Positions 1 through 64,000 of a DNA stretch of 64,000 nt are shown here, one piece after another. The position numbers and the translations under genes are program-made. The DNA is taken from contig NZ_CP036266.1 of the NCBI RefSeq assembly GCF_007744075.1, positions 1,141,001 through 1,205,000 on the forward strand, given 5' to 3'. The notes beneath the pieces are model-generated. The model was not told the origin of the DNA, searched no databases, and worked only from the letters and a program-made list of their open reading frames with translations. The stretch is from Gimesia chilikensis (GTDB lineage: Bacteria > Planctomycetota > Planctomycetia > Planctomycetales > Planctomycetaceae). Numbering within the stretch: position 1 is the stretch's first letter; each line of letters opens with the position of its first letter.

Positions 1-2
1 TG

Positions 3-89
3 ACCGCGATTTCATTGCTGGTGGTGATCACGGCTTTCCGATTAAATCAGAATTTCTCCAATAAAGCCGAAGTCGAATCGAATAGCTAG
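3..89 (+). CDS. C-terminal fragment, possible membrane protein
   Basis: The window opens inside an open frame that runs to a TAG at 87-89. The 28 visible residues begin with a hydrophobic stretch (TAISLLVVITAF) and end with a short polar tail, as at the end of a membrane protein. A second frame, ending in TAA at 62-64, is also open, so the frame choice is uncertain. No family can be named. Confidence 0.3.
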   Translation, partial: TAISLLVVITAFRLNQNFSNKAEVESNS

Positions 90-244
90 CACTCCAGTCT
101 GCGCTGATTCTGATCTGCGAGGTTTAGAATGTGTTGCAGGCCGTTTATCTCTCAATGATGAAAAGGTTTATGATAAGTCTGTGGGGGTGGATCGGTTGTG
201 AAAGCGGAGCAGATCCGACTGAGGGGATTGTGCCTGTAATCTGA

Positions 245-273
245 TTGACCCCGGTCTAACGGGCGGGTACGAT
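245..273 (+). promoter_or_regulatory. Candidate sigma70-type promoter for the gene at 310
   Basis: A TTGACC box (245-250) and a TACGAT box (268-273) are separated by 17 bp, about 35 bp upstream of the ATG at 310. Spacing is ideal and the boxes fit moderately. The rest of 90-309 holds no gene that I can see. Confidence 0.4.
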
Positions 274-309
274 TTGAATCCGTAAATTTGTTCACATTAA
301 AGGGTCGCT

Positions 310-684
310 ATGACAGAGCAGGCTGGAACCAGTTCCTGGTTGAAACGGATCAGAATATTTACGGGCTTACTGCTGATGGCACTGGCCGTCGGTGGGGCAG
401 TGATGCTGGCGACCGCTGGTGGTATGAGTAGCGGCACGCTGGCCAGCGGGCGTTCGGTAACCGCACAGTCTGACAGCTGGAAATTAGATGCTACTTACTC
501 GGGTGATACGGCGACCATCAAAACCGCGGGGTTTAACATTGAGGTGACCCCCGATCGACTGAATGTGGATCGGCAGCGGATCGCGTTTATCGACTCCAGG
601 GCGAAATCGGTGGGAGTGAAAGTGAAAGCAAATGAAATTATCTTTCATGCGGATGGGAAGTGGGTGGCCACTTATCGCCGGTAA
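310..684 (+). CDS. Small membrane-anchored hypothetical protein
   Basis: A 124-residue protein of unknown function. Residues about 13-37 form one hydrophobic segment ending in small residues (signal anchor or signal peptide). The remaining ~85 residues are polar, beta-rich in character, and should lie outside the membrane. An AAAGGG sequence a few bases upstream supports the ATG. No catalytic motif is visible. It stands alone, with about 170 bp before the next gene, and a plausible promoter precedes it. Confidence 0.6.
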   Translation: MTEQAGTSSWLKRIRIFTGLLLMALAVGGAVMLATAGGMSSGTLASGRSVTAQSDSWKLDATYSGDTATIKTAGFNIEVTPDRLNVDRQRIAFIDSRAKSVGVKVKANEIIFHADGKWVATYRR

Positions 685-855
685 GGGTTCTGCAGTGACC
701 TGACTGAGTGCCTCGTGGCTGGTGCCAAATACTATTGCAAATCCGGGAAGTTCTGTCATGATAATCAGACAGTTATCCGCCCGTGCTTCAGCCGCTCTGT
801 CGTTTTTGTAACAGGCAGGTTGGTGTGAAGCGGATCCCGTTGAAAGAGCAGTACC

Positions 856-1590
856 GTGACTCCTGCGCCTCAGGTCATGACTTCCGCTGCTGGTGATTAT
901 TCCCGAAACCTCTGGCTGGTGCCGGGACCGCAGGACAGCGTGCATCCACTCTGTCTGTTTCTGGACGCCGAACATTATCTCCGTGATATGGACTGTCTGC
1001 CGCTGATCAGCAAGTTGATGGCGGGAGGGCAGATTCCTCCCCTGACGCTGGCGTTCGTTTCTCATGTCAGCAGCGAAGATCGCCAGCGGGATTATCTCTG
1101 GAACCCGCGTTACTCGCAATTTCTCGCGCAGGAAGTCGTTCCCTGGGTATGTGCCCGTTCCCATGCGCAGGCTGAGGGGAATCTCATCTGTGGTCTGAGC
1201 CTGAGCGGTCTGGCTGCGGCGCATGTCGCGTTTCAGTATCCCGGGCTGTTCAGCCAGGTATTGTGCCAGTCGGGTTCGTTCTGGTGGCTCGCACAGCAGG
1301 AACCGGAGCTGCCTGTGAATCATGCGCGGTTCTGGTTGAGCGTGGGGGATCAGGAGACCGAGACCGAGGTAACGCATCCCCCGTCAGGCCTGTACCAGGA
1401 AATTTCGCAGATCGAAGGCGTGGAGTGGGCAGCAACCGCGTTTCAGGATCAGGGGGCCACGGTGCAGTATCAGCAGTACAAAGGGGGGCATGCGATTGCA
1501 CCCTGGCGGGCCGAGTTGCCTGCGGCGCTCTGCTGGTTGCTGGCGGCGCAGCAGGTGGATAACGGCGTACATTCGCAGGGGATTTCCTGA
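856..1590 (+). CDS. Putative esterase of the enterochelin-esterase/esterase-D family (alpha/beta hydrolase)
   Basis: A 244-residue cytoplasmic alpha/beta hydrolase resembling the PF00756 esterase family. The nucleophile elbow is GLSLSG with Ser115. D165 in a VGDQE context and H212 in KGGHAIAPW are positioned as the rest of the triad. 'LCLFLDAEHYL' near residues 32-42 fits the first core strand and oxyanion region. The substrate cannot be told; the family includes siderophore esterases and S-formylglutathione hydrolases. The start is a GTG at 856; an in-frame ATG at 877 is possible. There is no signal peptide, unlike the secreted relative at 46769. Confidence 0.75.
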   Translation: MTPAPQVMTSAAGDYSRNLWLVPGPQDSVHPLCLFLDAEHYLRDMDCLPLISKLMAGGQIPPLTLAFVSHVSSEDRQRDYLWNPRYSQFLAQEVVPWVCARSHAQAEGNLICGLSLSGLAAAHVAFQYPGLFSQVLCQSGSFWWLAQQEPELPVNHARFWLSVGDQETETEVTHPPSGLYQEISQIEGVEWAATAFQDQGATVQYQQYKGGHAIAPWRAELPAALCWLLAAQQVDNGVHSQGIS

Positions 1591-1629
1591 AACAGGAGGC
1601 CGAATCACTGAAACCGTCGCTGGATCAAT

Positions 1630-2025
1630 ATGAGTCGAGATAAAACAGCCCGCTGCCTGGAAGAGATGCTCGCTTTTTTTCTGCGGCATTGTGAGGATAG
1701 AGGTACGCTGGGAGAGCTGTATCTGATGAGTCGCGATTCCGAGAGCTGGTGCCGGGGGCATGAACTGCATCGCCGGATTCGCGAAAAGACACAGTCTGCA
1801 GAACGCAGCGGTGATCTCTTGGGAGAGGCGCAGTACACGTTTGAAGAATGTTGCGCGAAGACGTTTTATAATCTCTCTGATGCGATGGTGCCGTTTTCAG
1901 AGGACACGCCATTCTGGATTATTCCGCAGGGATTTCGCCTGGCACGGCGGCTGGAGCTGGAGAATCCGTACGCGTTTACCTCGCTGCTGAGTTCGGAACA
2001 TGAGCTGGGGACGAAGTTCATGTGA
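1630..2025 (+). CDS. Hypothetical protein
   Basis: A 131-residue, mostly helical and charged protein without signal peptide, membrane segment or recognisable domain. It begins 39 bp after the esterase gene and may be co-transcribed with it. An AGGAGG lies about 30 bp upstream of the ATG, too far to be its ribosome site. An in-frame TGA at 1609 excludes a longer form. Codon use looks like the neighbouring genes, which is the main support for it being real. Confidence 0.5.
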   Translation: MSRDKTARCLEEMLAFFLRHCEDRGTLGELYLMSRDSESWCRGHELHRRIREKTQSAERSGDLLGEAQYTFEECCAKTFYNLSDAMVPFSEDTPFWIIPQGFRLARRLELENPYAFTSLLSSEHELGTKFM

Positions 2026-2079
2026 GGGAATTCTGTGGATCTTGTGTATTGTGATCAGTTGCTCTGAGTATTGATTATT

Positions 2080-2219
2080 GTAGGGGCCGCCCTGTGTGGC
2101 GGCCCGCGGTGTCGATGTCGTGTGAGTGGAGCCGTTCGAAAGTGGTGTCTGGGTCCAATCGATGTCTGCTTCAGTTCAGAATGTCACCAGGCGGGCGGGC
2201 ACGCAGGCGCCGCCCCTAC
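2080..2219. repeat. REP/BIME-like pair of inverted palindromic repeats
   Basis: The left unit reads GTAG followed by a hairpin: GGGCCGCC (2084-2091), loop of 6, GGCGGCCC (2098-2105). The right unit, read on the minus strand, also starts with GTAG and continues into a GC-rich imperfect palindrome (CCGCCC 2210-2215 against GGGCGG 2193-2198). A GTAG head before a palindrome, with two units head-out, is the hallmark of REP sequences arranged as a BIME, which RAYT (TnpA-REP) transposases are known to mobilise elsewhere. No RAYT gene lies in this window. The 2026-2461 gap holds nothing else I can name. Confidence 0.55.
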
Positions 2220-2461
2220 GGATTTCCCTGCAGCGATGTCTGTTTCTACCAGCATGTATTCTCTGACAGTTTCCTGTTCGCTGCGCTCACCCCGAATTAC
2301 ATTCGGGGCCATCTATTGTGTTATCGATTGTTTGGTGGTCAGGCCGGTTTTCAGGAGATTTTCTTGCTTTGACGGTGAAATCGTGTCAGGATTGGTTTCA
2401 TGACTGGCGGCACATGTTGATTTCGCTGTTCCCGAATCAGAAAAAGCGAGGGTGATCTGCG

Positions 2462-3280
2462 ATGGGGCTTGAAGACAGAATTGCAATGAGCAAAGGCGAT
2501 GATCCGGAGATGCTGGCTGCGAGTCAGCAGGCGCGGAAGACATTCAAGTATTTCTGGCGGGAGCTTTCGTGGGAACGGCGGCGGATCTTACCCGCGCTGG
2601 ATTTCGCGGCGGTGAAAGTGGGTTTTGCCGATGAGGGGATGTCCCCCGACGATCCCGAGCTGGAACACATGTGGGTGAGTGATGTGGAGTGTAATGGTCG
2701 CGAGATTATGGGCACACTGAATAATGACCCCGAGTGGGTGACCAGTGTCAAAGCCGGGGATCCGATCTGCGAGCCGCTGTCAGCACTTTCGGACTGGATC
2801 TATTCCATCCGGGGGCGGGCTTATGGCGGGTTTACCGTCAACCTGATCCGTTCGCGGCTGCCTGCCAGTCAGCGACGTGCGCACGACAAAGCGTGGGGCA
2901 TGGAGTTCAGCGAGCCCGATGAGATCGAGGTAGTGTATGTGCCCACCGAGCCGGTTGGTTTTCTGGGACGACTGCTGGGTAAGAAGCCGGTGATCGACCC
3001 GGAAGAGCGGAAGTTGAATATGCTGGAGCATCCAATGTGCATCAACATGGGAGATTCTCTGCGGGAAGCCTTGCAGCAATCCAAAGAGATGGTGTATGAA
3101 ACCGATGACGAGGGCTGGACGATGCTGCACCGCGAAGCGCTGGCCGGCAATGGTCTGGTTGTCCAAATTCTGCTGGAAGCAGGTGCCGACCCGACTTTAA
3201 AAACCCCCGAAGGCGATACACCATTCACGCTGGCCAAACGCTTTGGCTGGCGACATGTGATGAAACTGCTGGAGAAGTGA
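2462..3280 (+). CDS. DUF2314 protein with C-terminal ankyrin repeats
   Basis: A 272-residue soluble protein. Residues ~15-130 resemble DUF2314 (PF10077, as in E. coli YegJ): a helical start with 'FKYFWREL', then 'EHMWVSDVECNGREIMGTL', a 'KAGDPI' turn and 'ISDWIY'-like 'LSDWIYSI'. Residues ~205-272 form ankyrin-type repeats ('GWTMLHREALAGN', 'LLEAGADPTLKTPEGDTP'). DUF2314 function is not established; the ankyrin part suggests a binding role. A 17-bp gap to the Nudix gene suggests co-transcription. Confidence 0.75.
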   Translation: MGLEDRIAMSKGDDPEMLAASQQARKTFKYFWRELSWERRRILPALDFAAVKVGFADEGMSPDDPELEHMWVSDVECNGREIMGTLNNDPEWVTSVKAGDPICEPLSALSDWIYSIRGRAYGGFTVNLIRSRLPASQRRAHDKAWGMEFSEPDEIEVVYVPTEPVGFLGRLLGKKPVIDPEERKLNMLEHPMCINMGDSLREALQQSKEMVYETDDEGWTMLHREALAGNGLVVQILLEAGADPTLKTPEGDTPFTLAKRFGWRHVMKLLEK

Positions 3281-3297
3281 GTCAGAAATAAATTCTC

Positions 3298-3756
3298 ATG
3301 ACCGATATTACACTGGATTTGAATAACTACCGCGTGAATCTGCGGGTGGCGGCGATTGTGCGTCGGGAGGATGAGGTGCTGTTGTGTCGGCCCGTGGATC
3401 GGCAGTGGTGGTATCTGCCGGGGGGGCGGATCAAGACGAATGAAGATTCACTGACCGCCATGCATCGGGAGTTGACCGAAGAGATTGGTCCGGGGTTTGA
3501 AGTGCTGCGTCCGGTGATCGCGGCGGAGAACTTCTTCGAACTGGAAGGACGGAACTTTCACGAACTGAGTACCTATTACGAAGTCGCCTGGCACGGCGAG
3601 GAACTGGCGGGGACAGAAGAGAACGAACTCGAAGTCTTTGAATGGTGTCCGCTGTCTAAAATCTCTGGCCTGACGCTTAAACCGGATTTTGTGATCCCGC
3701 GAATTCTGGAGCCGCGCACTGAACTGGAGTTGATTGTGCACAGGGAAAACCAATGA
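3298..3756 (+). CDS. Nudix hydrolase
   Basis: A 152-residue Nudix protein. The Nudix box spans residues 43-64: G43, E49, then R57-E58-L59 with E61, E62 and G64, so the metal-binding glutamates are intact. Nudix enzymes cleave nucleoside diphosphates linked to another moiety; the substrate here cannot be inferred. 'LCRPVDRQWWYLPGG' just before the box is common in bacterial NTP-type Nudix proteins. It follows the DUF2314 gene by 17 bp. Confidence 0.85.
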   Translation: MTDITLDLNNYRVNLRVAAIVRREDEVLLCRPVDRQWWYLPGGRIKTNEDSLTAMHRELTEEIGPGFEVLRPVIAAENFFELEGRNFHELSTYYEVAWHGEELAGTEENELEVFEWCPLSKISGLTLKPDFVIPRILEPRTELELIVHRENQ

Positions 3757-3848
3757 AAGTGACGGATCGCGAATGATTCCGCTTTCATTAGATTCTGACT
3801 GCAGCATCGTTTGATAAATGCATCAGGTGGGGAAAACAGGGACAGCGC

Positions 3849-4142
3849 ATGAAAACACTGGCGGATATGACGTTTGAATATATCTGGCTCATGATGTTTG
3901 GGGACGAAGACCAAATTGCGCCGGACTATGCAGTTCAGCTGCAAGAATCACTCAGCCTGTACTTCAACGAAATGACGAGTGCTGAAAAATCAGCCCTCAG
4001 TCAAGCAGCGGAACGGGCCAGGGATTTTCTGTTAGCAGATCCAGACGAAAATGGTTTTACACCACAGGCACTCGTTAGTAATGAGCAAAGAGAGATGTTG
4101 GATGCGTTTATTTCAGGAGAAGCTTTTGAATCATTCCTTTAA
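3849..4142 (+). CDS. Small hypothetical protein
   Basis: A 97-residue acidic, helical, soluble protein with no recognised domain. It begins 92 bp after the Nudix gene; 'cagggacagcgc' just upstream of the ATG offers only a weak ribosome site. Residues 30-75 look like two amphipathic helices. Many short planctomycete proteins of this type are uncharacterised, and I assign no function. Confidence 0.5.
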   Translation: MKTLADMTFEYIWLMMFGDEDQIAPDYAVQLQESLSLYFNEMTSAEKSALSQAAERARDFLLADPDENGFTPQALVSNEQREMLDAFISGEAFESFL

Positions 4143-4208
4143 TTGATTCAGCAATCCAATGAAATGGCACGCTTCTGGTTTCACTTATATTTCAACTGTG
4201 TGTGAAAA

Positions 4209-4640
4209 ATGAATTACCGCGATCGCGTGTTTACGTATATCACCTGTGAAGACGCGCTGCTGGTATTCGATCATGTTGCGGTGCCGGAGGCGGGAACGCA
4301 GATTCCGGGAGGCACCATTGAGGCGGGTGAAGAACCTGCCGCCGCGGCGCTGCGCGAAGCCCGGGAAGAGACAGGGCTGGATGCGTTTTCCACACCTCAG
4401 CTGATCGCCCGCCAGACCATTGATCTGAAACCGTTCGGAAAACGGGAAATAATTGATGCATGGTATTACCATGTGCAGTATGCTGGGGAGCGGACAGATC
4501 GCTGGCGGCATTGGGAACAGACGCCCGGAGATGGCAGTCGGCAGCCGATTCTGTTCGAGTTGTACTGGCTCCCGCTGGACGGGGAGATCAAACTGCACGG
4601 TGCGGACGGCTGGTACCTGGAACTGGTGCGAAGCAGCTAA
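4209..4640 (+). CDS. Nudix hydrolase (second)
   Basis: A 143-residue Nudix protein. The box spans residues 35-57: G35, E41, R49-E50, E53-E54, G56, complete. It is not a close copy of the Nudix protein at 3298: the N-terminus is shorter, and the C-terminal half ('LFELYWLPLDGE') is typical of Nudix folds. Substrate unknown. It ends 43 bp before the next gene on the same strand. Confidence 0.83.
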   Translation: MNYRDRVFTYITCEDALLVFDHVAVPEAGTQIPGGTIEAGEEPAAAALREAREETGLDAFSTPQLIARQTIDLKPFGKREIIDAWYYHVQYAGERTDRWRHWEQTPGDGSRQPILFELYWLPLDGEIKLHGADGWYLELVRSS

Positions 4641-4683
4641 GTGATCTCCGCTTGTATTCTTTGATGTCTGTCTATGAGAGGTC

Positions 4684-5133
4684 GTGATCTGGATGGATAA
4701 AGAACGAAAGAAGCTGCTCAAGAAACTGTGCAAAGCAGAAGTGGAGCGAAGGTCACAAGAGTTAAAGGATCAATTAAAGGCTGCCAATCCGGCTGACTTA
4801 AGTGATGCTGATGCCTGGATGGCGAACTACAAGACCGGAACCAGACGAGAGCAATGGCTCAGGAAAAAACTGCCCACGCTACACAAAAAACGCCTTGAAG
4901 AGCTCTTTGTTGTGCATCCCTGCAACAGTTCCGGATGGTTTTCTGCAGAAGGAAATTATCTTCAATGTGAGGACTGTGGTTCGGCAGTCCCTTCGGTTAG
5001 TCGTGCCAGATTGATTAAGTACACGGGATGCCGCTGCAGGAATATCATCTATTGGCGTTTTTTTCGCTGGCATTGTTGGAAAATCAGACGACGAGAGCGC
5101 GTGATCACAGTCAAATTAATTGGCCGGGGCTGA
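4684..5133 (+). CDS. Hypothetical protein with paired cysteines (possible zinc ribbon)
   Basis: A 149-residue basic protein. The N-terminal half is a charged helix rich in Lys, Arg and Glu. The C-terminal half has CEDCG followed ~30 residues later by GCRCR, which could bind a metal ion, and then a Trp/Arg-rich tail. The start is GTG at 4684 or, three codons later, ATG at 4693. No family recognised; a nucleic-acid-binding role would fit the charge but is a guess. Confidence 0.5.
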   Translation: MIWMDKERKKLLKKLCKAEVERRSQELKDQLKAANPADLSDADAWMANYKTGTRREQWLRKKLPTLHKKRLEELFVVHPCNSSGWFSAEGNYLQCEDCGSAVPSVSRARLIKYTGCRCRNIIYWRFFRWHCWKIRRRERVITVKLIGRG

Positions 5134-5208
5134 GCGCTGAATCTAATCCAGGGGACAGCAAGTCAATGGTTGAATTGCTGATCCGGTAATAGAAAAGGTA
5201 TCTGAATC

Positions 5209-5796
5209 GTGGGTATGCATGTTGGTCTGATTGCAACAAAATCATCTGTTGCTGATTTTTTGAAAGTGTTTCCGCGGGTGTTTCCTCACCTGGAGATCGT
5301 GGATGCGGCGGGTGATTTCCCTGATACTGATTCTATCTGGGAATGGAAAGACACGCACGAGGAGTTTGTCCCCTCCAGTGAGTGGCGCAAAGACAACCCG
5401 GGAAAAACGGTGTATCTCCTCTGGCAGGATGGTCCCTGGACGTTATTGTTCGATCCCTCTTACCTTCTGCCATCCGCTAATAAGGAGCTGGCAGTATTGA
5501 GCAACGAGATGGGGCAGGTGCTCTCTTTCATTATCGAAACGACGGGTGGCTGTGCGTTTTTCTCGTGTTTTGAAAACGGAGAGTTGCGGCGTGAGGTGAT
5601 CTATAATGATGCCACAATACAGGAGCAGGGAACGCCCCTCCCTCAAGAGGCTGGGATTGATATGTCTCAGTATTACATGGATGAGACAGAAGCGCTCTGG
5701 TCGGCATGGGGAATTTCGCCTGCAGAGAGACTGGCATCACCGCTTGGTTGTCAGGCGATCTGTGTCATCGATCATACGGATTACAGTGATCTGTAA
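5209..5796 (+). CDS. Hypothetical protein
   Basis: A 195-residue soluble protein with no recognised domain. It has an alpha/beta character ('TVYLLWQDGPWTLLFDP', 'GGCAFFSCFENGELRREVIY') reminiscent of small immunity-like or SMI1-like folds, but no diagnostic motif is visible, so I leave it unassigned. The GTG start at 5209 has AAAAGG 11 bases upstream; an ATG at 5215 is in frame. Confidence 0.55.
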   Translation: MGMHVGLIATKSSVADFLKVFPRVFPHLEIVDAAGDFPDTDSIWEWKDTHEEFVPSSEWRKDNPGKTVYLLWQDGPWTLLFDPSYLLPSANKELAVLSNEMGQVLSFIIETTGGCAFFSCFENGELRREVIYNDATIQEQGTPLPQEAGIDMSQYYMDETEALWSAWGISPAERLASPLGCQAICVIDHTDYSDL

Positions 5797-5941
5797 CGAT
5801 GGGGAAGTCCGAGGAGGGCTGATCACCGATTGATGGTAGAAGTAATTTCTGCCGGGTTGGATGCTGCTGAAATCAAACGCACGGTACCGGGCGAAGTGGG
5901 GAAGCCCCACTGACTGAACTCTGAATCAACAAAGGTGTTGT

Positions 5942-6712
5942 ATGGCTACTCGTTATATTATCGCATTGGTGGTCTTGCTCGCAGTGATTGTGGGCCTACA
6001 GATGTCAGGCGTCTTTCGATTTGCAGGGAATATTTATCGCGAATGGTCTCTGAAGAACGTTGAGCGCGGTGATGTGAAGGCACTCAAATGGAGTCGGGAG
6101 TATCTCGATTCCGATGAGATACAAATCCGCGCCGCGGCGGCATCGAGTATCGGAAGGATTGGTCAGGCAGATCAGGCAACACTTACTGACTTGATTAAGA
6201 AAGTCGAAAACGACGTCGCCCGGGTCGCCAGCTCTGCTGCCTGGTCATTGGGGCACATCGAACTCATGGAACCTGAAGGAAATCGTACCGCGTACCAGTC
6301 GGAAGTTGTAGCTGCGCTGATTCGCGGGTTGTCGCATCAGGATAAAAAAGTGCGGAGAAGTGCAGCGTACGCACTTTCCAATTATGGTATGCGGGGAATT
6401 GACGCGAGCCCGGCGATACCGGCCCTGGTGGCGAAACTCAAAGATAAAGGGGTGGGATATATGGCAACACGAGCCCTGGGTGAAATGGGAGCCAGGGAGT
6501 CATCCGCTGATATCGCTGTACTGCTGGAAGGTGAAAACGAAACTTATCAATATGAGGCAGGTGTCGCGCTGGCGAAACTGCAGCCGTTGCCCGAGGAGAT
6601 CCAGGCACAGTTGGATAGGTTACTGAAGGCGCATGATGATATCCGCAGGGCGGTCGAGATAGAAGTTCCTGATTATCAGACTGCCGGTACAAAGCAGCCG
6701 GTAAAAAAATGA
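5942..6712 (+). CDS. Membrane-anchored HEAT-repeat protein
   Basis: A 256-residue protein. Residues ~4-24 are one hydrophobic helix (signal anchor). Residues ~45-235 are HEAT/PBS-lyase-like repeats: 'IQIRAAAASSIGRIG', 'ARVASSAAWSLGHI', 'KVRRSAAYALSNYG', 'YMATRALGEMG', 'YQYEAGVALAKL'. Such repeats form a binding solenoid; an enzyme role is not implied. A hairpin (AGTGGGG/CCCCACT, 5895-5911) precedes it without a T-run. Single gene, with its own spacers on both sides. Confidence 0.7.
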   Translation: MATRYIIALVVLLAVIVGLQMSGVFRFAGNIYREWSLKNVERGDVKALKWSREYLDSDEIQIRAAAASSIGRIGQADQATLTDLIKKVENDVARVASSAAWSLGHIELMEPEGNRTAYQSEVVAALIRGLSHQDKKVRRSAAYALSNYGMRGIDASPAIPALVAKLKDKGVGYMATRALGEMGARESSADIAVLLEGENETYQYEAGVALAKLQPLPEEIQAQLDRLLKAHDDIRRAVEIEVPDYQTAGTKQPVKK

Positions 6713-6782
6713 GAATGAGATAACTTAATTTCACTACTTTAATTTTCCAAATCGGAATTGTATGATAACGGCATGAGCCGGG

Positions 6783-6806
6783 CCGGATCTGGCGTGATTG
6801 ATCCGG
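6783..6806. other. Inverted repeat upstream of the PhyH gene
   Basis: CCGGATC (6783-6789) and GATCCGG (6800-6806) form a perfect 7-bp stem with a 10-base loop, between the HEAT-repeat gene and the dioxygenase ATG at 6844. There is no T-run, so it is not a typical terminator. It could be an operator or leader hairpin. Confidence 0.3.
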
Positions 6807-6843
6807 TGGCCGGTGCGTGTCTTTATGATCAGAGTTGGAAACC

Positions 6844-7641
6844 ATGGCATCACCATCACAGTCCCTGTCCCAGGAGCGGCTGTCTGCGGAAGAAGTTGAG
6901 AAATTCGAGCAGGACGGCTACCTGATTTTTCGGAATCTCTGTCCCGAATCGCTGCGGCAGGAGATGCTGGCGGCGACGCAAGAGGGGCTGGCGCAGGTTG
7001 TGGAGCCGGTCGAGTATGAGGCGGACGTGGAGTATCCCGGTTCGCCCGCGTCGCGGCAGGTGATTGGCGGGGAGACCGTGCGGCGGCTGAAACAGGCGCA
7101 CAGCCGGGGGATGAGTTTTACCGATCTGGTGAACCACCCGGCGATTGTCAATCGTCTGACACCACTCCTGGGGGACGACTACGTGATGCCGCTGGCGCAC
7201 CATAACTGCATCATGACCAAGCAGCCGCAGTTCAGCAGCGATACGCTGTGGCACCAGGATATCCGTTTCTGGTCGTTCGAGCGGAAAGAGCTGATCAGTG
7301 TCTGGGTGGCACTGGGTGAAGAGAACCGGGAGAACGGTTGTCTGAAAGTGATTCCCGGAACTCACCGGATGGAATTCGGTCCCGAGCGTCTGGACGAGCG
7401 GATCTTTCTGCGTCCGGACCTGCCGGAGAATCAGGCTCTGATTGAGACCGGTGTATTGGCAGAACTGCATCCCGGGGATGTGTTGTTTTTCCACTGCCGA
7501 ACCTTTCATGCAGCGACACGGAACTTTACCGATCAGCCCAAGTTCTCGGCCGTGTTTACGTTCCGGCCAGCTGATAATCCGCCGGTGCCTGGTTCGCGGT
7601 CGGCGGCGCTGCCGGAGTTGATTATTCATACGCCTCGCTGA
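6844..7641 (+). CDS. Phytanoyl-CoA dioxygenase (PhyH) family protein
   Basis: A 265-residue Fe(II)/2-oxoglutarate-dependent dioxygenase of the PhyH family, soluble. The iron-binding HxD is H137-x-D139 in 'LWHQDIRFWSF'. The distal histidine is probably H222 in the 'GDVLFFHCRTFHAATRN' region, with an arginine following to hold 2-oxoglutarate. 'NGCLKVIPGTHRM' is typical of the family. Substrate unknown; planctomycetes carry many such genes. An in-frame TTG at 6835 exists, but the ATG at 6844 is the better start. Confidence 0.82.
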   Translation: MASPSQSLSQERLSAEEVEKFEQDGYLIFRNLCPESLRQEMLAATQEGLAQVVEPVEYEADVEYPGSPASRQVIGGETVRRLKQAHSRGMSFTDLVNHPAIVNRLTPLLGDDYVMPLAHHNCIMTKQPQFSSDTLWHQDIRFWSFERKELISVWVALGEENRENGCLKVIPGTHRMEFGPERLDERIFLRPDLPENQALIETGVLAELHPGDVLFFHCRTFHAATRNFTDQPKFSAVFTFRPADNPPVPGSRSAALPELIIHTPR

Positions 7642-7907
7642 GGCGCTGGCTGGTTCTGGTTTGGGCGTCTTGCTGCGCCCCTTCTTCTTTTCACTGGTGG
7701 TTGATGTGCGCTGGTGATGCTTCCTCTATGCGCGTTGACGCCGATCGGTATGATTTCCTGCGCTGTTTTCGATTCTGTGAGGGTCGAAGGAGTTGTTGCG
7801 CGGAGAAAGGCTGACGCTGGTTCTGGTACCGGCGGCTGGTTCCGTACCGCTCAGGGTAGGTGGGCGGACTGTGCTTCCCTTGGGACGTTGATATTGGTGG
7901 CAGGTCG

Positions 7908-7944
7908 CCAGGCGGGCGGACACATGGGTACCGCCCCTTGTATC
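7908..7944 (-). repeat. Degenerate single REP-like unit
   Basis: The sequence CCAGGCGGGCG, a short variable part and CCGCCCC match the right-hand unit of the pair at 2080-2219 in order and spacing. Read on the minus strand, the head is CAAG instead of GTAG, so it may be decayed. No partner unit in inverted orientation is seen nearby. Confidence 0.45.
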
Positions 7945-8017
7945 TACTCTTGACTGTCTGCAGTTCTTTGATTTGATCGGCTGATTGTGTTGAATGGCAG
8001 CGGGGAGTCAAGACAGA

Positions 8018-8102
8018 ATTTTGTCCCGATGTGGCCGGATTTTGTCCTGGTGTGTCGTGGATTTTGTCCTGGTGTGGCCGGGGTTTGTCCTGGTGTGCCG
8101 TG
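8018..8102. repeat. Four tandem copies of a 21-22 bp unit
   Basis: The unit is approximately ATTTTGTCCTGGTGTGGCCG, starting near 8018, 8039, 8061 and 8082. Units differ by a few substitutions and one is 22 bp long, so a reading frame would not be kept. That argues against a coding repeat. Confidence 0.65.
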
Positions 8103-8549
8103 AACAAAGTGGGGAGAACATTTCGCATGGGTTCATATTGTTCCAGTGGAAACAGAGTGAAAAGCGGCGTTGTTTCAGGTGGAAACGGGGCACTGGTGTT
8201 GAATGTTCCAGTGCTCGCCAACCTGCCTCGCGCGCGAGCCAGAGGGAGTAGCATACGATTCGGGAGAGGCGAATCAAGGGGAGTCTGTTCAGCGGTGAGT
8301 GCGGGAGGTTCAGTGGTGATGTTATCAGGTCAGGGAGGGAGAGGTTGTGGAAACGCCCGTGATTTTATGCTGTGGGTTTCCAGGTCGCTGCGTGCGGTGC
8401 GAATTGTATTTGGGGGCTCCCGGTTTTGGGGGCGGTTTCTGGATCTTCGTCAACCGTGGTTACCGGCGGCTGGTGCCTTGCTGCTCAGGGGGATGTGTCA
8501 TTTGAAACGCCGTCACGGGTTATCTTGTTTGGATTATCGCTCGGCGAAA

Positions 8550-11018
8550 TTATTTGGTGTGGGAGGTATCGAGTTCGGGGCGGGGCTTGGTTTCCAGGAA
8601 CTGGGCGGCGCCGAGGTACTTGCCCCAGGAGCCGAAGTAGCCTCGATAGAGCATGATCAGGTAAGCGGGAACGATGATGGGGCGGATGATGAAGGTATCA
8701 AGCAGAACGCCGAAGGCGAGGGCGAAGCCCAGCTGCTGCATCCCGACCAGGGTACCTGCCATCAGCGAGGAGAAGGTTCCGGCCATGATGATCCCGCAAC
8801 TGGAAATGATTCCGCCGGTACTCTTGAGGGCGGAGATGACGCCTTCGACGGGGTCGAGGCGTTTCTGTTCTTCATCGATGCGGGTGATGAGGTAGATATT
8901 ATAGTCTTCGCCGACCGCGATGAGGATCGTGAAGAGGAACATAGGCACTTTCCAGTCGAGACCGGCAAAGTTCTGCGGATCGAGTGCCCAGAAGACGGCG
9001 AAGGTAATGCCGAGTGTGACGAGGTAGCTGAAGAAGACACTCACGATGAGGTATGCGGAAATCGCAGGTCGTCTGAGCAGGATGACCAGGATGATAAACA
9101 CGCTGGCGAGCACGAGGACATCGATGCGGGCCTGGTCCTGGTCGGTCACATTTTTCAGGTCGCTGATACTGGCGGTGGCACCGATGTAATACAGGTCGGT
9201 ATTCCCTTTGAGTTTATCGGGGAGCCCTTTGTTGACGGCGGTCTTCACGCGTTCGAGCTGTTTCATGCTGTCGTGCGAGAAGGGATCTTTCTCGAGGATC
9301 AGGTCCATGCGGGTGACATGATGTTCGAGCTCGGGTTCCGAACTGACGTAATAATTTTTGATGAGCTTGATCCGGCTCAGGGCGCCGATCTTTTTGAGGC
9401 CAGTGAGGTTCCTGGCCTTCTCCATTTCGTCGGCGGCACCGATGCCGAACGGTTTGGTCATGTTGCGGATGTCAGCGATACCGAGCTCGTCTTTCTGATC
9501 GAGCAGGGAAGCGGTGAGCTTCTCGATGGCATCGCGGCCTTCCGCGTCGGAGAAGTTGATGTCGGGATTCTCGAACAGCAGGGTCAAAGGTCCGGTGGCA
9601 CCGGCGGGGTAGTGTCCCTGGACGGCCTTGGTGCCGATGACGCTGGGGTCTTCACTGGGCAGTTCCGAAAGCAGACCGTAGCTCAGGTTGCCATAACAGG
9701 CGAGGCTGATCAATGCGAAGGGGAACAGGACCAGGAAGGTGGAGAGCCAGATTTTGCCGGGATTCTTAAGCAGTCCCTGCGAGACCGTTTCCCAGACAGA
9801 GCCGGCCCAGTTGCGCTGCATAAGCCGGGCCATAACGCTGGAGGGGGTGAGCCAGCCTGCGGAAATGGCGACGCGTTCATTGAAGCTTTGAGGCCAGTAA
9901 GCGAAGCGTCCCGCCAGGCAGAGCAGGGCAGGCGTGAGGGTCAGGGAGGCCATCAGAACGAAGGACAGGCTGAGGGCCATGGCGACACCGGCCTGCTGAA
10001 ATTTACCGAACTGGGCGAAGACCATCATGCCGATACCGCACATGGTGGTACCTGCACTGGCGGCGAGAGCCGCACCGACGGTGGCAATCGAGTTAGAGAT
10101 CGCTTCTTTAAATGTACATTCTTTTTCGAGTTCCTCGCGATGGCGGGCAATGAGGAACAGACAATAATCGACGCCGGCCCCGTAGAGGATGACGGTCACG
10201 TAGACTTCAATGCCGGAGAAGAGTCCGACCCAGCCCCAGTCTCCCAGGATCGCCAGTACGGAGAGGGCGATCTGTACGGAGACGAAGACGGTAAACAGCG
10301 GGATGAGTGCCAGGATCGGTGCGCGATAGATGATGATCAGGAGCAGGATCACGAGCAGCACGGTCCAGAGTTCGGTGGCTTCGGCGCTCTGGTTGGCAGC
10401 GCGGATCATATCGCGTCCAACGGTGGCGATACCGCTCAGCGAGATATCGAGTCCGGGCTCGATTGTCTGTTTGAATACTTCGTCATTCTGAATCAGGTTT
10501 TCGATACTCTCGACGGTCTGCGCGTTGCTCTGATCGAGAAATTCGGTCGAGAGTTCCACAATGACCAGCGAGGCTTTGTTGTCTTCACTCTGCAGCAGGT
10601 CGCCGATCGATTTATCGGTGTAGGTGCGGATACGGGAGATGTTCGATGTCAGGGTCTGACTGTTGTTGTCTTTGCGTTCGGTGGCAAAGCCGCCCTGTTC
10701 TTCCGCAATTTCTTCAAGCCGGGGTTTGAGTGTATCCTCAATGAATTTCAGGTCTTTGGGGCGGAGTCCCTGGTCGCCATGTTCGCGACGGACAACGAGC
10801 ACGATGCTGCTGGCCAGGAGGTCATCGGGAAAGGCGCGTTTAAAGAGTTTCTCACCCTGCAGACTGGGCGAGTCAGCGGGCATGAACGCAAATTCCCCAT
10901 TTTGCACAACGCTGGACCACTCGGGCGCAACGTAAGAGACACCGGCGACTGCCAGAATCCAGAAGACAAGAAAGACTTGCCAGTAGCGGACAACGGTGTT
11001 ACCCAGAACTCGAAACAT
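8550..11018 (-). CDS. MMPL/RND-family transporter
   Basis: About 822 residues with the RND layout: an N-terminal membrane helix, a large extracytoplasmic loop (~35-210), a block of helices (~215-365), a second extracytoplasmic loop (~430-610) and a final helix block (~620-790). The paired intramembrane motifs are 'GAGVDYCLFLIARHREEL' and 'AVGEDYNIYLITRIDEE', matching the MMPL GxxxDYxxFL...R pattern. Such proteins export lipids or hydrophobic compounds, often at proton cost. No periplasmic adaptor or outer-membrane factor is adjacent. A TTG at 11033 is in frame, but ATG 11018 gives the usual 'MFRVLGN' start. No clear terminator is seen. Confidence 0.85.
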   Translation of the reverse strand: MFRVLGNTVVRYWQVFLVFWILAVAGVSYVAPEWSSVVQNGEFAFMPADSPSLQGEKLFKRAFPDDLLASSIVLVVRREHGDQGLRPKDLKFIEDTLKPRLEEIAEEQGGFATERKDNNSQTLTSNISRIRTYTDKSIGDLLQSEDNKASLVIVELSTEFLDQSNAQTVESIENLIQNDEVFKQTIEPGLDISLSGIATVGRDMIRAANQSAEATELWTVLLVILLLIIIYRAPILALIPLFTVFVSVQIALSVLAILGDWGWVGLFSGIEVYVTVILYGAGVDYCLFLIARHREELEKECTFKEAISNSIATVGAALAASAGTTMCGIGMMVFAQFGKFQQAGVAMALSLSFVLMASLTLTPALLCLAGRFAYWPQSFNERVAISAGWLTPSSVMARLMQRNWAGSVWETVSQGLLKNPGKIWLSTFLVLFPFALISLACYGNLSYGLLSELPSEDPSVIGTKAVQGHYPAGATGPLTLLFENPDINFSDAEGRDAIEKLTASLLDQKDELGIADIRNMTKPFGIGAADEMEKARNLTGLKKIGALSRIKLIKNYYVSSEPELEHHVTRMDLILEKDPFSHDSMKQLERVKTAVNKGLPDKLKGNTDLYYIGATASISDLKNVTDQDQARIDVLVLASVFIILVILLRRPAISAYLIVSVFFSYLVTLGITFAVFWALDPQNFAGLDWKVPMFLFTILIAVGEDYNIYLITRIDEEQKRLDPVEGVISALKSTGGIISSCGIIMAGTFSSLMAGTLVGMQQLGFALAFGVLLDTFIIRPIIVPAYLIMLYRGYFGSWGKYLGAAQFLETKPRPELDTSHTK

Positions 11019-11265
11019 AGGGATTGCTAACAAGGGAGCTTAGGATGAGACGTAAATCAAGCCCGACAGCGACTCAGCTGTTGCTGAGGAGTTTTTGAAA
11101 CCCCAGCCTGAACTGTAAGGTATAAACGGTAACTTACAGGGCTTTGTGTGGGTTAATCTTCACACATTCCGGTAGCCGTTTGCAAGTCCAAGGGGCTTTG
11201 ATTTGTGATCAAGGCCTGAAAACTGAGTTTATGTTCATTTTTTAGTTGAGTTGGGAAAATAGATT

Positions 11266-11293
11266 TTGTAAGACTGAGTGATTCTGGCATAAT
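11266..11293 (+). promoter_or_regulatory. Candidate promoter for the secreted C45-type hydrolase
   Basis: TTGTAA (11266-11271) and CATAAT (11288-11293) are separated by 16 bp. A TGG precedes the -10 box, close to an extended -10. It lies about 70 bp upstream of the ATG at 11362. Confidence 0.4.
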
Positions 11294-11361
11294 GAGGCAG
11301 ACCGGAATTCACTTCTTATCAACCACTTCCGATCGTTGTGACAAGAGCAAAGGATCTTCTC

Positions 11362-12576
11362 ATGCTTCGTAATCCGCGCCGTTTAACAGGTATCAGTTTT
11401 CTTCTGTTTCTAGCCCTGATCTGTCTGTCAGCGCGACCCGCTGCGGCTCAGACGATTGCCCGCTGTGGTGATGGCTGGCTGGAAAAAGTGGATGGCTACC
11501 TGGTGTTGCATCTCAAAGGGACGCATTACGAAATGGGTTACCAGCAGGGAGTTCTGCTGAAGGAGCACATCCGCAAGAACATGTATAACCTGTTGAATGA
11601 GAAGGGGGATACGACGCTTGTGGATTTTGGTCTGGTGAAACTCAAACCCCGCCAGGCGATTGAAACGGTGATTCAGATCCAGAAACCGTATACGCCGCAG
11701 AAGTATGTCGACGAGATGCAGGGGCTGGCTGCGGGGGCGGAAATCGCTTACGAGGATGTACGGGCGACGAACTTTATCCCTGAGATGTTCCACTGCAGCG
11801 GATTTTCTCTGGCGAACACTGCGACGAAGGATGGCACCCTGTATCACGGTCGTGTGCTGGATTACGCGTGTGACTGGGGACTGCAGGATCATGCAGTGCT
11901 GGTCGTCGCAGAGCCGAAAGGAGGCATTCCATTTGTGAATGTGACCTATGCGGGATTCATCGGTTCGGTCACCGGAATGAATATGAAGTCAGTTTCGATT
12001 GGTGAGATGGGTGGTCGTGGACTCGGACACTGGGCCGGAGTGCCGATGGCGTTTCTGGTTCGCGAAGTTCTGGAGACAGCCAAAGATCTGGACGAAGCGA
12101 TTGCGGTCTTCAAAGACAACTATCGCACGTGTGAATATTATTACGTGATCGCGGATGGCAAAACGAATCGCTCGGTCGGGATGGCGACCAGCTGGGAGAA
12201 AATGCAGGTGATTCAACCTGGCGAATTTCATCCGCTGCTGCCGAACCCCGTTAAAGATTCCGCACTGCTGTCTGCGGGAGACCGCTACCAGGAACTCTCG
12301 AAGCGGGTGAAGAATGGCTATGGCAAATTCACCGCTGAGTCCGCAATCGAGCTGATGAGCCGTCCGGTGGCGATGAAGTCGAATCTGCACAACGTTCTGT
12401 TTGAGCCGAAATCGACGAAGCTGTGGGTCGCGAATGCCAGCACCGATGGTCAGCCGGCTGCGAATCAGAAGTATTTCAGCTTCCAGTTATCGGAACTGCT
12501 GAAACGGAAGCCGGACGCGAATTCGCCCCAGTATCCGATGCCGGTTGCCCAGGAAGTCTCACAGAAGACGAAATAG
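11362..12576 (+). CDS. Secreted C45-family (acyltransferase-like) Ntn hydrolase
   Basis: About 404 residues. A signal peptide (~1-30, ending ARPAAAQ) indicates export. The body resembles the C45 acyl-CoA:6-aminopenicillanic acid acyltransferase/phospholipase-B-like group: 'GYQQGVLLKEHI', 'YVDEMQGLAAGA', then the candidate nucleophile Cys at ~145 in 'EMFHCSGFSLANTATKDG', where self-processing would expose it. 'GRVLDYA' and 'FVNVTYAGFIGSVTGMN' also fit. The substrate is unknown; amide or ester hydrolysis is likely. The ATG at 11362 follows an AAAGGA 7 bases upstream, and is preferred to the GTG at 11338. Confidence 0.75.
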   Translation: MLRNPRRLTGISFLLFLALICLSARPAAAQTIARCGDGWLEKVDGYLVLHLKGTHYEMGYQQGVLLKEHIRKNMYNLLNEKGDTTLVDFGLVKLKPRQAIETVIQIQKPYTPQKYVDEMQGLAAGAEIAYEDVRATNFIPEMFHCSGFSLANTATKDGTLYHGRVLDYACDWGLQDHAVLVVAEPKGGIPFVNVTYAGFIGSVTGMNMKSVSIGEMGGRGLGHWAGVPMAFLVREVLETAKDLDEAIAVFKDNYRTCEYYYVIADGKTNRSVGMATSWEKMQVIQPGEFHPLLPNPVKDSALLSAGDRYQELSKRVKNGYGKFTAESAIELMSRPVAMKSNLHNVLFEPKSTKLWVANASTDGQPAANQKYFSFQLSELLKRKPDANSPQYPMPVAQEVSQKTK

Positions 12577-12662
12577 GCCCGGTGCGTGTTTACTGGTGCC
12601 CGATGTTTCGCTTTTCGATTTCGTGTCGATCTGTATGATGCGCGGTGGCCGACGGCAATCGC

Positions 12663-13544
12663 TCACTCACTTGGCTGATTGGCGAGGAGTTCGTGCCAGG
12701 CATCGGGGAGGTAGTCGATCAGGTCAGCGGCGATCATGGCGGGTTGCGTCAGATCGTCAGCAGCCAGGTCACCGGCGAGGCCGTGCAGGTACGCTCCCAG
12801 TTGGGCGGCGTCAAAAGGGGGCAGTCCCTGACCGGCAAGGGAGGTGGTCAATCCGGTGAGGACATCGCCTGTGCCTCCGGTCGCCATGCCTGCGTTACCG
12901 GTTGGATTCACGGCGATGCGGGAGCCATCGGTGATGATGGTGCCTGCGCCTTTGAGGAGCAGGATGACCTTGTGCTGTCGGGCGAATTCCAGCGCATGTG
13001 ATTCCCGGTCAGCGGTGATCTCTTTGATAGTGACTTTAGTGAGTCGCGAAAATTCGCCGGGGTGTGGCGTCAGAATTCGGGGGCCGGCCGGATCGGGGAG
13101 AGGTGAGTCTGCTGCGGCGAGTGAGTTCAAGCCGTCGGCATCGACAATTAATGGTTGTGTGAGTTTCTCATACAGGTGCAGCGTCAAATCGCGGACCCAG
13201 GGACGTTGACCACAGCCGGGACCGATGGCGACGGCGTCGAAACCGGACAACTGGTCGAGCAGATTTGAGCGGGACTCGGGAGTGAGTTGATCTTCGGAGT
13301 CCATCTCGAGCGGAATAGTGAGGTAACAGGGATTGACTGAGGCCACAATGGATTGAACCGAAACAGGAGTCGCGATGAAGACCAGCCCCGAGCCGCCCCG
13401 CAGCGCACCCATGCCGGACAGACAGGCCGCACCACTCATGCCGGGACTGCCGGCAATGATCAGAACTTTGCCGAAGGTCCCTTTATGTGAGTCAGTCATG
13501 CGTTGTGGCAGAGAGGGCAGGTCTGTGATGCGCTGAATATTCAT
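12663..13544 (-). CDS. nnrD: ADP-dependent NAD(P)H-hydrate dehydratase
   Basis: A 293-residue ribokinase-fold enzyme that returns hydrated NAD(P)H (the S epimer of NAD(P)HX) to NAD(P)H, using ADP in bacteria. The family marker 'GNAGMATGGTGDVLTG' is near residues 225-240. 'GKVLIIAGSPGMSGAACL', 'AIGPGCGQ' and 'LTPHPGEFSRL' are also present. It lacks the N-terminal epimerase domain (NnrE) found in bifunctional YjeF/Nnr proteins, so the epimerase should be elsewhere. The ATG at 13544 is preferred to the TTG at 13559. Confidence 0.88.
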   Translation of the reverse strand: MNIQRITDLPSLPQRMTDSHKGTFGKVLIIAGSPGMSGAACLSGMGALRGGSGLVFIATPVSVQSIVASVNPCYLTIPLEMDSEDQLTPESRSNLLDQLSGFDAVAIGPGCGQRPWVRDLTLHLYEKLTQPLIVDADGLNSLAAADSPLPDPAGPRILTPHPGEFSRLTKVTIKEITADRESHALEFARQHKVILLLKGAGTIITDGSRIAVNPTGNAGMATGGTGDVLTGLTTSLAGQGLPPFDAAQLGAYLHGLAGDLAADDLTQPAMIAADLIDYLPDAWHELLANQPSE

Positions 13545-13799
13545 ATTAAAATCTTTCAAATCCGGCGGACCTGATTACAATGTGTTCGCTTTTCGTCAGC
13601 CTGAAACGATTCGAAATATGATCCAGGGCTGATATTGAAAGCATTGTAGCAAACCGGAAATCGGGGTGCAGGGGTTAGTCTGGGTTGGCTGGGAGAGACA
13701 GGTTGAGGCTCTTCATTTTCAGATCGCGTTAACCTGTTGAAAGATTGGTTGTTAAGGCTCCCAGACGACGTTGAGATCATTATACTTTGAATACCTTTT

Positions 13800-13827
13800 T
13801 TGAACGGACTACTTTATCTATCATAAT
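13800..13827 (+). promoter_or_regulatory. Candidate promoter for the alpha-glucan phosphorylase
   Basis: TTGAAC (13800-13805) and CATAAT (13822-13827) with a 16-bp spacer, about 110 bp upstream of the ATG at 13938. The surrounding 13640-13830 DNA is AT-rich and gene-free. Confidence 0.4.
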
Positions 13828-13937
13828 CCAGAGATCGCAGTTACGCGATGACTCCGGGGGCAGCAGTCAATCAGTCCCGGGATCGTTCTGGAGGATGACG
13901 GACTCGCATAAATCGAAATCGATTGGATGGATCTTCA

Positions 13938-16091
13938 ATGCCAAGCAAGAAAACTGTGTATGAGAAGCTATGTGACCTGGCCGGTAACCTGTGGTGGAGT
14001 TGGCAGCCTGACGTTACTCAGATTTTTCATCTGATTGACCCGGATCGATGGGCGGATTTAAACCATAACCCGGTGCTGCTGCTGGAAGAATACAGTCCTG
14101 AGCAACTGGAAAAGAAACTGAGCAGCCTGAGTCTGCACTCCCGCGTGAACGTGGCTTATCGTCGCTGGCGGGAGTATATGGAGCGTTCGGAGACCTGGGG
14201 TTCGACCAACGCGACCATTCTGGGGCACCGCTGTGCGGCTTATTTTTCCGCGGAATTCGGGATTCATGAATCGCTGCATATCTACTCCGGCGGTCTGGGT
14301 GTGCTCGCTGGTGACCATCTGAAAAGCTGCTCTGACCTGGGACTGCCCCTGGTTGCTGTCGGCTTGTTCTACGGCGAAGGTTATTTTTCACAGCACATCG
14401 ACAAAGAGGGCTGGCAGCAGGAATCGTACACGGAAGCCAAGACCAAAAATCTGCCGATCTCTCCCGCTTACACTCCTGATGGTAAGCCGGTGATGATTTC
14501 CGTGGCGACCCGTTCGGGTGAGATTTTTGCGAAGGTCTGGCGAATTGACGTCGGTCGTATCAAGCTGTATCTGCTGGATACCGATGTGCCGGAAAACAGT
14601 GAAGAGGATCGGAACCTGACCGCGCGTCTGTATGGCGGCGATCAGCGGACGCGTATCCGTCAGGAAATCATGCTGGGTATCGGCGGTGTACGGGCCCTGG
14701 CAGCGATTGGAATCAGTCCGAGTGTGATTCACATGAATGAAGGTCACTCCGCTTTTGCACCGCTGGAGCGGATCCGTGGTCGGATGCACGAAGATGGTTT
14801 CTCATTCGACGATGCTTTGCGTGATGTCGCGGCTTCCTGCGTCTTCACCACCCATACTCCCGTACCAGCCGGACACGACCGGTTTGATGCAGGCCTGGTG
14901 GAAGAACATGTGGGACCGCTGGGAGATCAGCTGGGTCTCGACCATCATGCGTTGATGGGACTGGGACGCGTCGATCCACAGAATGAAGGTGAGACCTTCT
15001 GTATGACCGTGCTCGCGTTCAAGTTGAGCCGACTGGCCAATGCGGTTTCGAACCTGCACGGAGTGGTGAGCCGCCGGATGTGGGCATCACTCTGGCCGTG
15101 GCGGAGTGAAGAAGAAATTCCCATTGGACATATCACCAACGGGGTGCACATGCCGACCTGGCTGGCAGCTCCCATGCGTGTGATTTACGACCGTGTCTTG
15201 CCGACCAAGTGGTACTATCGAACCGGCGAAGCCAGCGTCTGGGCGGGTATTGAAGAGATTACCCCCGGGGATTTGTGGGAGACGCATCAGGCGTTGAAAA
15301 ATCGTCTGATCATTTACGCCCGCGATCAGCTGGAAATCCAGGCACGGCGGCGTGGGACTTCGGAAGAAGAAGTAGGCCATCTGCGAAATGCACTGAACCC
15401 GGACGCGCTGCTGATCGGTTTTGCCCGTCGGTTCGCGCCTTATAAACGTGCGGACCTGGTGATGAAGGACATGGAAAACTTCCTGAAGATCATCGAAGAT
15501 TCCGAGCGGCCTGTGCAGTTCATCTTTGCCGGTAAAGCACACCCCGCCGATGAACGGGGTAAGCAGATCATTCAGCGGATCTTCAAGCTGACCCAGGAAC
15601 CACCGTTCCGTGGTAAGATCGTGCTGCTGGAAGATTATGACATCAACCTGGGACGTCACCTGGTACAGGGGGTTGACGTCTGGTTGAATAACCCGCGGCG
15701 TCCTCTGGAAGCATCGGGTACCAGTGGTCAGAAGGTGGTGTTGAACGGTGGCTTAAACTGTTCCATCCTGGATGGCTGGTGGGCGGAAGCCTTCGATGGC
15801 AGCAACGGTTTTGCGATCGGCGAAGGTCGGACACACGTCAACCAGGAGATTCAGGACGACCGCGACGGTGTGAACCTGATGCGGGTGCTGCGTGATGAAG
15901 TCATTCCGTTGTACTATGATCGGAACTACGATGACCTGCCTTTAGGCTGGATTCACCGCATGAAACGGGCGATCCGGACACTGGGCTGGCGGTTCAATGC
16001 GGACCGGATGGTGATGGACTATGCAGAGAAAATGTATCTGCCCGCCGCTGGTGGTCTGTCCAGCCAGATCAAGGGAGATTCCTCTCTGTAG
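13938..16091 (+). CDS. glgP: Alpha-glucan (glycogen) phosphorylase, GlgP/DUF3417 type
   Basis: 717 residues; releases glucose-1-phosphate from alpha-1,4-glucans with pyridoxal phosphate, in the cytoplasm. The DUF3417 N-terminus is visible ('[17 protein letters not shown]'), then '[20 protein letters not shown]' and '[16 protein letters not shown]'. The cofactor lysine is K599 in '[14 protein letters not shown]'. '[15 protein letters not shown]' and '[11 protein letters not shown]' are typical of the short, non-allosteric bacterial type. The ATG at 13938 follows a GGATGGA; a TTG at 13923 is in frame. Single gene with its own promoter and terminator. Confidence 0.9.
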
Positions 16092-16130
16092 ACGGAACTG
16101 ATCAATTCCACAGCCATAAAAATCGCTACA

Positions 16131-16177
16131 ACGGTCACAGGAGAGATGATTATAATTTCTCCTGTGACCGTTTTTTT
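16131..16177 (+). terminator. Rho-independent terminator after the phosphorylase gene
   Basis: A perfect 14-bp stem (16131-16144 with 16158-16171), a 13-base loop and a run of seven T (16171-16177), 40 bp after the stop codon. Confidence 0.92.
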
Positions 16178-16272
16178 ATTAGGATCTGACAAAGCTGAAA
16201 GTGAAAGGGGATGGACTCGTAAAATCTGTACTTCCCGGGAAACATGGGGGGCAATCGGGAGCTAATTTTAAA

Positions 16273-16370
16273 GTGAATCTAGTAATTCACGAACGGGCCG
16301 ACGGCGAAAGCACGGGCAGGAAGTCAAAGCCAGCCAGTTGCTTATGAGGTAACAAGCCACGGCCTGCTCA
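16273..16370 (+). promoter_or_regulatory. Structured leader upstream of the sugar transferase (possible GEMM-like riboswitch)
   Basis: A perfect inverted repeat GTGAAT/ATTCAC (16273-16278, 16285-16290) is followed by CACGAACGGGC, a GC-GAAA-GC tetraloop hairpin (16303-16310) and GTCAAAGCC (16323-16331), then a second hairpin GTTGC/GTAAC (16337-16353) closed by GCC/GGC. The order CACG..GGGC..GAAA..CAAAGCC recalls cyclic-di-GMP-I (GEMM-I) riboswitches, which often precede envelope genes. The conserved GCAAACC strand of GEMM-I is not matched, so this is a candidate RNA structure only. Confidence 0.35.
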
Positions 16371-16400
16371 AAATCTCCCGGTAGCAGAAAGCGTTTCCCC

Positions 16401-17273
16401 ATGAGTTCAGTGCTGGCAAATCAATCAAAAACTCCGGTCAAAGGTACGATCCCACCCGGAGAACTTTCGGATCTGGTCAAGGGCTATCTGGATGTGGAAC
16501 TGTGGCGTTCCACGGGATGGCTGACCCGGCTGCATCTGGAAGAGCCGCGCGTGGATGTACGGTGTCTGTCAGAGCGAACTCGGCTGATCAAGCGGCTGTT
16601 GGACATCTTCGTATCAGCGACGATGCTGGTGATCCTGTCGCCGTTACTGGTCACGCTGATTGTGCTGGTCAAGTTGTCTTCACCGGGTCCCGCCATCTTC
16701 AAACAGACCCGCGTTGGTCTGAATTACCGGAAGAAAAACAAAAACGATCGACGACAGGAACAGGTTGATCTGTCAGATCTGAACCTGTCCCGGGACCGTC
16801 GTGTTGCCGGCAATGACCGTCGCGATGAGCGCGGTTACGGGATGCCGTTCACGTTGTACAAGTTCCGTACGATGAGTGTGGATGCGGAAAAGAACGGCGC
16901 ACAGTTCGCCGTCAAAGGAGATCCACGCGTGACGAAGCTGGGACGCTTCATGCGAAAGACGCGGCTTGATGAACTGCCACAACTCTGGAACGTACTCAAA
17001 GGTGAGATGTCACTGGTGGGGCCACGGCCGGAACGGCCTGAGTTCATCGAAGGCTTGAACAAAGAGATTCCAGGCTACATCGATCGGCTGGGCCTGAAGC
17101 CCGGGTTGACCGGAGTCGCTCAGATCGTCAACGGCTACGACAACAACGTGGAGAGCTTCCGCAGAAAGGTTTCTCTGGACCTGATGTATCTACAGAACTG
17201 CTGCATCTGGAATGACATCAAGATCCTCTTTAAGACGATCCGTGTGATTCTGACGGGGAGCGGGGCGCTGTAA
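16401..17273 (+). CDS. Undecaprenyl-phosphate sugar-1-phosphate transferase (exopolysaccharide priming)
   Basis: 290 residues, bacterial sugar transferase family (PF02397): moves a sugar-1-phosphate onto a lipid carrier at the inner membrane, the first step of a surface polysaccharide. One membrane segment lies at ~68-92. The core has 'PAIFKQTRVG', 'FTLYKFRTM', 'RVTKLGRFMRKTRLDELPQLWNVLKGEMSLVGPRPERPEF' and 'PGLTGVAQ'. About 35 very basic and acidic residues are inserted between TRVG and the FTLYKFRTM motif, longer than in typical members. No other polysaccharide gene is adjacent, and the sugar cannot be told. Confidence 0.85.
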   Translation: MSSVLANQSKTPVKGTIPPGELSDLVKGYLDVELWRSTGWLTRLHLEEPRVDVRCLSERTRLIKRLLDIFVSATMLVILSPLLVTLIVLVKLSSPGPAIFKQTRVGLNYRKKNKNDRRQEQVDLSDLNLSRDRRVAGNDRRDERGYGMPFTLYKFRTMSVDAEKNGAQFAVKGDPRVTKLGRFMRKTRLDELPQLWNVLKGEMSLVGPRPERPEFIEGLNKEIPGYIDRLGLKPGLTGVAQIVNGYDNNVESFRRKVSLDLMYLQNCCIWNDIKILFKTIRVILTGSGAL

Positions 17274-17718
17274 GCGCAGCGGAATCTTTTCCATTCAGCG
17301 AATTCAGGAATCGACCTATTTCAGGCCAGTAGAGGAAGAGGAACGCACCGAGGAGCATGCCGAACGTCTGTCGGTTTAACTGTTCCCGGATGACTTCTGC
17401 TGGAAGGAGCCCCTGTTGCGTTGCCGTGGGGCTGAAACTATAAGCCGGGCCTGCAAGTAAAGAAAAGATAAACCAGCCGACTGTGATACCGATCAGCGAG
17501 AGCCAGAGTGAAGTTCGTTCTTTCCAACTGGCTACGAGAGTGGCGAGCAGAGCACTGGCGTAAATCACCCAGAAGCAGATGCTTTGATGACGGGTATCGA
17601 TAACCGGCTTCTCTTGCCACTCTTGCAGGTGGTTCGTCCAATACTCGTGCGCGAGAAAGCAGCCCAGACCGGTGCCGAGAAGAATGCAGAGAGAGATCAT
17701 GATTTTAGAGCGAAACAT
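17230..17718 (-). CDS. Hypothetical four-helix membrane protein
   Basis: 162 residues with about four hydrophobic segments (~6-24, 49-64, 70-92, 117-132) and a polar Ser/Pro-rich tail. No family recognised. The last 44 bases overlap the 3' end of the convergent sugar transferase gene on the other strand. The gene reads towards that gene and has no visible terminator of its own. Confidence 0.6.
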   Translation of the reverse strand: MFRSKIMISLCILLGTGLGCFLAHEYWTNHLQEWQEKPVIDTRHQSICFWVIYASALLATLVASWKERTSLWLSLIGITVGWFIFSLLAGPAYSFSPTATQQGLLPAEVIREQLNRQTFGMLLGAFLFLYWPEIGRFLNSLNGKDSAALTAPRSPSESHGSS

Positions 17719-17907
17719 GCCGATCTGCTTTCATTAAAATCCTCTTTCATTTTAATGAATCGTTGTTTCGACTCCCAGTAAATTCATGCTGAGTACCGGA
17801 TCTTCCCCCCGTTTTCTAAATGAACAGTGCAGCAACTTCAGCTTGAGCCGCTGGTGCCTTCGCGTAGAATGCGATGCGTTTTAAAATTGTGACGCGGCAT
17901 TCAGCAA

Positions 17908-17934
17908 ATAAAAAACGCCCTGTTGCCAGGGCGT
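17908..17934 (-). terminator. Rho-independent terminator of the oxidoreductase/DUF1080 operon
   Basis: On the minus strand ACGCCCTG and CAGGGCGT (17915-17922, 17927-17934) form an 8-bp stem with a 4-base loop, followed by TTTTTT. It lies about 30 bp after the stop codon of the oxidoreductase gene. Confidence 0.9.
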
Positions 17935-17964
17935 GGGTGAAATCCAGTATCGCTGTGGCAGCGA

Positions 17965-19251
17965 TCAGGTGGTTTCCGGGAAGTGGCTGAGTTCCAGAGT
18001 ATTGGCGGGAGCCATCTTTTCGTTTTCGGTATCCCAGCCCATCATCTGTCCGGACCGCCATGATTCGTTGGCCATGTTGACGGCGACAACACCAGCCAGT
18101 CCGAGTTCAGTCGGGCAGTTGAGTGGTTCGCCATTGCGCAGATGGTTTTGCAGGTTCGTATGATGCAGCTTCGTATCTTCTGCACCCGACTTTTTGTGTT
18201 CCGCAAGGACTTTGCCGTCTTTATCTTTGGCGACCCAGCCTTCACGGGTGAAGTAGAGTGTGCCGCGATAACCGCGGATCAGGTGATCGATGCCCACCCG
18301 GTTGCTCATGGTACCCAGCACGTAAACGGTCATGCCCCGCGGGTACTCGCAGATCATCTCGAAATTGTCCGGCAGGTTGCGACCATCGTTCCACTGCCAG
18401 ATTCCGCCCATCCCAACGACACGTCGTGGATAGAGCAGGTTACAGGCCTTCATGATGCGGGTGATGCGGTGAATGAACAGGTCGGTGCAGATACCGCCCG
18501 AATACTGACCATAGTTCCTCCACTCGAAGTAGTGGTGCGGGTTCCAGTCGATCTTCGGCGCTTTACCAAGCCAGGCATTCCAGTCGAGATCGGCCGGTTT
18601 GGGTTCATTGTCTTTCAGGCCGGGACGACGCCAGGGACCCTGATCGCCGTAACGACGCACGTATTCGATCTGGGCCTGCACAACCTGACCGAGCACTCCC
18701 TCTTCGATGGCCTTAGCCGCGGAAGAGTAAGAATCGTCAGACATGCCCTGCACACCAACCTGGATCGGCAGCTTCGTTTCTTTCTGCTTTTTGATGACAG
18801 CCTGAGCTTCGGGGATGCTGTGCGTCATCGGTTTTTCACAGTAGACGGCTTTGCCGGCGTCGAGGGCATCGATGGTCATCTGGGAGTGCCAGTGTTCCGG
18901 CGTCGCGATCGTGACATAGTCGATGTCCTTGATCTCGAGCACTTTCTGGTAGTCACCAAATGCGTGTTGTGCGCCGGTTTTGGTTTTGCCTTCTTCTGCC
19001 CGGGTTTGCCAGCAGTCTGCAACGGCGATCGCTTCGAGATTGTTCTTATCTTTGATCGCGTTGAACGTATTCATGTGGGCGTTGGCCATACCGCCCGCAC
19101 CGATAAATCCGATGCGAATTCGATCATTGGCGCCCAGAATGCTGGCATAACTTTTTGCGGTCCAGGCCAGACCGGCGGCTGCGGCACCGCCGGTGCGGAG
19201 GAAACTTCTGCGCGTGACTTCGCTGGAAGCCGGTTGCTGTTCAGAGCTCAT
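17965..19251 (-). CDS. Tat-exported Gfo/Idh/MocA-family oxidoreductase
   Basis: 428 residues. A twin-arginine signal ('TRRSFLRTGGAAAAGLAW', ~13-30) indicates folded export. The NAD(P)-binding motif is 'IGFIGAGGMANAHM' (~47-60); 'YCEKPMTH' carries the conserved EKP. 'GGICTDLFIHRITRIMKA' matches the substrate-side motif. Family members oxidise sugars or sugar alcohols. The gene follows a DUF1080 gene by 54 bp on the same strand. DUF1080 proteins include 3-keto-glycoside hydrolases, so a periplasmic path that oxidises a glycoside at C3 and then cleaves it is plausible; this is inference. Confidence 0.87.
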   Translation of the reverse strand: MSSEQQPASSEVTRRSFLRTGGAAAAGLAWTAKSYASILGANDRIRIGFIGAGGMANAHMNTFNAIKDKNNLEAIAVADCWQTRAEEGKTKTGAQHAFGDYQKVLEIKDIDYVTIATPEHWHSQMTIDALDAGKAVYCEKPMTHSIPEAQAVIKKQKETKLPIQVGVQGMSDDSYSSAAKAIEEGVLGQVVQAQIEYVRRYGDQGPWRRPGLKDNEPKPADLDWNAWLGKAPKIDWNPHHYFEWRNYGQYSGGICTDLFIHRITRIMKACNLLYPRRVVGMGGIWQWNDGRNLPDNFEMICEYPRGMTVYVLGTMSNRVGIDHLIRGYRGTLYFTREGWVAKDKDGKVLAEHKKSGAEDTKLHHTNLQNHLRNGEPLNCPTELGLAGVVAVNMANESWRSGQMMGWDTENEKMAPANTLELSHFPETT

Positions 19252-19305
19252 ACGTACTTTTCCTGTTGTCGTGGGGGGAAGAATCAGGTTCCGTCTGGAG
19301 AGCGA

Positions 19306-19986
19306 CTACTTGAGTTCTTTGATCCGGAAATCTTTGAACTCGATTTCGGCGCCATGGCCGCACAGACAGATATAGCCTTTGTCCCGTTTGAGACCGGGGT
19401 GATCTTTGTGATCAATCGTGCCATTCTTCTTGGCGTCTCCCATGTCGTAGTCCAGAATAACAGTGCCGTTGAGGGTCACTTTGACATGGTTGCCATTCAC
19501 GAGAACTTCCTGGGTGTTCCATTCTCCCACAGGATTCAGATAGCCACGCTTGGCAGCAGCTGTTCCGTAGAGCGAACCGTGGTACTGATAGTCCTGCAGC
19601 TTGGCATATTTTTCGGCGGTGTTGTCCAGAATCTGGAGTTCTTTACCGGCATAGGCAGGGCTGGTTTTGGGTTTCAGGGGAACGTGGAAACCGATCCCGT
19701 TGTTGGCACCGGCGTCGAGTTTGAAATCAAAACGCAGTACGAAGTTGGTGTATTCTTTGTCGGTGAAGAGGTTACCGCCACTTTCTTTCTTGCTGATCAG
19801 CATGCCGTCTTTGACGAAATACCCGTCGGTCGCACCTTGCCAGCCATCCAGATTCTTACCGTTGAAGATGCTGACGAAATCGCTTTCGCAGTGTTCTTCA
19901 GCGCTCAGAGGTGTTGTCACGGAAACCATCAGACCGGCGATGGTCAGCAGAGAGAGGGTAAAGATTTTACGGGCAGTCAGAAGCAT
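19306..19986 (-). CDS. Secreted DUF1080 (3-keto-disaccharide hydrolase-like) protein
   Basis: 226 residues: signal peptide (~1-29, ending PLSAEE) and one DUF1080 domain (PF06439), a concanavalin-like beta sandwich. Seen: 'FVSIFNGKNLDGWQG', 'YTNFVLRFDFKLDAGANNGIGFHVP', 'GKELQILDN', 'EWNTQEVLVNGNHVKVTLNGTVILDYD' and 'GYICLCGHGAEIEFKDFRIKEL'. This is the common planctomycete form. It is the first gene of a two-gene operon with the oxidoreductase downstream. Confidence 0.87.
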   Translation of the reverse strand: MLLTARKIFTLSLLTIAGLMVSVTTPLSAEEHCESDFVSIFNGKNLDGWQGATDGYFVKDGMLISKKESGGNLFTDKEYTNFVLRFDFKLDAGANNGIGFHVPLKPKTSPAYAGKELQILDNTAEKYAKLQDYQYHGSLYGTAAAKRGYLNPVGEWNTQEVLVNGNHVKVTLNGTVILDYDMGDAKKNGTIDHKDHPGLKRDKGYICLCGHGAEIEFKDFRIKELK

Positions 19987-20216
19987 AGCGTTGATTCCTT
20001 GAATTCAGCTGTTATTCAGTTAAGCAGGAAGGAAAAATCCTGTGATATTTAAGGATCTTTAAAAAGGAGAGTGTTTTGAGCATACCAGAGACAGATTACC
20101 AGAATCAATGGAAAAGCTCGTGAAACCACAGGGTTTTTTGTTTGAGGTGATTTCGATTAGAATGCACTTCAGACGCTGCCTTTACGAATTAATTTCTCAC
20201 ATCTAATAGAAGACGA

Positions 20217-21311
20217 ATGAATATGAATACCGAGCACGAGGCCGCTTCCGATGTCGCCACACTTCACTGGGTGGGTGGAACAGATGGATATCTGAAGATG
20301 ATCGATCAGACCCTGTTACCGACCGAGTACAAAGAGATTGAATGTCACGATGTCGAAACGGTATGGGAGGCGATTAAAAGGTTGAGTGTACGCGGCGCAC
20401 CAGCGATCGGGATCGCAGCCGCCTATGGTGTCGTCGTAGGTTTGCAGACGGACGCAGGCACCTCGCGTGCGGAATTTGATCAACGACTGAAAACCGTTGC
20501 TGACTATCTGGCAGGAAGTCGGCCGACGGCGGTGAACCTGTTCTGGGCACTTGATCGCTTGCAGAAGCTGGCTGCGGATTCAGCGGATCTGGACAGCGGT
20601 GACATGCATGCGCTGCTGCTGGAAGAAGCACGGCGGATTGAGGTCGAAGACTTGGAGATGTGTCATAAAATCGGTGAAGTAGGAGCGGCGCTGCTCTCTC
20701 CCGGTGATGGTGTGTTGACACACTGCAATGCCGGCGGCTTGGCGACTTCGGGTGGAGGGACGGCCCTGGCGGTCTTCTTCGAAGCGGCCAGGCAGGGGAA
20801 GGGAATTCACGTTTACGCGGACGAGACCCGTCCGTTATTACAGGGCGCGCGACTGACGACCTGGGAACTGATGCAGCGGAATGTTCCCGTGACTCTCATC
20901 AGTGACTCGATGGCGGGCTGGGTCATGAAAGAAGGCAAGATCCAGGCCGTGGTGACCGGAGCAGACCGGATCGCCGCCAATGGTGATTCCGCAAATAAGA
21001 TCGGCACGTATTCCGTCGCACTGCTGGCAAGTCTGCACGATATCCCTTTTTATATCGCCGCGCCGTCAAGTACGTTCGACTTAAGCCTGGAAAGCGGTGC
21101 CGAGATTCCGATTGAAGAACGGCAACCGGAGGAGATCACCAACGGATTTGGCAAACAGACTGCGCCAGAAGGTGTTGATGTTTACAACCCTGCGTTTGAT
21201 GTGACACCGGCAAAGTTCATTCGGGGCATCATCACCGAACGGGGACTGATTCAGCCTGTCACAACAGAGCAGGTGCTGCGTGTACTCAATTCAGAACCAG
21301 TACAGAGTTGA
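20217..21311 (+). CDS. mtnA: Methylthioribose-1-phosphate isomerase
   Basis: 364 residues; converts 5-methylthioribose-1-phosphate to the ribulose form in methionine salvage, cytoplasmic. Seen: 'VRGAPAIGIAAAYG', C170 in 'THCNAGGLATSGGGTAL', 'DETRPLLQGARLT' and D250 in 'TGADRIAANGDSANKIGTY'. Length and motifs fit MtnA rather than the related eIF2B subunits. No other methionine salvage gene lies in the window. The ATG at 20223 is a possible second start. Confidence 0.92.
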   Translation: MNMNTEHEAASDVATLHWVGGTDGYLKMIDQTLLPTEYKEIECHDVETVWEAIKRLSVRGAPAIGIAAAYGVVVGLQTDAGTSRAEFDQRLKTVADYLAGSRPTAVNLFWALDRLQKLAADSADLDSGDMHALLLEEARRIEVEDLEMCHKIGEVGAALLSPGDGVLTHCNAGGLATSGGGTALAVFFEAARQGKGIHVYADETRPLLQGARLTTWELMQRNVPVTLISDSMAGWVMKEGKIQAVVTGADRIAANGDSANKIGTYSVALLASLHDIPFYIAAPSSTFDLSLESGAEIPIEERQPEEITNGFGKQTAPEGVDVYNPAFDVTPAKFIRGIITERGLIQPVTTEQVLRVLNSEPVQS

Positions 21312-21332
21312 ACCCGGGGTTGAAGTCTCTGA

Positions 21333-22061
21333 TCAGCGATTAATGTAAACCGGGTTCTGGTTGTAGCCGGGAGCATTCGCTGGATACTGCGGCTGCATCT
21401 GCTGAGGCTGTTGCTGATATTGTTGTTGCTGGTACTGCTGCTGTGGGTACTGAGATTGCTCGTACTGCGGCTGCTGATACTGAGAAGACGACTGCGGGAA
21501 GTTGCGCGGTTGAGGCTGATATCCGTTCTGCGGCTGATAGTTGTTACTTTGCTGCTGGTACTGCACCGGCACCATGCCCCGCTGTGGTTGATAGTAGGAT
21601 GAAGAGCTCTTCTCATCGATACGCTTTTCCTGGAACTCGCGTTTGCGTTTCTGGATTTCTTCGATGTCTTCCTCGCGAGGAGGCAGAGCGTAGTTCTTCC
21701 AGGCTGCCTGCTCATGGTATCGATTCCAGAAGTGCTGCGAGTAAGCCAGCTGTGGGGTAATTCCCCAGCCGTTAGCTGTCTGGGTCTGAGAAAGGACGTG
21801 CCGGTAGTTATAAGGCTTGAAGTAGTGATAACCACTGTAGGGGGAAATTTCCTGGAAGTAACCGTGCTGCCAGGGGTATTGCGAATCGAAGGGATAAAGT
21901 GGATCCCCAAAAATGCCGCCCGTGACTCCGGCGCTGGTCATAGGGGTACCTTCATTGTAGGGAACTTCAGTCATACCGTAAGCACCATAGGTCTGGTTGG
22001 GGAGCGATGGGTCACCGCCGACTGCGGCCGCGATTGCCAGAGCGAGAAAAGTGGTCGACAT
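21333..22061 (-). CDS. Exported Gln/Tyr/Pro-rich protein
   Basis: 242 residues. A short hydrophobic N-terminus ('FLALAIAAAVGG') looks like a signal peptide. A Tyr- and Trp-rich middle is followed by a charged helix (~130-150) and a low-complexity C-terminus of Gln, Tyr and Pro. No domain recognised. It converges on mtnA with a 21-bp gap. It shares composition with the protein at 22614 and the tails of the secretin and TPR proteins, which suggests a common place in the envelope. Confidence 0.6.
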   Translation of the reverse strand: MSTTFLALAIAAAVGGDPSLPNQTYGAYGMTEVPYNEGTPMTSAGVTGGIFGDPLYPFDSQYPWQHGYFQEISPYSGYHYFKPYNYRHVLSQTQTANGWGITPQLAYSQHFWNRYHEQAAWKNYALPPREEDIEEIQKRKREFQEKRIDEKSSSSYYQPQRGMVPVQYQQQSNNYQPQNGYQPQPRNFPQSSSQYQQPQYEQSQYPQQQYQQQQYQQQPQQMQPQYPANAPGYNQNPVYINR

Positions 22062-22613
22062 ATTTGAAATTCCTCTGTGTGAAAAACAGAGTCCCTGTTT
22101 ATCTGAAACCGTAATAATTGGGTGATTTCGTCAGCGCAAACTGATGGCGCTGGTATCTACTTTATCGGATATCGTAGCGGGCATACCTTCAGGTTCATCA
22201 CAAAATTCACAGCGGGCAGATCACATACGCGCGCTACAACCTGAATATTTTCAAATCGGGTTAGAGTATCCAGTCAAACTGAACCGGCAGATTCTGCCGA
22301 AACCGGGGCGGGAACTCCTCAATTAATAGAGATTCCCGTTCAGGCATCAAAAAATGGTGTAGGTTTGAGTGTCATCGCGAAAAGCTCCCCGCTGGTGGGT
22401 TGCGCCACAATCAATCGAGCGGACTTGGAATGTTGTTCAGTTTCAGTGTGAATTTCTCAACCGGGATTTTTGGGAATGAACTGGAGTTTTTGGTGCTCAT
22501 TCATAAATTGAATATAGATCTTTCAGGCACGTCTATTCGCAGGCGTGCCTGCTGACGAGCGATCATCATCATTGATGGTGTTTTTAATTACATACATGAG
22601 GTAGAAGAGACTT
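22062..22613. other. 552-bp divergent intergenic region
   Basis: Lies between two divergently oriented exported-protein genes. The one clear structure is an 8-bp inverted repeat CAGGCACG/CGTGCCTG (22524-22531, 22544-22551; spacer 12), about 60 bp upstream of the ATG at 22614, possibly an operator or leader hairpin. No gene is convincing here. Confidence 0.45.
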
Positions 22614-23297
22614 ATGAAACCACATGCGAAAATATCATCTCTGATGTTGATGATCTGCATTTGCGCCAGCCCCTTATTTGCAGATGATGCACTTATTCCC
22701 GGCGCCGATCTGGGGAAAGCAGGGACTCTGCCACCACCACCTCCTCCGCGGGGAGTCGCTCCGCAGCCCGATCCGGCCGCGAATGTGCCCTCTCCTTATA
22801 ATGCGCCCGCTCCCTATCACAATCTGCCACAACAACAGCAGCCTCAGGTACCTCCCCAGGTACAGCAGCAACAGCAGGGGAATTATCCCCCCGCAGATCC
22901 GGATGCGTTGACTCATCCCGTGCCAGGATATTCGGGAGGTCCCTACGTTAAAGGAGGCAATCAGTACTGGTTGCCCAACAACCAGGTGCCTCAGGTGGGG
23001 AGTCCTTATTACTATAGTGCGACACAGGGAGCCGGTGGAACCTATGGGATGACGAGCCCTCAGGTGGGAATTCAGGCCGGTCAGACGTGGTATGGTGGTC
23101 ATGGCGAAGTGAACACAGGTCAGCAGAATCAGGCGTTGATGGGCAGTGGGGGGGATCCGTACACGCGGCACTTCGGCCCCGGTTTCTACCGCTCGAATGA
23201 ATACGGCCACTACTACTTTCCGTCATACAGCTACCGTCGCCCCTGGTACAACCCGGGAGCACCCACTTACAACCGCGATACCAATTACCGTTGGTAA
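22614..23297 (+). CDS. Exported Pro/Gln/Tyr/Gly-rich protein
   Basis: 227 residues with a clear signal peptide (~1-23, 'LMLMICICASPLFADD'). The rest is low complexity: a proline run, Gln/Pro stretches (~70-95), then Tyr/Gly/Pro sequence ending in 'NRDTNYRW'. No known domain. It is followed by a strong terminator, so it is probably a single transcript. The resemblance in composition to the protein at 21333 suggests a related structural or surface function. Confidence 0.65.
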   Translation: MKPHAKISSLMLMICICASPLFADDALIPGADLGKAGTLPPPPPPRGVAPQPDPAANVPSPYNAPAPYHNLPQQQQPQVPPQVQQQQQGNYPPADPDALTHPVPGYSGGPYVKGGNQYWLPNNQVPQVGSPYYYSATQGAGGTYGMTSPQVGIQAGQTWYGGHGEVNTGQQNQALMGSGGDPYTRHFGPGFYRSNEYGHYYFPSYSYRRPWYNPGAPTYNRDTNYRW

Positions 23298-23344
23298 GTC
23301 TCTACTCAACGACAATTTAGAGTAACTGATTATGTTTTGATATC

Positions 23345-23377
23345 AGGCCCGGGTGGCGAATCCCGGGCCTTTTTTTA
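23345..23377 (+). terminator. Rho-independent terminator
   Basis: AGGCCCGGG (23345-23353) pairs with CCCGGGCCT (23362-23370), with an 8-base loop and a run of T to 23377. The following 23378-23751 contains no gene that I can support. Confidence 0.93.
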
Positions 23378-23751
23378 TGGACTGTGATCTAAGGGTTTTC
23401 ACTCAAACTTTCTGTGAGATCAGGAAATTTAACAGGAACCGTTCTAATCCCAATTTCATGATCAGCCGATACAAACAATACAATCTGGACTCTATCCACC
23501 CGAATTGCGTCTGCTGATACGTTAATTGGCAGTCCAAAATCACGTATTCTCGGAAGAGCGTGAGACGGTGGAATAGAGTGTAAATCATAAGCAGAAAGTA
23601 AGTTAAGGATAACTTGCTGGATAAAGATAAAGTTCTTACTGATTCTTCAACCTGGTTACAAGAACTCGCAGGTAATTAATTCCGGGCCGAGAAGTCACGT
23701 AAAACGCAAATACCTTTTTCCTCTTTGCAGGCAATAGGGGAGCGACTGCGG

Positions 23752-25977
23752 ATGTACAAACAGAATTGCCATGGATCGGCATTTCGAAATAATGAAAAGC
23801 GACGTGCTCAGCTTGTTATGAACTGGGTTGCGTTGTTCTTCATCACTTTTTCGTCGATCGCTCATACTGCGTTTGCCCAGGGGCCATCCATGCGTCCGCT
23901 GCCACCCAGGCAGCCCGTAAATCAGTATGCTCCCGCAAATCAATATCAGCCTGCGAATCAATATGGTCCTGCTCCCATGCAGGTTTCCGCTCCCCCTGCT
24001 CAATCGTATCAACAACCGTCGTATCCACAACAGGTACCCGTTGCCCAGCAACCACAGGGTGTGATTTCGATTCAGGATGCGCATGCACCCAATGCTGGTC
24101 CACAGATTCAGATGGTGCAGGATACCGGGCGCATTACCCGCAAGCCGCTGCCGACTCAGATCCGTTCCACTCCCGGCATCTTCGACGAGATGGAAATCAT
24201 CATTCGTCGCAGCCAGTTGATTATCACAAATTCGCGCATTCGTCGTTACGCAATTGCTGATCCTTCGATCATTGAATTCGTGACTTATTCCCCGACTGAA
24301 GTTTCGATCGTGGGTCTGGAGTTGGGAACAACCACTCTGACTCTCTGGTTCGAAAATGATGAAACGCCGATCACTTACCTGGTTCACACGATTCAGGATC
24401 CCAGCCTGGAAGGACAGCGACGGATCGACTACGGTAAGCTGGAACGCAAAATTGCCGTGTTGTTCCCCAACAGTAAGGTTTATCTGATTCCCCTGTCACG
24501 TAAGATCATCGTAAAGGGTCAGGCTTCTGATCCCACCGAAGCGGCGAATATCATGAATGTGATTCGTGGTGAAGTCATCAACTACGAAGGAAACCTGGGC
24601 GGGCCACAGCCTGCCGGTGTGGGAGCGGGTTATTATGGGGGAGGGGGTTATGGCGACGCACTTAACAGTTACGGCAATAACCTCTATGGATCTTCGCTGA
24701 TTGTGAACATGCTGGAGATTCCCGGTGAGTTCCAGGTCATGATTCATGTGACCATTGCCCAGATCAATCGTACAATGATGCGGCAGTTGGGTGTTGACCT
24801 GAGTGTCCTGTTCGACGGTGGTCGTCAGTTTCTGGGATCAACGATGGGCGGGGTCCCTTCTACGCTGACTGGTATCTTTGAAGCCGGCGAGGTCAATGTA
24901 TTGATCAACGCTCTGGCCGAGAATGGTACGACCAAGATTATGGCCCGACCGACGCTGACTGTTTTAAGCGGTCACTCTGCCAGCTTCCTGGCTGGGGGTG
25001 AATTTGCAGTGCCGACCATTGTCGGGGTCGGGGGAGCACAGGGAACATCAACGACCTTCCGCGGTTTTGGTACCTCAATCGTCGTCACACCGATCGTACT
25101 CGATAAGGACCTGATCCGGATGCGGATTGTACCTGAATACAGTCAGGTGAATGATAACAACTCGGTACAGGGGATTCCTGGACTGAACTCACGTCGCGCA
25201 CAGACCACAGTCGAACTCCGTGAAGGCCAGACCATCGTACTGGCTGGTCTGTTTGGTCACGACACTACCACCGGTGTAACACGAATTCCCTGGCTGGGCG
25301 AAATTCCCCTGGTTGGAGCGTACCTCTTCAGTTCCAAGAAGTCGACTCAGGGTGAGTCTGAGCTCTTGATTACCGTAACGCCACAACTGGTACATCCGAT
25401 GGAAGAGGATGAGGTTCCTCCCTATCCCGGGCATGAAGTTACCGTTCCCCACGACAAAGAATTCTATAAATATAACATGACCGAAGGTGCTCCCGATCGT
25501 GCCGTCTATCAGTTGCAGCCCTACGGTCGAGGAGCCGGACAGGGAATTGAGGTTGGTTACCAGCCATTCAATCCGTCTCCTGCTTCTCCTTACTATCCGC
25601 CGGAACAGACAGGCACCTATCAGCAGGGACCTGTGACACAACCGATTCCGCAACGGGGCGGTGGTTTTCCCACCCAGCCTCAGCAACCGGCTCAGTCACC
25701 AGGTCCGATCCAGTCGCATCAGCCTTTACCGCCACCACCGGCTCCCGGTGTCAGCGGGCCACAGGCACAGTCGACCGGGTTTTCAAGAAGAAACCAGGGA
25801 CAACAACCGGGACAGCGTCGGTTCACACAAATGATCAAGGATCGCTTCCAGAATTCGGCTCCCGAGATGGACAGCCAGATTCAGCCAACCGGTTACATTG
25901 ATACCCGCATGAGACAGCAGTCCGCAGAACCGCAGGGCAGCCGATCCGGATTTCCCTGGATTGGTCAGGGAAAATAA
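23752..25977 (+). CDS. Secretin with pilus-assembly N-terminal domain (CpaC/RcpA-like)
   Basis: 741 residues. Membrane/signal segment at ~22-43, then a Gln/Tyr/Pro linker (~50-110). Residues ~146-216 match the T2SS-T3SS pilus N domain ('ADPSIIEFVTYSPTEVSIVG'); ~222-280 resemble a BON-like domain; ~380-547 are the secretin domain ('VLINALAENGTTKIMARPTLT', 'GTSIVVTPIVL', 'ELLITVTPQL'). The last ~160 residues are Pro/Gln-rich. Secretins form outer-membrane channels for pili or type II secretion. The ATG at 23752 follows AGGGGAG; an in-frame TTG at 23725 is less likely. Two lipoprotein genes follow on the same strand. Confidence 0.88.
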   Translation: MYKQNCHGSAFRNNEKRRAQLVMNWVALFFITFSSIAHTAFAQGPSMRPLPPRQPVNQYAPANQYQPANQYGPAPMQVSAPPAQSYQQPSYPQQVPVAQQPQGVISIQDAHAPNAGPQIQMVQDTGRITRKPLPTQIRSTPGIFDEMEIIIRRSQLIITNSRIRRYAIADPSIIEFVTYSPTEVSIVGLELGTTTLTLWFENDETPITYLVHTIQDPSLEGQRRIDYGKLERKIAVLFPNSKVYLIPLSRKIIVKGQASDPTEAANIMNVIRGEVINYEGNLGGPQPAGVGAGYYGGGGYGDALNSYGNNLYGSSLIVNMLEIPGEFQVMIHVTIAQINRTMMRQLGVDLSVLFDGGRQFLGSTMGGVPSTLTGIFEAGEVNVLINALAENGTTKIMARPTLTVLSGHSASFLAGGEFAVPTIVGVGGAQGTSTTFRGFGTSIVVTPIVLDKDLIRMRIVPEYSQVNDNNSVQGIPGLNSRRAQTTVELREGQTIVLAGLFGHDTTTGVTRIPWLGEIPLVGAYLFSSKKSTQGESELLITVTPQLVHPMEEDEVPPYPGHEVTVPHDKEFYKYNMTEGAPDRAVYQLQPYGRGAGQGIEVGYQPFNPSPASPYYPPEQTGTYQQGPVTQPIPQRGGGFPTQPQQPAQSPGPIQSHQPLPPPPAPGVSGPQAQSTGFSRRNQGQQPGQRRFTQMIKDRFQNSAPEMDSQIQPTGYIDTRMRQQSAEPQGSRSGFPWIGQGK

Positions 25978-26098
25978 ATTTCAGGTGAATGGGCAGGCAC
26001 GTTTACCAGCAGCAAATCAGCCTGCAACATAATGATGGACCGTCAGCATTCATTGTTGTCGTTCATCACCAGATATTAAGTCGTAAGTACCGAGGGAC

Positions 26099-26692
26099 AT
26101 GATGGCCCGTTTCACGATAATACAAAAATGGATCCTTACTACCAGCTGTCTGATGCTGGTAGCTGGTTGCTGCCGCTGGGGTGGAGGCGGCAACTGGGGA
26201 TTCCATAAACGCTCCCTGGCGATTCCGGAGGTCTATCCTCTGGGAAGCGTCAACCGTGCGCATTACCACACCATGGAATCGAATGCCGAAGCGGTTGACT
26301 TCATAATCAACCGGAACGAATTCGTCGAAAACAGTGCCGAACTGACCACGAATGGTAAAGATCATATTCTGGAAATTGGTGCCCGCATGCGCAGCACCCC
26401 GTACCCGGTTATTGTGGAACGCAGTGATAATAACTACGCACCAGAGCTGGATGCTTATCGTCGCCAGCTGGTCGCGCGGATCCTGACCGATCTCGGAAAC
26501 CAGGACGCCGATCAACGTACGGTTGTCGCGACTCCTTATTCCCGTTCGCTAAACTCACGAGAAGCGGAAATCGACTACTATCGTTTCATCTCTACCCGCG
26601 GTGGTTTTGGTGGAGGATTCGGTGGCGGTGGTGGTGGATTCGGCGGCGGCGGCGGTTTTGGCGGCGGCGGTGGTGGACTCGGTGGTTTCTAA
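26099..26692 (+). CDS. Lipoprotein with OmpA/CpaD-like region and poly-Gly tail
   Basis: 197 residues. The lipobox LVAGC (Cys near 24) predicts a lipoprotein. Residues ~60-155 ('FVENSAELTTNGKDHILEIGARMRSTPYPVIVERSDNN', 'RRQLVARILTDLG') resemble small periplasmic OmpA- or CpaD-like domains, suggesting a link to peptidoglycan or the secretin. Residues ~168-197 are Gly with Phe, coded by GGT/GGC/GGA runs prone to slippage. A GAGGGA precedes the tandem ATGs (26099, 26102). It lies 121 bp after the secretin gene and is probably functionally linked to it. Confidence 0.7.
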   Translation: MMARFTIIQKWILTTSCLMLVAGCCRWGGGGNWGFHKRSLAIPEVYPLGSVNRAHYHTMESNAEAVDFIINRNEFVENSAELTTNGKDHILEIGARMRSTPYPVIVERSDNNYAPELDAYRRQLVARILTDLGNQDADQRTVVATPYSRSLNSREAEIDYYRFISTRGGFGGGFGGGGGGFGGGGGFGGGGGGLGGF

Positions 26693-26736
26693 AATCCACA
26701 CCTGCTGAGAATCCTGTAATCTCATATGCACTTGTT

Positions 26737-26771
26737 AAAACGCCACAAATCAATCTGGATTGTGGCGTTTT
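26737..26771. terminator. Terminator hairpin after the Gly-tailed lipoprotein
   Basis: AAAACGCCACAA (26737-26748) and TTGTGGCGTTTT (26760-26771) form a 12-bp stem with an 11-base loop. The A/T ends could work in both directions; on the + strand it ends the secretin/lipoprotein unit. Confidence 0.8.
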
Positions 26772-27124
26772 AACTTTCTATATCATAGTACTTTACGTGA
26801 AACAGGTGTCTGCTGTTTTTCCTGTCATCGATTTCGAAAATGTGGGGATATTCGTATCGACACGTTTTTGATTTCCTCTTAGAATCCGCGCCTGATATTC
26901 GAAAAGAGTCCTTTCTCTCATACTTGACCTCCCTGTCACAAATACTCATTTCATAACTGTTCCACCAGTCTCTGGTGCCTGGCTTCAGTCAGCGCATTGT
27001 TTTCGGACGATTGAACTCACTCAATGCCGAAGAGGAGATCTGGTGAATCGCAGTCTATTTTCATTCTATCTTGAATTGAACGAGACAAAGCGATCTGCAC
27101 TCGCGGAAACAAGGTTGATCTCCG
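26772..27124. other. 353-bp spacer without a clear gene
   Basis: AT-rich spacer ahead of the TPR lipoprotein. I see no hairpin or gene of note; a promoter for the next gene is expected but none stands out. Confidence 0.4.
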
Positions 27125-29425
27125 ATGAAAACTCGAATGTTTCAACAGATTCTCACACTTACGTGCATGGGCTTCCTGTGGACGGGCTGCCAGTCTGGTC
27201 CGTTCGCCAGTCGTTCAGATTCTCCTCGTAAAGCGCTCGTCGAACGCTCTCCGGAAAAGGAAGAGGAATCTGCCATGCAGAAGAAGCTGAGAGAAGCGAT
27301 GGCGCAAGAACGTTCCAAAGCACGGAGACATCGACTGCGTGATGAACTGAAATCGGAAGTGTCGCCGGAACAACTGGCTGCGCTGAAAGGTTCTGAGCAG
27401 CAGATCGTACAGACCGCCGCTAAAGTAGAAGCCCAGGCATTACCACTCAGCGATCTTCAGGCTGCAGCTTCTCAGTCCGCAGCACCGCAAACCGATGCAT
27501 CGAGTCTGCAGCGGGAATTGAATCAGGCCTATGAAGCAGATCGTTCTGGCAACCTGGAAAAGGCGCAAGGCTATTACCAACGTGTTCTGGCCATCAATCC
27601 CGAGCATTTTGAAGCCCTGCATCGACTGGCGATCATCGAAGACAAAAAACAGAACTTTCCTGCGGCGGAAGCCTACTATCTGCAGGCTTTGAAGCTGGAT
27701 CCCTCCAACGCAGACCTGCTGAGTGATATCGGCTATTCCTATATGCTGCAGGGACGCGACGATTATGGCGAAAAGTATCTGGAAGAAGCGCTGAAGTATC
27801 AGCCAGCACATGCCCGGTCACTCGATCATTTGGGCTGGTATTACGGACGCACCGGACGCTACGACCAGGCACTGGCCATGTTTCGTAAGACCAGTGGAGA
27901 AGCCCAGGCGCGGGAGAAATTTGCCCGCTTGTTCCCCGGGGTGAATCCAGGGTCAGCCACCGGTGGACAAAATCCAGTCCCACAGTATCCAGATCAACTT
28001 TCGCAGTATCCCGGTAATCAGCAGAGTGCAGAACGTAATCACGCAGGAATTCAAACTGTCGGACAGATGCAGTCCACTCCCGGGCAGCCCGTTCAATATG
28101 CGAACAATGGCAATCCGGAACAGCAGCCTTTGAGCTCCCCCGATGCCGCTGCGATGAATCCCACACATCAGATTGCAGAGATGATGCGACGCGAACGCGA
28201 AAAGGCGATTCAGGCACGACAGTCTACCCAGCAGCTGCCTGCGATCAGTCCGAATCCTGCGATGACACAGATGCGTCAGGTAACGGGATCGCATGCACCA
28301 GCAGCGCCCCTGCAGAACTCTCAGCTGCAGATGCCCCAGATGCAGTCACCCCAGATGCAGTCTCCACAGTTCCAGACCGCTCAAACTCAGATGCCTCAGC
28401 AGCAACCCGTTGATGCACCTCAGCCGGTCAACCAGTATGCGAATCAACCAGCCGTCGAGCCAGGGCAGATTCAGGCATGGCCCCCCGCCAATGATCCGAC
28501 TTTGAGCCAGGCAGCAGAAGCCTCACAGTACTGGGCCGAAAAAGAGCAGCAGCAACTGCAGAATCGTCAACAGCCACAGCAGCAGATGGCTGCCAGACCA
28601 TACTCCAATCAGTCCTTACCTCAACAGAACTATCAGGGGTATCCTCCTAATCAGTTGCAGGGACAGTACCGGAATGTACCCCCCGGCTATCAGCCAATGC
28701 AGTCAGCGCCTCAACAGATGATGCCCGTTCGTGGTCCCCAGCCGGGACAACAGCTGTACGGGAATCAGTATCAGTCAACTCCAGGTCAGTTTCCCGATTA
28801 CCGTTCGACACAGAGCGGCGCTCAGGAAGCCGGACAGAATCCTCCACAGAACGATCAGGACCTGATGCGGGAAGTGGCCCGCACGGGCATGAACATGGGC
28901 CCCGGCCAGATGTTTCCCATGAGCGATGCCGCCCCGGGACAGCTGCAGGGAAATAACTCTCCCCTGATGAGTTCTCAGATGGGATCCGGAGGCGTCATTC
29001 CTGCTTCAGCCCAGGTTCCTTTCCAGAATGCCTACGGAACGAATGGCCCGAACGGACTCCAGCCACAAATGGGGCAGGGCATGCCACAGGGGGGTGTCAG
29101 TCAGGCCGGTTATCAATATTCGGGTCAGCCTGCCGGGCAGGGCAATGTCTATCATGCTTCGATGCCGCAACGTTTTCCTGCACAGGAACAACCGATGTCC
29201 TCGGCTCTGCCACAATCGGCGATGTTCTCCAACAACCCGGTGGCGGCTCCGGCAAACGTGCGTTTCCAGAACGCATCAGGAACGGCCGCTGATCTGCGGA
29301 CTGGCTATCAGGGGAGCCTGAATGGATCTCAAAATCTCAATGAGCAGTCGGCTTCGCCCTTCCAGTGGGGAAGTCAGCCGACAAACTCTCAATATCAGTT
29401 CTCAGATCCACAGAGACAATATTAA
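27125..29425 (+). CDS. TPR lipoprotein with long Gln/Pro-rich tail (TadD-like)
   Basis: 766 residues. Lipobox 'LWTGC' (Cys ~22) gives a lipid anchor. Residues ~45-75 are a charged helix. TPR units lie at ~125-260: 'AYEADRSGNLEKAQGYYQRVLAINPEHFEALHRLAII', 'AEAYYLQALKLDPSNADLLSDIGYSYMLQG', 'EKYLEEALKYQPAHARSLDHLGWYYGRTGRYDQALAMF'. About 480 residues of Gln/Pro/Asn/Met-rich sequence follow. TPR lipoproteins of this kind (TadD, PilF) help assemble outer-membrane secretins, matching the secretin gene upstream. The tail is far longer than in those proteins; its role is unknown. Confidence 0.75.
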   Translation: MKTRMFQQILTLTCMGFLWTGCQSGPFASRSDSPRKALVERSPEKEEESAMQKKLREAMAQERSKARRHRLRDELKSEVSPEQLAALKGSEQQIVQTAAKVEAQALPLSDLQAAASQSAAPQTDASSLQRELNQAYEADRSGNLEKAQGYYQRVLAINPEHFEALHRLAIIEDKKQNFPAAEAYYLQALKLDPSNADLLSDIGYSYMLQGRDDYGEKYLEEALKYQPAHARSLDHLGWYYGRTGRYDQALAMFRKTSGEAQAREKFARLFPGVNPGSATGGQNPVPQYPDQLSQYPGNQQSAERNHAGIQTVGQMQSTPGQPVQYANNGNPEQQPLSSPDAAAMNPTHQIAEMMRREREKAIQARQSTQQLPAISPNPAMTQMRQVTGSHAPAAPLQNSQLQMPQMQSPQMQSPQFQTAQTQMPQQQPVDAPQPVNQYANQPAVEPGQIQAWPPANDPTLSQAAEASQYWAEKEQQQLQNRQQPQQQMAARPYSNQSLPQQNYQGYPPNQLQGQYRNVPPGYQPMQSAPQQMMPVRGPQPGQQLYGNQYQSTPGQFPDYRSTQSGAQEAGQNPPQNDQDLMREVARTGMNMGPGQMFPMSDAAPGQLQGNNSPLMSSQMGSGGVIPASAQVPFQNAYGTNGPNGLQPQMGQGMPQGGVSQAGYQYSGQPAGQGNVYHASMPQRFPAQEQPMSSALPQSAMFSNNPVAAPANVRFQNASGTAADLRTGYQGSLNGSQNLNEQSASPFQWGSQPTNSQYQFSDPQRQY

Positions 29426-29451
29426 GTTCACTCTGAGCTCGCCTTGCTGAA

Positions 29452-30975
29452 TCAGCTGGCGAGTAACTGTTGTTCCAGTGATTCGATGATCTCTTCGGTT
29501 GGCCATTCCTGGAGAGCAACCTGAATAGAAGAGTGGCTCTCCAGCCATTTGCGAACCTGCTTCTCGGCGGACATGACAGTGCTGTGATTGCGTCCGCCGA
29601 AGTAGTCACCAATTTCGCTGTAAGCCGCCTGCGTCAGTTTGCGAGCCAGGAACATGGCCAGCATCCGGGGCTGGCTGATATTTCGGGCGCGACGTGACGA
29701 TTTCAGGTCTGCCTCAGAAACCCCAAATGTGGAACAGACAATCTGGTTGATGTCATCCAGCTTGATGATGCGAATGCAATCCCGCTCCAGGTCCGCCAAT
29801 ACCTGACGGGCCATGCTGGTGGTCACTTTCTGGCCAGTCATCAGGTGGCAGGTCTGCAGACAGTTGACCGCACCTTCTAGTTCCCGGACATTGCTGGTGA
29901 AGCGGCGGGCCACGTAGGCGAGTGCCCCTTCGGTAATCGGCGTCTTCAGTTTATGAGCCCGCTGACGGGCGATTTCCAGACGGAGTTCCTTCTCGGGAGC
30001 TTCAATGCGACAGACCAGTCCGGACAGGAAGCGAGTCGTCAGTTCTTCACTCATCTTGGTCAGCAGTCGGGGGTGACGGTCTGAAGAGAAGACCAGTTGT
30101 CGCCCATGGCTTTCCAGATGTTTGATCGTGTGCAGTAACTCTTCCTGAAAGTTCCGTTTCGATTCGAAGAAGTCGATGTCATCAATAATCAAAACATCGA
30201 CATTACGGAACCGCTGACGAAAGCCGGGCAGCGAGCGTTCCTGCAGTGCCTTGGAGAAATAGTTACCGAACGCTTCCGCCGTCAGGTAAACCACATTCAG
30301 CGCGGGATACAGCTGACGGACTCTGCGATAGAAACCTTCCAGCAGATGCGTTTTACCAATGCCGACGCCGCCATGAATGAACAGCGGATTGTAAAGTGCA
30401 CCCGGTTCATCGCTGGCCTGGGTTGCTGCAATGTAAGCCAGTTGGTTCGACTTACCTTTGATGAAGGTAGACAGGTCCGCGAAGCGTCTGCCGCGAAACG
30501 GGTTTGACTGCCGTGCCGCTGGGTTCTTATTCGAGGAACTCAGGGATGGAGCGGATGCCTTCCGCTCAACAAACGGAACGTTAGCAGTTGACGTCCCCTT
30601 GCTGGCAGATTTCTGCTGGCTCTCTTCTGCAGAACTGGTCAGGGCAGCCAGTTCCGGATCGACTTCCAGCCGGTATTCAGCAGAAGGTCCCACGCAGGCA
30701 ATCGCGGTGGCATAGATTTTCGAGGCGAATTTTTTCTGCATCCAGGTGAGCAGAAACGGACTGGCAACGCCGACAATCAGCAGATTGCCATCCAGTTTGA
30801 GTCTGACTTTTCCTGCGAACCAGTTCTGGAAACCACGTTCACCGACTTGTTGTGCGAGCAACCGATAAATTGATTGCTCCTCTGACCCGGTTGTTGCTGG
30901 CCCCAGCTTGGCTTCCGTTGGTCGATTTGCAGAATCGCAAAACGTACCCTCCACTGCCAAAGACGTGGGTTGCAT
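29452..30975 (-). CDS. dnaA: Chromosomal replication initiator DnaA
   Basis: 507 residues with all DnaA parts: domain I (~32-108, 'NWFAGKVRLKLDGNLLIVGV'), a linker (~109-160), AAA+ domain III with Walker A GGVGIGKTH (~202-210) and Walker B VLIIDDIDF (~261-269), and domain IV with the signature 'GDYFGGRNHSTVMSAEKQV' (~456-473). Most DnaA proteins have GGRDHTTV; here Asn replaces the Asp and Ser the first Thr. ATG 30975 follows GGGGGAGGG, a strong ribosome site; a GTG at 30999 is in frame. It is not next to dnaN or recF, and I see no cluster of DnaA boxes beside it. Confidence 0.87.
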   Translation of the reverse strand: MQPTSLAVEGTFCDSANRPTEAKLGPATTGSEEQSIYRLLAQQVGERGFQNWFAGKVRLKLDGNLLIVGVASPFLLTWMQKKFASKIYATAIACVGPSAEYRLEVDPELAALTSSAEESQQKSASKGTSTANVPFVERKASAPSLSSSNKNPAARQSNPFRGRRFADLSTFIKGKSNQLAYIAATQASDEPGALYNPLFIHGGVGIGKTHLLEGFYRRVRQLYPALNVVYLTAEAFGNYFSKALQERSLPGFRQRFRNVDVLIIDDIDFFESKRNFQEELLHTIKHLESHGRQLVFSSDRHPRLLTKMSEELTTRFLSGLVCRIEAPEKELRLEIARQRAHKLKTPITEGALAYVARRFTSNVRELEGAVNCLQTCHLMTGQKVTTSMARQVLADLERDCIRIIKLDDINQIVCSTFGVSEADLKSSRRARNISQPRMLAMFLARKLTQAAYSEIGDYFGGRNHSTVMSAEKQVRKWLESHSSIQVALQEWPTEEIIESLEQQLLAS

Positions 30976-31168
30976 CTTGCACCCTCCCCCCGCGCGCACC
31001 GTCTCCGTCCATAATGGTAGAAAGAGCCAAATCCTGCTCTCTCAAAGTCGTGTATGGTAGTGAGGTTTATTTGGAAATGATGCGCTATAAAGCTCCATTG
31101 TTAACAGCATCGTAAAGTTCTCAGGCATTGACTTCGGCGACACTGCGTTTACTCATTCAGTGGTTCTG

Positions 31169-31196
31169 ATACTAGCCTGAATTGCTGGAGAGTCAA
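31169..31196 (-). promoter_or_regulatory. Candidate promoter for dnaA
   Basis: On the minus strand TTGACT (31196-31191) and TAGTAT (31174-31169) have a 16-bp spacer. They lie about 195 bp upstream of the dnaA ATG, which would give a long leader. Confidence 0.45.
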
Positions 31197-31321
31197 ACGG
31201 AAACAGCGCGGAATTTTTTGAGAATTTTCAGACCGAAATCAAACACTGTTTTACCAGTAGAAAATGACATCCCGCGTAGAAAATATTTTTGGAAGCCCCG
31301 CTTCGCGCTGTCGAAAACGTG

Positions 31322-32257
31322 TTAATTAAATTTTGGTTTTTTTCCCGGGAATTGGGAACGAAGTCGCGCGTGGACGCTTAATGTGTTTTGTCTGACAAAA
31401 CCCAACTCTTCATAAATCTTTATCGCATAGGAATTTTTGTGATCCACGGCGAGAGTTAACGCAGACTGATTGTGTGCTCGTGCCTGCTCCAGTCCGAATT
31501 GGATCATCGCGGAACCTGTACCCTGTCCCCGCTGGTTCGGAGCGACCCCCATGTAAACGACTTCCCAACTCAAATCGGACTGATGTTCAGACAGGAGTAA
31601 AATGCCCAGGTCGGTTTCTCCCCTTTGAAACAGGTACCAGTGAGCCTGGTCCGAGTCCCCTGAACTGCGGTGCGATTCCAGCGATTCCTCGGCCGTGCGC
31701 ACCTGATTCAGGGCAGGGCAGTCGTGAGATTCCTGGTGCGTCAATTCCAGCATATCCAGAAATCGCTGACGGTTCTGCACGGCATCGAAACGGACCGGTT
31801 CAATCTGTTTCTCTTTCAGCGACTCTGTCGACGGCAGGTTGCTCAGCGGGTGCCGCATGAACTGAAGATTAGTGAGGTGCGGAAACCCGTTTCGTGTCAG
31901 CAGGCGACGGGTGTGGAGTTGTGCCGGATCGATCAGCACCTGGCCGATACTGACCCCGGAATCATCGATTCGTCGGGCCATTTCCTGCAGGATCTCATCG
32001 GCACAGTCCCTTCGTGAGGTAAAGGGGGGCCAGAGACAGGAAGTGGCGGGATCGGAAAACACCAGAATCCCGACCCCGAGCAGCAGTCCAGCTTCATGGG
32101 CCAGTAGAACCTGGTTCTGTCCTTCCTGCCCAGCCGAAATGGTTTTCTGAAACTCCTGGATCTGTATTTCACGCTCGGTCTCCGGAGCATCGGCAAAGAT
32201 AAAGGCGGAGGCTTCGGGAAGCGCTTCCGTTGAGGCAAGTGAGACCGTGATCGACAT
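31322..32257 (-). CDS. GNAT acetyltransferase with two GNAT-like halves
   Basis: About 311 residues. The C-terminal half has a full acetyl-CoA motif ('YMGVAPNQRGQGTGSAMIQFGLEQA') and the typical ending 'ALTLAVDHKNSYAIKIYEELGFV'. The N-terminal half looks like a degenerate GNAT unit ('VLLAHEAGLLLGVGILVF'), the layout of MshD-type double GNAT proteins. Acceptor unknown. A longer start at 32329 exists, but that ATG sits at the end of the T-run of the upstream terminator, so 32257 is the more likely start. Confidence 0.7.
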   Translation of the reverse strand: MSITVSLASTEALPEASAFIFADAPETEREIQIQEFQKTISAGQEGQNQVLLAHEAGLLLGVGILVFSDPATSCLWPPFTSRRDCADEILQEMARRIDDSGVSIGQVLIDPAQLHTRRLLTRNGFPHLTNLQFMRHPLSNLPSTESLKEKQIEPVRFDAVQNRQRFLDMLELTHQESHDCPALNQVRTAEESLESHRSSGDSDQAHWYLFQRGETDLGILLLSEHQSDLSWEVVYMGVAPNQRGQGTGSAMIQFGLEQARAHNQSALTLAVDHKNSYAIKIYEELGFVRQNTLSVHARLRSQFPGKKPKFN

Positions 32258-32328
32258 GGGAGGTGTAGATATCCGAAACTGATTGAAGTCACCCGTCAGC
32301 CGCAGTTCAGCAGCTAGTCTGGATATCA

Positions 32329-32358
32329 TAAAAAAAAGGCTGGTCGATTGACCAGCCT
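32329..32358 (-). terminator. Terminator of the sigma/anti-sigma operon
   Basis: On the minus strand AGGCTGGTC and GACCAGCCT (32350-32358, 32337-32345) form a 9-bp stem with a 4-base loop, followed by a run of T. It lies 25 bp after the anti-sigma gene. Confidence 0.9.
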
Positions 32359-32382
32359 GAGTTCATTAAAGATGAGTCGAAG

Positions 32383-32958
32383 TTAGAATTTCACGGAGTG
32401 CAGCTGATAAGGACTTGAGCTGTCGTGTTTCAGCCGTGGTAAATTATAACCGTAGGGATTGTTGCTGTTGTCGATGGTCTGATTCGACGCGCCCCACTGT
32501 TGATCGTGGAAATCCCGGATCGGGTTATCGACCGGGCTTAAGTGCGAGTCGTTACCCATCCACCCTACCGGTGCTGACGGATGAATCGATTCTGCAGCAT
32601 CGTGCGGACCGAGATCATAACGGGGTTGTCCCGTGACCAGCAGCAGTGCCAGACAGCAGGCTACGGTTGTCAGCGTCGGAAGTAGAAAGTTAAACCGGGT
32701 TGGTCGGTTTCTCCTCCGTCGTGCTGCAATTTTGGCCGAAACCTGGGGCCAGACACTGTCCTGGAGTGAAGGGACTGGTGCACTGTCTAACTGTTGCTGC
32801 AGTGCAGAATAACTTTTCTGTAGCTCTTCATATTGTGCGCGGCACTGGTCACAGTTTTTCAGCTGCTTTTCCAGAAGCTCCAACTCTTCGCCCGACAGGT
32901 CGTTGCCGACTGCCAGAGCGACGCGCGATTTCAGACCGTTACATTGTGTGCAATACAT
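32383..32958 (-). CDS. Anti-sigma factor with zinc-finger (ZAS-like) domain
   Basis: 191 residues. The N-terminal ~75 residues resemble the cytoplasmic zinc-binding anti-sigma domain: CTQC near the start and 'NCDQCRAQY' (CxxC) near 35-38. One membrane helix at ~90-108 ('FLLPTLTTVACCLALLLVTG') and an ~80-residue extracytoplasmic Ser/Asn/Pro-rich tail follow. It starts 6 bp after the sigma factor gene ends, the usual arrangement of an ECF sigma and its membrane inhibitor. Confidence 0.78.
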   Translation of the reverse strand: MYCTQCNGLKSRVALAVGNDLSGEELELLEKQLKNCDQCRAQYEELQKSYSALQQQLDSAPVPSLQDSVWPQVSAKIAARRRRNRPTRFNFLLPTLTTVACCLALLLVTGQPRYDLGPHDAAESIHPSAPVGWMGNDSHLSPVDNPIRDFHDQQWGASNQTIDNSNNPYGYNLPRLKHDSSSPYQLHSVKF

Positions 32959-32964
32959 GTCTTA

Positions 32965-33597
32965 TTATTCCTTGCCCGACATGGAATTTTCAACGTTTTG
33001 CCGATGAGACCATAATTTCTGAAAACGATTTCTGGCTTCTGCCAGCCGCCAGCGGATGGTTGCTTCTTTCCGGTCCAGAATGGCAGCAATCTCAGAAGTG
33101 GAGAAATTCTCCAGATCTCGCAGTACGAGCACGGTACGGTACTTTTCGGGAATCTCTTCCAGGATGGCTTGAACTTCCTGGTTGATGTCGATCTTGTTCC
33201 TGGGGTCAGGAACAGAAGGATCGAACGGAGTATCTGAGGGGCTGTCACTGAATAACAACCACCAGCCTCTCCGTTTTTGTTTACGCAGATAGTCCAATGC
33301 CTGATTGACTCCAATTCGGAACAACCAGGGACCAAATCTCCTGGATGTATCGAACTGATCAAGCCGCTCGTAGCTCTTCAGAAACGTATCTTGAGCCAGA
33401 TCTTCAGCCAGCTCGGGGCTTTTGACAAACTGAATCAGTACACGAATCAGTCGGCGTTCATAGCGCAAGACCAGTTCGCCGAATGCGCTGTCATCGCCTT
33501 TACGAGCAGCTTCTACGAGGCGTGCGTCACTGATGACACCGCCCGAAGCCAGAGATTCTCGTTGCTCTATTTTCTTATCGACCATTTGTAACTGCAT
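32965..33597 (-). CDS. ECF-family RNA polymerase sigma factor
   Basis: 210 residues with sigma region 2 (~25-95: 'GDDSAFGELVLRYERRLIRVLIQFVKSPELAEDLAQDTFLKSYERLDQFD', 'FGPWLFRIGVNQALDYLRK') and region 4 (~140-195: 'LEEIPEKYRTVLVLRDLENFSTSEIAAILDRKEATIRWRLAEAR'). A ~30-residue linker rich in Ser/Pro/Asp sits between them. A GGGGAGG 5 bases upstream fixes the ATG at 33597. Co-transcribed with the anti-sigma gene; the target promoters are not evident. Confidence 0.9.
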   Translation of the reverse strand: MQLQMVDKKIEQRESLASGGVISDARLVEAARKGDDSAFGELVLRYERRLIRVLIQFVKSPELAEDLAQDTFLKSYERLDQFDTSRRFGPWLFRIGVNQALDYLRKQKRRGWWLLFSDSPSDTPFDPSVPDPRNKIDINQEVQAILEEIPEKYRTVLVLRDLENFSTSEIAAILDRKEATIRWRLAEARNRFQKLWSHRQNVENSMSGKE

Positions 33598-34185
33598 GTC
33601 TACCTCCCCTCTCCGCGTTAAATGACACGCTTTGTTCTTATTACGTCAGAGGGAGGAGGATTGATGGAATTTACTAAAGATTTTGTAACGGAATCCAAAG
33701 TTTTCCCAGAACAACGCGCCTGTCTTTAATTATACCTGTCAAATCCCTATTTTGGGGAGGAATCAGATCTTTCAGGAGATTATTCCCTAAGTTATTAAAT
33801 AATATTGGGTTATGGTGCCCGTTAACTGTAGTGTCTTGAATTATTAACCTAATTTTAGTGTCCAGTTGCTAATACGTAACATCCTTTAAAATTCCGCTGT
33901 CTGTTGAGCGGGAATGAACAATTTTTTTTCTGCAAGACATCCCAGATCCAAGGTCCCTCTGAAAAGGAAGTATCAGGCCTGACTGGTTGGCAGCAGATGG
34001 TGTGCTGCTGACTCTCCTTTGCGAGTCGCCCTTCATCCATCTGAACTCCATTCAGTCGATCAGGGACCAGGCGAACAAATCCTGTTTCTGCATTACATTT
34101 ACGCATGGATTTGTTATTCTGGTCTGGAGTAATTGAGCAGGATTAAACTGGTCCAGATAACCGGGTCTGAGGAGAGAACACAGTG
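33598..34185. other. 588-bp divergent intergenic region
   Basis: AT-rich DNA between the sigma factor gene and the epimerase gene. Short open frames on the minus strand (33855-34106) lack ribosome sites and domain features. It should hold the promoters for both genes, but I cannot place them with confidence. Confidence 0.4.
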
Positions 34186-35373
34186 ATGAATCGATGGAAA
34201 TGCTGCAGCGGACTGTTGAGTGCCCTGATTCTGCTGGCGGGTTGTGCCGGCGAGAAAACTCCGCCTGCTGACCCTTCTCAAACTGCTGCAGATCAAGAAC
34301 AAACTAAGGATGCCGAAATGAATACCGGAAGTAATTTTCAACTGGGAGTGCAGGCTGAACCTTACGGGACCACCGCCGACGGTCAGGATATTACCCAGTT
34401 TCTGCTCTCCAATAATAAAGGGACGAGCGTCAGCATCATCAATCTTGGTGCGATTGTGACCGCCATCTATCTGCCGGACCGGGACGGCAAAACGGAAAAC
34501 ATCACACTCGGCTTTGATTCCCTGGACGGATATGAAAAGAAAGGTCCTTACTTCGGTGCCATCTGTGGCCGCTATGCAAACCGGATTAAAGACGGCAAAT
34601 TCGAACTGGATGGCAAAACATATCAGCTCGCCCAGAACAACCCACCCAGTCACCTGCACGGCGGCGAATCAGGATTCGATAAAAAGGTCTGGGCTGCCGA
34701 AATGTTTTCCGAGAAAGACGCGGTAGGCGTTCGTTTGAGCCTGGTCAGTCCGGATGGTGAAGAGGGGTATCCGGGCAAACTGACTTTGAAAGTCGTCTAT
34801 ACCCTCAACAACGAAAATGAGCTCAAGATCGACTACACGGCGACGACAGACAAAGCCACTCCTATTAATGTGACCAATCACTGCTACTGGAATCTGTCGG
34901 GAGCCGGTGACGGAACGGTTTTGGATCACGAACTGATGTTGAACTGTGACAAGTATCTGCCCGTGACAGACGAAGCGATTCCCACCGGCGAACTGGCTCC
35001 GGTCAAGGGGACGCCGATGGACTTTACTTCCACTCACAGGATCGGCGAACGCATTGACCAGGTCGAGGGGGGCTATGACCATTGCTGGGTCGTTAATCCG
35101 GCCGAAAAACAGCCTGCTCTGACCGCTCGGGCAAAAGATCCAGTATCGGGACGCGTGATGGAAGTTTATACGACAGAACCAGGCGTGCAGTTTTACACCG
35201 GGAATTTTCTGGATGGTACTCCGGCCAGCGGCGGCTTTCCCAAGCATGGCGGCTTCTGTTTGGAAACACAGCATTTCCCGAACTCTCCTAATCAGCCTGA
35301 GTTTCCCAATACGATCCTCAAACCGGGTGAAGTCTACGAACAGACGACCATCCATAAATTCTCAGTCGAATAA
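34186..35373 (+). CDS. Aldose 1-epimerase (mutarotase), lipoprotein form
   Basis: 395 residues. A lipobox (LLAGC, Cys ~20) predicts export and lipid anchoring, unusual for mutarotases, which are mostly cytoplasmic. The epimerase domain shows 'IINLGAIVTAIYLPDRDG', 'YFGAICGRYANRI', 'SHLHGGESGFDKKVW' (His), 'NVTNHCYWNLSG' (catalytic His) and 'GFCLETQHFPNSPNQPEFP' (catalytic Glu). It interconverts alpha and beta anomers of aldoses. A GGAGAG precedes the ATG at 34186. Confidence 0.88.
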   Translation: MNRWKCCSGLLSALILLAGCAGEKTPPADPSQTAADQEQTKDAEMNTGSNFQLGVQAEPYGTTADGQDITQFLLSNNKGTSVSIINLGAIVTAIYLPDRDGKTENITLGFDSLDGYEKKGPYFGAICGRYANRIKDGKFELDGKTYQLAQNNPPSHLHGGESGFDKKVWAAEMFSEKDAVGVRLSLVSPDGEEGYPGKLTLKVVYTLNNENELKIDYTATTDKATPINVTNHCYWNLSGAGDGTVLDHELMLNCDKYLPVTDEAIPTGELAPVKGTPMDFTSTHRIGERIDQVEGGYDHCWVVNPAEKQPALTARAKDPVSGRVMEVYTTEPGVQFYTGNFLDGTPASGGFPKHGGFCLETQHFPNSPNQPEFPNTILKPGEVYEQTTIHKFSVE

Positions 35374-35412
35374 GCTTCGAGAGCGGACTTTCAAACTCGA
35401 GAAAGGGCCATC

Positions 35413-37890
35413 ATGGTTTTGCGATTGCTGCCTGCTGCGCTGCTGACTGTTTTGTTGCTGGTTATACCAGCCAAGAATTCCCTGCTGGCAGCCGAATCCG
35501 TGGAGGTGGTTGACGTCGAAGGTCAGCCGCTGGGGGCCAATGTTAAACGACTGATTTCTGCCCTGGATTATCTGGGAGCCCCACTGTCTGACGAGCTGGT
35601 GCAAAAACTGACTGTCGCCAGCGAACAGCGCAACGCGCGACAGATTCAGAAACTGCTCGACCCCGAAGTCCTGTGTGTGGTCTCGCTGAATCCCGAAGTC
35701 CGAACCAAAGTCGCTCGGGGACCTGCACAAGCAGTGCTCCAGCAGGGGGGCTTCACGCCTTTTCTGATCAAAGTGATCAATCAGAGTACGGTGACCCGTC
35801 AGTTACAGATCTCCAGTCCGCAGGCAGGTGCCGTCTATTCGGGAGCTGCGTTGAACAGTCTGAAACGGCAGGCGCAAACCGAACTCAATCAGAACGAGAA
35901 TAAACAGTCGGCCTCGGATCGCTTTCTGGAAGTCGAACTGTTCCAGGCCAGTCCCATGACGGTTCGTCTGAGTGGGCTGGAATGCGAATATGTACTCGCT
36001 TTGATTTATTGCCATGAATCGGGCAAACGGGAAGCAACCCTCGGCTTTGATGTCGGGGCCGGCACTCAGGACATCGGATTTCGCGGGGAAGTTCCGATTC
36101 TGTTTACCGTGAAAAAGGCAATTCCCGTGAAACTCGCGATCCGGGATTTCGATGGCAAACCGACTGCAGCGCGACTGCAGTTCCGCGATCAACAGAAGCG
36201 GGTTTACCCACTACAGGCCAAACGACTGGCTCCCGATTTTTTCTTTCAGCCACAAATTTATCGACAGGACGGCGAAACCGTTCTCTTGCCAGCCGGTGAA
36301 TTGGAAATGGAATATAGCCGCGGTCCCGAATACCAGCGACTGACTCGAAAGATTTCTGTTTCTGCCTCAGAACCGCAGACCGTAGAAGTCAATCTGCAGC
36401 GCTGGTTGAATCCGCGCGATTATGGATTCTATTCCGGGGATCATCATATTCACGCAGCTGGTTGTGCCCACTACGATAATCCGACCAAGGGTGTCACTCC
36501 GTTGGATATGTTCAAGCAGGTCAAAGGGGAAGGGCTGAACGTCGGCTGCGTGCTGACCTGGGGGCCCTGCTTTGATGTGCAAAGACAGTTTTTTTCATCC
36601 TCAGCCGATCGTGTCAGTGAGCCATTGACGATTTTGAAATATGATCTGGAGATCAGCGGCTTCGGATCGGCCGCCCTGGGTCATGTCTGTCTCTTGAATC
36701 TGCAGAATCAGACCTATCCCGGCACCCTCGGAACGGTCAAAGGCTGGCCCAGTTGGACGGTGCCTGTCCTAAGGTGGTGTAAGGAGCAGGGGGGCGTCAC
36801 CGGCTACCCCCATTCGGCACTGCGGGTGAATCCACCCCAGGCGGCGATCAGAATGATCAATGATCTGGATCGGGATCAGTCTGAATCGATCAACGCGGAT
36901 GAAGCCGGCCAGGGCCTGTTACCAAAAACGTTCGCATCGATTGACGAAGACGGTGATGGCCAGCTCAATGAACAGGAACTGACACGCGCACTGGAACAGT
37001 CTGCTGATGAATTACCGAACCTGGCAGTACCCGAGATGAACGGGGGAGGTGCCATGGAAATCTGTGTCAGCACTGCTGAAGGTGTCTGCGACTTCGTGAG
37101 TGCCATGGATACCGAACGGATTCCGGAGTGGAATACCTGGTACCACATTTTGAATTGTGGTTATCCCCTCAAAGTCAGCGGAGAAACCGACTTTCCCTGT
37201 ATGAGCAGTCGGCGGGTCGGCCAGGGACGCGTCTACGTAAATCTGGGGGATGTCGATGAAGTCGATTTTCCGGAGTGGTGTCGGGGAATTCAACAGGGGC
37301 GGTCCTATGTTTCAGACGGCTATGCGCACGCACTGGAATTTCAGGTCGGTGGCCAGTCCCCCGGCTTTGAGGAAGTCCAGCTGAAAGAACCGGGGAAGGT
37401 AGAAGTCACTGCGAAGGTCGCGTTTGCCTCAGAGACTCCCCGAGCGGTCGCCTATGGTCTGCTGGATCCCCCCGAGGGAAAACGGGCTGTGGGAGACACG
37501 CGTGTCCTGCACGCACCGCGTAATTCCGAATACGTCACCGGGGGCGAGCGGCTGGTAGAGATCGTGAGGAACGGCGAAGTGGTCGCGCGAAAGAAAGTGC
37601 CCGCCGACGGTCAGGTGCATGACCTGAAGTTCACGGTTCCCGTGTCACAGAGTAGCTGGATTGCGTTGCGCCAGTTTCCCCAGTTGCATACCAATCCAGT
37701 GAATGTGATTGTGGATCAACGTCCGATTCGCGCATCACGGGAAAGTGCACTCTGGTGTGCGGAAACAATCAAATTACTCTGGAAGAACCGTCATCAGAAA
37801 ATCGCAGAGCGCGAACGACCCGCAGCTGAAGAAACCTATCAGCGGGCCATCCAGAGTTATCTCAAACGGGCGCAGGAAGCGACCCCGTAA
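35413..37890 (+). CDS. Secreted CehA/McbA-type metallohydrolase with two EF-hand loops
   Basis: 825 residues with a signal peptide (~1-27). The N-terminal ~330 residues are beta-rich. A PHP/CehA-like metallohydrolase region starts near 342 with 'SGDHHIHAAGCAHYD' and continues with 'GVLTWGP'-like and 'GYPHSAL' motifs. Two canonical 12-residue EF-hand loops, DRDQSESINADE (~486-497) and DEDGDGQLNEQE (~511-522), are inserted in the catalytic region and predict calcium binding. The family includes carbaryl hydrolase, but the substrate here is unknown. It follows the epimerase gene by 39 bp and may be in its operon. Confidence 0.75.
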   Translation: MVLRLLPAALLTVLLLVIPAKNSLLAAESVEVVDVEGQPLGANVKRLISALDYLGAPLSDELVQKLTVASEQRNARQIQKLLDPEVLCVVSLNPEVRTKVARGPAQAVLQQGGFTPFLIKVINQSTVTRQLQISSPQAGAVYSGAALNSLKRQAQTELNQNENKQSASDRFLEVELFQASPMTVRLSGLECEYVLALIYCHESGKREATLGFDVGAGTQDIGFRGEVPILFTVKKAIPVKLAIRDFDGKPTAARLQFRDQQKRVYPLQAKRLAPDFFFQPQIYRQDGETVLLPAGELEMEYSRGPEYQRLTRKISVSASEPQTVEVNLQRWLNPRDYGFYSGDHHIHAAGCAHYDNPTKGVTPLDMFKQVKGEGLNVGCVLTWGPCFDVQRQFFSSSADRVSEPLTILKYDLEISGFGSAALGHVCLLNLQNQTYPGTLGTVKGWPSWTVPVLRWCKEQGGVTGYPHSALRVNPPQAAIRMINDLDRDQSESINADEAGQGLLPKTFASIDEDGDGQLNEQELTRALEQSADELPNLAVPEMNGGGAMEICVSTAEGVCDFVSAMDTERIPEWNTWYHILNCGYPLKVSGETDFPCMSSRRVGQGRVYVNLGDVDEVDFPEWCRGIQQGRSYVSDGYAHALEFQVGGQSPGFEEVQLKEPGKVEVTAKVAFASETPRAVAYGLLDPPEGKRAVGDTRVLHAPRNSEYVTGGERLVEIVRNGEVVARKKVPADGQVHDLKFTVPVSQSSWIALRQFPQLHTNPVNVIVDQRPIRASRESALWCAETIKLLWKNRHQKIAERERPAAEETYQRAIQSYLKRAQEATP

Positions 37891-37907
37891 AGCGGAATCG
37901 ATCTGAC

Positions 37908-38165
37908 TTACTTAGAGAGGTCGGTAGAGCGAACAGCCTTCTGCTTCTGGATGCGTGAACGCTGCACTACTTTTTTACCGATCACCACAGCGGCGGCGAA
38001 CAGGGCGATCGCTGCAAAGGGGACCAGGTGAACCGGCTCTGTGAGGTAATGCAGAATGCCATGCGGATTGGCAGGCTGGCTGGTGCCATGGCCCGGATGT
38101 GCAAAAACCTGGGAACTGTGAGCCACGGTAATGATCATCGCCAGAGCGAGATTGAATCGATTCAT
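37908..38165 (-). CDS. Small exported membrane protein with HPGHG motif
   Basis: 85 residues. A signal peptide (~1-22, ending VFA) is followed by HPGHGTSQPANPHGI, a His-rich mature N-terminus. A single membrane helix (~45-62) and a basic tail follow. His-rich mature ends of this kind are seen in metal-handling proteins, but no function can be given. The longer frame starting at 38255 would bury the signal peptide, so ATG 38165 is chosen. It converges on the CehA-type gene, 17 bp away. Confidence 0.6.
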   Translation of the reverse strand: MNRFNLALAMIITVAHSSQVFAHPGHGTSQPANPHGILHYLTEPVHLVPFAAIALFAAAVVIGKKVVQRSRIQKQKAVRSTDLSK

Positions 38166-38273
38166 ATCTAAAACACTTTCTAAAGCTGAAGCAGCAGGTG
38201 AGAGTACGATTCCTGCCAGATTGCCTATTCTAAAAAAAATAGCTGGCTGGCTCAAGCGATGTTGGGGATGAGT

Positions 38274-39953
38274 TTAGGGGGAATTGAGTCTGTTTTGCAG
38301 TCCCTCGATGGCGTCCGAATACACATCCAGCACAGCCGCCCGTTCCTGCGGATCAGCGAAAAGAAACTGACTGGCGATTTTTTTCCGGTTCTGCTGCATC
38401 TCTGTCAGAAACGCTCTGGCCTGTGTCAGATCAAAGTGTGCTTGTCCGTTCCATTTCAGATAAATCGGGCTGGTATGGGCAAACAGCTCTCGCCCATATT
38501 CATTGAGGGGCGTCTGTTGTTGCCGCTGAGGATCCTGGGGAACAGAGGGGGAAGGAGTACGAACTGCGATCCACCCCGGTTCGTCAATTTCCAGATTCAA
38601 GTCGAGGCGTGCCTCGAAGTGTTTTCCAACGGGTTTTGTACTCTGGGTCTGGATGACTTTGCCGTTGTGAATCAGTTCCAGCTTCTGGAAATCAAGCCGT
38701 CCCCGTCCCGTGGCCTGAATTGTCACACGATTCTGTCCCGGTGAGAGTTCAAGCTGATCGCCGACCGATTTCCCGTTGATATGCAGATCGAGCAGGGGGC
38801 CATTGGTAATGAAGGTTCGCCCTGACCTCAGGCTCTCCAGCCACGAGGCCGGAGTGACAGGCTCCTGCAGGCGAGCGTAGACGCGTGAGAAATCATATTG
38901 GAACCAGTCCGTGCCGGTGGAAAAAGGAACCTGGCAGCCTGCGTTCAGATAGCGATAGAAGCTGTCTTCGTAGGTACTGCGTGTCCCTCCATCAAAGATG
39001 TTGAGTGCATGCACGCGGCCTGCCAGGAAATTCGGCGTCGATTCCAGTCCCCAGGCATTATGGCACCAGACAACGGTCGCCTGGTCAGCCAGTGCCGAGC
39101 GAATTCCCCGTGCCAGCGGAATGCCATCCGTCCCCTGTTTCATAATCCCGGGACCAATACTCACGGGCTGAATCAACCGCTGGATATCGAGCAGCATCAC
39201 GTGCCCGTATCCCTCGTCGTAGCCGGTGCTGTTGTGACGATGCTCCTCTCCCCAGCCAAACTGCACTCCGGCTGACCGGGATAATTCCTGCAGATCCTGT
39301 TGGGAGTAGCGATTTGAAATGTAGGTCTTGTCGGCAATCGCGCGTTCCAGATAGGAGACGAATACGAGGTCCAGTCGATCCGCAGCGGGGATCTGCTGCA
39401 GATAGCGGTCGCACTCCTCGCGGCTGAGCTTCATCAGGTGCAGATGAGTGTTGGCCGTTTTCCATTCCGGGGAAAGATTCGCGAATCGCTTCAGTTTGAG
39501 AGTGATTTCCGCGGATGACTTCCCTGCGAGATCGATTTCCGTTCGAGTGAGTTCTGTGGCGAGACCGGAGAAGGCTTCCAGCGTCAGTCGGGAACGAGGG
39601 ACGGATAACTGACCTGCGCCGGGGATCACGGACCAGCTGTGAATCCCGGCTCGTTCAGATTCCGGGCGGGAGTTCACTCCGGTTCCCCGATTCAGCAGCT
39701 CCGGGAGCGGAATCAGATTTCCTTGAGCGTCCCGAATTCGCAGCATGCCTGCTATGACCTGCTGCTGACCTGACGGGGTTTCGGTAAGTTTCAGTGTGAT
39801 CTGGCAGATTTCTGAGTTCTCTGTTGCTGATGCAGCGGAAGCTGCTTTATCCGGAATCTGCAGCAGGGCCAGATCCGCATTCGCGGGGCTGTACCACCAA
39901 CAGAGCAGCAGGATCAGAGTGCACGCAAGCGGGGTTCGAAGCAGTCGCATCAC
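38274..39953 (-). CDS. Secreted CehA/McbA-type metallohydrolase
   Basis: 559 residues with a signal peptide (~1-26, ending PANA). After a beta-rich part, residues ~165-400 show PHP-type features: 'TANTHLHLMKLS' (H170, H172), 'GWGEEHRHNSTGYDEGYGHVMLL', 'VVWCHNAWGLES' and 'VPFSTGTDWF'. The C-terminus has beta-sandwich sequence. It is distantly like the larger gene at 35413 but lacks EF-hands. Substrate unknown. Transcribed away from the DUF1559 gene's terminator and towards the HPGHG gene. Confidence 0.68.
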   Translation of the reverse strand: MMRLLRTPLACTLILLLCWWYSPANADLALLQIPDKAASAASATENSEICQITLKLTETPSGQQQVIAGMLRIRDAQGNLIPLPELLNRGTGVNSRPESERAGIHSWSVIPGAGQLSVPRSRLTLEAFSGLATELTRTEIDLAGKSSAEITLKLKRFANLSPEWKTANTHLHLMKLSREECDRYLQQIPAADRLDLVFVSYLERAIADKTYISNRYSQQDLQELSRSAGVQFGWGEEHRHNSTGYDEGYGHVMLLDIQRLIQPVSIGPGIMKQGTDGIPLARGIRSALADQATVVWCHNAWGLESTPNFLAGRVHALNIFDGGTRSTYEDSFYRYLNAGCQVPFSTGTDWFQYDFSRVYARLQEPVTPASWLESLRSGRTFITNGPLLDLHINGKSVGDQLELSPGQNRVTIQATGRGRLDFQKLELIHNGKVIQTQSTKPVGKHFEARLDLNLEIDEPGWIAVRTPSPSVPQDPQRQQQTPLNEYGRELFAHTSPIYLKWNGQAHFDLTQARAFLTEMQQNRKKIASQFLFADPQERAAVLDVYSDAIEGLQNRLNSP

Positions 39954-40055
39954 GCAATCCTCCCGGGGAGAAGTCTTGGCTCATAGTCTGTATCTGACTT
40001 CTCAAGGGTAGTCGGGAGACACGTTCACTGCAAAGGAGACTGGCTTGATCATCAA

Positions 40056-40096
40056 AATAAAAAACGGTCTGACAGGGAAAGTCCTGTCAGACCGTT
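40056..40096 (-). terminator. Terminator of the DUF1559 gene
   Basis: On the minus strand a perfect 14-bp stem (AACGGTCTGACAGG with its complement, 40063-40076 and 40083-40096), a 6-base loop and a T-rich tail. It lies 37 bp after the stop codon. Confidence 0.93.
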
Positions 40097-40132
40097 CAGT
40101 TCGCACACTGTCATGTATGGTTTCAACCAGAC

Positions 40133-41035
40133 TTATTCGTAGTTGGTGATCTCACCGCCGCGGATGCTGGAGAGTGATCGATAGACGCCTTCATCGATAT
40201 TTTCTGAGATGAAGCGTACGCGGCCGTCTCCAAACAGGAACTGGGCTCCGCCTGTGTGATGGCTGCTGAAATCGTCAAAGTGGGCTGCAGGATCATTCGG
40301 GGGATGGTCGGTGGCTCCCAGCGGACGGGCAAAGGTCTCTTCACCCTCGGGAACGACGCCTACCCAGGTGGAGTACCAGCCCTGATCGGCATCCGTTTTG
40401 CGTTCGCCGACAAACACGGTCTGCGAAGTCCCGTCAGTGATGTCGCGGAAGCGGGTATTACTGTTCTGATAGAATACGCCTGTGCTTTTACAGGTGGAAC
40501 CAGCGGGAACAGAGTCGCAGCTGTCGAGTTCCTCATCACCAAAGACACCGATGTAGTTTCCCGTAGCGAGTGTTGCGAGCACAGTCCCGGGACTGCCTTC
40601 TTCCTCCAGTTCGAAAGTTTGCGGGGCGGGATCAGAGGGACAGCGATAGACAGAGAGTGAGATATCAATGACGCCAGGGGTTTGAGCGGGATCGTTAATC
40701 GCCAGATTAAAGTTAATCTGATTATACAGCGGGCTTTGATCGAGATAAGGCAGGATCATTGTCCCCCAGCCCCAGCCACTGCCATATTCGACATTGGGGC
40801 CCACCCCAGGCTGAACTCCAATCCAGCCGGAAGGAAACAGTCCATGGGTTTCGTGATAATTGTGCAGGGCCAGTCCGATCTGCTTCAGATTATTCTTACA
40901 CTGGCTGCGGCGGGCCGCTTCGCGGGCCTGTTGCACAGCAGGGAGAAGCAGGGCGATCAGGATGGCAATAATGGCGATCACCACCAGCAGTTCAATCAAG
41001 GTAAAGCCGCGGCGGGTGTTACTGGCTTTTCGCAT
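40133..41035 (-). CDS. DUF1559 prepilin-like protein
   Basis: 300 residues. A type IV prepilin signal is complete: basic leader, cleavage after G10, F11 as +1 and E15 as +5 ('[17 protein letters not shown]'), with the hydrophobic helix to ~32. Then '[25 protein letters not shown]' leads into the DUF1559 domain, ending with '[30 protein letters not shown]'. DUF1559 proteins are numerous in planctomycetes and thought to be pseudopilins or surface proteins. GGAG lies 7 bases upstream of the ATG. Confidence 0.92.
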
Positions 41036-41484
41036 GTGAGGACTCCAGAGCGTAATATAAAGATAACACTTGATGAAACAATACGATCATTGTTGCAAAT
41101 GTTTTGCAGAAGTCAATGTTAATTGCAAGTAAATTGCATTAACTTTCTGTGTGCATCACTTTGTGTATAAGTGACTGAACAAAAGATACAGGGCGGACGC
41201 TCGGGAGTAAGAGGGGAACCGCAGGCTCTGTTTGTCTATTTTTCGCGGGGTTACGGCAAAATCAAGAGGATTTCTTTTGGAAAGACTGAGAATCGGTTGT
41301 CGAGGGTGGCTGCTGGTTTTCCCCATTTTCCGTTTCTTCAGCTGATAATCTCGAACTGCTGCATTCTGATGTATTAGACAATCTCGCATCAGGGCGTCGC
41401 CGATTTGAATTTGACGGGGTGGCGGTTATGATGTCGATTCGATCCCGGACTCACTGAAATCAAGATATCGGTCGCTGAGGCGTC
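41036..41484. other. 449-bp divergent intergenic region
   Basis: AT-rich near 41050-41160, with several TTGCAA-type words, then GC-richer. It separates the DUF1559 gene from the HpnD-like gene. No gene is convincing; regulatory sites are expected but not resolved. Confidence 0.4.
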
Positions 41485-42381
41485 ATGACGACTACCCTGG
41501 AAAATTCCTATGCCTACTGCCAGCAACTGGCAAAACAGACAGCGGGGAATTTCTATTATTCGTTTCTGGCGCTTCGCAAAGAACAGTTCCAGGCGATGTG
41601 TGTCTTGTACGCCTATATGCGGCTGGTCGATGATCTGGGCGACAGTCCGGAACTCTCGCTCGAAGAACGAGGAGCCGCTCTGACACATTGGCGTCAGGAA
41701 TTACAACGTGCATTGGATCCGCAGCCACAGGATCAGAGTGAGGAGTTTCATCCCTGCCTGCCAGCTGTCGTCGACATGATCCAGCGGTATGAGATTCCCG
41801 TCCACTATTTTTTTGACGTGATCACAGGCGTGGAATCCGATCTGCAACCGGTTACTTTCCAGACCTTTGATGATCTGGCGGATTACTGTTATCACGTGGC
41901 GGGAGTCGTCGGATTGTGCTGTATTCACATCTGGGGATTTCACGATGATCGTGCTGTGGAGGCCAGCATCGATTGTGGTCTGGCATTTCAGTTGACCAAT
42001 ATTCTCAGAGACCTTGCGGAAGATGCTGACCTGGGACGTGTCTATCTGCCTCAGGAAGATCTGCACCGCTTCGCTTACAGTCAGTCTGATATTCAGGCCC
42101 GTGTGTATGACCAGCGTTTTCGCGAGCTGATGCAGTTCGAGGTGGATCGGGCCCGCCTTTATTATCAGAATTCAGAACGACTGTTTGAATATATTTCACC
42201 CGAGGGACGACGCATTCTCAAAGCCATGCATCAGATCTACGGTGGCATTCTCAACGAAATTGAGAGACTCGATTATCAGGTCTATACCACCCGGGCCGGG
42301 CTTCCCCGCTGGAGGAAGCTGCTGATCGCCGGCGAAGCACTGATCGCGTCCCGCTGGTTCTCCGGACGGGCGGCTCGCTGA
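41485..42381 (+). CDS. hpnD: Presqualene diphosphate/squalene synthase-like protein (HpnD type)
   Basis: 298 residues of the squalene/phytoene synthase family, which joins two prenyl diphosphates head to head. The first Asp-rich motif is 'RLVDDLGD' (~47-54) and the second 'QLTNILRDLAEDADLGRVYLP' (~170-190), which binds magnesium diphosphate. The second motif and length are closest to HpnD, which makes presqualene diphosphate on the HpnCDE route to squalene and hopanoids; phytoene synthase cannot be fully excluded. HpnC and HpnE are not in this window. Confidence 0.8.
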   Translation: MTTTLENSYAYCQQLAKQTAGNFYYSFLALRKEQFQAMCVLYAYMRLVDDLGDSPELSLEERGAALTHWRQELQRALDPQPQDQSEEFHPCLPAVVDMIQRYEIPVHYFFDVITGVESDLQPVTFQTFDDLADYCYHVAGVVGLCCIHIWGFHDDRAVEASIDCGLAFQLTNILRDLAEDADLGRVYLPQEDLHRFAYSQSDIQARVYDQRFRELMQFEVDRARLYYQNSERLFEYISPEGRRILKAMHQIYGGILNEIERLDYQVYTTRAGLPRWRKLLIAGEALIASRWFSGRAAR

Positions 42382-42404
42382 ATTGTCTGGCCTCTCAACA
42401 AAGA

Positions 42405-42439
42405 AAGCCCCCGATAATCGGAAAGATTATCGGAGGCTT
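42405..42439. terminator. Terminator hairpin between convergent genes
   Basis: CCGATAATC (42411-42419) pairs with GATTATCGG (42425-42433), loop GGAAA, extended by AAGCC/GGCTT with one mismatch. Flanking T-rich stretches on the minus side (CTTTCTTTG) suggest it ends the gene at 42470, perhaps also the + strand gene. Confidence 0.75.
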
Positions 42440-42469
42440 ACCAGGAGCAGCAGGAACAAAGCTCACTTT

Positions 42470-44389
42470 TTATTCGACACCAACATACAGAGCTGGTGTT
42501 TTCATAAACACATCCATATTCTTCTGGCTACTGAAGAGGTAGAGTCGGCCCTTGTACCAGGATGCAAAATCCAGCGTTCCCTCTTTGTCATCCTGATTGT
42601 CGACCAGGAGAACAATGTCACTTCCGCCGGCAGCCGGTGCGTACTTAGCAGGCTCCCGGTCGAACTTCAGTTTGTTCTCGAGTGAGGCGAACTGATAGTT
42701 CATGGATTTGTATGAGGAACTGAATTCCGGACGGGCATCGACGAGCAGTCGGTTGTCTCGCAGGGCGACTGGACAGAAGCCTTTCAACCCTTTGATATTT
42801 CCCCGGCTGGCGATCATAGCCATTTTCTTTTCCACAGTGCTGTCCTGCTCAGTCTTGGCGACCTGTTTTTCAGGTTGCGGAGCAGGCGTTTCCAGTTTGG
42901 GTTCTGGTTCTGCTTTAAAGGGATTGTCTTCTACCTGAGGAGTCTTCGGCTGTGCTGCTTTTTCAGTCTCCGCGATCTGGGGAGCAGGCACTGCAAACGG
43001 ATTCTTCTCTTCAGTTTTCGTTTCCGGAGCAGCAGGCTGTGGCTGAGGCTCGAAGGGATTCACCTCTTTAGCAGGTGTTTCCTGGGCCACTTCAGCTGCA
43101 TTCTCCATCACAGGCTCGGTCTTGGTTTCAGCCTTTTCCGGAGCCACTTCTTTATTGTTTTCTTCCAGAACCAGACCACTGAATGGGGTCTGTGGTGTAG
43201 AAGTTTTCTCGACCGGCTTCTTCATACCGTCTGCTTCTTCTTCCGACATTTCGGGAAACAGATTGTTGAAATCATCTTCCGGGTTTTTAGCAACTTTTTC
43301 TTCTACCACTTCTACCGTTTTCTCTTCTACGATGAGAGGCAGTTCAGCGGCTTTTTCTTTCAGCATCTTTTCTGCCTTTTCAGCAGCGATTTTCTGCTCT
43401 TCCAGACGTTCGGCTGCTTCCTCTGCTGCTTCTTCCAACTCTTCGCGAGCTTCTTCATCCAGTTCTTCCTGTGAAGGAACCATGGATTTGGTGAACTTCG
43501 CTTCATCGTCTGCAGTCGGTGTGGTTACGACAGACTCAGGGGCCGGTGCGGGAGGCAGCTCAGGAGCTGCTGAGGTTTGAACTTCTTCGACAGCCGGTGA
43601 ATCGACGGGTGCTTTTTTAGCAACCTGATTCGATTGAGGCAGTCGTTTAGGAGTCTGCTTGGTTTTGCCAGGCAGAAACTTGTCATACCATTTCCGCTCT
43701 TCGGGAGCCGGTGGTACCTGCTGTTGAGGCATGACGACTACGTTCTGAGGAGTGGCGGATGTCTGAGCTGGAGCCGATTGAGCTGGTGTGCTCTGAGCCT
43801 GAGCTGCAGGTTGATTGACGGTTCCCCGACCTGCGGCAGATCCACTGTTTGCGGTTTTGGGAAGAGACTGCACCGACATCGGAGGCATCTGTCGACCATC
43901 ACGACGGTACAAAGCTTCCAACTGACGCTGGATCTCACTCTGTCCCGGCTTGGCTGTGGCCTGTGGAACGGCTGTCTTGTACTGAGGAGCGGAAGGTTGT
44001 CCGCTACCCGGCACAACGATCTGTCGTTTCTGTTCGGGCTTCTGCTGTTCCTTGCTGCTACTCTTTTTCTGGAATAACGAACGAGGATCCAAAGTGAATC
44101 CGACCTGTTGAATTTCACCAGGCTGGTGATTCACCTTCTGAATTGTTGTGTTCTTCTGCGGGAAACGAACCTGTGGCTCGCTCACGTGACGTGCAGAGTG
44201 TATTTCACGTTGAATCGCATTTTTGAGTGTCTTTTGTGGGTTCCGCTCTGTTCTGGCGCTGCGCGGCTTAAAAGAATTGATCTGAACGGCGGTGTCGTCC
44301 GCAGTCAGTAAATTCGAATTCGTCAGCACTAAGCCAGAAATCGCGCTGAAAATCAATACGCGAGCGGAGAAGCGAGTTCCTGCTTTCAT
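42470..44389 (-). CDS. Exported protein with acidic coiled coil and tandem YHS-like units
   Basis: 639 residues. A signal peptide (~1-30) is followed by a Pro/Gln/Ala-rich region, a strongly acidic helix (~300-350, Glu/Ala/Lys heptad-like), more Pro/Glu-rich linkers with repeated 'NPF' motifs, and a compact C-terminus. Residues ~537-590 ('GFCPVALRDNRLLVDARPEFSS', 'FASLENKLKFDREPAKYAPA') resemble a YHS domain, and ~604-639 ('FASWYKGRLYLFSSQKNMDVFMKTPALY') a second, shorter unit. YHS units often bind metal through Cys/His. Function unknown. Confidence 0.65.
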   Translation of the reverse strand: MKAGTRFSARVLIFSAISGLVLTNSNLLTADDTAVQINSFKPRSARTERNPQKTLKNAIQREIHSARHVSEPQVRFPQKNTTIQKVNHQPGEIQQVGFTLDPRSLFQKKSSSKEQQKPEQKRQIVVPGSGQPSAPQYKTAVPQATAKPGQSEIQRQLEALYRRDGRQMPPMSVQSLPKTANSGSAAGRGTVNQPAAQAQSTPAQSAPAQTSATPQNVVVMPQQQVPPAPEERKWYDKFLPGKTKQTPKRLPQSNQVAKKAPVDSPAVEEVQTSAAPELPPAPAPESVVTTPTADDEAKFTKSMVPSQEELDEEAREELEEAAEEAAERLEEQKIAAEKAEKMLKEKAAELPLIVEEKTVEVVEEKVAKNPEDDFNNLFPEMSEEEADGMKKPVEKTSTPQTPFSGLVLEENNKEVAPEKAETKTEPVMENAAEVAQETPAKEVNPFEPQPQPAAPETKTEEKNPFAVPAPQIAETEKAAQPKTPQVEDNPFKAEPEPKLETPAPQPEKQVAKTEQDSTVEKKMAMIASRGNIKGLKGFCPVALRDNRLLVDARPEFSSSYKSMNYQFASLENKLKFDREPAKYAPAAGGSDIVLLVDNQDDKEGTLDFASWYKGRLYLFSSQKNMDVFMKTPALYVGVE

Positions 44390-44826
44390 CTCCTGAAATC
44401 TCCTGGTTCCTGAGTTTTGAACTCCGGGGCGACTAAGGTCGCTGGCGGGTGTTCAATAAAGTTTCCGGTTGAATGAATTCCTGAATCGACAAGACTTCAT
44501 TAATCGGAATATTGCTTTCAAATGGTTGGTTCCGCATAATCGACACAATCATGCAGAATAATCCCTGCTGCGTGTTTCTATCGTCGTTAAGCTGCTCCGG
44601 TTTTGATGCCTATGGCGATTGTAGAATCAGATTCTGGCGGGATCTTCGCGACAACCCGGATGACCGTTTTTATCGACAAGCTCATTGCAGTCTTGCTATG
44701 GTCTGCAGGTTTGCTATTTTGACAGCGGGGCAATTCAGTGATTTTCACCTGAATTTAGAGTAATTCAGCGAGGATCCTGTACTGTGTCTCGGCAGCAAAC
44801 CACATGAAATCAAGGAGTTAGATCAA
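44390..44826. other. 437-bp divergent intergenic region
   Basis: Lies between the YHS-like gene and sppA. Short open frames look spurious. A TTGACA occurs near 44717 but has no well-spaced -10 box, so I do not call a promoter. Confidence 0.4.
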
Positions 44827-45870
44827 ATGACAGACCCAAAGCCCACAGGAGAGGCTCCCCGGCCGGAATCCGATCCGCATCAGGGGCCTCCACCACCGCC
44901 TAAACCTCCCCGCAGGAATTGGCTGGCTCGGATTCTGTTGCTGCTGTTACTGGTGTCCGTCCTGTTTAACCTGGGTTTCTACGCCATGTACCAGGAGTTC
45001 TTCGCCTCCAGCGATGGACCTTCTGAGCAGTTTGAGAGCGGCGATCAGTTCGCTGAGCAGAAAATCGCCATCATTTCCATTTCGGGGACGATCATGCCGC
45101 CGTTCACGGAACGGATTCTCAGAGCAATCGAACAGGCTGACAAAGACGACCAGGTCAAAGCCGTGCTGCTTGAAGTCGACAGCCCCGGCGGTCTGGTCGC
45201 AGACAGCCATCAGATTTATCATCGCCTGGTCGAACTGCGCGAAAAGAAGCCGATTGCGGTTTCGATGAAACGGATGGCTGCTTCCGGTGGATATTATGTC
45301 TCCATGGGGGCCGGAACCGACGGAGTAATTTTTGCCGAGCCGACCACCTGGACGGGATCTTTAGGTGTGATCATTCCCCGCTTCGATTTAAGTGGCCTGG
45401 CAGATAAGGTAGGCATCGTTTCCGATCCGCTGAAAACGGGAGAGTTCAAAGATGCGTTGAATCCGTTCCGGAACATGACCAAACGGGAACGGGAAGTCTG
45501 GGATCATATTCTGGATGAGTCGTATCAGCGATTCATCAACATCATTGCCGACAACCGTAAAGATCTGGATTATGACCAGGTTAAGAAACTCGCGACCGGG
45601 CAGATTTATACCGCCACCGATGCCAAAGCGAATGGCCTGATCGATGAAATCGGCTATCAGGAAGATGCGATTGCCTATTTGCAGAAAAAAACGGGATTCG
45701 AGAAAGTTCGTGTGATACGATACACGCATCCGGCTTCGCTGGCAGATATTCTGCTCAGCACTGCTGAAGCGGGGCAGGTGGAAAACCGTAAACAGGCGCT
45801 GCTCGAATCCACCGTACCCCGGGCGATGTATTATACCTCCTGGCTCGGAGATGTACCGGGGCTGCAGTAA
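44827..45870 (+). CDS. sppA: Signal peptide peptidase SppA (S49)
   Basis: 347 residues; an inner-membrane serine protease that degrades cleaved signal peptides and possibly other membrane fragments. A Pro-rich cytoplasmic N-terminus and one membrane helix (~33-56) precede the S49 domain. The catalytic dyad is S153 in 'MAASGGYYVSMGAG' and K203 in 'SDPLKTGEFKDALNPFR'; 'LEVDSPGGLVADS' and 'TGSLGVI' are also diagnostic. Single-domain, short type. The next gene starts 40 bp downstream. Confidence 0.9.
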   Translation: MTDPKPTGEAPRPESDPHQGPPPPPKPPRRNWLARILLLLLLVSVLFNLGFYAMYQEFFASSDGPSEQFESGDQFAEQKIAIISISGTIMPPFTERILRAIEQADKDDQVKAVLLEVDSPGGLVADSHQIYHRLVELREKKPIAVSMKRMAASGGYYVSMGAGTDGVIFAEPTTWTGSLGVIIPRFDLSGLADKVGIVSDPLKTGEFKDALNPFRNMTKREREVWDHILDESYQRFINIIADNRKDLDYDQVKKLATGQIYTATDAKANGLIDEIGYQEDAIAYLQKKTGFEKVRVIRYTHPASLADILLSTAEAGQVENRKQALLESTVPRAMYYTSWLGDVPGLQ

Positions 45871-45910
45871 GCCGGATTTCCAGAGATACAACATAAAATA
45901 AAGCGTGCCG

Positions 45911-46744
45911 ATGTTTGCCCAACAAGAACCTGTATCCACACCTCCACCGGACCCCTATCTAAACGATCCGGCTTTGTATGGAGCTCCTTCGCCTCTCTGG
46001 TCATTCATGGAGAGCGTGATTGGCATCGTTGTAATGGTGTTCTGGATCTGGATGCTGATCGACTGTCTGCGCAAGGATCCGGATCGGTTCTTGTGGTTCT
46101 GGGTGATCCTGTTCTTTCCCCCTTTTGGCGCACTGATCTATTTCTTCCTGCGCTGGTTACCTTCAAATCAGTTCCAGCTGCCGGAATTTGCCCGGCCTTT
46201 TTTTCGGCAACGACGGCTGAATGAACTGGAAACGGCTGCCATGCAGATTGGGAACCCGTACCAGTTTGTCCGCTGGGGGGACGCCCTGAAAGACGCTGGC
46301 ATCAACCAAAAAAGTCTGGAAGCCTATCAACAGGCACTCGCAAAAGAACCCGATAACCTGCAGGCTTTGTGGGGCGCAGCACAAATCGAGATGAAGTTCA
46401 AAGAATTCGAAACAGCCCAGCAGCGCTGTAAACAGATTCTGGAGGCGGACCCCGAATACAAGTTCGGCGATGTCTCGCTCATGTACTGTAAAACCGTTTG
46501 TGAGCTGGACTCTGCAGAGCAGGCACGTGAGGAACTGGCCCGACATGCCAAACGCTGGCGTCAGCCTGAGGCACTTTATCTGCTGGCTACACTTGAAGCA
46601 GAAGCCGGCGATCATCAGGCCGCCCGCAAGACACTGCAGGGCATGCTGCTGGATATTAATGCCAGTCCCCGCGGTATCGCACGGAAATTTGTCCGCTGGA
46701 AAAGTAAGGCCCGCCGCCTGCTCAAACGCCTGCCGCGATCTTGA
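45911..46744 (+). CDS. Membrane TPR protein with PLDc_N-like N-terminus
   Basis: 277 residues. Two membrane segments (~32-50, ~60-80) with 'WIWMLIDCLRKDPDRFLWFWVILFFPPFGALIYFFLRW' resemble the PLDc_N (cardiolipin synthase N-terminal) motif. TPR-like repeats fill ~115-260 ('NQKSLEAYQQALAKEPDNLQALWGAAQIEM', 'AQQRCKQILEADPEYKFGDVSLMYCK'). The protein is anchored with the repeats in the cytoplasm. The start is the ATG at 45911, with a GTG at 45905. Probably co-transcribed with sppA. Confidence 0.7.
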   Translation: MFAQQEPVSTPPPDPYLNDPALYGAPSPLWSFMESVIGIVVMVFWIWMLIDCLRKDPDRFLWFWVILFFPPFGALIYFFLRWLPSNQFQLPEFARPFFRQRRLNELETAAMQIGNPYQFVRWGDALKDAGINQKSLEAYQQALAKEPDNLQALWGAAQIEMKFKEFETAQQRCKQILEADPEYKFGDVSLMYCKTVCELDSAEQAREELARHAKRWRQPEALYLLATLEAEAGDHQAARKTLQGMLLDINASPRGIARKFVRWKSKARRLLKRLPRS

Positions 46745-46768
46745 AAGCTGACTGCAGTCAGTTCCGGT

Positions 46769-47701
46769 TCAGGACTTCTGCTGTGCTGCCTGACGAAAAT
46801 TCTCCGCATGGAACTGCATCAGTTTCAGACCTTCCTTCTGATAGATCTGCTGCGCACTGTGAGGAACGTCAGGTACGATCAATGTCTCGAACGGGATCTT
46901 GAGCGATTTTAGAAATTCCATGTAGGCGAGATTATTCTCGTAATTGAAGCCCTTTGTACCAACGTGAATCAAAATTCGCAGTGGGGGCTGAGGATCCTTT
47001 GCATATTTACGGGCCAGATCATAAGTGTTATCCCCAGGGACAAAGATCAGGTTCTCACTTTCGCGCCCATTGTTCTCTGAGATCCGTTTTTCCGTCGCCT
47101 GGCCAGCACCGCCCGGTGCTGCGGAACAGAAGAGTTCCGGATGTTTGAACATGATACGTGTCGTTCCCCGGCCTCCCTGGGAAAATCCTTCAATCGCACG
47201 GCCTTTGCGATCGGCAATGGTGCGATAGGTGGCATCGATATGCGGAATCAGTTCTTTGACGAAGACGTCTGCCCCCATGGCGTGCTTACGGTCTGGCAGG
47301 TTGTAATGACTCACCGGTCCCCCGTTAACGAAGACATAGATCATGGGATCGACCTTGCCTGCAGAGATTTGCTTATCGATATACTGAGCCAGTTTCACGC
47401 TTTTGATTTCACTACCAGGACGACCACCATGCAGATAGTAGACTACGGGAAAACGTTTCATTTTATTTTCGGCGTTCCGGTACTGCGGAGGCAGGTAGAT
47501 GCAGTAGCCAACGTCCACATTCATCGACGGGCTGCGAAACGTGGCATGCTTGACCCCGGGGATTTCCTGTTTCAGTTCATTCACCCATTGGAAGGGTTTT
47601 CGTTTCTTTTTCTGTTGTTGTCCCTGGACGGGAATCGAGAACAGGATGACGGAAACAAGAGCTGCCAGGCTGGTGCGCAGAATATGGTTCGGGTACATCA
47701 T
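46769..47701 (-). CDS. Secreted esterase (PF00756 family)
   Basis: 310 residues with a signal peptide (~1-27, ending VQG). The core shows 'FPVVYYLHGGRPGSE', the nucleophile elbow GFSQGG ('RAIEGFSQGGRGTTRIMFKHPE') and a C-terminal His in 'VPDVPHSAQQIYQ'. This family includes feruloyl and acetylxylan esterases and trehalose mycolyltransferases; the substrate here is unknown. It converges with the TPR gene, 24 bp away. Confidence 0.82.
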   Translation of the reverse strand: MMYPNHILRTSLAALVSVILFSIPVQGQQQKKKRKPFQWVNELKQEIPGVKHATFRSPSMNVDVGYCIYLPPQYRNAENKMKRFPVVYYLHGGRPGSEIKSVKLAQYIDKQISAGKVDPMIYVFVNGGPVSHYNLPDRKHAMGADVFVKELIPHIDATYRTIADRKGRAIEGFSQGGRGTTRIMFKHPELFCSAAPGGAGQATEKRISENNGRESENLIFVPGDNTYDLARKYAKDPQPPLRILIHVGTKGFNYENNLAYMEFLKSLKIPFETLIVPDVPHSAQQIYQKEGLKLMQFHAENFRQAAQQKS

Positions 47702-47823
47702 GGAAATGGTTCACTCCGGTGCAGGAAACTGGTGAATCAAAGGACTGATCAGAAATTGTAAACGTTCGCCTGTGTTCCTGTCGAAACCGTTTCCGTGTTC
47801 CACTGCAATATTTCCGAAAACGT

Positions 47824-49653
47824 TTAGATGATTCCGTGCAGCGGACCGTCGGGCGCTCCCAACTGATCGACGCGCCGGGTGATCTCGGGATCTTCGATCA
47901 GGGGAGGGGCATGATGCGGTTTAATACGGGCATCAATGACGAGCGCACCTCGACATCCCCAGTGCTTCTGCTCGGTGAAGGCGTCAATCCCATCAATATC
48001 AGATGCAGGATTGGAGCGGGTGAAGACGGTCCACAGGAAATTATTCAGACTGGCTGCAGTGAAATCGCTGTCATCGACAAGCACAACCAGCGGGAAGCGG
48101 TTCAACGGATGGGAGGCATCCAGAGCTGCACAGAACTGTCTCAGGTCCTGGTTCCCTTCTACAAAACGGGGGGCATGAACCGCCAGAATTCCGGGATGAC
48201 ACAGACGTGGTGCGGTAAACCCGTCCGGCAGGGAGAAGTCTCCGGGAATTTCGGTAGCCAGTTCACGCGACACAGGTCCTGCCGCAGCCATGACGACCTT
48301 GGAGCCCATGTTAAAGCCGGTGCCGGAATAATCGAGCGTGTCGATGGTGGTGCAGGTCTGGAAATGCAGATCCCTCCGCCAGTCAATCCGCTCCAGCAGA
48401 TGCGAGAGGAAGTCGTCAATCTCTTCCGCATCCAGTTCCGGATTGTCTTCGCGGGCGACGATCATCAGGTATTTCGCCAGGCTCAATTGCCCCTGTCCCA
48501 GAATCGCATTGGCGTTCGTCAGAATTTCCTGGGGTTTGCGCTGTTGATCGTAGGGGGTATAGCGTTCGCTGCCCACCGCGAGTAACAGGGGATGCACGCC
48601 GGCCGCATCTACAGCGTGTACCTGATGCACACCCGGAATCACCGAGGGTATTGCTGGCCCGGTGATTTCATGAATGATCGCGCCAAAAGCAGTATCTTCC
48701 TGGGGAGGACGACCCACCACAGTGAAAGGCCAGATCGCGTCTTTACGATGATAGACTGCTTCTACATTCATCACCGGAAAAGGATGCTTGAGACTATAGT
48801 AACCCAGGTGGTCTCCAAATGGACCTTCGGGCAGCAACTGTTCGGGATCGACCCAGCCGGAAATACAGAAATCAGCGTCCGCATAAATTGGTAGTCCCCC
48901 CGGATTACGGACCATGCGAATCGCCCGTTTACTCAGGGCGCCGGCAAAGGTAAGCTCGGAGAGTCCTTCGGGTAAAGGCATGACAGCAGAGAGTGTCATT
49001 GCAGGAGCACCGCCGACAAATACATTCACTTTGAGGGGCTCACCTTTCTCGATCGCCTCCGCATGATGCACGCCGATGCTGCGATGAATCTGGTAATGCA
49101 GGCCGATCTGACGGTTCGGTTGATAGTCATTTCCGGCCAGTTGAATACGGTACATGCCGAGGTTGGAATTCATCAGTCCACCGCGACGCGGGGATTCTGT
49201 ATAAACCTGGGGCAGAGTGACAAACGGGCCACCGTCATCAGGCCAGCTTTTGAGTTGCGGCAGGTCTTCAAGTTGAATCCGGTTCTGCATGATCGGGCCT
49301 CGCGAACAACTGCGAGGCAGCATATGCAGCAAGGAAAAGGGAACGTCACGATATCGCCATGGATGTTTCCAGAACTGGGTGGGGTCGACCTTGAGTTCGA
49401 CCAGATGATTCACGGCGCGGAGTGCATCGCGAAAAATATAGCGGGTGCGATCAATGGTACCAAACAGATTGCTGACCATCGGGAAACGGCAGCCGCGCAC
49501 ATTTGCAAAGTAAACCGCAGGTCCACCTGCCTGGTAAACGCGGCGCTGGATTTCCGCTGCTTCCAGGTTGGCATCGATTTCCTGCTCGATTCGAATCAGT
49601 TGCCCCGTCCGTTCGAGGTCATTGACGCATTCACGCAGTCCGCGGTATCCCAT
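47824..49653 (-). CDS. UbiD-family decarboxylase
   Basis: 609 residues of the prenylated-FMN-dependent UbiD family, which (de)carboxylates aromatic or unsaturated acids. Typical segments: 'YRGLRECVNDLERTGQLIRIEQEID', 'AVYFANVRGCRFPMVSNLFGT', 'YRIQLAGNDYQPNRQIGLHYQIHRSIGVHHAEA', 'FVGGAPAMTLSAVMPLPEG', and the active-site region 'LLPEGPFGDHLGYYSL' with the Glu/Asp pattern. Length exceeds E. coli UbiD (~500), as in the larger subgroup. No UbiX gene lies nearby. Its upstream DNA was cut by the mobile element 100 bp from the ATG. Confidence 0.85.
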   Translation of the reverse strand: MGYRGLRECVNDLERTGQLIRIEQEIDANLEAAEIQRRVYQAGGPAVYFANVRGCRFPMVSNLFGTIDRTRYIFRDALRAVNHLVELKVDPTQFWKHPWRYRDVPFSLLHMLPRSCSRGPIMQNRIQLEDLPQLKSWPDDGGPFVTLPQVYTESPRRGGLMNSNLGMYRIQLAGNDYQPNRQIGLHYQIHRSIGVHHAEAIEKGEPLKVNVFVGGAPAMTLSAVMPLPEGLSELTFAGALSKRAIRMVRNPGGLPIYADADFCISGWVDPEQLLPEGPFGDHLGYYSLKHPFPVMNVEAVYHRKDAIWPFTVVGRPPQEDTAFGAIIHEITGPAIPSVIPGVHQVHAVDAAGVHPLLLAVGSERYTPYDQQRKPQEILTNANAILGQGQLSLAKYLMIVAREDNPELDAEEIDDFLSHLLERIDWRRDLHFQTCTTIDTLDYSGTGFNMGSKVVMAAAGPVSRELATEIPGDFSLPDGFTAPRLCHPGILAVHAPRFVEGNQDLRQFCAALDASHPLNRFPLVVLVDDSDFTAASLNNFLWTVFTRSNPASDIDGIDAFTEQKHWGCRGALVIDARIKPHHAPPLIEDPEITRRVDQLGAPDGPLHGII

Positions 49654-49753
49654 CGGGGCACGTTTCCATTCATCCAGTATTAAAGCTTGTTCAGATTCCA
49701 GTCAGCAGATTAACGGTTGCCAGTGAATTATACCACGCATAACACACCGGAAC

Positions 49754-49771
49754 ACTGGATTGCTGTTCCGT
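49754..49771 (+). repeat. attL core (18-bp direct repeat)
   Basis: ACTGGATTGCTGTTCCGT, identical to 58567-58584. The left flank adds CGGAAC (49748-49753) opposite GTTCCG (49765-49770), an inverted pair with an 11-bp spacer, as expected for a tyrosine recombinase core site. Confidence 0.85.
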
Positions 49772-49843
49772 TCAACCCCTATGGGCACCATGAGAGCGGC
49801 ACTTGATCAGCGAAAACTGACCAGATACAAACCGCTTGAATTG

Positions 49844-49852
49844 TGCTATAAT
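49844..49852 (+). promoter_or_regulatory. Extended -10 promoter at the left end of the element
   Basis: TGCTATAAT is a perfect extended -10 box (TG-N-TATAAT); no good -35 is present. A hairpin AGCCT/AGGCT (49864-49877) and a 10-bp palindrome GTTACGTAAC (49892-49901) follow within 50 bp and could be an operator for an HTH protein of the element. Confidence 0.5.
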
Positions 49853-49971
49853 GGACTGCGGTCAGCCTGCGGAGGCTTGATAGTGTGGCAAGTTACGTAA
49901 CAGTGCTTCCGGGTGTGGAGTAGCTCTCCCGTGGCTGTCTCTGGTGTGAAAGATCATCCGTCATTCCAGAG

Positions 49972-51075
49972 ATGGCCAGCCCGGGCTTTAGGGATGATGA
50001 CAAGATGAGCAATTTCTACAATCGACCGAATCGCAAAGGCGGGTTTGTCCACTTGGAATCGTGGTTCAATGATGCACTAGACCTGCTTGGTGTCCTCAGT
50101 CTCAAGGTGAGGCGGACACTAGCCGATACCCGTGATATTGTTAAGTGTGTCTCACTCAGGGAAACGCTTGACCAATTTTCAAATGGTTCTGATTCATTCG
50201 TAAGAGTGCAGCGCCTGAAAGAGAATTACGATAACGCTGGATTCTCACAGACACTGGAAGACATCAAAACAGCGTGTGGCACTGAGATATTAGCAGAGAC
50301 CTGTCTAATTAGCCTGAATGGCCGGGAGTTTCTTACTGCTGCAGAAGCGCTTTACAGCCTGCTTGTATCAATCATGCAGGTGCGAACAACCCTTGACTAT
50401 GCCGTTAAAGATTACGAAGAGACTCGACGTGCTTTTCTGGAAGAGGGTGAACCGGAAGACTGGGACCAGGAATGGTACGGCTCTGTTTTGTTTCAGGTTG
50501 GCGAATTATCAACTTGTGGTCTGAACGATGAGGCACTGAATCAGATTAGGAAGCTGTTCGACCGTCAGAAGTATGGATACAAAAACTGGCTGAGTAGTGA
50601 CGCGGTGGTACAGCAGAGAGGAGTTTATAAGGATCCAAGACAGCGGTTCCATGAACAGGGGAGAGAGTTGCGACAGCGTTCCCGTGAGTTTGGGCGTATC
50701 ACTCGCAGCAAGTCAGACCAGACACCAGACCAGCCACAGCCGGACACGGTCACTACAGGGGACGAAAAACAGAGGCAGCCACAGGGAAAAACCAAGAATC
50801 AAAAACCAGCTAAAAAGAGTGGGCGCCCCCCAAAAGATCAGCAACAAAAATGGCTTGGTGAGGCATTGCTCATACTGGCGGACAATCCCGACTGGACTAA
50901 TGTTAAAATTGCCAAAGCGGTGGGGGTCACCCCGTCTACCCTTGGCAGGAATCAAGTATGGAAAAACGCCAGAAAGGCAAACGCGGGGGACGGACCGACA
51001 AAAGGACATGTGAGCAATGATAGAAATGGTTCCCCTTATGTAGACGGGGAATATTACGACCACAACGAGGACTAA
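49972..51075 (+). CDS. Element-encoded HTH protein of unknown function
   Basis: 367 residues. The N-terminal ~230 residues are helical without a known domain. Residues ~240-290 are Gln/Lys/Arg-rich with an AT-hook-like 'KKSGRPPKD'. Residues ~295-335 look like a helix-turn-helix ('ILADNPDWTNVKIAKAVGVTPSTLGRNQVWKNARK'), so DNA binding is likely. First gene of the element, behind the extended -10 promoter, so it may be a regulator or part of replication control. ATG 50005 is an alternative start. Codon use is less GC-rich than in the host genes. Confidence 0.6.
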   Translation: MASPGFRDDDKMSNFYNRPNRKGGFVHLESWFNDALDLLGVLSLKVRRTLADTRDIVKCVSLRETLDQFSNGSDSFVRVQRLKENYDNAGFSQTLEDIKTACGTEILAETCLISLNGREFLTAAEALYSLLVSIMQVRTTLDYAVKDYEETRRAFLEEGEPEDWDQEWYGSVLFQVGELSTCGLNDEALNQIRKLFDRQKYGYKNWLSSDAVVQQRGVYKDPRQRFHEQGRELRQRSREFGRITRSKSDQTPDQPQPDTVTTGDEKQRQPQGKTKNQKPAKKSGRPPKDQQQKWLGEALLILADNPDWTNVKIAKAVGVTPSTLGRNQVWKNARKANAGDGPTKGHVSNDRNGSPYVDGEYYDHNED

Positions 51076-51179
51076 AATCATTGAAATGCAATCGTAAATG
51101 CAAAATCAAAAAAACTTTCAGCCCTGAATAACAGTCTGAAACGGCTTTTCAGAGCAGAAACAATGCAATGCAAATGCAA

Positions 51180-51217
51180 AACGGCGTGTACCTGTAGAGG
51201 TATGCGTCGTTTTTTTT
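51180..51217 (+). terminator. Terminator after the first element gene
   Basis: A 14-base stem including three G-U pairs (51180-51193 with 51198-51211), loop GTAG, then seven T. It separates the first gene from the small genes downstream. Confidence 0.85.
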
Positions 51218-51231
51218 ATGGAGCATTCGAA

Positions 51232-51432
51232 ATGAACACGAAGCAGATTAAACAAACAGAGGAGGACATTGCAGCCAGCCTGATCAATTCTTTCGCCGGT
51301 CTAGTGCATGCCAGACTGCGGGGGCTGTTCTCCAAGGCTGTAATGTATGAGTGCGAGCTTAGAGAGTCGGGAGTCAATGTCAGTTTTACCAGTGAAAAAG
51401 GAGGTGAGTCATGCAGCAATCAGGCTCTGTAG
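51232..51432 (+). CDS. Small hypothetical protein of the element
   Basis: 66 residues, helical, no known domain ('IAASLINSFAGLVHARLRGLFSKAV'). The ATG at 51232 has GGAG 8 bases upstream and lies just past the terminator hairpin; the longer frame from 51163 would run through that terminator. Its last 22 bases overlap the next gene, and it encodes that gene's ribosome site. Confidence 0.55.
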   Translation: MNTKQIKQTEEDIAASLINSFAGLVHARLRGLFSKAVMYECELRESGVNVSFTSEKGGESCSNQAL

Positions 51433-51623
51433 TTGTCGGTGAGGTCGAGCCTGACAAGCTCTACACATTGGAGTCGTTTAAAAAGGCCACTGGTCTGAAG
51501 GATTGGGCGCTGAGAACTGCCCGAAAGGCTGGGCTGAAAATGCATCAGGCAGGAAATCGGAAATTCGTGAAAGGACAGGACTTTATTGACTATCTCGAAT
51601 CGTTGGACACTGCAACCAAGTAA
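51411..51623 (+). CDS. Excisionase-like small HTH protein
   Basis: 70 residues. 'YTLESFKKATGLKDWALRTARKAGLKMHQAGNRKFVKGQDFIDYLES' is the winged-HTH pattern of excisionases and MerR-like DNA-binding domains: helix-turn-helix, then a basic wing and 'KGQDFIDYL'. Together with the integrase it would direct excision, or it may act as a repressor. A GGAGG lies 7 bases upstream. An AACCCCC/GGGGGTT inverted repeat follows the stop codon without a T-run. Confidence 0.7.
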   Translation: MQQSGSVVVGEVEPDKLYTLESFKKATGLKDWALRTARKAGLKMHQAGNRKFVKGQDFIDYLESLDTATK

Positions 51624-51675
51624 CAGAACAACCCCCAAAGCTGGACGGGCTCAGGGGGTTGCAAGTGTTCCCATT

Positions 51676-51692
51676 AAGGCAAGCAAATAGGA
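51676..51692 (+). repeat. 17-bp leader motif, copy 1
   Basis: AAGGCAAGCAAATAGGA lies 21 bp upstream of the ATG at 51714. A copy with one difference lies at 54761-54777, ahead of the ATG at 54789. Each includes an AGGA that can serve as a ribosome site in the second case. Confidence 0.55.
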
Positions 51693-51713
51693 AGCAATCA
51701 AGGTAACTCAATT

Positions 51714-52031
51714 ATGTTGAATATTTCAGCGAACACAACCCCATTACGAAAAAGTAAATTCAATTTCCACTCCATCCATCTGACGAGCACAGATCCTGCG
51801 GAGGTGTCCGTCAGTCTCACCATTCCCGGCATTCTCTTCACCATCAATTCCACTATGGCCGGTAGTCAGTTTTACTCCTATCCCCAGTTTCAGACGGTCG
51901 TTTCCCTGGAACACGGTGTAATCCCGTACGTTCCAGAGATCGAGCAAGAGCAGTGCATTCCCACTCGATCACGAATATGGCGTGAGCTGATCCTTGCTAA
52001 TGCCTCAGAGCTGGTCGGGGGTGCTAAATGA
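51714..52031 (+). CDS. Small hypothetical protein of the element
   Basis: 105 residues, beta-rich in character, no known domain or membrane segment. It overlaps the primase gene by 4 bases (ATGA), so the two are translationally coupled and probably work together in element replication; that is inference from position only. AAGGT lies ~10 bases upstream of the ATG. Confidence 0.6.
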   Translation: MLNISANTTPLRKSKFNFHSIHLTSTDPAEVSVSLTIPGILFTINSTMAGSQFYSYPQFQTVVSLEHGVIPYVPEIEQEQCIPTRSRIWRELILANASELVGGAK

Positions 52032-54706
52032 TAACGAAACACCACGATAAGGAGATCGTTTCAGGGCAACTCAGGGGGAATGAGGTTCCCTTTCTGGTCA
52101 GCCTTGGGATACCTGCTGACTGTCTGGACGGGAGGCACCATCCCTGCCCCAAGTGTGGGGGTTCAGATCGTTTTCGGTTCGATCCGGTTAAAGGATTCGC
52201 AATCTGTAACCAGTGTTTCAGCCAAGGCAACGGGGATGCAATCTCTATTGCTCAATGGTGGAACGGGATACCGTTTCCAGATGCTGTGAATCTGGCCGGT
52301 GAATACCTGAATGTTTCCAACTCCCAGCCAGTGAAGCGGGAGAAGCCAGCACCAAAGAAACCAGCGGTGCCTGTATCAGATCAGATTGAACGACTGGAAG
52401 CCGATCAGGGCAGGTTCGATGCATGGGCTGAAACCAAACCCCCGATAACGGGGGCAGCGGTTGCCAAGTCGGGCGCGTTGCTCTGCCTCTGGCCGAAGAG
52501 AGCACCACAGGGCAAGCAGATCGAGTGCATTGCGTTCCCTGCCTATCGTGATGGCTCAGAGCCTGCGGGAATTATTCTCTATCGGTCGAACGGGGAAAAC
52601 TTCCCAGAGATCGAGAACGGACCAGGAGAGCGCAAGACGCATCTTTTAAAGGGCTCTCAGGATGGCTGGGTGATATCTGGCGATCTGGACGCAGCGGAAA
52701 CCATTATCAAGGTTGAGGGGGTTCCTGATTGGCTGGTACTCGCTCCCCACGTTCCAGACGGCTATGCAGTTGTGACCAATACCCATGGCGCGGGATCTGC
52801 TGCCAAGAATTGCCCACTCGATCCGTTTAACGGGAAACGGGTAATCATCATCGGGGATGCCGACGAGAGCGGCGTGAGTGGTGCTAATGGGCTGGCCCGG
52901 GAGGTTTCCCCGTATGCACTGGAAGTCAAGGTAATCATCCCAGACGGTGAGATTGCCGAGAGGGGCGGAAAGGATTTAAGAGACGTTATGAATGAGAATC
53001 TGCAGTCTGGCTACTCCCTGCAGGATACCGTCAGAGGGATCTTGAAAAAGGCAGAACAGCAAGAGCCATTTCAGCCGGTTGAAGATGAACCAGCACGGGA
53101 TGAGACGGACGACGGACCAGGCATAGAGCACAAAGAGCCGGAGCAATACGAGTCGATACCCGTTGACTGCTTCCCCTCTGTTCTGGCCAAGTATGGAAAG
53201 GAAGCTGCGGACTGTATCGGCTGTGATCCATGCTTTGTGATGCTGCCTTTGCTGGTGGCGACTGGCTCACTTCTGGGTGGTAAGCGGTGCCTGTTCTTTA
53301 ACTCGAAATATCAGATTCCCTCTAACCTCTGGGGCGCTGTAGTGGCTCCCAGTGGGACAGGTAAATCCCCGGGATTCAATGCTGCCCTATCTCCCATGTT
53401 CAAGCTACAGGCTTTTATTGAGGAAAAGAACCGGGAGGCGTTCGACCAGCACGACAAAGACAGGCTCACTTATGAGTCAGAATTGAAGGACTGGAAGCAG
53501 AAAGCGCGGAAGGCAGACACAATCCCCCCTGATGAACCGGAGAAGCCAGAACCACCAGCGGTGAAGGCGTACACAATCGACGATTCGACATCAGAGGCAA
53601 CGGTACTGTTGCTGAAAGATAATCCGAACGGGTTTCTGCAGCAAAAGGACGAGCTGTCAGGGCTGTTTGCAGATCATGATAAATACACGAAAGCAAAGGG
53701 CTCGGATGCTGCGATGTATCTGAAAGCCTTTGACGGAACACCACTGCAGAACCACAGGAAGGGGGACAGGAAGCCAATCTACATCCCCAGACCGTTAATC
53801 AGTCTGGCCGGCGGTATTCAGCCAGCAATCCTGAAGGTGTCGATTCCGCATACTTACCGGCAAAACGGAATGATGGGGCGTTTCGTGTTCGTATATCCCC
53901 CAGAGAAGCCGTTACCGCTTCCCTCTACCAAAGGTGTGTCCGAAAAGACAGAGAGAGAAATTGACCAGCTGTATCAAACCCTCTGCGATCTGGCACCATA
54001 CAAGACCCTGGACAACGGCGGGTACGTCCCCCAGAGGGTCTATCTGTCTGATGATGCCATGAGAGCCTATGAACGGTTCTTTAATCAGAATCGGGATGAG
54101 TGGTTCTTTAAGGGCGATCTGGTGCGGTCCGCATGGTCTAAATTCAATCAGATCGTGCTGAGAATCGCGCTAATATTCCAGTGTGTCGAGAATGCCACCA
54201 GTGGCGACGATGGGCAGCGGGTGAGCCTGCAGACGATGCAGAACGCAATCCGCCTGACTGAGTTCTTTAAAAAGGAAACTCTGCGGGTGTATCGAATTTT
54301 TGATTCCGAGGATGAGCCAGAAGAAACCCCAGAGCAGAAGCAGTACAGACGCCTGTTTGAGTTTGTGAAGGACAAAGGCGGTACTGTCTCAGTCCGTGAG
54401 ACTCAGCAGGGTGTGAGGTTCAAGACTGCGGATGAGACGGAAAAGGCACTTGGCGAGCTGGTTAAAACCGGGGCTGCAGAGTGGGTAGACATCCCCACAA
54501 AAAAGAAAGGCAGACCATCCCGGGGGATCAGTTTGAAAAACATGAAACAGTGTAACAGTGTAACACAACAGCAAAAACCGCTTGTTTTAAGCGGTAGTGT
54601 TACAGGAGAGGGTGAGTTTTCAGGCTTTGAACCATTCCAAGAGCCGGAACAGGCCGAAGCCACAGCGCCGGATGATCTGGGGGATTTCATGGAATATCTG
54701 GACTAA
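52028..54706 (+). CDS. Primase-helicase: zinc finger, TOPRIM and DUF3987 domains
   Basis: 892 residues. A DnaG-like zinc finger has C40, C43, C60, C63 ('CPKCGGSDRFRFD', 'CNQC'). A TOPRIM fold holds E230 in 'IIKVEGVPDWL' and D277/D279 in 'IIIGDADESG'. From ~375 a DUF3987 region carries a P-loop 'APSGTGKSPG' (~440-449) and acts as the ATPase/helicase part. The C-terminus (~790-840) looks like a winged helix. This layout is common in phages, satellites and plasmids and should prime replication of the element. Confidence 0.85.
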   Translation: MITKHHDKEIVSGQLRGNEVPFLVSLGIPADCLDGRHHPCPKCGGSDRFRFDPVKGFAICNQCFSQGNGDAISIAQWWNGIPFPDAVNLAGEYLNVSNSQPVKREKPAPKKPAVPVSDQIERLEADQGRFDAWAETKPPITGAAVAKSGALLCLWPKRAPQGKQIECIAFPAYRDGSEPAGIILYRSNGENFPEIENGPGERKTHLLKGSQDGWVISGDLDAAETIIKVEGVPDWLVLAPHVPDGYAVVTNTHGAGSAAKNCPLDPFNGKRVIIIGDADESGVSGANGLAREVSPYALEVKVIIPDGEIAERGGKDLRDVMNENLQSGYSLQDTVRGILKKAEQQEPFQPVEDEPARDETDDGPGIEHKEPEQYESIPVDCFPSVLAKYGKEAADCIGCDPCFVMLPLLVATGSLLGGKRCLFFNSKYQIPSNLWGAVVAPSGTGKSPGFNAALSPMFKLQAFIEEKNREAFDQHDKDRLTYESELKDWKQKARKADTIPPDEPEKPEPPAVKAYTIDDSTSEATVLLLKDNPNGFLQQKDELSGLFADHDKYTKAKGSDAAMYLKAFDGTPLQNHRKGDRKPIYIPRPLISLAGGIQPAILKVSIPHTYRQNGMMGRFVFVYPPEKPLPLPSTKGVSEKTEREIDQLYQTLCDLAPYKTLDNGGYVPQRVYLSDDAMRAYERFFNQNRDEWFFKGDLVRSAWSKFNQIVLRIALIFQCVENATSGDDGQRVSLQTMQNAIRLTEFFKKETLRVYRIFDSEDEPEETPEQKQYRRLFEFVKDKGGTVSVRETQQGVRFKTADETEKALGELVKTGAAEWVDIPTKKKGRPSRGISLKNMKQCNSVTQQQKPLVLSGSVTGEGEFSGFEPFQEPEQAEATAPDDLGDFMEYLD

Positions 54707-54760
54707 CAACGAGCGTTTCCGGTGCCCTGCTTCTGTCATGGCCGGGCGCCTCATTTTCCC

Positions 54761-54777
54761 AAGGCAAGCAGATAGGA
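54761..54777 (+). repeat. 17-bp leader motif, copy 2
   Basis: AAGGCAAGCAGATAGGA, one base different from 51676-51692. The TTCCC before it is also shared, though a 3-base insertion separates it from the motif in copy 1. It lies 11 bp before the ATG at 54789. Confidence 0.55.
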
Positions 54778-54788
54778 GAGTTCTACAG

Positions 54789-55214
54789 ATGGTGAGCAAG
54801 ACATTCAAAATTGAATTAGAGGGCGTCAACGATTGGATTACGACTGAAGGGGCAGAGGGGAAACTCAAGCGGATTGCGGGTGCCTGCGGATTGCGGGTTC
54901 TGTCTCTCCAGCCCCTTGACGAACAGGAAGACCCAGACGCCAGTATGCAGGCCCGGTTAATTGACTGGATCCGGGACCAGGGCGGCACTAGCTCAGTAGG
55001 GGACGTGGTGAAGGCGTTTGGTTTCCGGTCTGCAGAGGATGCGTTTCAGATGATGCGAAGACTGACTGATTCCGGCGCGGGGTGCTGGCTCAGTCTGCCT
55101 CTTGAGGCTGCTGGTGTCCCGCTTGCGGTGGTTGAACTATTCGACTCTGGCCGGAGCGTCCTATCTGGGCTTCAGACTGCATCAGGTGCCCCACAGGAGA
55201 CAGGAGTAATATAA
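54789..55214 (+). CDS. Hypothetical protein of the element
   Basis: 141 residues, soluble. The first ~45 residues ('FKIELEGVNDWITTEGAEGKLKRIAGACGLRVLSLQ') are similar to the start of the protein at 55354, so the two are paralogs. Residues ~60-105 could be a small winged helix ('ARLIDWIRDQGGTSSVGDVVKAFGF', 'DAFQMMRRLTDSGAG'). The ATG at 54789 has AGGAG ~9 bases upstream; the longer open frame from 54597 overlaps the primase gene in another frame and is unlikely. Confidence 0.6.
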   Translation: MVSKTFKIELEGVNDWITTEGAEGKLKRIAGACGLRVLSLQPLDEQEDPDASMQARLIDWIRDQGGTSSVGDVVKAFGFRSAEDAFQMMRRLTDSGAGCWLSLPLEAAGVPLAVVELFDSGRSVLSGLQTASGAPQETGVI

Positions 55215-55353
55215 CGAGCGTTATTCCATCTGCGGCGAGTGGGGGACGTCAGCGGGGCTTGTGGGTCCTCTGGATCGACTCCACCAGCTGCAGACCTACG
55301 AGCAGTAACGGCGTCACAGGTAAGTTTACGAACGCACTGAAAAGGATTGTGAG

Positions 55354-55578
55354 ATGAAAGCAGAGCTGAGAGTGGAAGCAGAGACGGTCAGTGATGGCGC
55401 GTGTTTGGAAGAGTTTGAAAAGGCAATAGCACAGGCGGCGGGTTCCTGCGGAATGCGGGTGGTCTCAATCCATGGCGGGGATTCACTGGCAGAGCGGATA
55501 GCTGAGGCCGGAATGATCGACGCGGCAAAGCGTGGTTTCTTCGATGGTGAAGGACAGACACCGGAGCAGAACCGATGA
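55354..55578 (+). CDS. Small hypothetical protein, short paralog of the 54789 product
   Basis: 74 residues. 'LRVEAETVSDGACLEEFEKAIAQAAGSCGMRVVSIHGGD' aligns with the N-terminus of the 54789 protein (AGxCGxRVxS). The winged-helix part is missing. It overlaps the next gene by 4 bases (ATGA). AAGGA lies upstream of the ATG. Confidence 0.55.
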   Translation: MKAELRVEAETVSDGACLEEFEKAIAQAAGSCGMRVVSIHGGDSLAERIAEAGMIDAAKRGFFDGEGQTPEQNR

Positions 55579-55985
55579 CAGTGATACCCGGAAGGAAGAA
55601 ACGGAAAGAGTTTCTCAAGGAACTGAATCGGCATCTCGACAAAGGCAATACAAAGGGCCGTAAGCGTGCCTATGTTGCGATTCCGATTGATCGACCGGAG
55701 GCAAAGCAACTGCAGCCAGAGCCACAGGAGCAGCCTCAGACGGTGCCTGCTGATGATCTACCGGAAGTATTCGAAATCCTACCATCACAGCGGACATTTA
55801 ACGTGAATCCTGATTGTGGGGATGAGGTGTTCATCCATGTGATTAACACCTCTGATCCGGTCAAAGCTCAGCAGAAAGCAGAGAGCTATCTCAAGCGACA
55901 CGCGCAGGACTTGCTAGAAGCCGGTCAGTTGGACACCAGACAGCATGAGCAGAACTGTACCTGCTCGAATGAATGGTTGAATTGA
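55575..55985 (+). CDS. Small hypothetical protein of the element
   Basis: 136 residues: a basic N-terminus ('GRKKRKEFLKELNRHLDKGNTKGRKR'), a Pro/Gln/Glu linker and a C-terminal part with three Cys ('HEQNCTCSNEW'). No domain recognised. Translationally coupled to the gene before it. Confidence 0.55.
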   Translation: MTVIPGRKKRKEFLKELNRHLDKGNTKGRKRAYVAIPIDRPEAKQLQPEPQEQPQTVPADDLPEVFEILPSQRTFNVNPDCGDEVFIHVINTSDPVKAQQKAESYLKRHAQDLLEAGQLDTRQHEQNCTCSNEWLN

Positions 55986-56392
55986 TCCGCCTGTATCCCG
56001 TCTCTGTCTGGCATGGAAGCCGGGCCGGGGTGGGGCCTGCGGGCTTGGGTCCTCCTGACGGATTCAACGCGCGCTACTGGGAACACTGCGACCAAAACCC
56101 GCACATAATATTTTTTTAAGAGTGTCCGTCGGTCCTATTATGAAGCACCAACACAATAAAAACAGGTCATGTTATGGGGTGGTGAAGGACTCGCATACGA
56201 CACGGGCGGCGGTTAATAAAGTGGGTCCCTCTGGGATGGGGTATAGCGCGTCAGTTTCCCACTATGGAAATCTTGGGCGTGAAATGTTTTTCAGGGCTGC
56301 ATCATCATCACCACTATGGCCGGAACAGGTGCTGTAATCTCAGCAGAATGAGTGGGGCGGTGAGTGATGCACACAAATTGAAAGGAATGGAA
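55986..56392. other. 407-bp spacer within the element
   Basis: GC-rich at first, sharing words such as GGCTTG and GGTCCTC with the spacer at 55215-55353, then AT-rich (CATAATATTTTTTTAAG near 56104-56120), which could be a promoter. Open frames here have no ribosome site and I do not call a gene. Confidence 0.4.
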
Positions 56393-56803
56393 ATGGTAGT
56401 TACGAAAGAGCGAGTAGAGACGGTTACAGACTTGGCGGTACAGCTGGAGGTAAGCCGCCGAACTATTCAGGACTGGAAAAAGAAACCAGGGTTCCCAGTA
56501 GAGCGGGATGGTTCGTTCATCCCGTCCAAGGTTGCGGAGTGGAGAAAGCGAACATTCACAGAGAGACATGATTTTAAAGACCGTCTAAGGGGCAACCGGG
56601 TAACAGATCAGGTTCAGACACTGCTTGAAGAGTTGCGGGAACTGCCAGACGAAATGGCGAAGATGTTGCCAGAGGACTACCGGCAGGACTGTTCGCGGTG
56701 GTTTGAGCTGTCTCTTGAAGAGGCAATCAGGAGGGCGTTTGACGGTGGTCAGTGGGGCCTGATGTACGAAAAGGGAGAGCTGAGAGCCACAGGGCAGCGG
56801 TGA
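56393..56803 (+). CDS. HTH protein, Nu1-like (terminase small subunit-like)
   Basis: 136 residues. Residues ~8-50 are a helix-turn-helix of the phage Nu1/HTH type: 'VTDLAVQLEVSRRTIQDWKKKPGFPVERDGSFIPSKVAEWRKR'. The remainder is helical ('LEELRELPDEMAKMLPEDY'). Such domains recognise DNA for packaging or act as regulators; without a large terminase here, a satellite that uses a helper's packaging motor would fit. AAAGGA sits 6 bases upstream of ATG 56393; ATG 56387 is an alternative. Confidence 0.65.
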   Translation: MVVTKERVETVTDLAVQLEVSRRTIQDWKKKPGFPVERDGSFIPSKVAEWRKRTFTERHDFKDRLRGNRVTDQVQTLLEELRELPDEMAKMLPEDYRQDCSRWFELSLEEAIRRAFDGGQWGLMYEKGELRATGQR

Positions 56804-56865
56804 TTGCGATAAATCAACAGAATGAGAATTGATGTTTTACTTATTATTTAACAGGACACAAGGCA

Positions 56866-57234
56866 ATGATCAAAGATGAGGACTTCCCGAACGAAGGCGA
56901 AACCATAACAGCCAAATACGAAGACTATTTCACAATCATGATTGAGGGACATGAAGACCCTGATTTGTGTTATGTCGCAATACACTGGCTCCCATCCAAG
57001 ACGTTAATTGCTTTCAAGGATCCAATCGGAAAAGACCGTTCACACTGGGCAATCTCTGCGATTTTCGCACAGTATCCGGGCACAGAGTTTGAAGTTGAAA
57101 AGAAGGCGGCAGTCTCAGACAGCAAAAACAACATAAATCAAAGTTATGAATTTGCAATGTCTGGCGGCGGTCATACAGCAGAATACAAAGTCTTGGACGA
57201 GATGCGAGAGGCAGCCCACTTGAAGGGTTATTGA
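56866..57234 (+). CDS. Hypothetical protein of the element
   Basis: 122 residues, soluble, alpha/beta in character ('CYVAIHWLPSKTLIAFKDPIGKDRSHWAISAIFAQYP'). No domain recognised. AGGACACAAGGC precedes the ATG. The 56804-56865 leader is AT-rich and may carry a promoter. The stop codon lies 41 bp before the integrase start. Confidence 0.55.
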   Translation: MIKDEDFPNEGETITAKYEDYFTIMIEGHEDPDLCYVAIHWLPSKTLIAFKDPIGKDRSHWAISAIFAQYPGTEFEVEKKAAVSDSKNNINQSYEFAMSGGGHTAEYKVLDEMREAAHLKGY

Positions 57235-57275
57235 GCGATAGTTTTTTCAGAAGTAACAGAAAAGGAGCTGAAACA

Positions 57276-58502
57276 ATGATCAATGTGTATCTATGCAAGC
57301 GGAAGACTAGCAGCAACTATTACATGCGGTGGACTGATCCTGAATCTGGCCGGGATATCTGGCAGAGCACTAAGACCAGGATCAAACGAGATGCCGAACG
57401 CCTACAGCGGTCAACAGAGCGCGAGTTAAACGAGGGGACATTCTGCAAGCTCTCCCCGATCAGCTGGGTAGAGTTCCGTGATCGGTACGAGACAGAGCAG
57501 GCGGTATCATTGGCTGCCCGGACGCAGAACAAAATCAATACCGTGATGAACTATGTGGAAAGACACCTGAACCCTAAGAAGCTCAGGGAACTGAACGAAA
57601 CGAAGATCAGCAAGCTGGTTAAGAAGCTCAGGGAGCAGGGGCTTGAAGAGATCACGATTAAGTACAGTCTCGGACACCTGCGGTCTATGCTCAACTGGGC
57701 AAAGACGCAGAAGCTGATAGCACAGGTTCCCGAGTTCCCGAAACTCAAGCGGGCCAGAGGTAAAAAGGTAATGCGTGGTCGACCGATCACACTTGAAGAG
57801 TTCGAGCGTATCATTAAGGCAATCCCGGCGGTGATGAAACCACTCGGGCAGACACCAGCCAGCATGGAGCGACACAGGCAGGTTGTCCAGTCGTGGGAGT
57901 TCTATCTCTGGGGCTTGTGGTATTCCGGTCTGAGGCTCACAGAGTCCCTACAACTGCACTGGGAACGCGAGGATGGTCTATTCGTCGATCTGGACGGAGA
58001 GTTCCCCATAATGCGAATCAGGGCCGAAGCTGAGAAAGGGAACAAAGACCGACTCTTGCCGATCACCCCAGACTTTGCAGAGTTCCTGCAGGCAGTACCA
58101 GAGGACCAGAGAACCGGGCCAGTGTTTAAGCCACTCCCGAACCGATGCCACGATACGGAACTGATCAGGGAATCAATCTCGAGACTGGTTGCCAAGATGG
58201 GAGAGAAAGCGGGTGTGATCGTCGGTGATAAAGGGAACATCGACAAGGTAACCGGGGAGCGAAAACCCCGCTACGCGTCTGCTCATGATTTCCGTAGGGC
58301 GTTCGGTGTCCGATGGTCCCGCAAAATGCAGGTGTTCGAGCTGAAAGAGCTAATGCGACACCAGAGCATTAAAACGACTGAGGAATTCTATCTGGAACAA
58401 CATACGCAGGATACCGCGCGGTCGATCTGGGCAGCCTGTAAGGTCGATCAACGGGATAATTCACGTAACAGTTCAGGGAGTGCCGACCATGCGAAGCAGT
58501 AA
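57276..58502 (+). CDS. int: Tyrosine recombinase (integrase)
   Basis: 408 residues. N-terminal arm- and core-binding parts (~1-165, SAM-like helices ~62-140), then the catalytic domain with R220 ('YSGLRLTES'), K257 ('EKGNKDRLLPI'), H337-x-x-R340 ('SAHDFRRAFGVRW'), H362 ('MRHQSI') and Y372 ('EEFYLEQH'), so the active site is complete. It integrates and, with the small HTH protein, probably excises the element. GGAG lies 8 bases upstream of ATG 57276; a TTG at 57231 overlaps the previous gene. The stop codon is 64 bp from attR. Confidence 0.93.
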   Translation: MINVYLCKRKTSSNYYMRWTDPESGRDIWQSTKTRIKRDAERLQRSTERELNEGTFCKLSPISWVEFRDRYETEQAVSLAARTQNKINTVMNYVERHLNPKKLRELNETKISKLVKKLREQGLEEITIKYSLGHLRSMLNWAKTQKLIAQVPEFPKLKRARGKKVMRGRPITLEEFERIIKAIPAVMKPLGQTPASMERHRQVVQSWEFYLWGLWYSGLRLTESLQLHWEREDGLFVDLDGEFPIMRIRAEAEKGNKDRLLPITPDFAEFLQAVPEDQRTGPVFKPLPNRCHDTELIRESISRLVAKMGEKAGVIVGDKGNIDKVTGERKPRYASAHDFRRAFGVRWSRKMQVFELKELMRHQSIKTTEEFYLEQHTQDTARSIWAACKVDQRDNSRNSSGSADHAKQ

Positions 58503-58566
58503 CAGTGCGTTATATACTGTATTTGTAGTGTTTGCGGGCTCTCTATTTATGACTGGCTCTAATGCT

Positions 58567-58584
58567 ACTGGATTGCTGTTCCGT
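58567..58584 (+). repeat. attR core (18-bp direct repeat)
   Basis: Identical to the attL core at 49754-49771. Identity ends sharply on both sides (C/T before, T/A after). It lies 91 bp before the ATG of the metallophosphoesterase gene. Confidence 0.85.
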
Positions 58585-58675
58585 AAGCATTTGCATTCCG
58601 GTATCGATTCTCTATGATTCGCATGCGCATTCGTATTTATTTTGGGGCCCGCATTGAGCGAACAGTGAACGCAAC

Positions 58676-59878
58676 ATGGACGTAATCACTAATGGATTGA
58701 TCTTGCTGATGCTGTCGATCGGACATGCTGAGCTCTGGACTTCGGTCATCAATCGCACGCATGCGATGAAGATACACGAGGTTCATCTCAAACGCTTGCG
58801 GCACGTGCTGGAAGTGCTCATCGTCCTGTTCCCGATTGTCCTGTTTTTTACAGTGGGACTTTCAGATCCCGGTGTCTTGGGCGGAGAAGAATGGAGTCAG
58901 TTGCCTGGCTTGTGGAAGCCTATATTGATTCCCTGTGCTCTGGGGTTCGCAGGCCTGATGTATTCTGCGGTTCGCCACCAGTTCTATCGGCCACCCCGAC
59001 AACAGACAGCCCAGTCATCGGAACTGATTCAGATGCGCGAGCGGTTGCAGGATGATCTGATCGGTGAGGGGCCTTATCATTACCTGGCGGGACTACCATT
59101 CAATGAAATCTTCAGTGTGGAGTTCACGCGGAAAACATTTCAGCTGCCTCGTCTGCCTCAATCGTGGGATGGTTTGAAGATCCTGCATCTCAGTGATTTG
59201 CATTATTCAGGCACATTGAAACGCGAATACTTTATCGAGCTCTGCCATATCGGCCAGGAAGCCCAACCCGATCTGATTATTTTTTCCGGCGATCTACTGG
59301 ATGAAATGATCTGTCTCGACTGGCTGCAGGAGACGCTGGGGTCCCTGCAGGCACCTCTGGGTTGTTTCTTCATTCTTGGAAATCATGACTGGAATCAGGA
59401 CAGTCAGCAGATTCGACAGTCATTGACGGAACTGGGCTGGGTTGATTTGACTCTCGAACCGGTGTGTTTGCAGCACGCGGGGCATTCGCTTTATATGACA
59501 GGAACCGAAGCCCCCTGGATGGGGGGATTGCCTGCTTTAAAGCGGTCCGCTGATGGAGCAGGCATCGACGTTGAGTCCGACTTTACACTGTTAGTCAGTC
59601 ACACGCCTGACAATTATCACTGGGCGGCCCGCCAGGAATACGATCTGGTGCTCTCGGGGCACACACATGGGGGACAGGTTCGCATTCCGCCCCTCGGACC
59701 GATCTTTGCGCCCAGTCTGCATGGAACCCGCTATACCAGTGGAACCTTTTTTCGTGGTTCAACGCTCCTGCACGTCAGTCGCGGCGTTTCGGGCATACAC
59801 CCTTTGCGCTGGTTCTGCCGCCCCGAGATCAGCCTGTTAACTCTGCAGGCACCAACGGAGCATGCTGCATCCGTTTAA
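58676..59878 (+). CDS. Membrane-anchored metallophosphoesterase (YkuE/LpxG-like)
   Basis: 400 residues. Hydrophobic N-terminus with about three segments (~5-20, 45-65, 82-98), then a calcineurin-like phosphoesterase domain: D174-x-H176 ('LSDLHYSG'), G205-D206, G235-N-H-D238, H309 ('SHTPD') and G328-H-T-H-G. Similar membrane-bound enzymes act on UDP-2,3-diacylglucosamine (LpxG) or are of unknown substrate (YkuE/YaeI). Its last 4 bases overlap the convergent gene. Its upstream DNA now belongs partly to the mobile element. Confidence 0.83.
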   Translation: MDVITNGLILLMLSIGHAELWTSVINRTHAMKIHEVHLKRLRHVLEVLIVLFPIVLFFTVGLSDPGVLGGEEWSQLPGLWKPILIPCALGFAGLMYSAVRHQFYRPPRQQTAQSSELIQMRERLQDDLIGEGPYHYLAGLPFNEIFSVEFTRKTFQLPRLPQSWDGLKILHLSDLHYSGTLKREYFIELCHIGQEAQPDLIIFSGDLLDEMICLDWLQETLGSLQAPLGCFFILGNHDWNQDSQQIRQSLTELGWVDLTLEPVCLQHAGHSLYMTGTEAPWMGGLPALKRSADGAGIDVESDFTLLVSHTPDNYHWAARQEYDLVLSGHTHGGQVRIPPLGPIFAPSLHGTRYTSGTFFRGSTLLHVSRGVSGIHPLRWFCRPEISLLTLQAPTEHAASV

Positions 59879-60906
59879 CGAGGCTGCATACCCTGAACAC
59901 CAGCCTGACGGATTCCCCCTTTTTCGGTGACCTGGAACTCGGCCCAGACTGGAAGATGATCAGAAACCAGCAGTGCTTCTTCCTCGGTGAGTTTGAAGCG
60001 GGTTTTGAAATCATACACACCCGAAATGCCGGTGAATTCCTGCGAGCGGTGCTGGCTGAACAGGATATTGTCATACTGCTTTGACTGCCGGGTGTTGGTG
60101 GGGGTTTTCGAGACGGTCCACATCAGGTCTCCGACCCGTCCCAGTTCACCCAGGTTCTGGTCATCCACATTCAGGTCCCCCAGCAGGATCACATCGTCCT
60201 CCTGGCTGCCGTCGTTGGCCACGACCCGGTACACATCGTCGAGAACATTCAGTTCCTGGTCGGTTTCATCCGGATCGGTGTGAATGTTGATCAGTGTAAA
60301 AGTAAAAGGATTTTCACTCGAAGGACTCAAGGTCTGGAAGTGGGCCACATAGGGAGGGCGATGCAGTTTGTCATATTTATCGATCACGGTGTACGTCCAT
60401 TTGTGATTCACCATGACCCGGGCGGTATCGTAGAAGTAGGCGTACTGTTCTTTGCTGATGGTTCTTCCCTGCGGCGCGCCAATGATATAAGCGTAACGCC
60501 GCTCTCCTGAATTCAGAATCGCCAGGAATTCATCCAGAAAGGAGAGATCCTTGGAGCGGATTTCCTGAACCGCCACGACATCGAATTGCTGAATGATCCG
60601 GGCCAGGATCTGGGGGACCTGGGGTTTTGACATCTTACTGACGCCAAAGACCTGAATATTGAAACTGGCAATCCGGATGGTGTCGTTCGAACGGGGCAGA
60701 TCAATCTCAGTCGAGTTCCAGTCAGCCGGTGTGGAGCTGGAAGCTGTGGTCGAGATAATCTGTTTGACCCACTTTGTCAGCTGGGCGGGCTTGACGACGT
60801 CGAAGTGAAATGCACCACCGCCGAGCAGACCGATCAGCAGTAACGCCAGGCCACGTAATTTCCAGGATTTGACGAACGAAGTTTTCTTTTTGGATTTGGA
60901 AGCCAT
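59875..60906 (-). CDS. Membrane-anchored EEP-family nuclease/phosphatase
   Basis: 343 residues. A basic N-terminus and one membrane helix (~17-33) precede an endonuclease/exonuclease/phosphatase domain: N83 ('IASFNIQVFG'), E115 ('VVAVQEIR'), 'INIHTDPDE', D244-x-N246 ('LLGDLNVDD'), D316-H317 ('VSDHLPVWAEF'). This resembles DNase I-like proteins and may be a secreted nuclease. Substrate (DNA, sphingomyelin, phosphoinositide) cannot be told. Confidence 0.8.
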   Translation of the reverse strand: MASKSKKKTSFVKSWKLRGLALLLIGLLGGGAFHFDVVKPAQLTKWVKQIISTTASSSTPADWNSTEIDLPRSNDTIRIASFNIQVFGVSKMSKPQVPQILARIIQQFDVVAVQEIRSKDLSFLDEFLAILNSGERRYAYIIGAPQGRTISKEQYAYFYDTARVMVNHKWTYTVIDKYDKLHRPPYVAHFQTLSPSSENPFTFTLINIHTDPDETDQELNVLDDVYRVVANDGSQEDDVILLGDLNVDDQNLGELGRVGDLMWTVSKTPTNTRQSKQYDNILFSQHRSQEFTGISGVYDFKTRFKLTEEEALLVSDHLPVWAEFQVTEKGGIRQAGVQGMQPR

Positions 60907-61179
60907 AGTACCATCCGTGGTATTGCGTATGACGGGAAATCGAAGGGAGAAAGGAGAGTGCCGTTGCGAAGCAGAGCCTCGGAGGCAGAGAGGAGCCGGA
61001 ATTTAGCAGATATCGGCTATCAGGTGTAGATCAATTCTGTGTAGACTGGACTGGGAGCATAAGTGCCGCTTGCCGCAACTGAAGAGATGCGATAGTCTGC
61101 AGTGCACGCTGATTTCCATTGTCATTTTCTTACGTATCTTTCTTTCTGCCAGCACCTTAGATGAAAGGCGAATTCTGCA
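60907..61179. other. 273-bp divergent intergenic region
   Basis: Separates the EEP gene from the glycosyltransferase gene. I see no hairpin or gene; promoters for both directions are expected. Confidence 0.35.
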
Positions 61180-62331
61180 TTGTCTCGACGGATCACCATC
61201 ACGATTCCTTCGCTCAGTCTGGGCGGTGCAGAGGGGGTGGCTGCGATGATGGCCAATCATTGGGCTGCAGAGGGAGATCAGGTCACTCTGTTGACCCTCG
61301 ATTCCGCAGAGACCGATACCTTTCAGCTCGCACCGGAAGTGCATCGCATTGCGCTGGGACTGATGCGTGATTCGGGAAATCTCCTGCAGGCATTAGTGAA
61401 TAATCGTCAACGGGTTCAAAAACTTCGCGCTGAAATTGCCCGATCCAGGCCCGATGTGGTCATCAGCCTGACGGACCGGATGAACGTGCTGACGCTGTTG
61501 GCAGCCGGGAAAGCAGCTTATCCCGTGATTGTCTCCGAACGCTCGGACCCACGCTATCATCTGATGGGCCGCGTCTGGTCATACCTGCGTAAGAAAACAT
61601 ATCCTCGTGCAGCAGCCGTCGTGGTACAGACTCAGGGGGTGGCCGACTTTTGTCGCTCCTGGCTCCCTTCAACCCGTATTGAAGTCATTCCAAACGCAGT
61701 GCCTGCGCCACGCTCGTCAGGAATTCCCGTGGTGACGGAAGAGATTGTCAAAGCGCGGCCAGCCTCACATGTGGTACTGGGCATGGGCCGGCTCTCTCAT
61801 GAAAAAGGCTTTGATATGTTGATTGATGCCTTTTCCAATCTGGCAGATGATTTTCCGGATTGGAAATTACGCATTCTGGGAGAAGGTCCCCTGCGTGAGA
61901 CGCTGCAAGCCACGATTGATCAGCGGGGTCTGCAGGAGCAGATCGAACTGCCCGGCTGGGTGGCCGATCCCGAACTGGCCCTCGATCAGGGGGATCTGTT
62001 CGTGCTCCCCTCCCGTTACGAAGGTTTTCCCAATGCACTCTTGCAGGCAATGTCGCGCGGGTTACCCTGCATCGGATTTGACTGTCAGGGAAGTCTGGCT
62101 GATCTTTCCATGCGTGAACTAAAAGCGTTACTTCTACCTACGAAAAATCAACGTGAATTGACTTCCATTCACGCGCTCGAAGATCTGATGAGATCGCTCA
62201 TGGCGGATGAAAAATCGCTAAAAGAGCTTGCTCTTATGAGTCTTCAGGCAAGCGAGAAGTTTTCCATCCCCCGCTATTTTGCATCGTGGGATCAGCTAAT
62301 CAAAGAGTCTCTGACCGGAAGAGATAAATAA
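61180..62331 (+). CDS. GT4-family glycosyltransferase
   Basis: 383 residues with the GT-B fold. The N-terminal 'IPSLSLGGAEGVAAMMANHWA' carries GGAE; the C-terminal half has 'VLGMGRLSHEKGFDMLIDAF', 'LRILGEGPLRETLQ', 'LPGWVADPELALDQGDLFVLPSRYEGFPNALLQAMSRGLPCIGFD'. In the E-x7-E motif the second Glu is Gln (EGFPNALLQ), a known variation that may still be active. The start is a TTG at 61180 with AAAGG upstream; no ATG precedes the GGAE motif. It overlaps the next gene by 1 base. Confidence 0.83.
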   Translation: MSRRITITIPSLSLGGAEGVAAMMANHWAAEGDQVTLLTLDSAETDTFQLAPEVHRIALGLMRDSGNLLQALVNNRQRVQKLRAEIARSRPDVVISLTDRMNVLTLLAAGKAAYPVIVSERSDPRYHLMGRVWSYLRKKTYPRAAAVVVQTQGVADFCRSWLPSTRIEVIPNAVPAPRSSGIPVVTEEIVKARPASHVVLGMGRLSHEKGFDMLIDAFSNLADDFPDWKLRILGEGPLRETLQATIDQRGLQEQIELPGWVADPELALDQGDLFVLPSRYEGFPNALLQAMSRGLPCIGFDCQGSLADLSMRELKALLLPTKNQRELTSIHALEDLMRSLMADEKSLKELALMSLQASEKFSIPRYFASWDQLIKESLTGRDK

Positions 62332-62705
62332 TGCAGCAGTACGTGATTCTGAGACACGATCATCCCGAATTGCACTGGGATCTGATGCTGGAAGAAGGGG
62401 ATGTGCTCAAAACCTGGCGTCTCCCCCAGCCGCCGGAGATTGACCCGGCTTCGGATGAAACCTCACTCGATTTGACAGCAGAGGCGTTGCCCGATCATCG
62501 ACTGGTTTATCTGGAATACGAGGGACCCGTCAGTGGAGACCGCGGGGAGGTCAGCCGCTGGGACCGGGGAACTTTCACTCTGCTGGAACGGAGCGAAGAT
62601 CAACTGGTGGCTCTGCTCACCGGTGAGGAACTGGCAGGACGGCTCACTCTGAAAAAACAGGATTCAGAAAACAGGTGGAGTCTGAACTATACCGCTTTTT
62701 TTTGA
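62331..62705 (+). CDS. Stand-alone LigD-type 3'-phosphoesterase domain protein
   Basis: 124 residues. 'VILRHDHPELHWDLMLEEGDVLKTWRLP' and 'LPDHRLVYLEYEGPVSGDRGEVSRWDRGTF' match the phosphoesterase (PE) domain of DNA ligase D, which trims 3' ends in bacterial end joining. The His/Asp pairs in the first segment (RHD, HWD) correspond to the metal site. Here the domain stands alone, without ligase or polymerase. The TAATG overlap with the glycosyltransferase gene shows they are in one operon; the functional link is unclear. Confidence 0.78.
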   Translation: MQQYVILRHDHPELHWDLMLEEGDVLKTWRLPQPPEIDPASDETSLDLTAEALPDHRLVYLEYEGPVSGDRGEVSRWDRGTFTLLERSEDQLVALLTGEELAGRLTLKKQDSENRWSLNYTAFF

Positions 62706-62731
62706 TCGCGATGCAGTAACGGCTCACACGC

Positions 62732-63400
62732 TCATTGCTTCTGTACGTCGTTTGCTTTACCGGCGATTTGAAACAACCCCGGTTCGACCTTGAGAACCGT
62801 CAGGTCGGGGAGATCGGAATCCTGTCGGTCCAGATGTACGATCAAAACGTCATGCTCATTCATCTGGCTCCATTCAATCTGCCAGCCTTCGGCACGGGCT
62901 TCCTGAATCAGTTTGGTAATCGCTTCATCAATGGGGATTGGCAGCAGACCCGCCCGGGCCTGCTCCAGTTCGAGTACCAGACGATTTTCTTTCATTAGCC
63001 AGGGTTTGAATTTGAGGCTGATAATTCCAGACCATTTTTTTAAGGTCAGATGGAAGCCAACGATGACCTGGTCCTGTTCGAAGTGGACCCGTGGATCGGT
63101 GATGCCTTCCGGCACCCATTCGTTGTATTTCTGATGCAGTTCTTCAGCCAGCCAGGCGTTGACTTCCTGTTCGCTGAACTCCTGCGACCAGAGTGGTTCC
63201 TGGTTGCGGACGTCATTCACGATTTGCATCGAGTGCTGGACAAAATCCTTGGCTTCCTGCTGCCGGATTTCCGGGGCCACCTGTTGCTGAAGAGCCGCCT
63301 GGTAGAACTCCGGTACCTGGGCAGAAGACCAATACAGGCCCCCGGCGGTCCCACCCAGGATCAGCAGCAGCAATAAAAGGAAGAGCAGAAAGCGTTTCAT
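62732..63400 (-). CDS. Hypothetical membrane-anchored protein
   Basis: 222 residues with a strong N-terminal hydrophobic segment (~4-24, nine leucines) and a mostly helical then beta-like extracytoplasmic part ('ITDPRVHFEQDQVIVGFHLTLKKWSGIISLKFKPWL'). No domain assigned with confidence; the beta part is somewhat like lipid-binding proteins of the LmeA/YdgA type. It converges on the PE-domain gene, 26 bp away. The 63401-63652 spacer behind it shows nothing notable. Confidence 0.6.
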   Translation of the reverse strand: MKRFLLFLLLLLLILGGTAGGLYWSSAQVPEFYQAALQQQVAPEIRQQEAKDFVQHSMQIVNDVRNQEPLWSQEFSEQEVNAWLAEELHQKYNEWVPEGITDPRVHFEQDQVIVGFHLTLKKWSGIISLKFKPWLMKENRLVLELEQARAGLLPIPIDEAITKLIQEARAEGWQIEWSQMNEHDVLIVHLDRQDSDLPDLTVLKVEPGLFQIAGKANDVQKQ

Positions 63401-63634
63401 GCAGAAATGCTAGGTCGCCGGGGAAGTACCGTCAAGACCGTTCAAGGAACCCGGAATCACCAGAAAACGTGAAATTGCGCTAAGTTGACTCTTCGAATAT
63501 ACTTGTCGAATGCATGTGGGTGTTTTATGATCAGCCGGACCCAGTCAGGACTGTTACCTGCCATCTTCCGGCTGTGTCCTTGTCCAGCAGCGGGAACGCT
63601 GGAATTCCCGTCGGTCACCCCGTCAGTTTGATAG

Positions 63635-64000
<366 letters not shown>

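Follow-up and report, generated by a model that had tools for sequence, protein, structure and literature searches.

Most descriptions of phage satellites come from Firmicutes, enterobacteria and vibrios, together with some marine bacteria. An earlier note on the DNA studied here had remarked that they are little described in planctomycetes, and this fits the open literature, in which we found phage satellites and planctomycetes together in no paper (most subscription journals and preprints were outside the scope of the search); priority is not claimed. Among the described families, the phage-inducible chromosomal minimalist islands (PICMIs) of Vibrionaceae are marked by an integrase, a DUF3987-type primase and short direct repeats, with fis as the hallmark insertion site (PMC10803314).

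We analyzed a 64-kb stretch of the Gimesia chilikensis chromosome (the window), which carries an integrated element of 8.8 kb. This element resembles PICMIs and Gram-negative PICIs most, and there is no named satellite family of which it carries every marker that we tested. Like PICMIs, it is small and capsid-less and encodes an integrase, a small DNA-binding protein and a primase with the DUF3987 domain (PF13148, 1.3e-64), one of the two domains, DUF3987 or DUF5906, that serve as the PICMI primase marker; its direct repeats measure 18 bp against 17 bp, and the presence of anti-phage genes in some members is a further likeness (PMC10803314). Unlike PICMIs, which are about 6.1 kb long, it lies between ubiD-type and metallophosphoesterase-like genes rather than next to fis, its xis-like protein has no match to the AlpA regulator, and it possesses a Nu1-like protein together with an integrase of a planctomycete clade. 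With the Gram-negative PICIs that use Rpp packaging redirectors (PMC6739421) it shares an integrase, a regulator and a primase, and its winged-HTH protein is putatively of the TerS/RppC DNA-binding type, but its integrase is the last gene and the Nu1-like assignment is modest. The own capsid and packaging genes of capsid-forming PICIs (cfPICIs; PMC11389934) are represented not in the window element, which has no capsid, but in sister islands: L085, L096 and L097 share the capsid gene, and the latter two add a small terminase to it, whereas, unlike in cfPICIs, neither a large terminase nor a portal was seen in these capsid-bearing sisters. Finally, searches of the window element matched neither the relaxase of an integrative mobilizable element nor the head, packaging-motor and tail genes of a prophage.

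Boundaries and insertion site

The ends of the element are set exactly by the 18-bp direct repeat ACTGGATTGCTGTTCCGT (Table 1), which occurs in two copies only in the complete 8.29-Mb genome, so that the attL/attR pair proposed in the earlier note is confirmed as the sole one genome-wide. In 40 order-1 Markov simulations repeated 18-mers arose at an average of 0.025 per window, against three in the real window. The other two exact 18-bp repeats, at 7222/32297 and 8037/8059, are unconnected with the element.

When joined, the flanks form a 209-bp intergenic region between the ubiD-type and the metallophosphoesterase-like gene. The earlier note had proposed to look for this empty site in relatives, and in 11 sister Gimesia genomes the joined flanks indeed match as a single continuous stretch, with 94-96% identity in three (G001, G005, G009) and 72-79% in eight (G002, G003, G004, G007, G010, G013, G015, G016); genomes G006, G008, G012 and G014 were not scorable and were left out. 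A single intact copy of the 18-bp core is present in the empty sites of G001, G005, G009, G002, G004 and G016, and at least one of its bases is changed in the remaining five (G003, G007, G010, G013, G015). In G011 the same site is occupied by a related element, split over two contigs: the left flank continues into the element on contig C125, where the xis-like gene, gene D and the primase start lie beside the left end, and the right flank begins on C473. The empty sites with a single repeat and the G011 element support the boundaries, and insertion at this site appears to have happened on at least two occasions. The repeats are single in empty relatives and the tyrosine integrase is intact, as characterizes a site-specifically integrated element; the locus is a precise integrase-type insertion that most sister species lack at this position.

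No tRNA gene was found at the att site of the window element, and Rfam gave no match. The core of the empty site sits instead within the dyad CGGAACA-CTGGATTGC-TGTTCCG, an arrangement that could be read as two inverted integrase contacts flanking a crossover region. Furthermore, an arm-like motif, [ACG]GTAACAGT[GT]C, has three copies in the 64-kb window, in one orientation and all near the element ends. The sister islands L085, L096 and L097 each have own motifs common to their two ends, at a depth inside attL of 114-124 bp compared to 123 bp in the window element; these motifs look like putative integrase arm sites.

Table 1. Features of the window element and of its flanks, in window coordinates.
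Feature	Position	Strand	Remarks
ubiD-type gene, left neighbour	start 49653	-	
attL core, 18-bp direct repeat	49754..49771	+	exact match; one fused copy in empty sites
arm-like motif CGTAACAGTGC, near attL	49896..49906	+	
gene A, 367 aa, probable DNA-binding regulator	49972..51075	+	weak C-terminal HTH, sub-threshold
small ORF, 66 aa	51232..51432	+	no family match
gene C, xis-like, 70 aa	51411..51623	+	relatives in sister elements
gene D, 105 aa, shared	51714..52031	+	relatives in L101 (85%), L084, L089, L092
gene E, 892 aa, Zn-ribbon primase fused to DUF3987 helicase	52028..54706	+	
gene F, 141 aa, related to gene E C-terminal domain	54789..55214	+	
gene G, 74 aa, short gene F relative	55354..55578	+	
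gene H, 136 aa	55575..55985	+	family upstream of integrase in about ten elements
gene I, 138-aa Nu1-like winged-HTH protein	56387..56803	+	phrog_57 1.1e-7
gene J, 122 aa	56866..57234	+	relative in G014 element; no family match
gene K, 408-aa tyrosine integrase	57276..58502	+	phrog_1 2.3e-26
arm-like motif CGTAACAGTTC, near attR	58464..58474	+	
arm-like motif AGTAACAGTGC, near attR	58498..58508	+	
attR core, 18-bp direct repeat	58567..58584	+	exact match; one fused copy in empty sites
metallophosphoesterase-like gene, right neighbour	start 58676	+	

Gene content of the element

The element comprises about eleven genes, in the order regulator A, small ORF, xis-like C, D, primase-helicase E, F, G, H, Nu1-like I, J and integrase K. 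Several features reported in the earlier note held in full, namely the co-orientation of the genes (all on the + strand), the primase-helicase (with a Zn_Ribbon_Prim match of 6.6e-9 besides that to DUF3987), the complete tyrosine integrase and the absence of capsid, tail and transfer genes: searches against Pfam and PHROG families gave no match to a capsid, portal, large terminase, tail or relaxase among the genes of the element. The catalytic residues of the integrase, R220, K254, H337xxR340, H362 and Y372, are unchanged across ten relatives. Three other assignments stood in part. The HTH protein (gene A) has HTH matches, all of them sub-threshold; its N-terminal relatives are the first gene in L101 and L091. 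The excisionase-like protein (gene C) has no Pfam match or other family match of its own, and its identity is carried by relatives at the same place in at least nine sister elements, always with a replication gene downstream. The Nu1-like protein depends on its match to phrog_57, a small-terminase family, and is weaker than claimed.

Relatives of gene E are present in genomes G014, G004, G001 and G011. The C-terminal domain of gene E and genes F and G form a small paralogue family inside the element (54311-55578). Gene H is shorter than its relatives, and a fold search with the AlphaFold model of its family (pLDDT 61) returned no significant match. In the gap ahead of the xis-like gene (51086-51179) ATGCAA occurs four times, and these copies are possible iterons or operator sites.

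For the Nu1-like protein, a four-sequence profile compared with the PDB matched the lambda TerS (1j9i) and the PICI protein RppC (6hlk) at 3e-4 to 5e-4. The gene I protein as a single sequence matched neither of these structures, and the profile match may be carried by the other members of the profile; its weak AlphaFold model (pLDDT 72) had no significant fold match, and its Pfam matches are to general HTH families, below cut-off. With modest confidence, gene I would encode a small terminase or a packaging redirector.

These genes could also be what is left of a prophage that lost its late genes and kept an integrase, a regulator, replication genes and a small-terminase remnant, no longer mobile as a unit. 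The phage type of the replication and Nu1-like genes and the short gene H would fit such decay, but all the main genes are intact and the ends exact, and independent decay would not predict many sister islands of like size and order at tRNA sites, so that we consider this origin unlikely.

Sister islands in Gimesia

Relatives of the integrase occur in 13 of the 16 other Gimesia genomes (14 of 17 counting the own one), and 78 of the 79 genome loci of the integrase clade belong to Planctomycetota. About fifteen integrase-relative loci in Gimesia genomes were inspected, and other copies, sought at the suggestion of the earlier note, were found as elements with related integrases, xis-like proteins and primases. 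Five islands have clear ends; they span 9.2-14.6 kb and are bounded by 44-51-bp repeats at tRNA genes (Lys, Arg or Thr). This integrase family evidently inserts small islands at specific sites, at an intergenic dyad here and at tRNA genes in the sisters. The integrase, H, the xis-like protein, the primase/F group, Prim-Pol primases and D recur across the islands, with a replication module that varies by member (DUF3987 or Prim-Pol). The gene order of L089 (in G011) is close to that of the window element: regulator, xis, D, primase, F, Nu1-like, H and integrase. What emerges as new, judging from these shared genes, is that the window element is one of a genus-wide family of small satellite-like islands.

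The bounded L096 and L097, of only 9.2 and 9.9 kb, encode an HK97 capsid and a small terminase (PF05119, 4.1e-23; phrog_83, 2.5e-32 and 4.9e-31), and gave no match to a large terminase or a portal; L085 encodes a protease-capsid fusion. In a PHROG tally of 78 proteins from six bounded elements, no large terminase, portal or tail family was among the 25 most frequent of 85 families. Anti-phage-type cargo was found in L082 (type I restriction genes), L088 and L094 (TIR or Schlafen proteins) and L092 (MmeI). Several loci lie on MAG contigs without both ends, which makes their cargo less certain than the cargo of the five bounded islands. A relative in G014 is larger than the window element, at about 18 kb (L081:5350-16000, L106:1-7412), and contains a fused primase-helicase, two F-family genes, two Nu1-like genes, a head-maturation-type protease and a more distant integrase.

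The anti-phage-type cargo of several sisters would also suit a plain integrative island that moves by another route, such as conjugative mobilisation, transformation or vesicles, with the primase serving copy-up after excision and the Nu1-like protein acting as a transcription factor. The weak Nu1 evidence for the window protein, with its general sub-threshold HTH matches in Pfam, points the same way; against it, no relaxase was matched, and sisters whose integrases belong to this family encode capsids and well-matched small terminases. We judge this possibility improbable, and a conjugative island in particular was set back for want of a relaxase match.

Helper searches and the satellite reading

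We looked for an excised or packaged form of the window element and found no close relative in viral contigs or phage records. Scanned with the integrase and the primase as single sequences, the viral contigs gave no relative; an integrase profile matched 32 of them, at identities of 24-47%, and all four that were checked were linear records. In the phage and plasmid collections the integrase had no match and the primase partial matches only. One viral contig, L170:1-10480, was considered as a circularly permuted satellite with integrase, primase and TerS, and this was rejected when a second integrase was seen to follow the first: the C-terminus of an integrase of this clade leads into a second integrase, an ATPase, a small terminase and an HK97-type capsid-like gene, probably the junction of two elements in tandem.

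As for a helper, the G. chilikensis genome has no PF05065 capsid, GpA-type terminase or Terminase_6N, and no complete resident helper was therefore found. A large-terminase-like gene (phrog_2, 2.2e-11) adjoins an HK97-type portal in it (G000:C1:7817495-7820703; L264:11496-14704), with no head-tail cluster next to them, and the capsid part seems missing. This portal occurs in 17 of 17 Gimesia genomes (75-98% identity where compared), 11 of which also have a conserved capsid gene (84-99%), and in G002 the portal cluster includes adaptor and tail genes (L266, L267). The genus-wide terminase/portal cluster is gene-transfer-agent-like or a domesticated prophage. A helper for the window element would presumably have to be external.

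Taken together, we read the window element as an integrated phage-satellite-like island that depends on a helper phage, with a probability of roughly 0.68. This is the best reading because the family has a shared core and two of its members encode a capsid and a small terminase and yielded no match to a large terminase or portal; the proposal of a phage satellite in the earlier note thus gains support from sisters with the same type of integrase and xis-like protein. It is further supported by the exact boundaries, the 11 empty sites and the same-site element in G011, by arm-like motifs that lie close to each end, as deep inside the element as those of the sisters, by the combination of integrase, xis-like protein, replication module and packaging-type protein with no particle or conjugation gene, and by the sister islands, with their tRNA att repeats, capsid genes, anti-phage-type cargo and the gene order of L089. 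The joint presence of an integrase, a DUF3987-type primase and short direct repeats, as in PICMIs, adds to this. The reading is weakened by the failure to find a helper or a free form and by the modest Nu1-like identity.

The capsid-bearing sisters might themselves be small or partial phages of a different lifestyle that share integrase and xis by recombination. The differing replication modules of the members and the integrase of this clade beside another, capsid-bearing element in L170 could be explained in this way; however, xis, F-type and H-type proteins are common to the islands besides the integrase, and the small size of the bounded L096 and L097 also speaks against it, making this explanation very improbable.

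If the window element is a helper-dependent satellite, infection or induction of the helper would lift the repression exerted by the first-gene regulator, and the integrase and the xis-like protein would recombine the 18-bp cores, releasing an 8813-bp circle that the primase-helicase would replicate from an origin within the element. The Nu1-like protein would steer the helper's packaging motor onto satellite DNA, either by serving as a small terminase itself or by pairing, like RppC, with the small terminase of the helper; helper heads and tails would then carry this DNA to a new cell, where the integrase would reinsert it at the same site. Sister elements instead carry a different small terminase with their own capsid, or anti-phage-type genes. 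On a tentative view, to which we give slightly less than even odds, the satellite family would be specific to Planctomycetota, with a single integrase/xis/H backbone that alternates between three strategies. With similar reserve, these may be a capsid-less form with a Nu1-like protein, as in the window, a form with its own capsid and small terminase that relies on the motor, portal and tail of the helper, and anti-phage carriers.

The exact att sites and the existence of empty and occupied strains make excision and transfer open to direct testing. A satellite family recurring in most Gimesia species would, if true, bring phage satellites into a phylum whose phages have been little studied.
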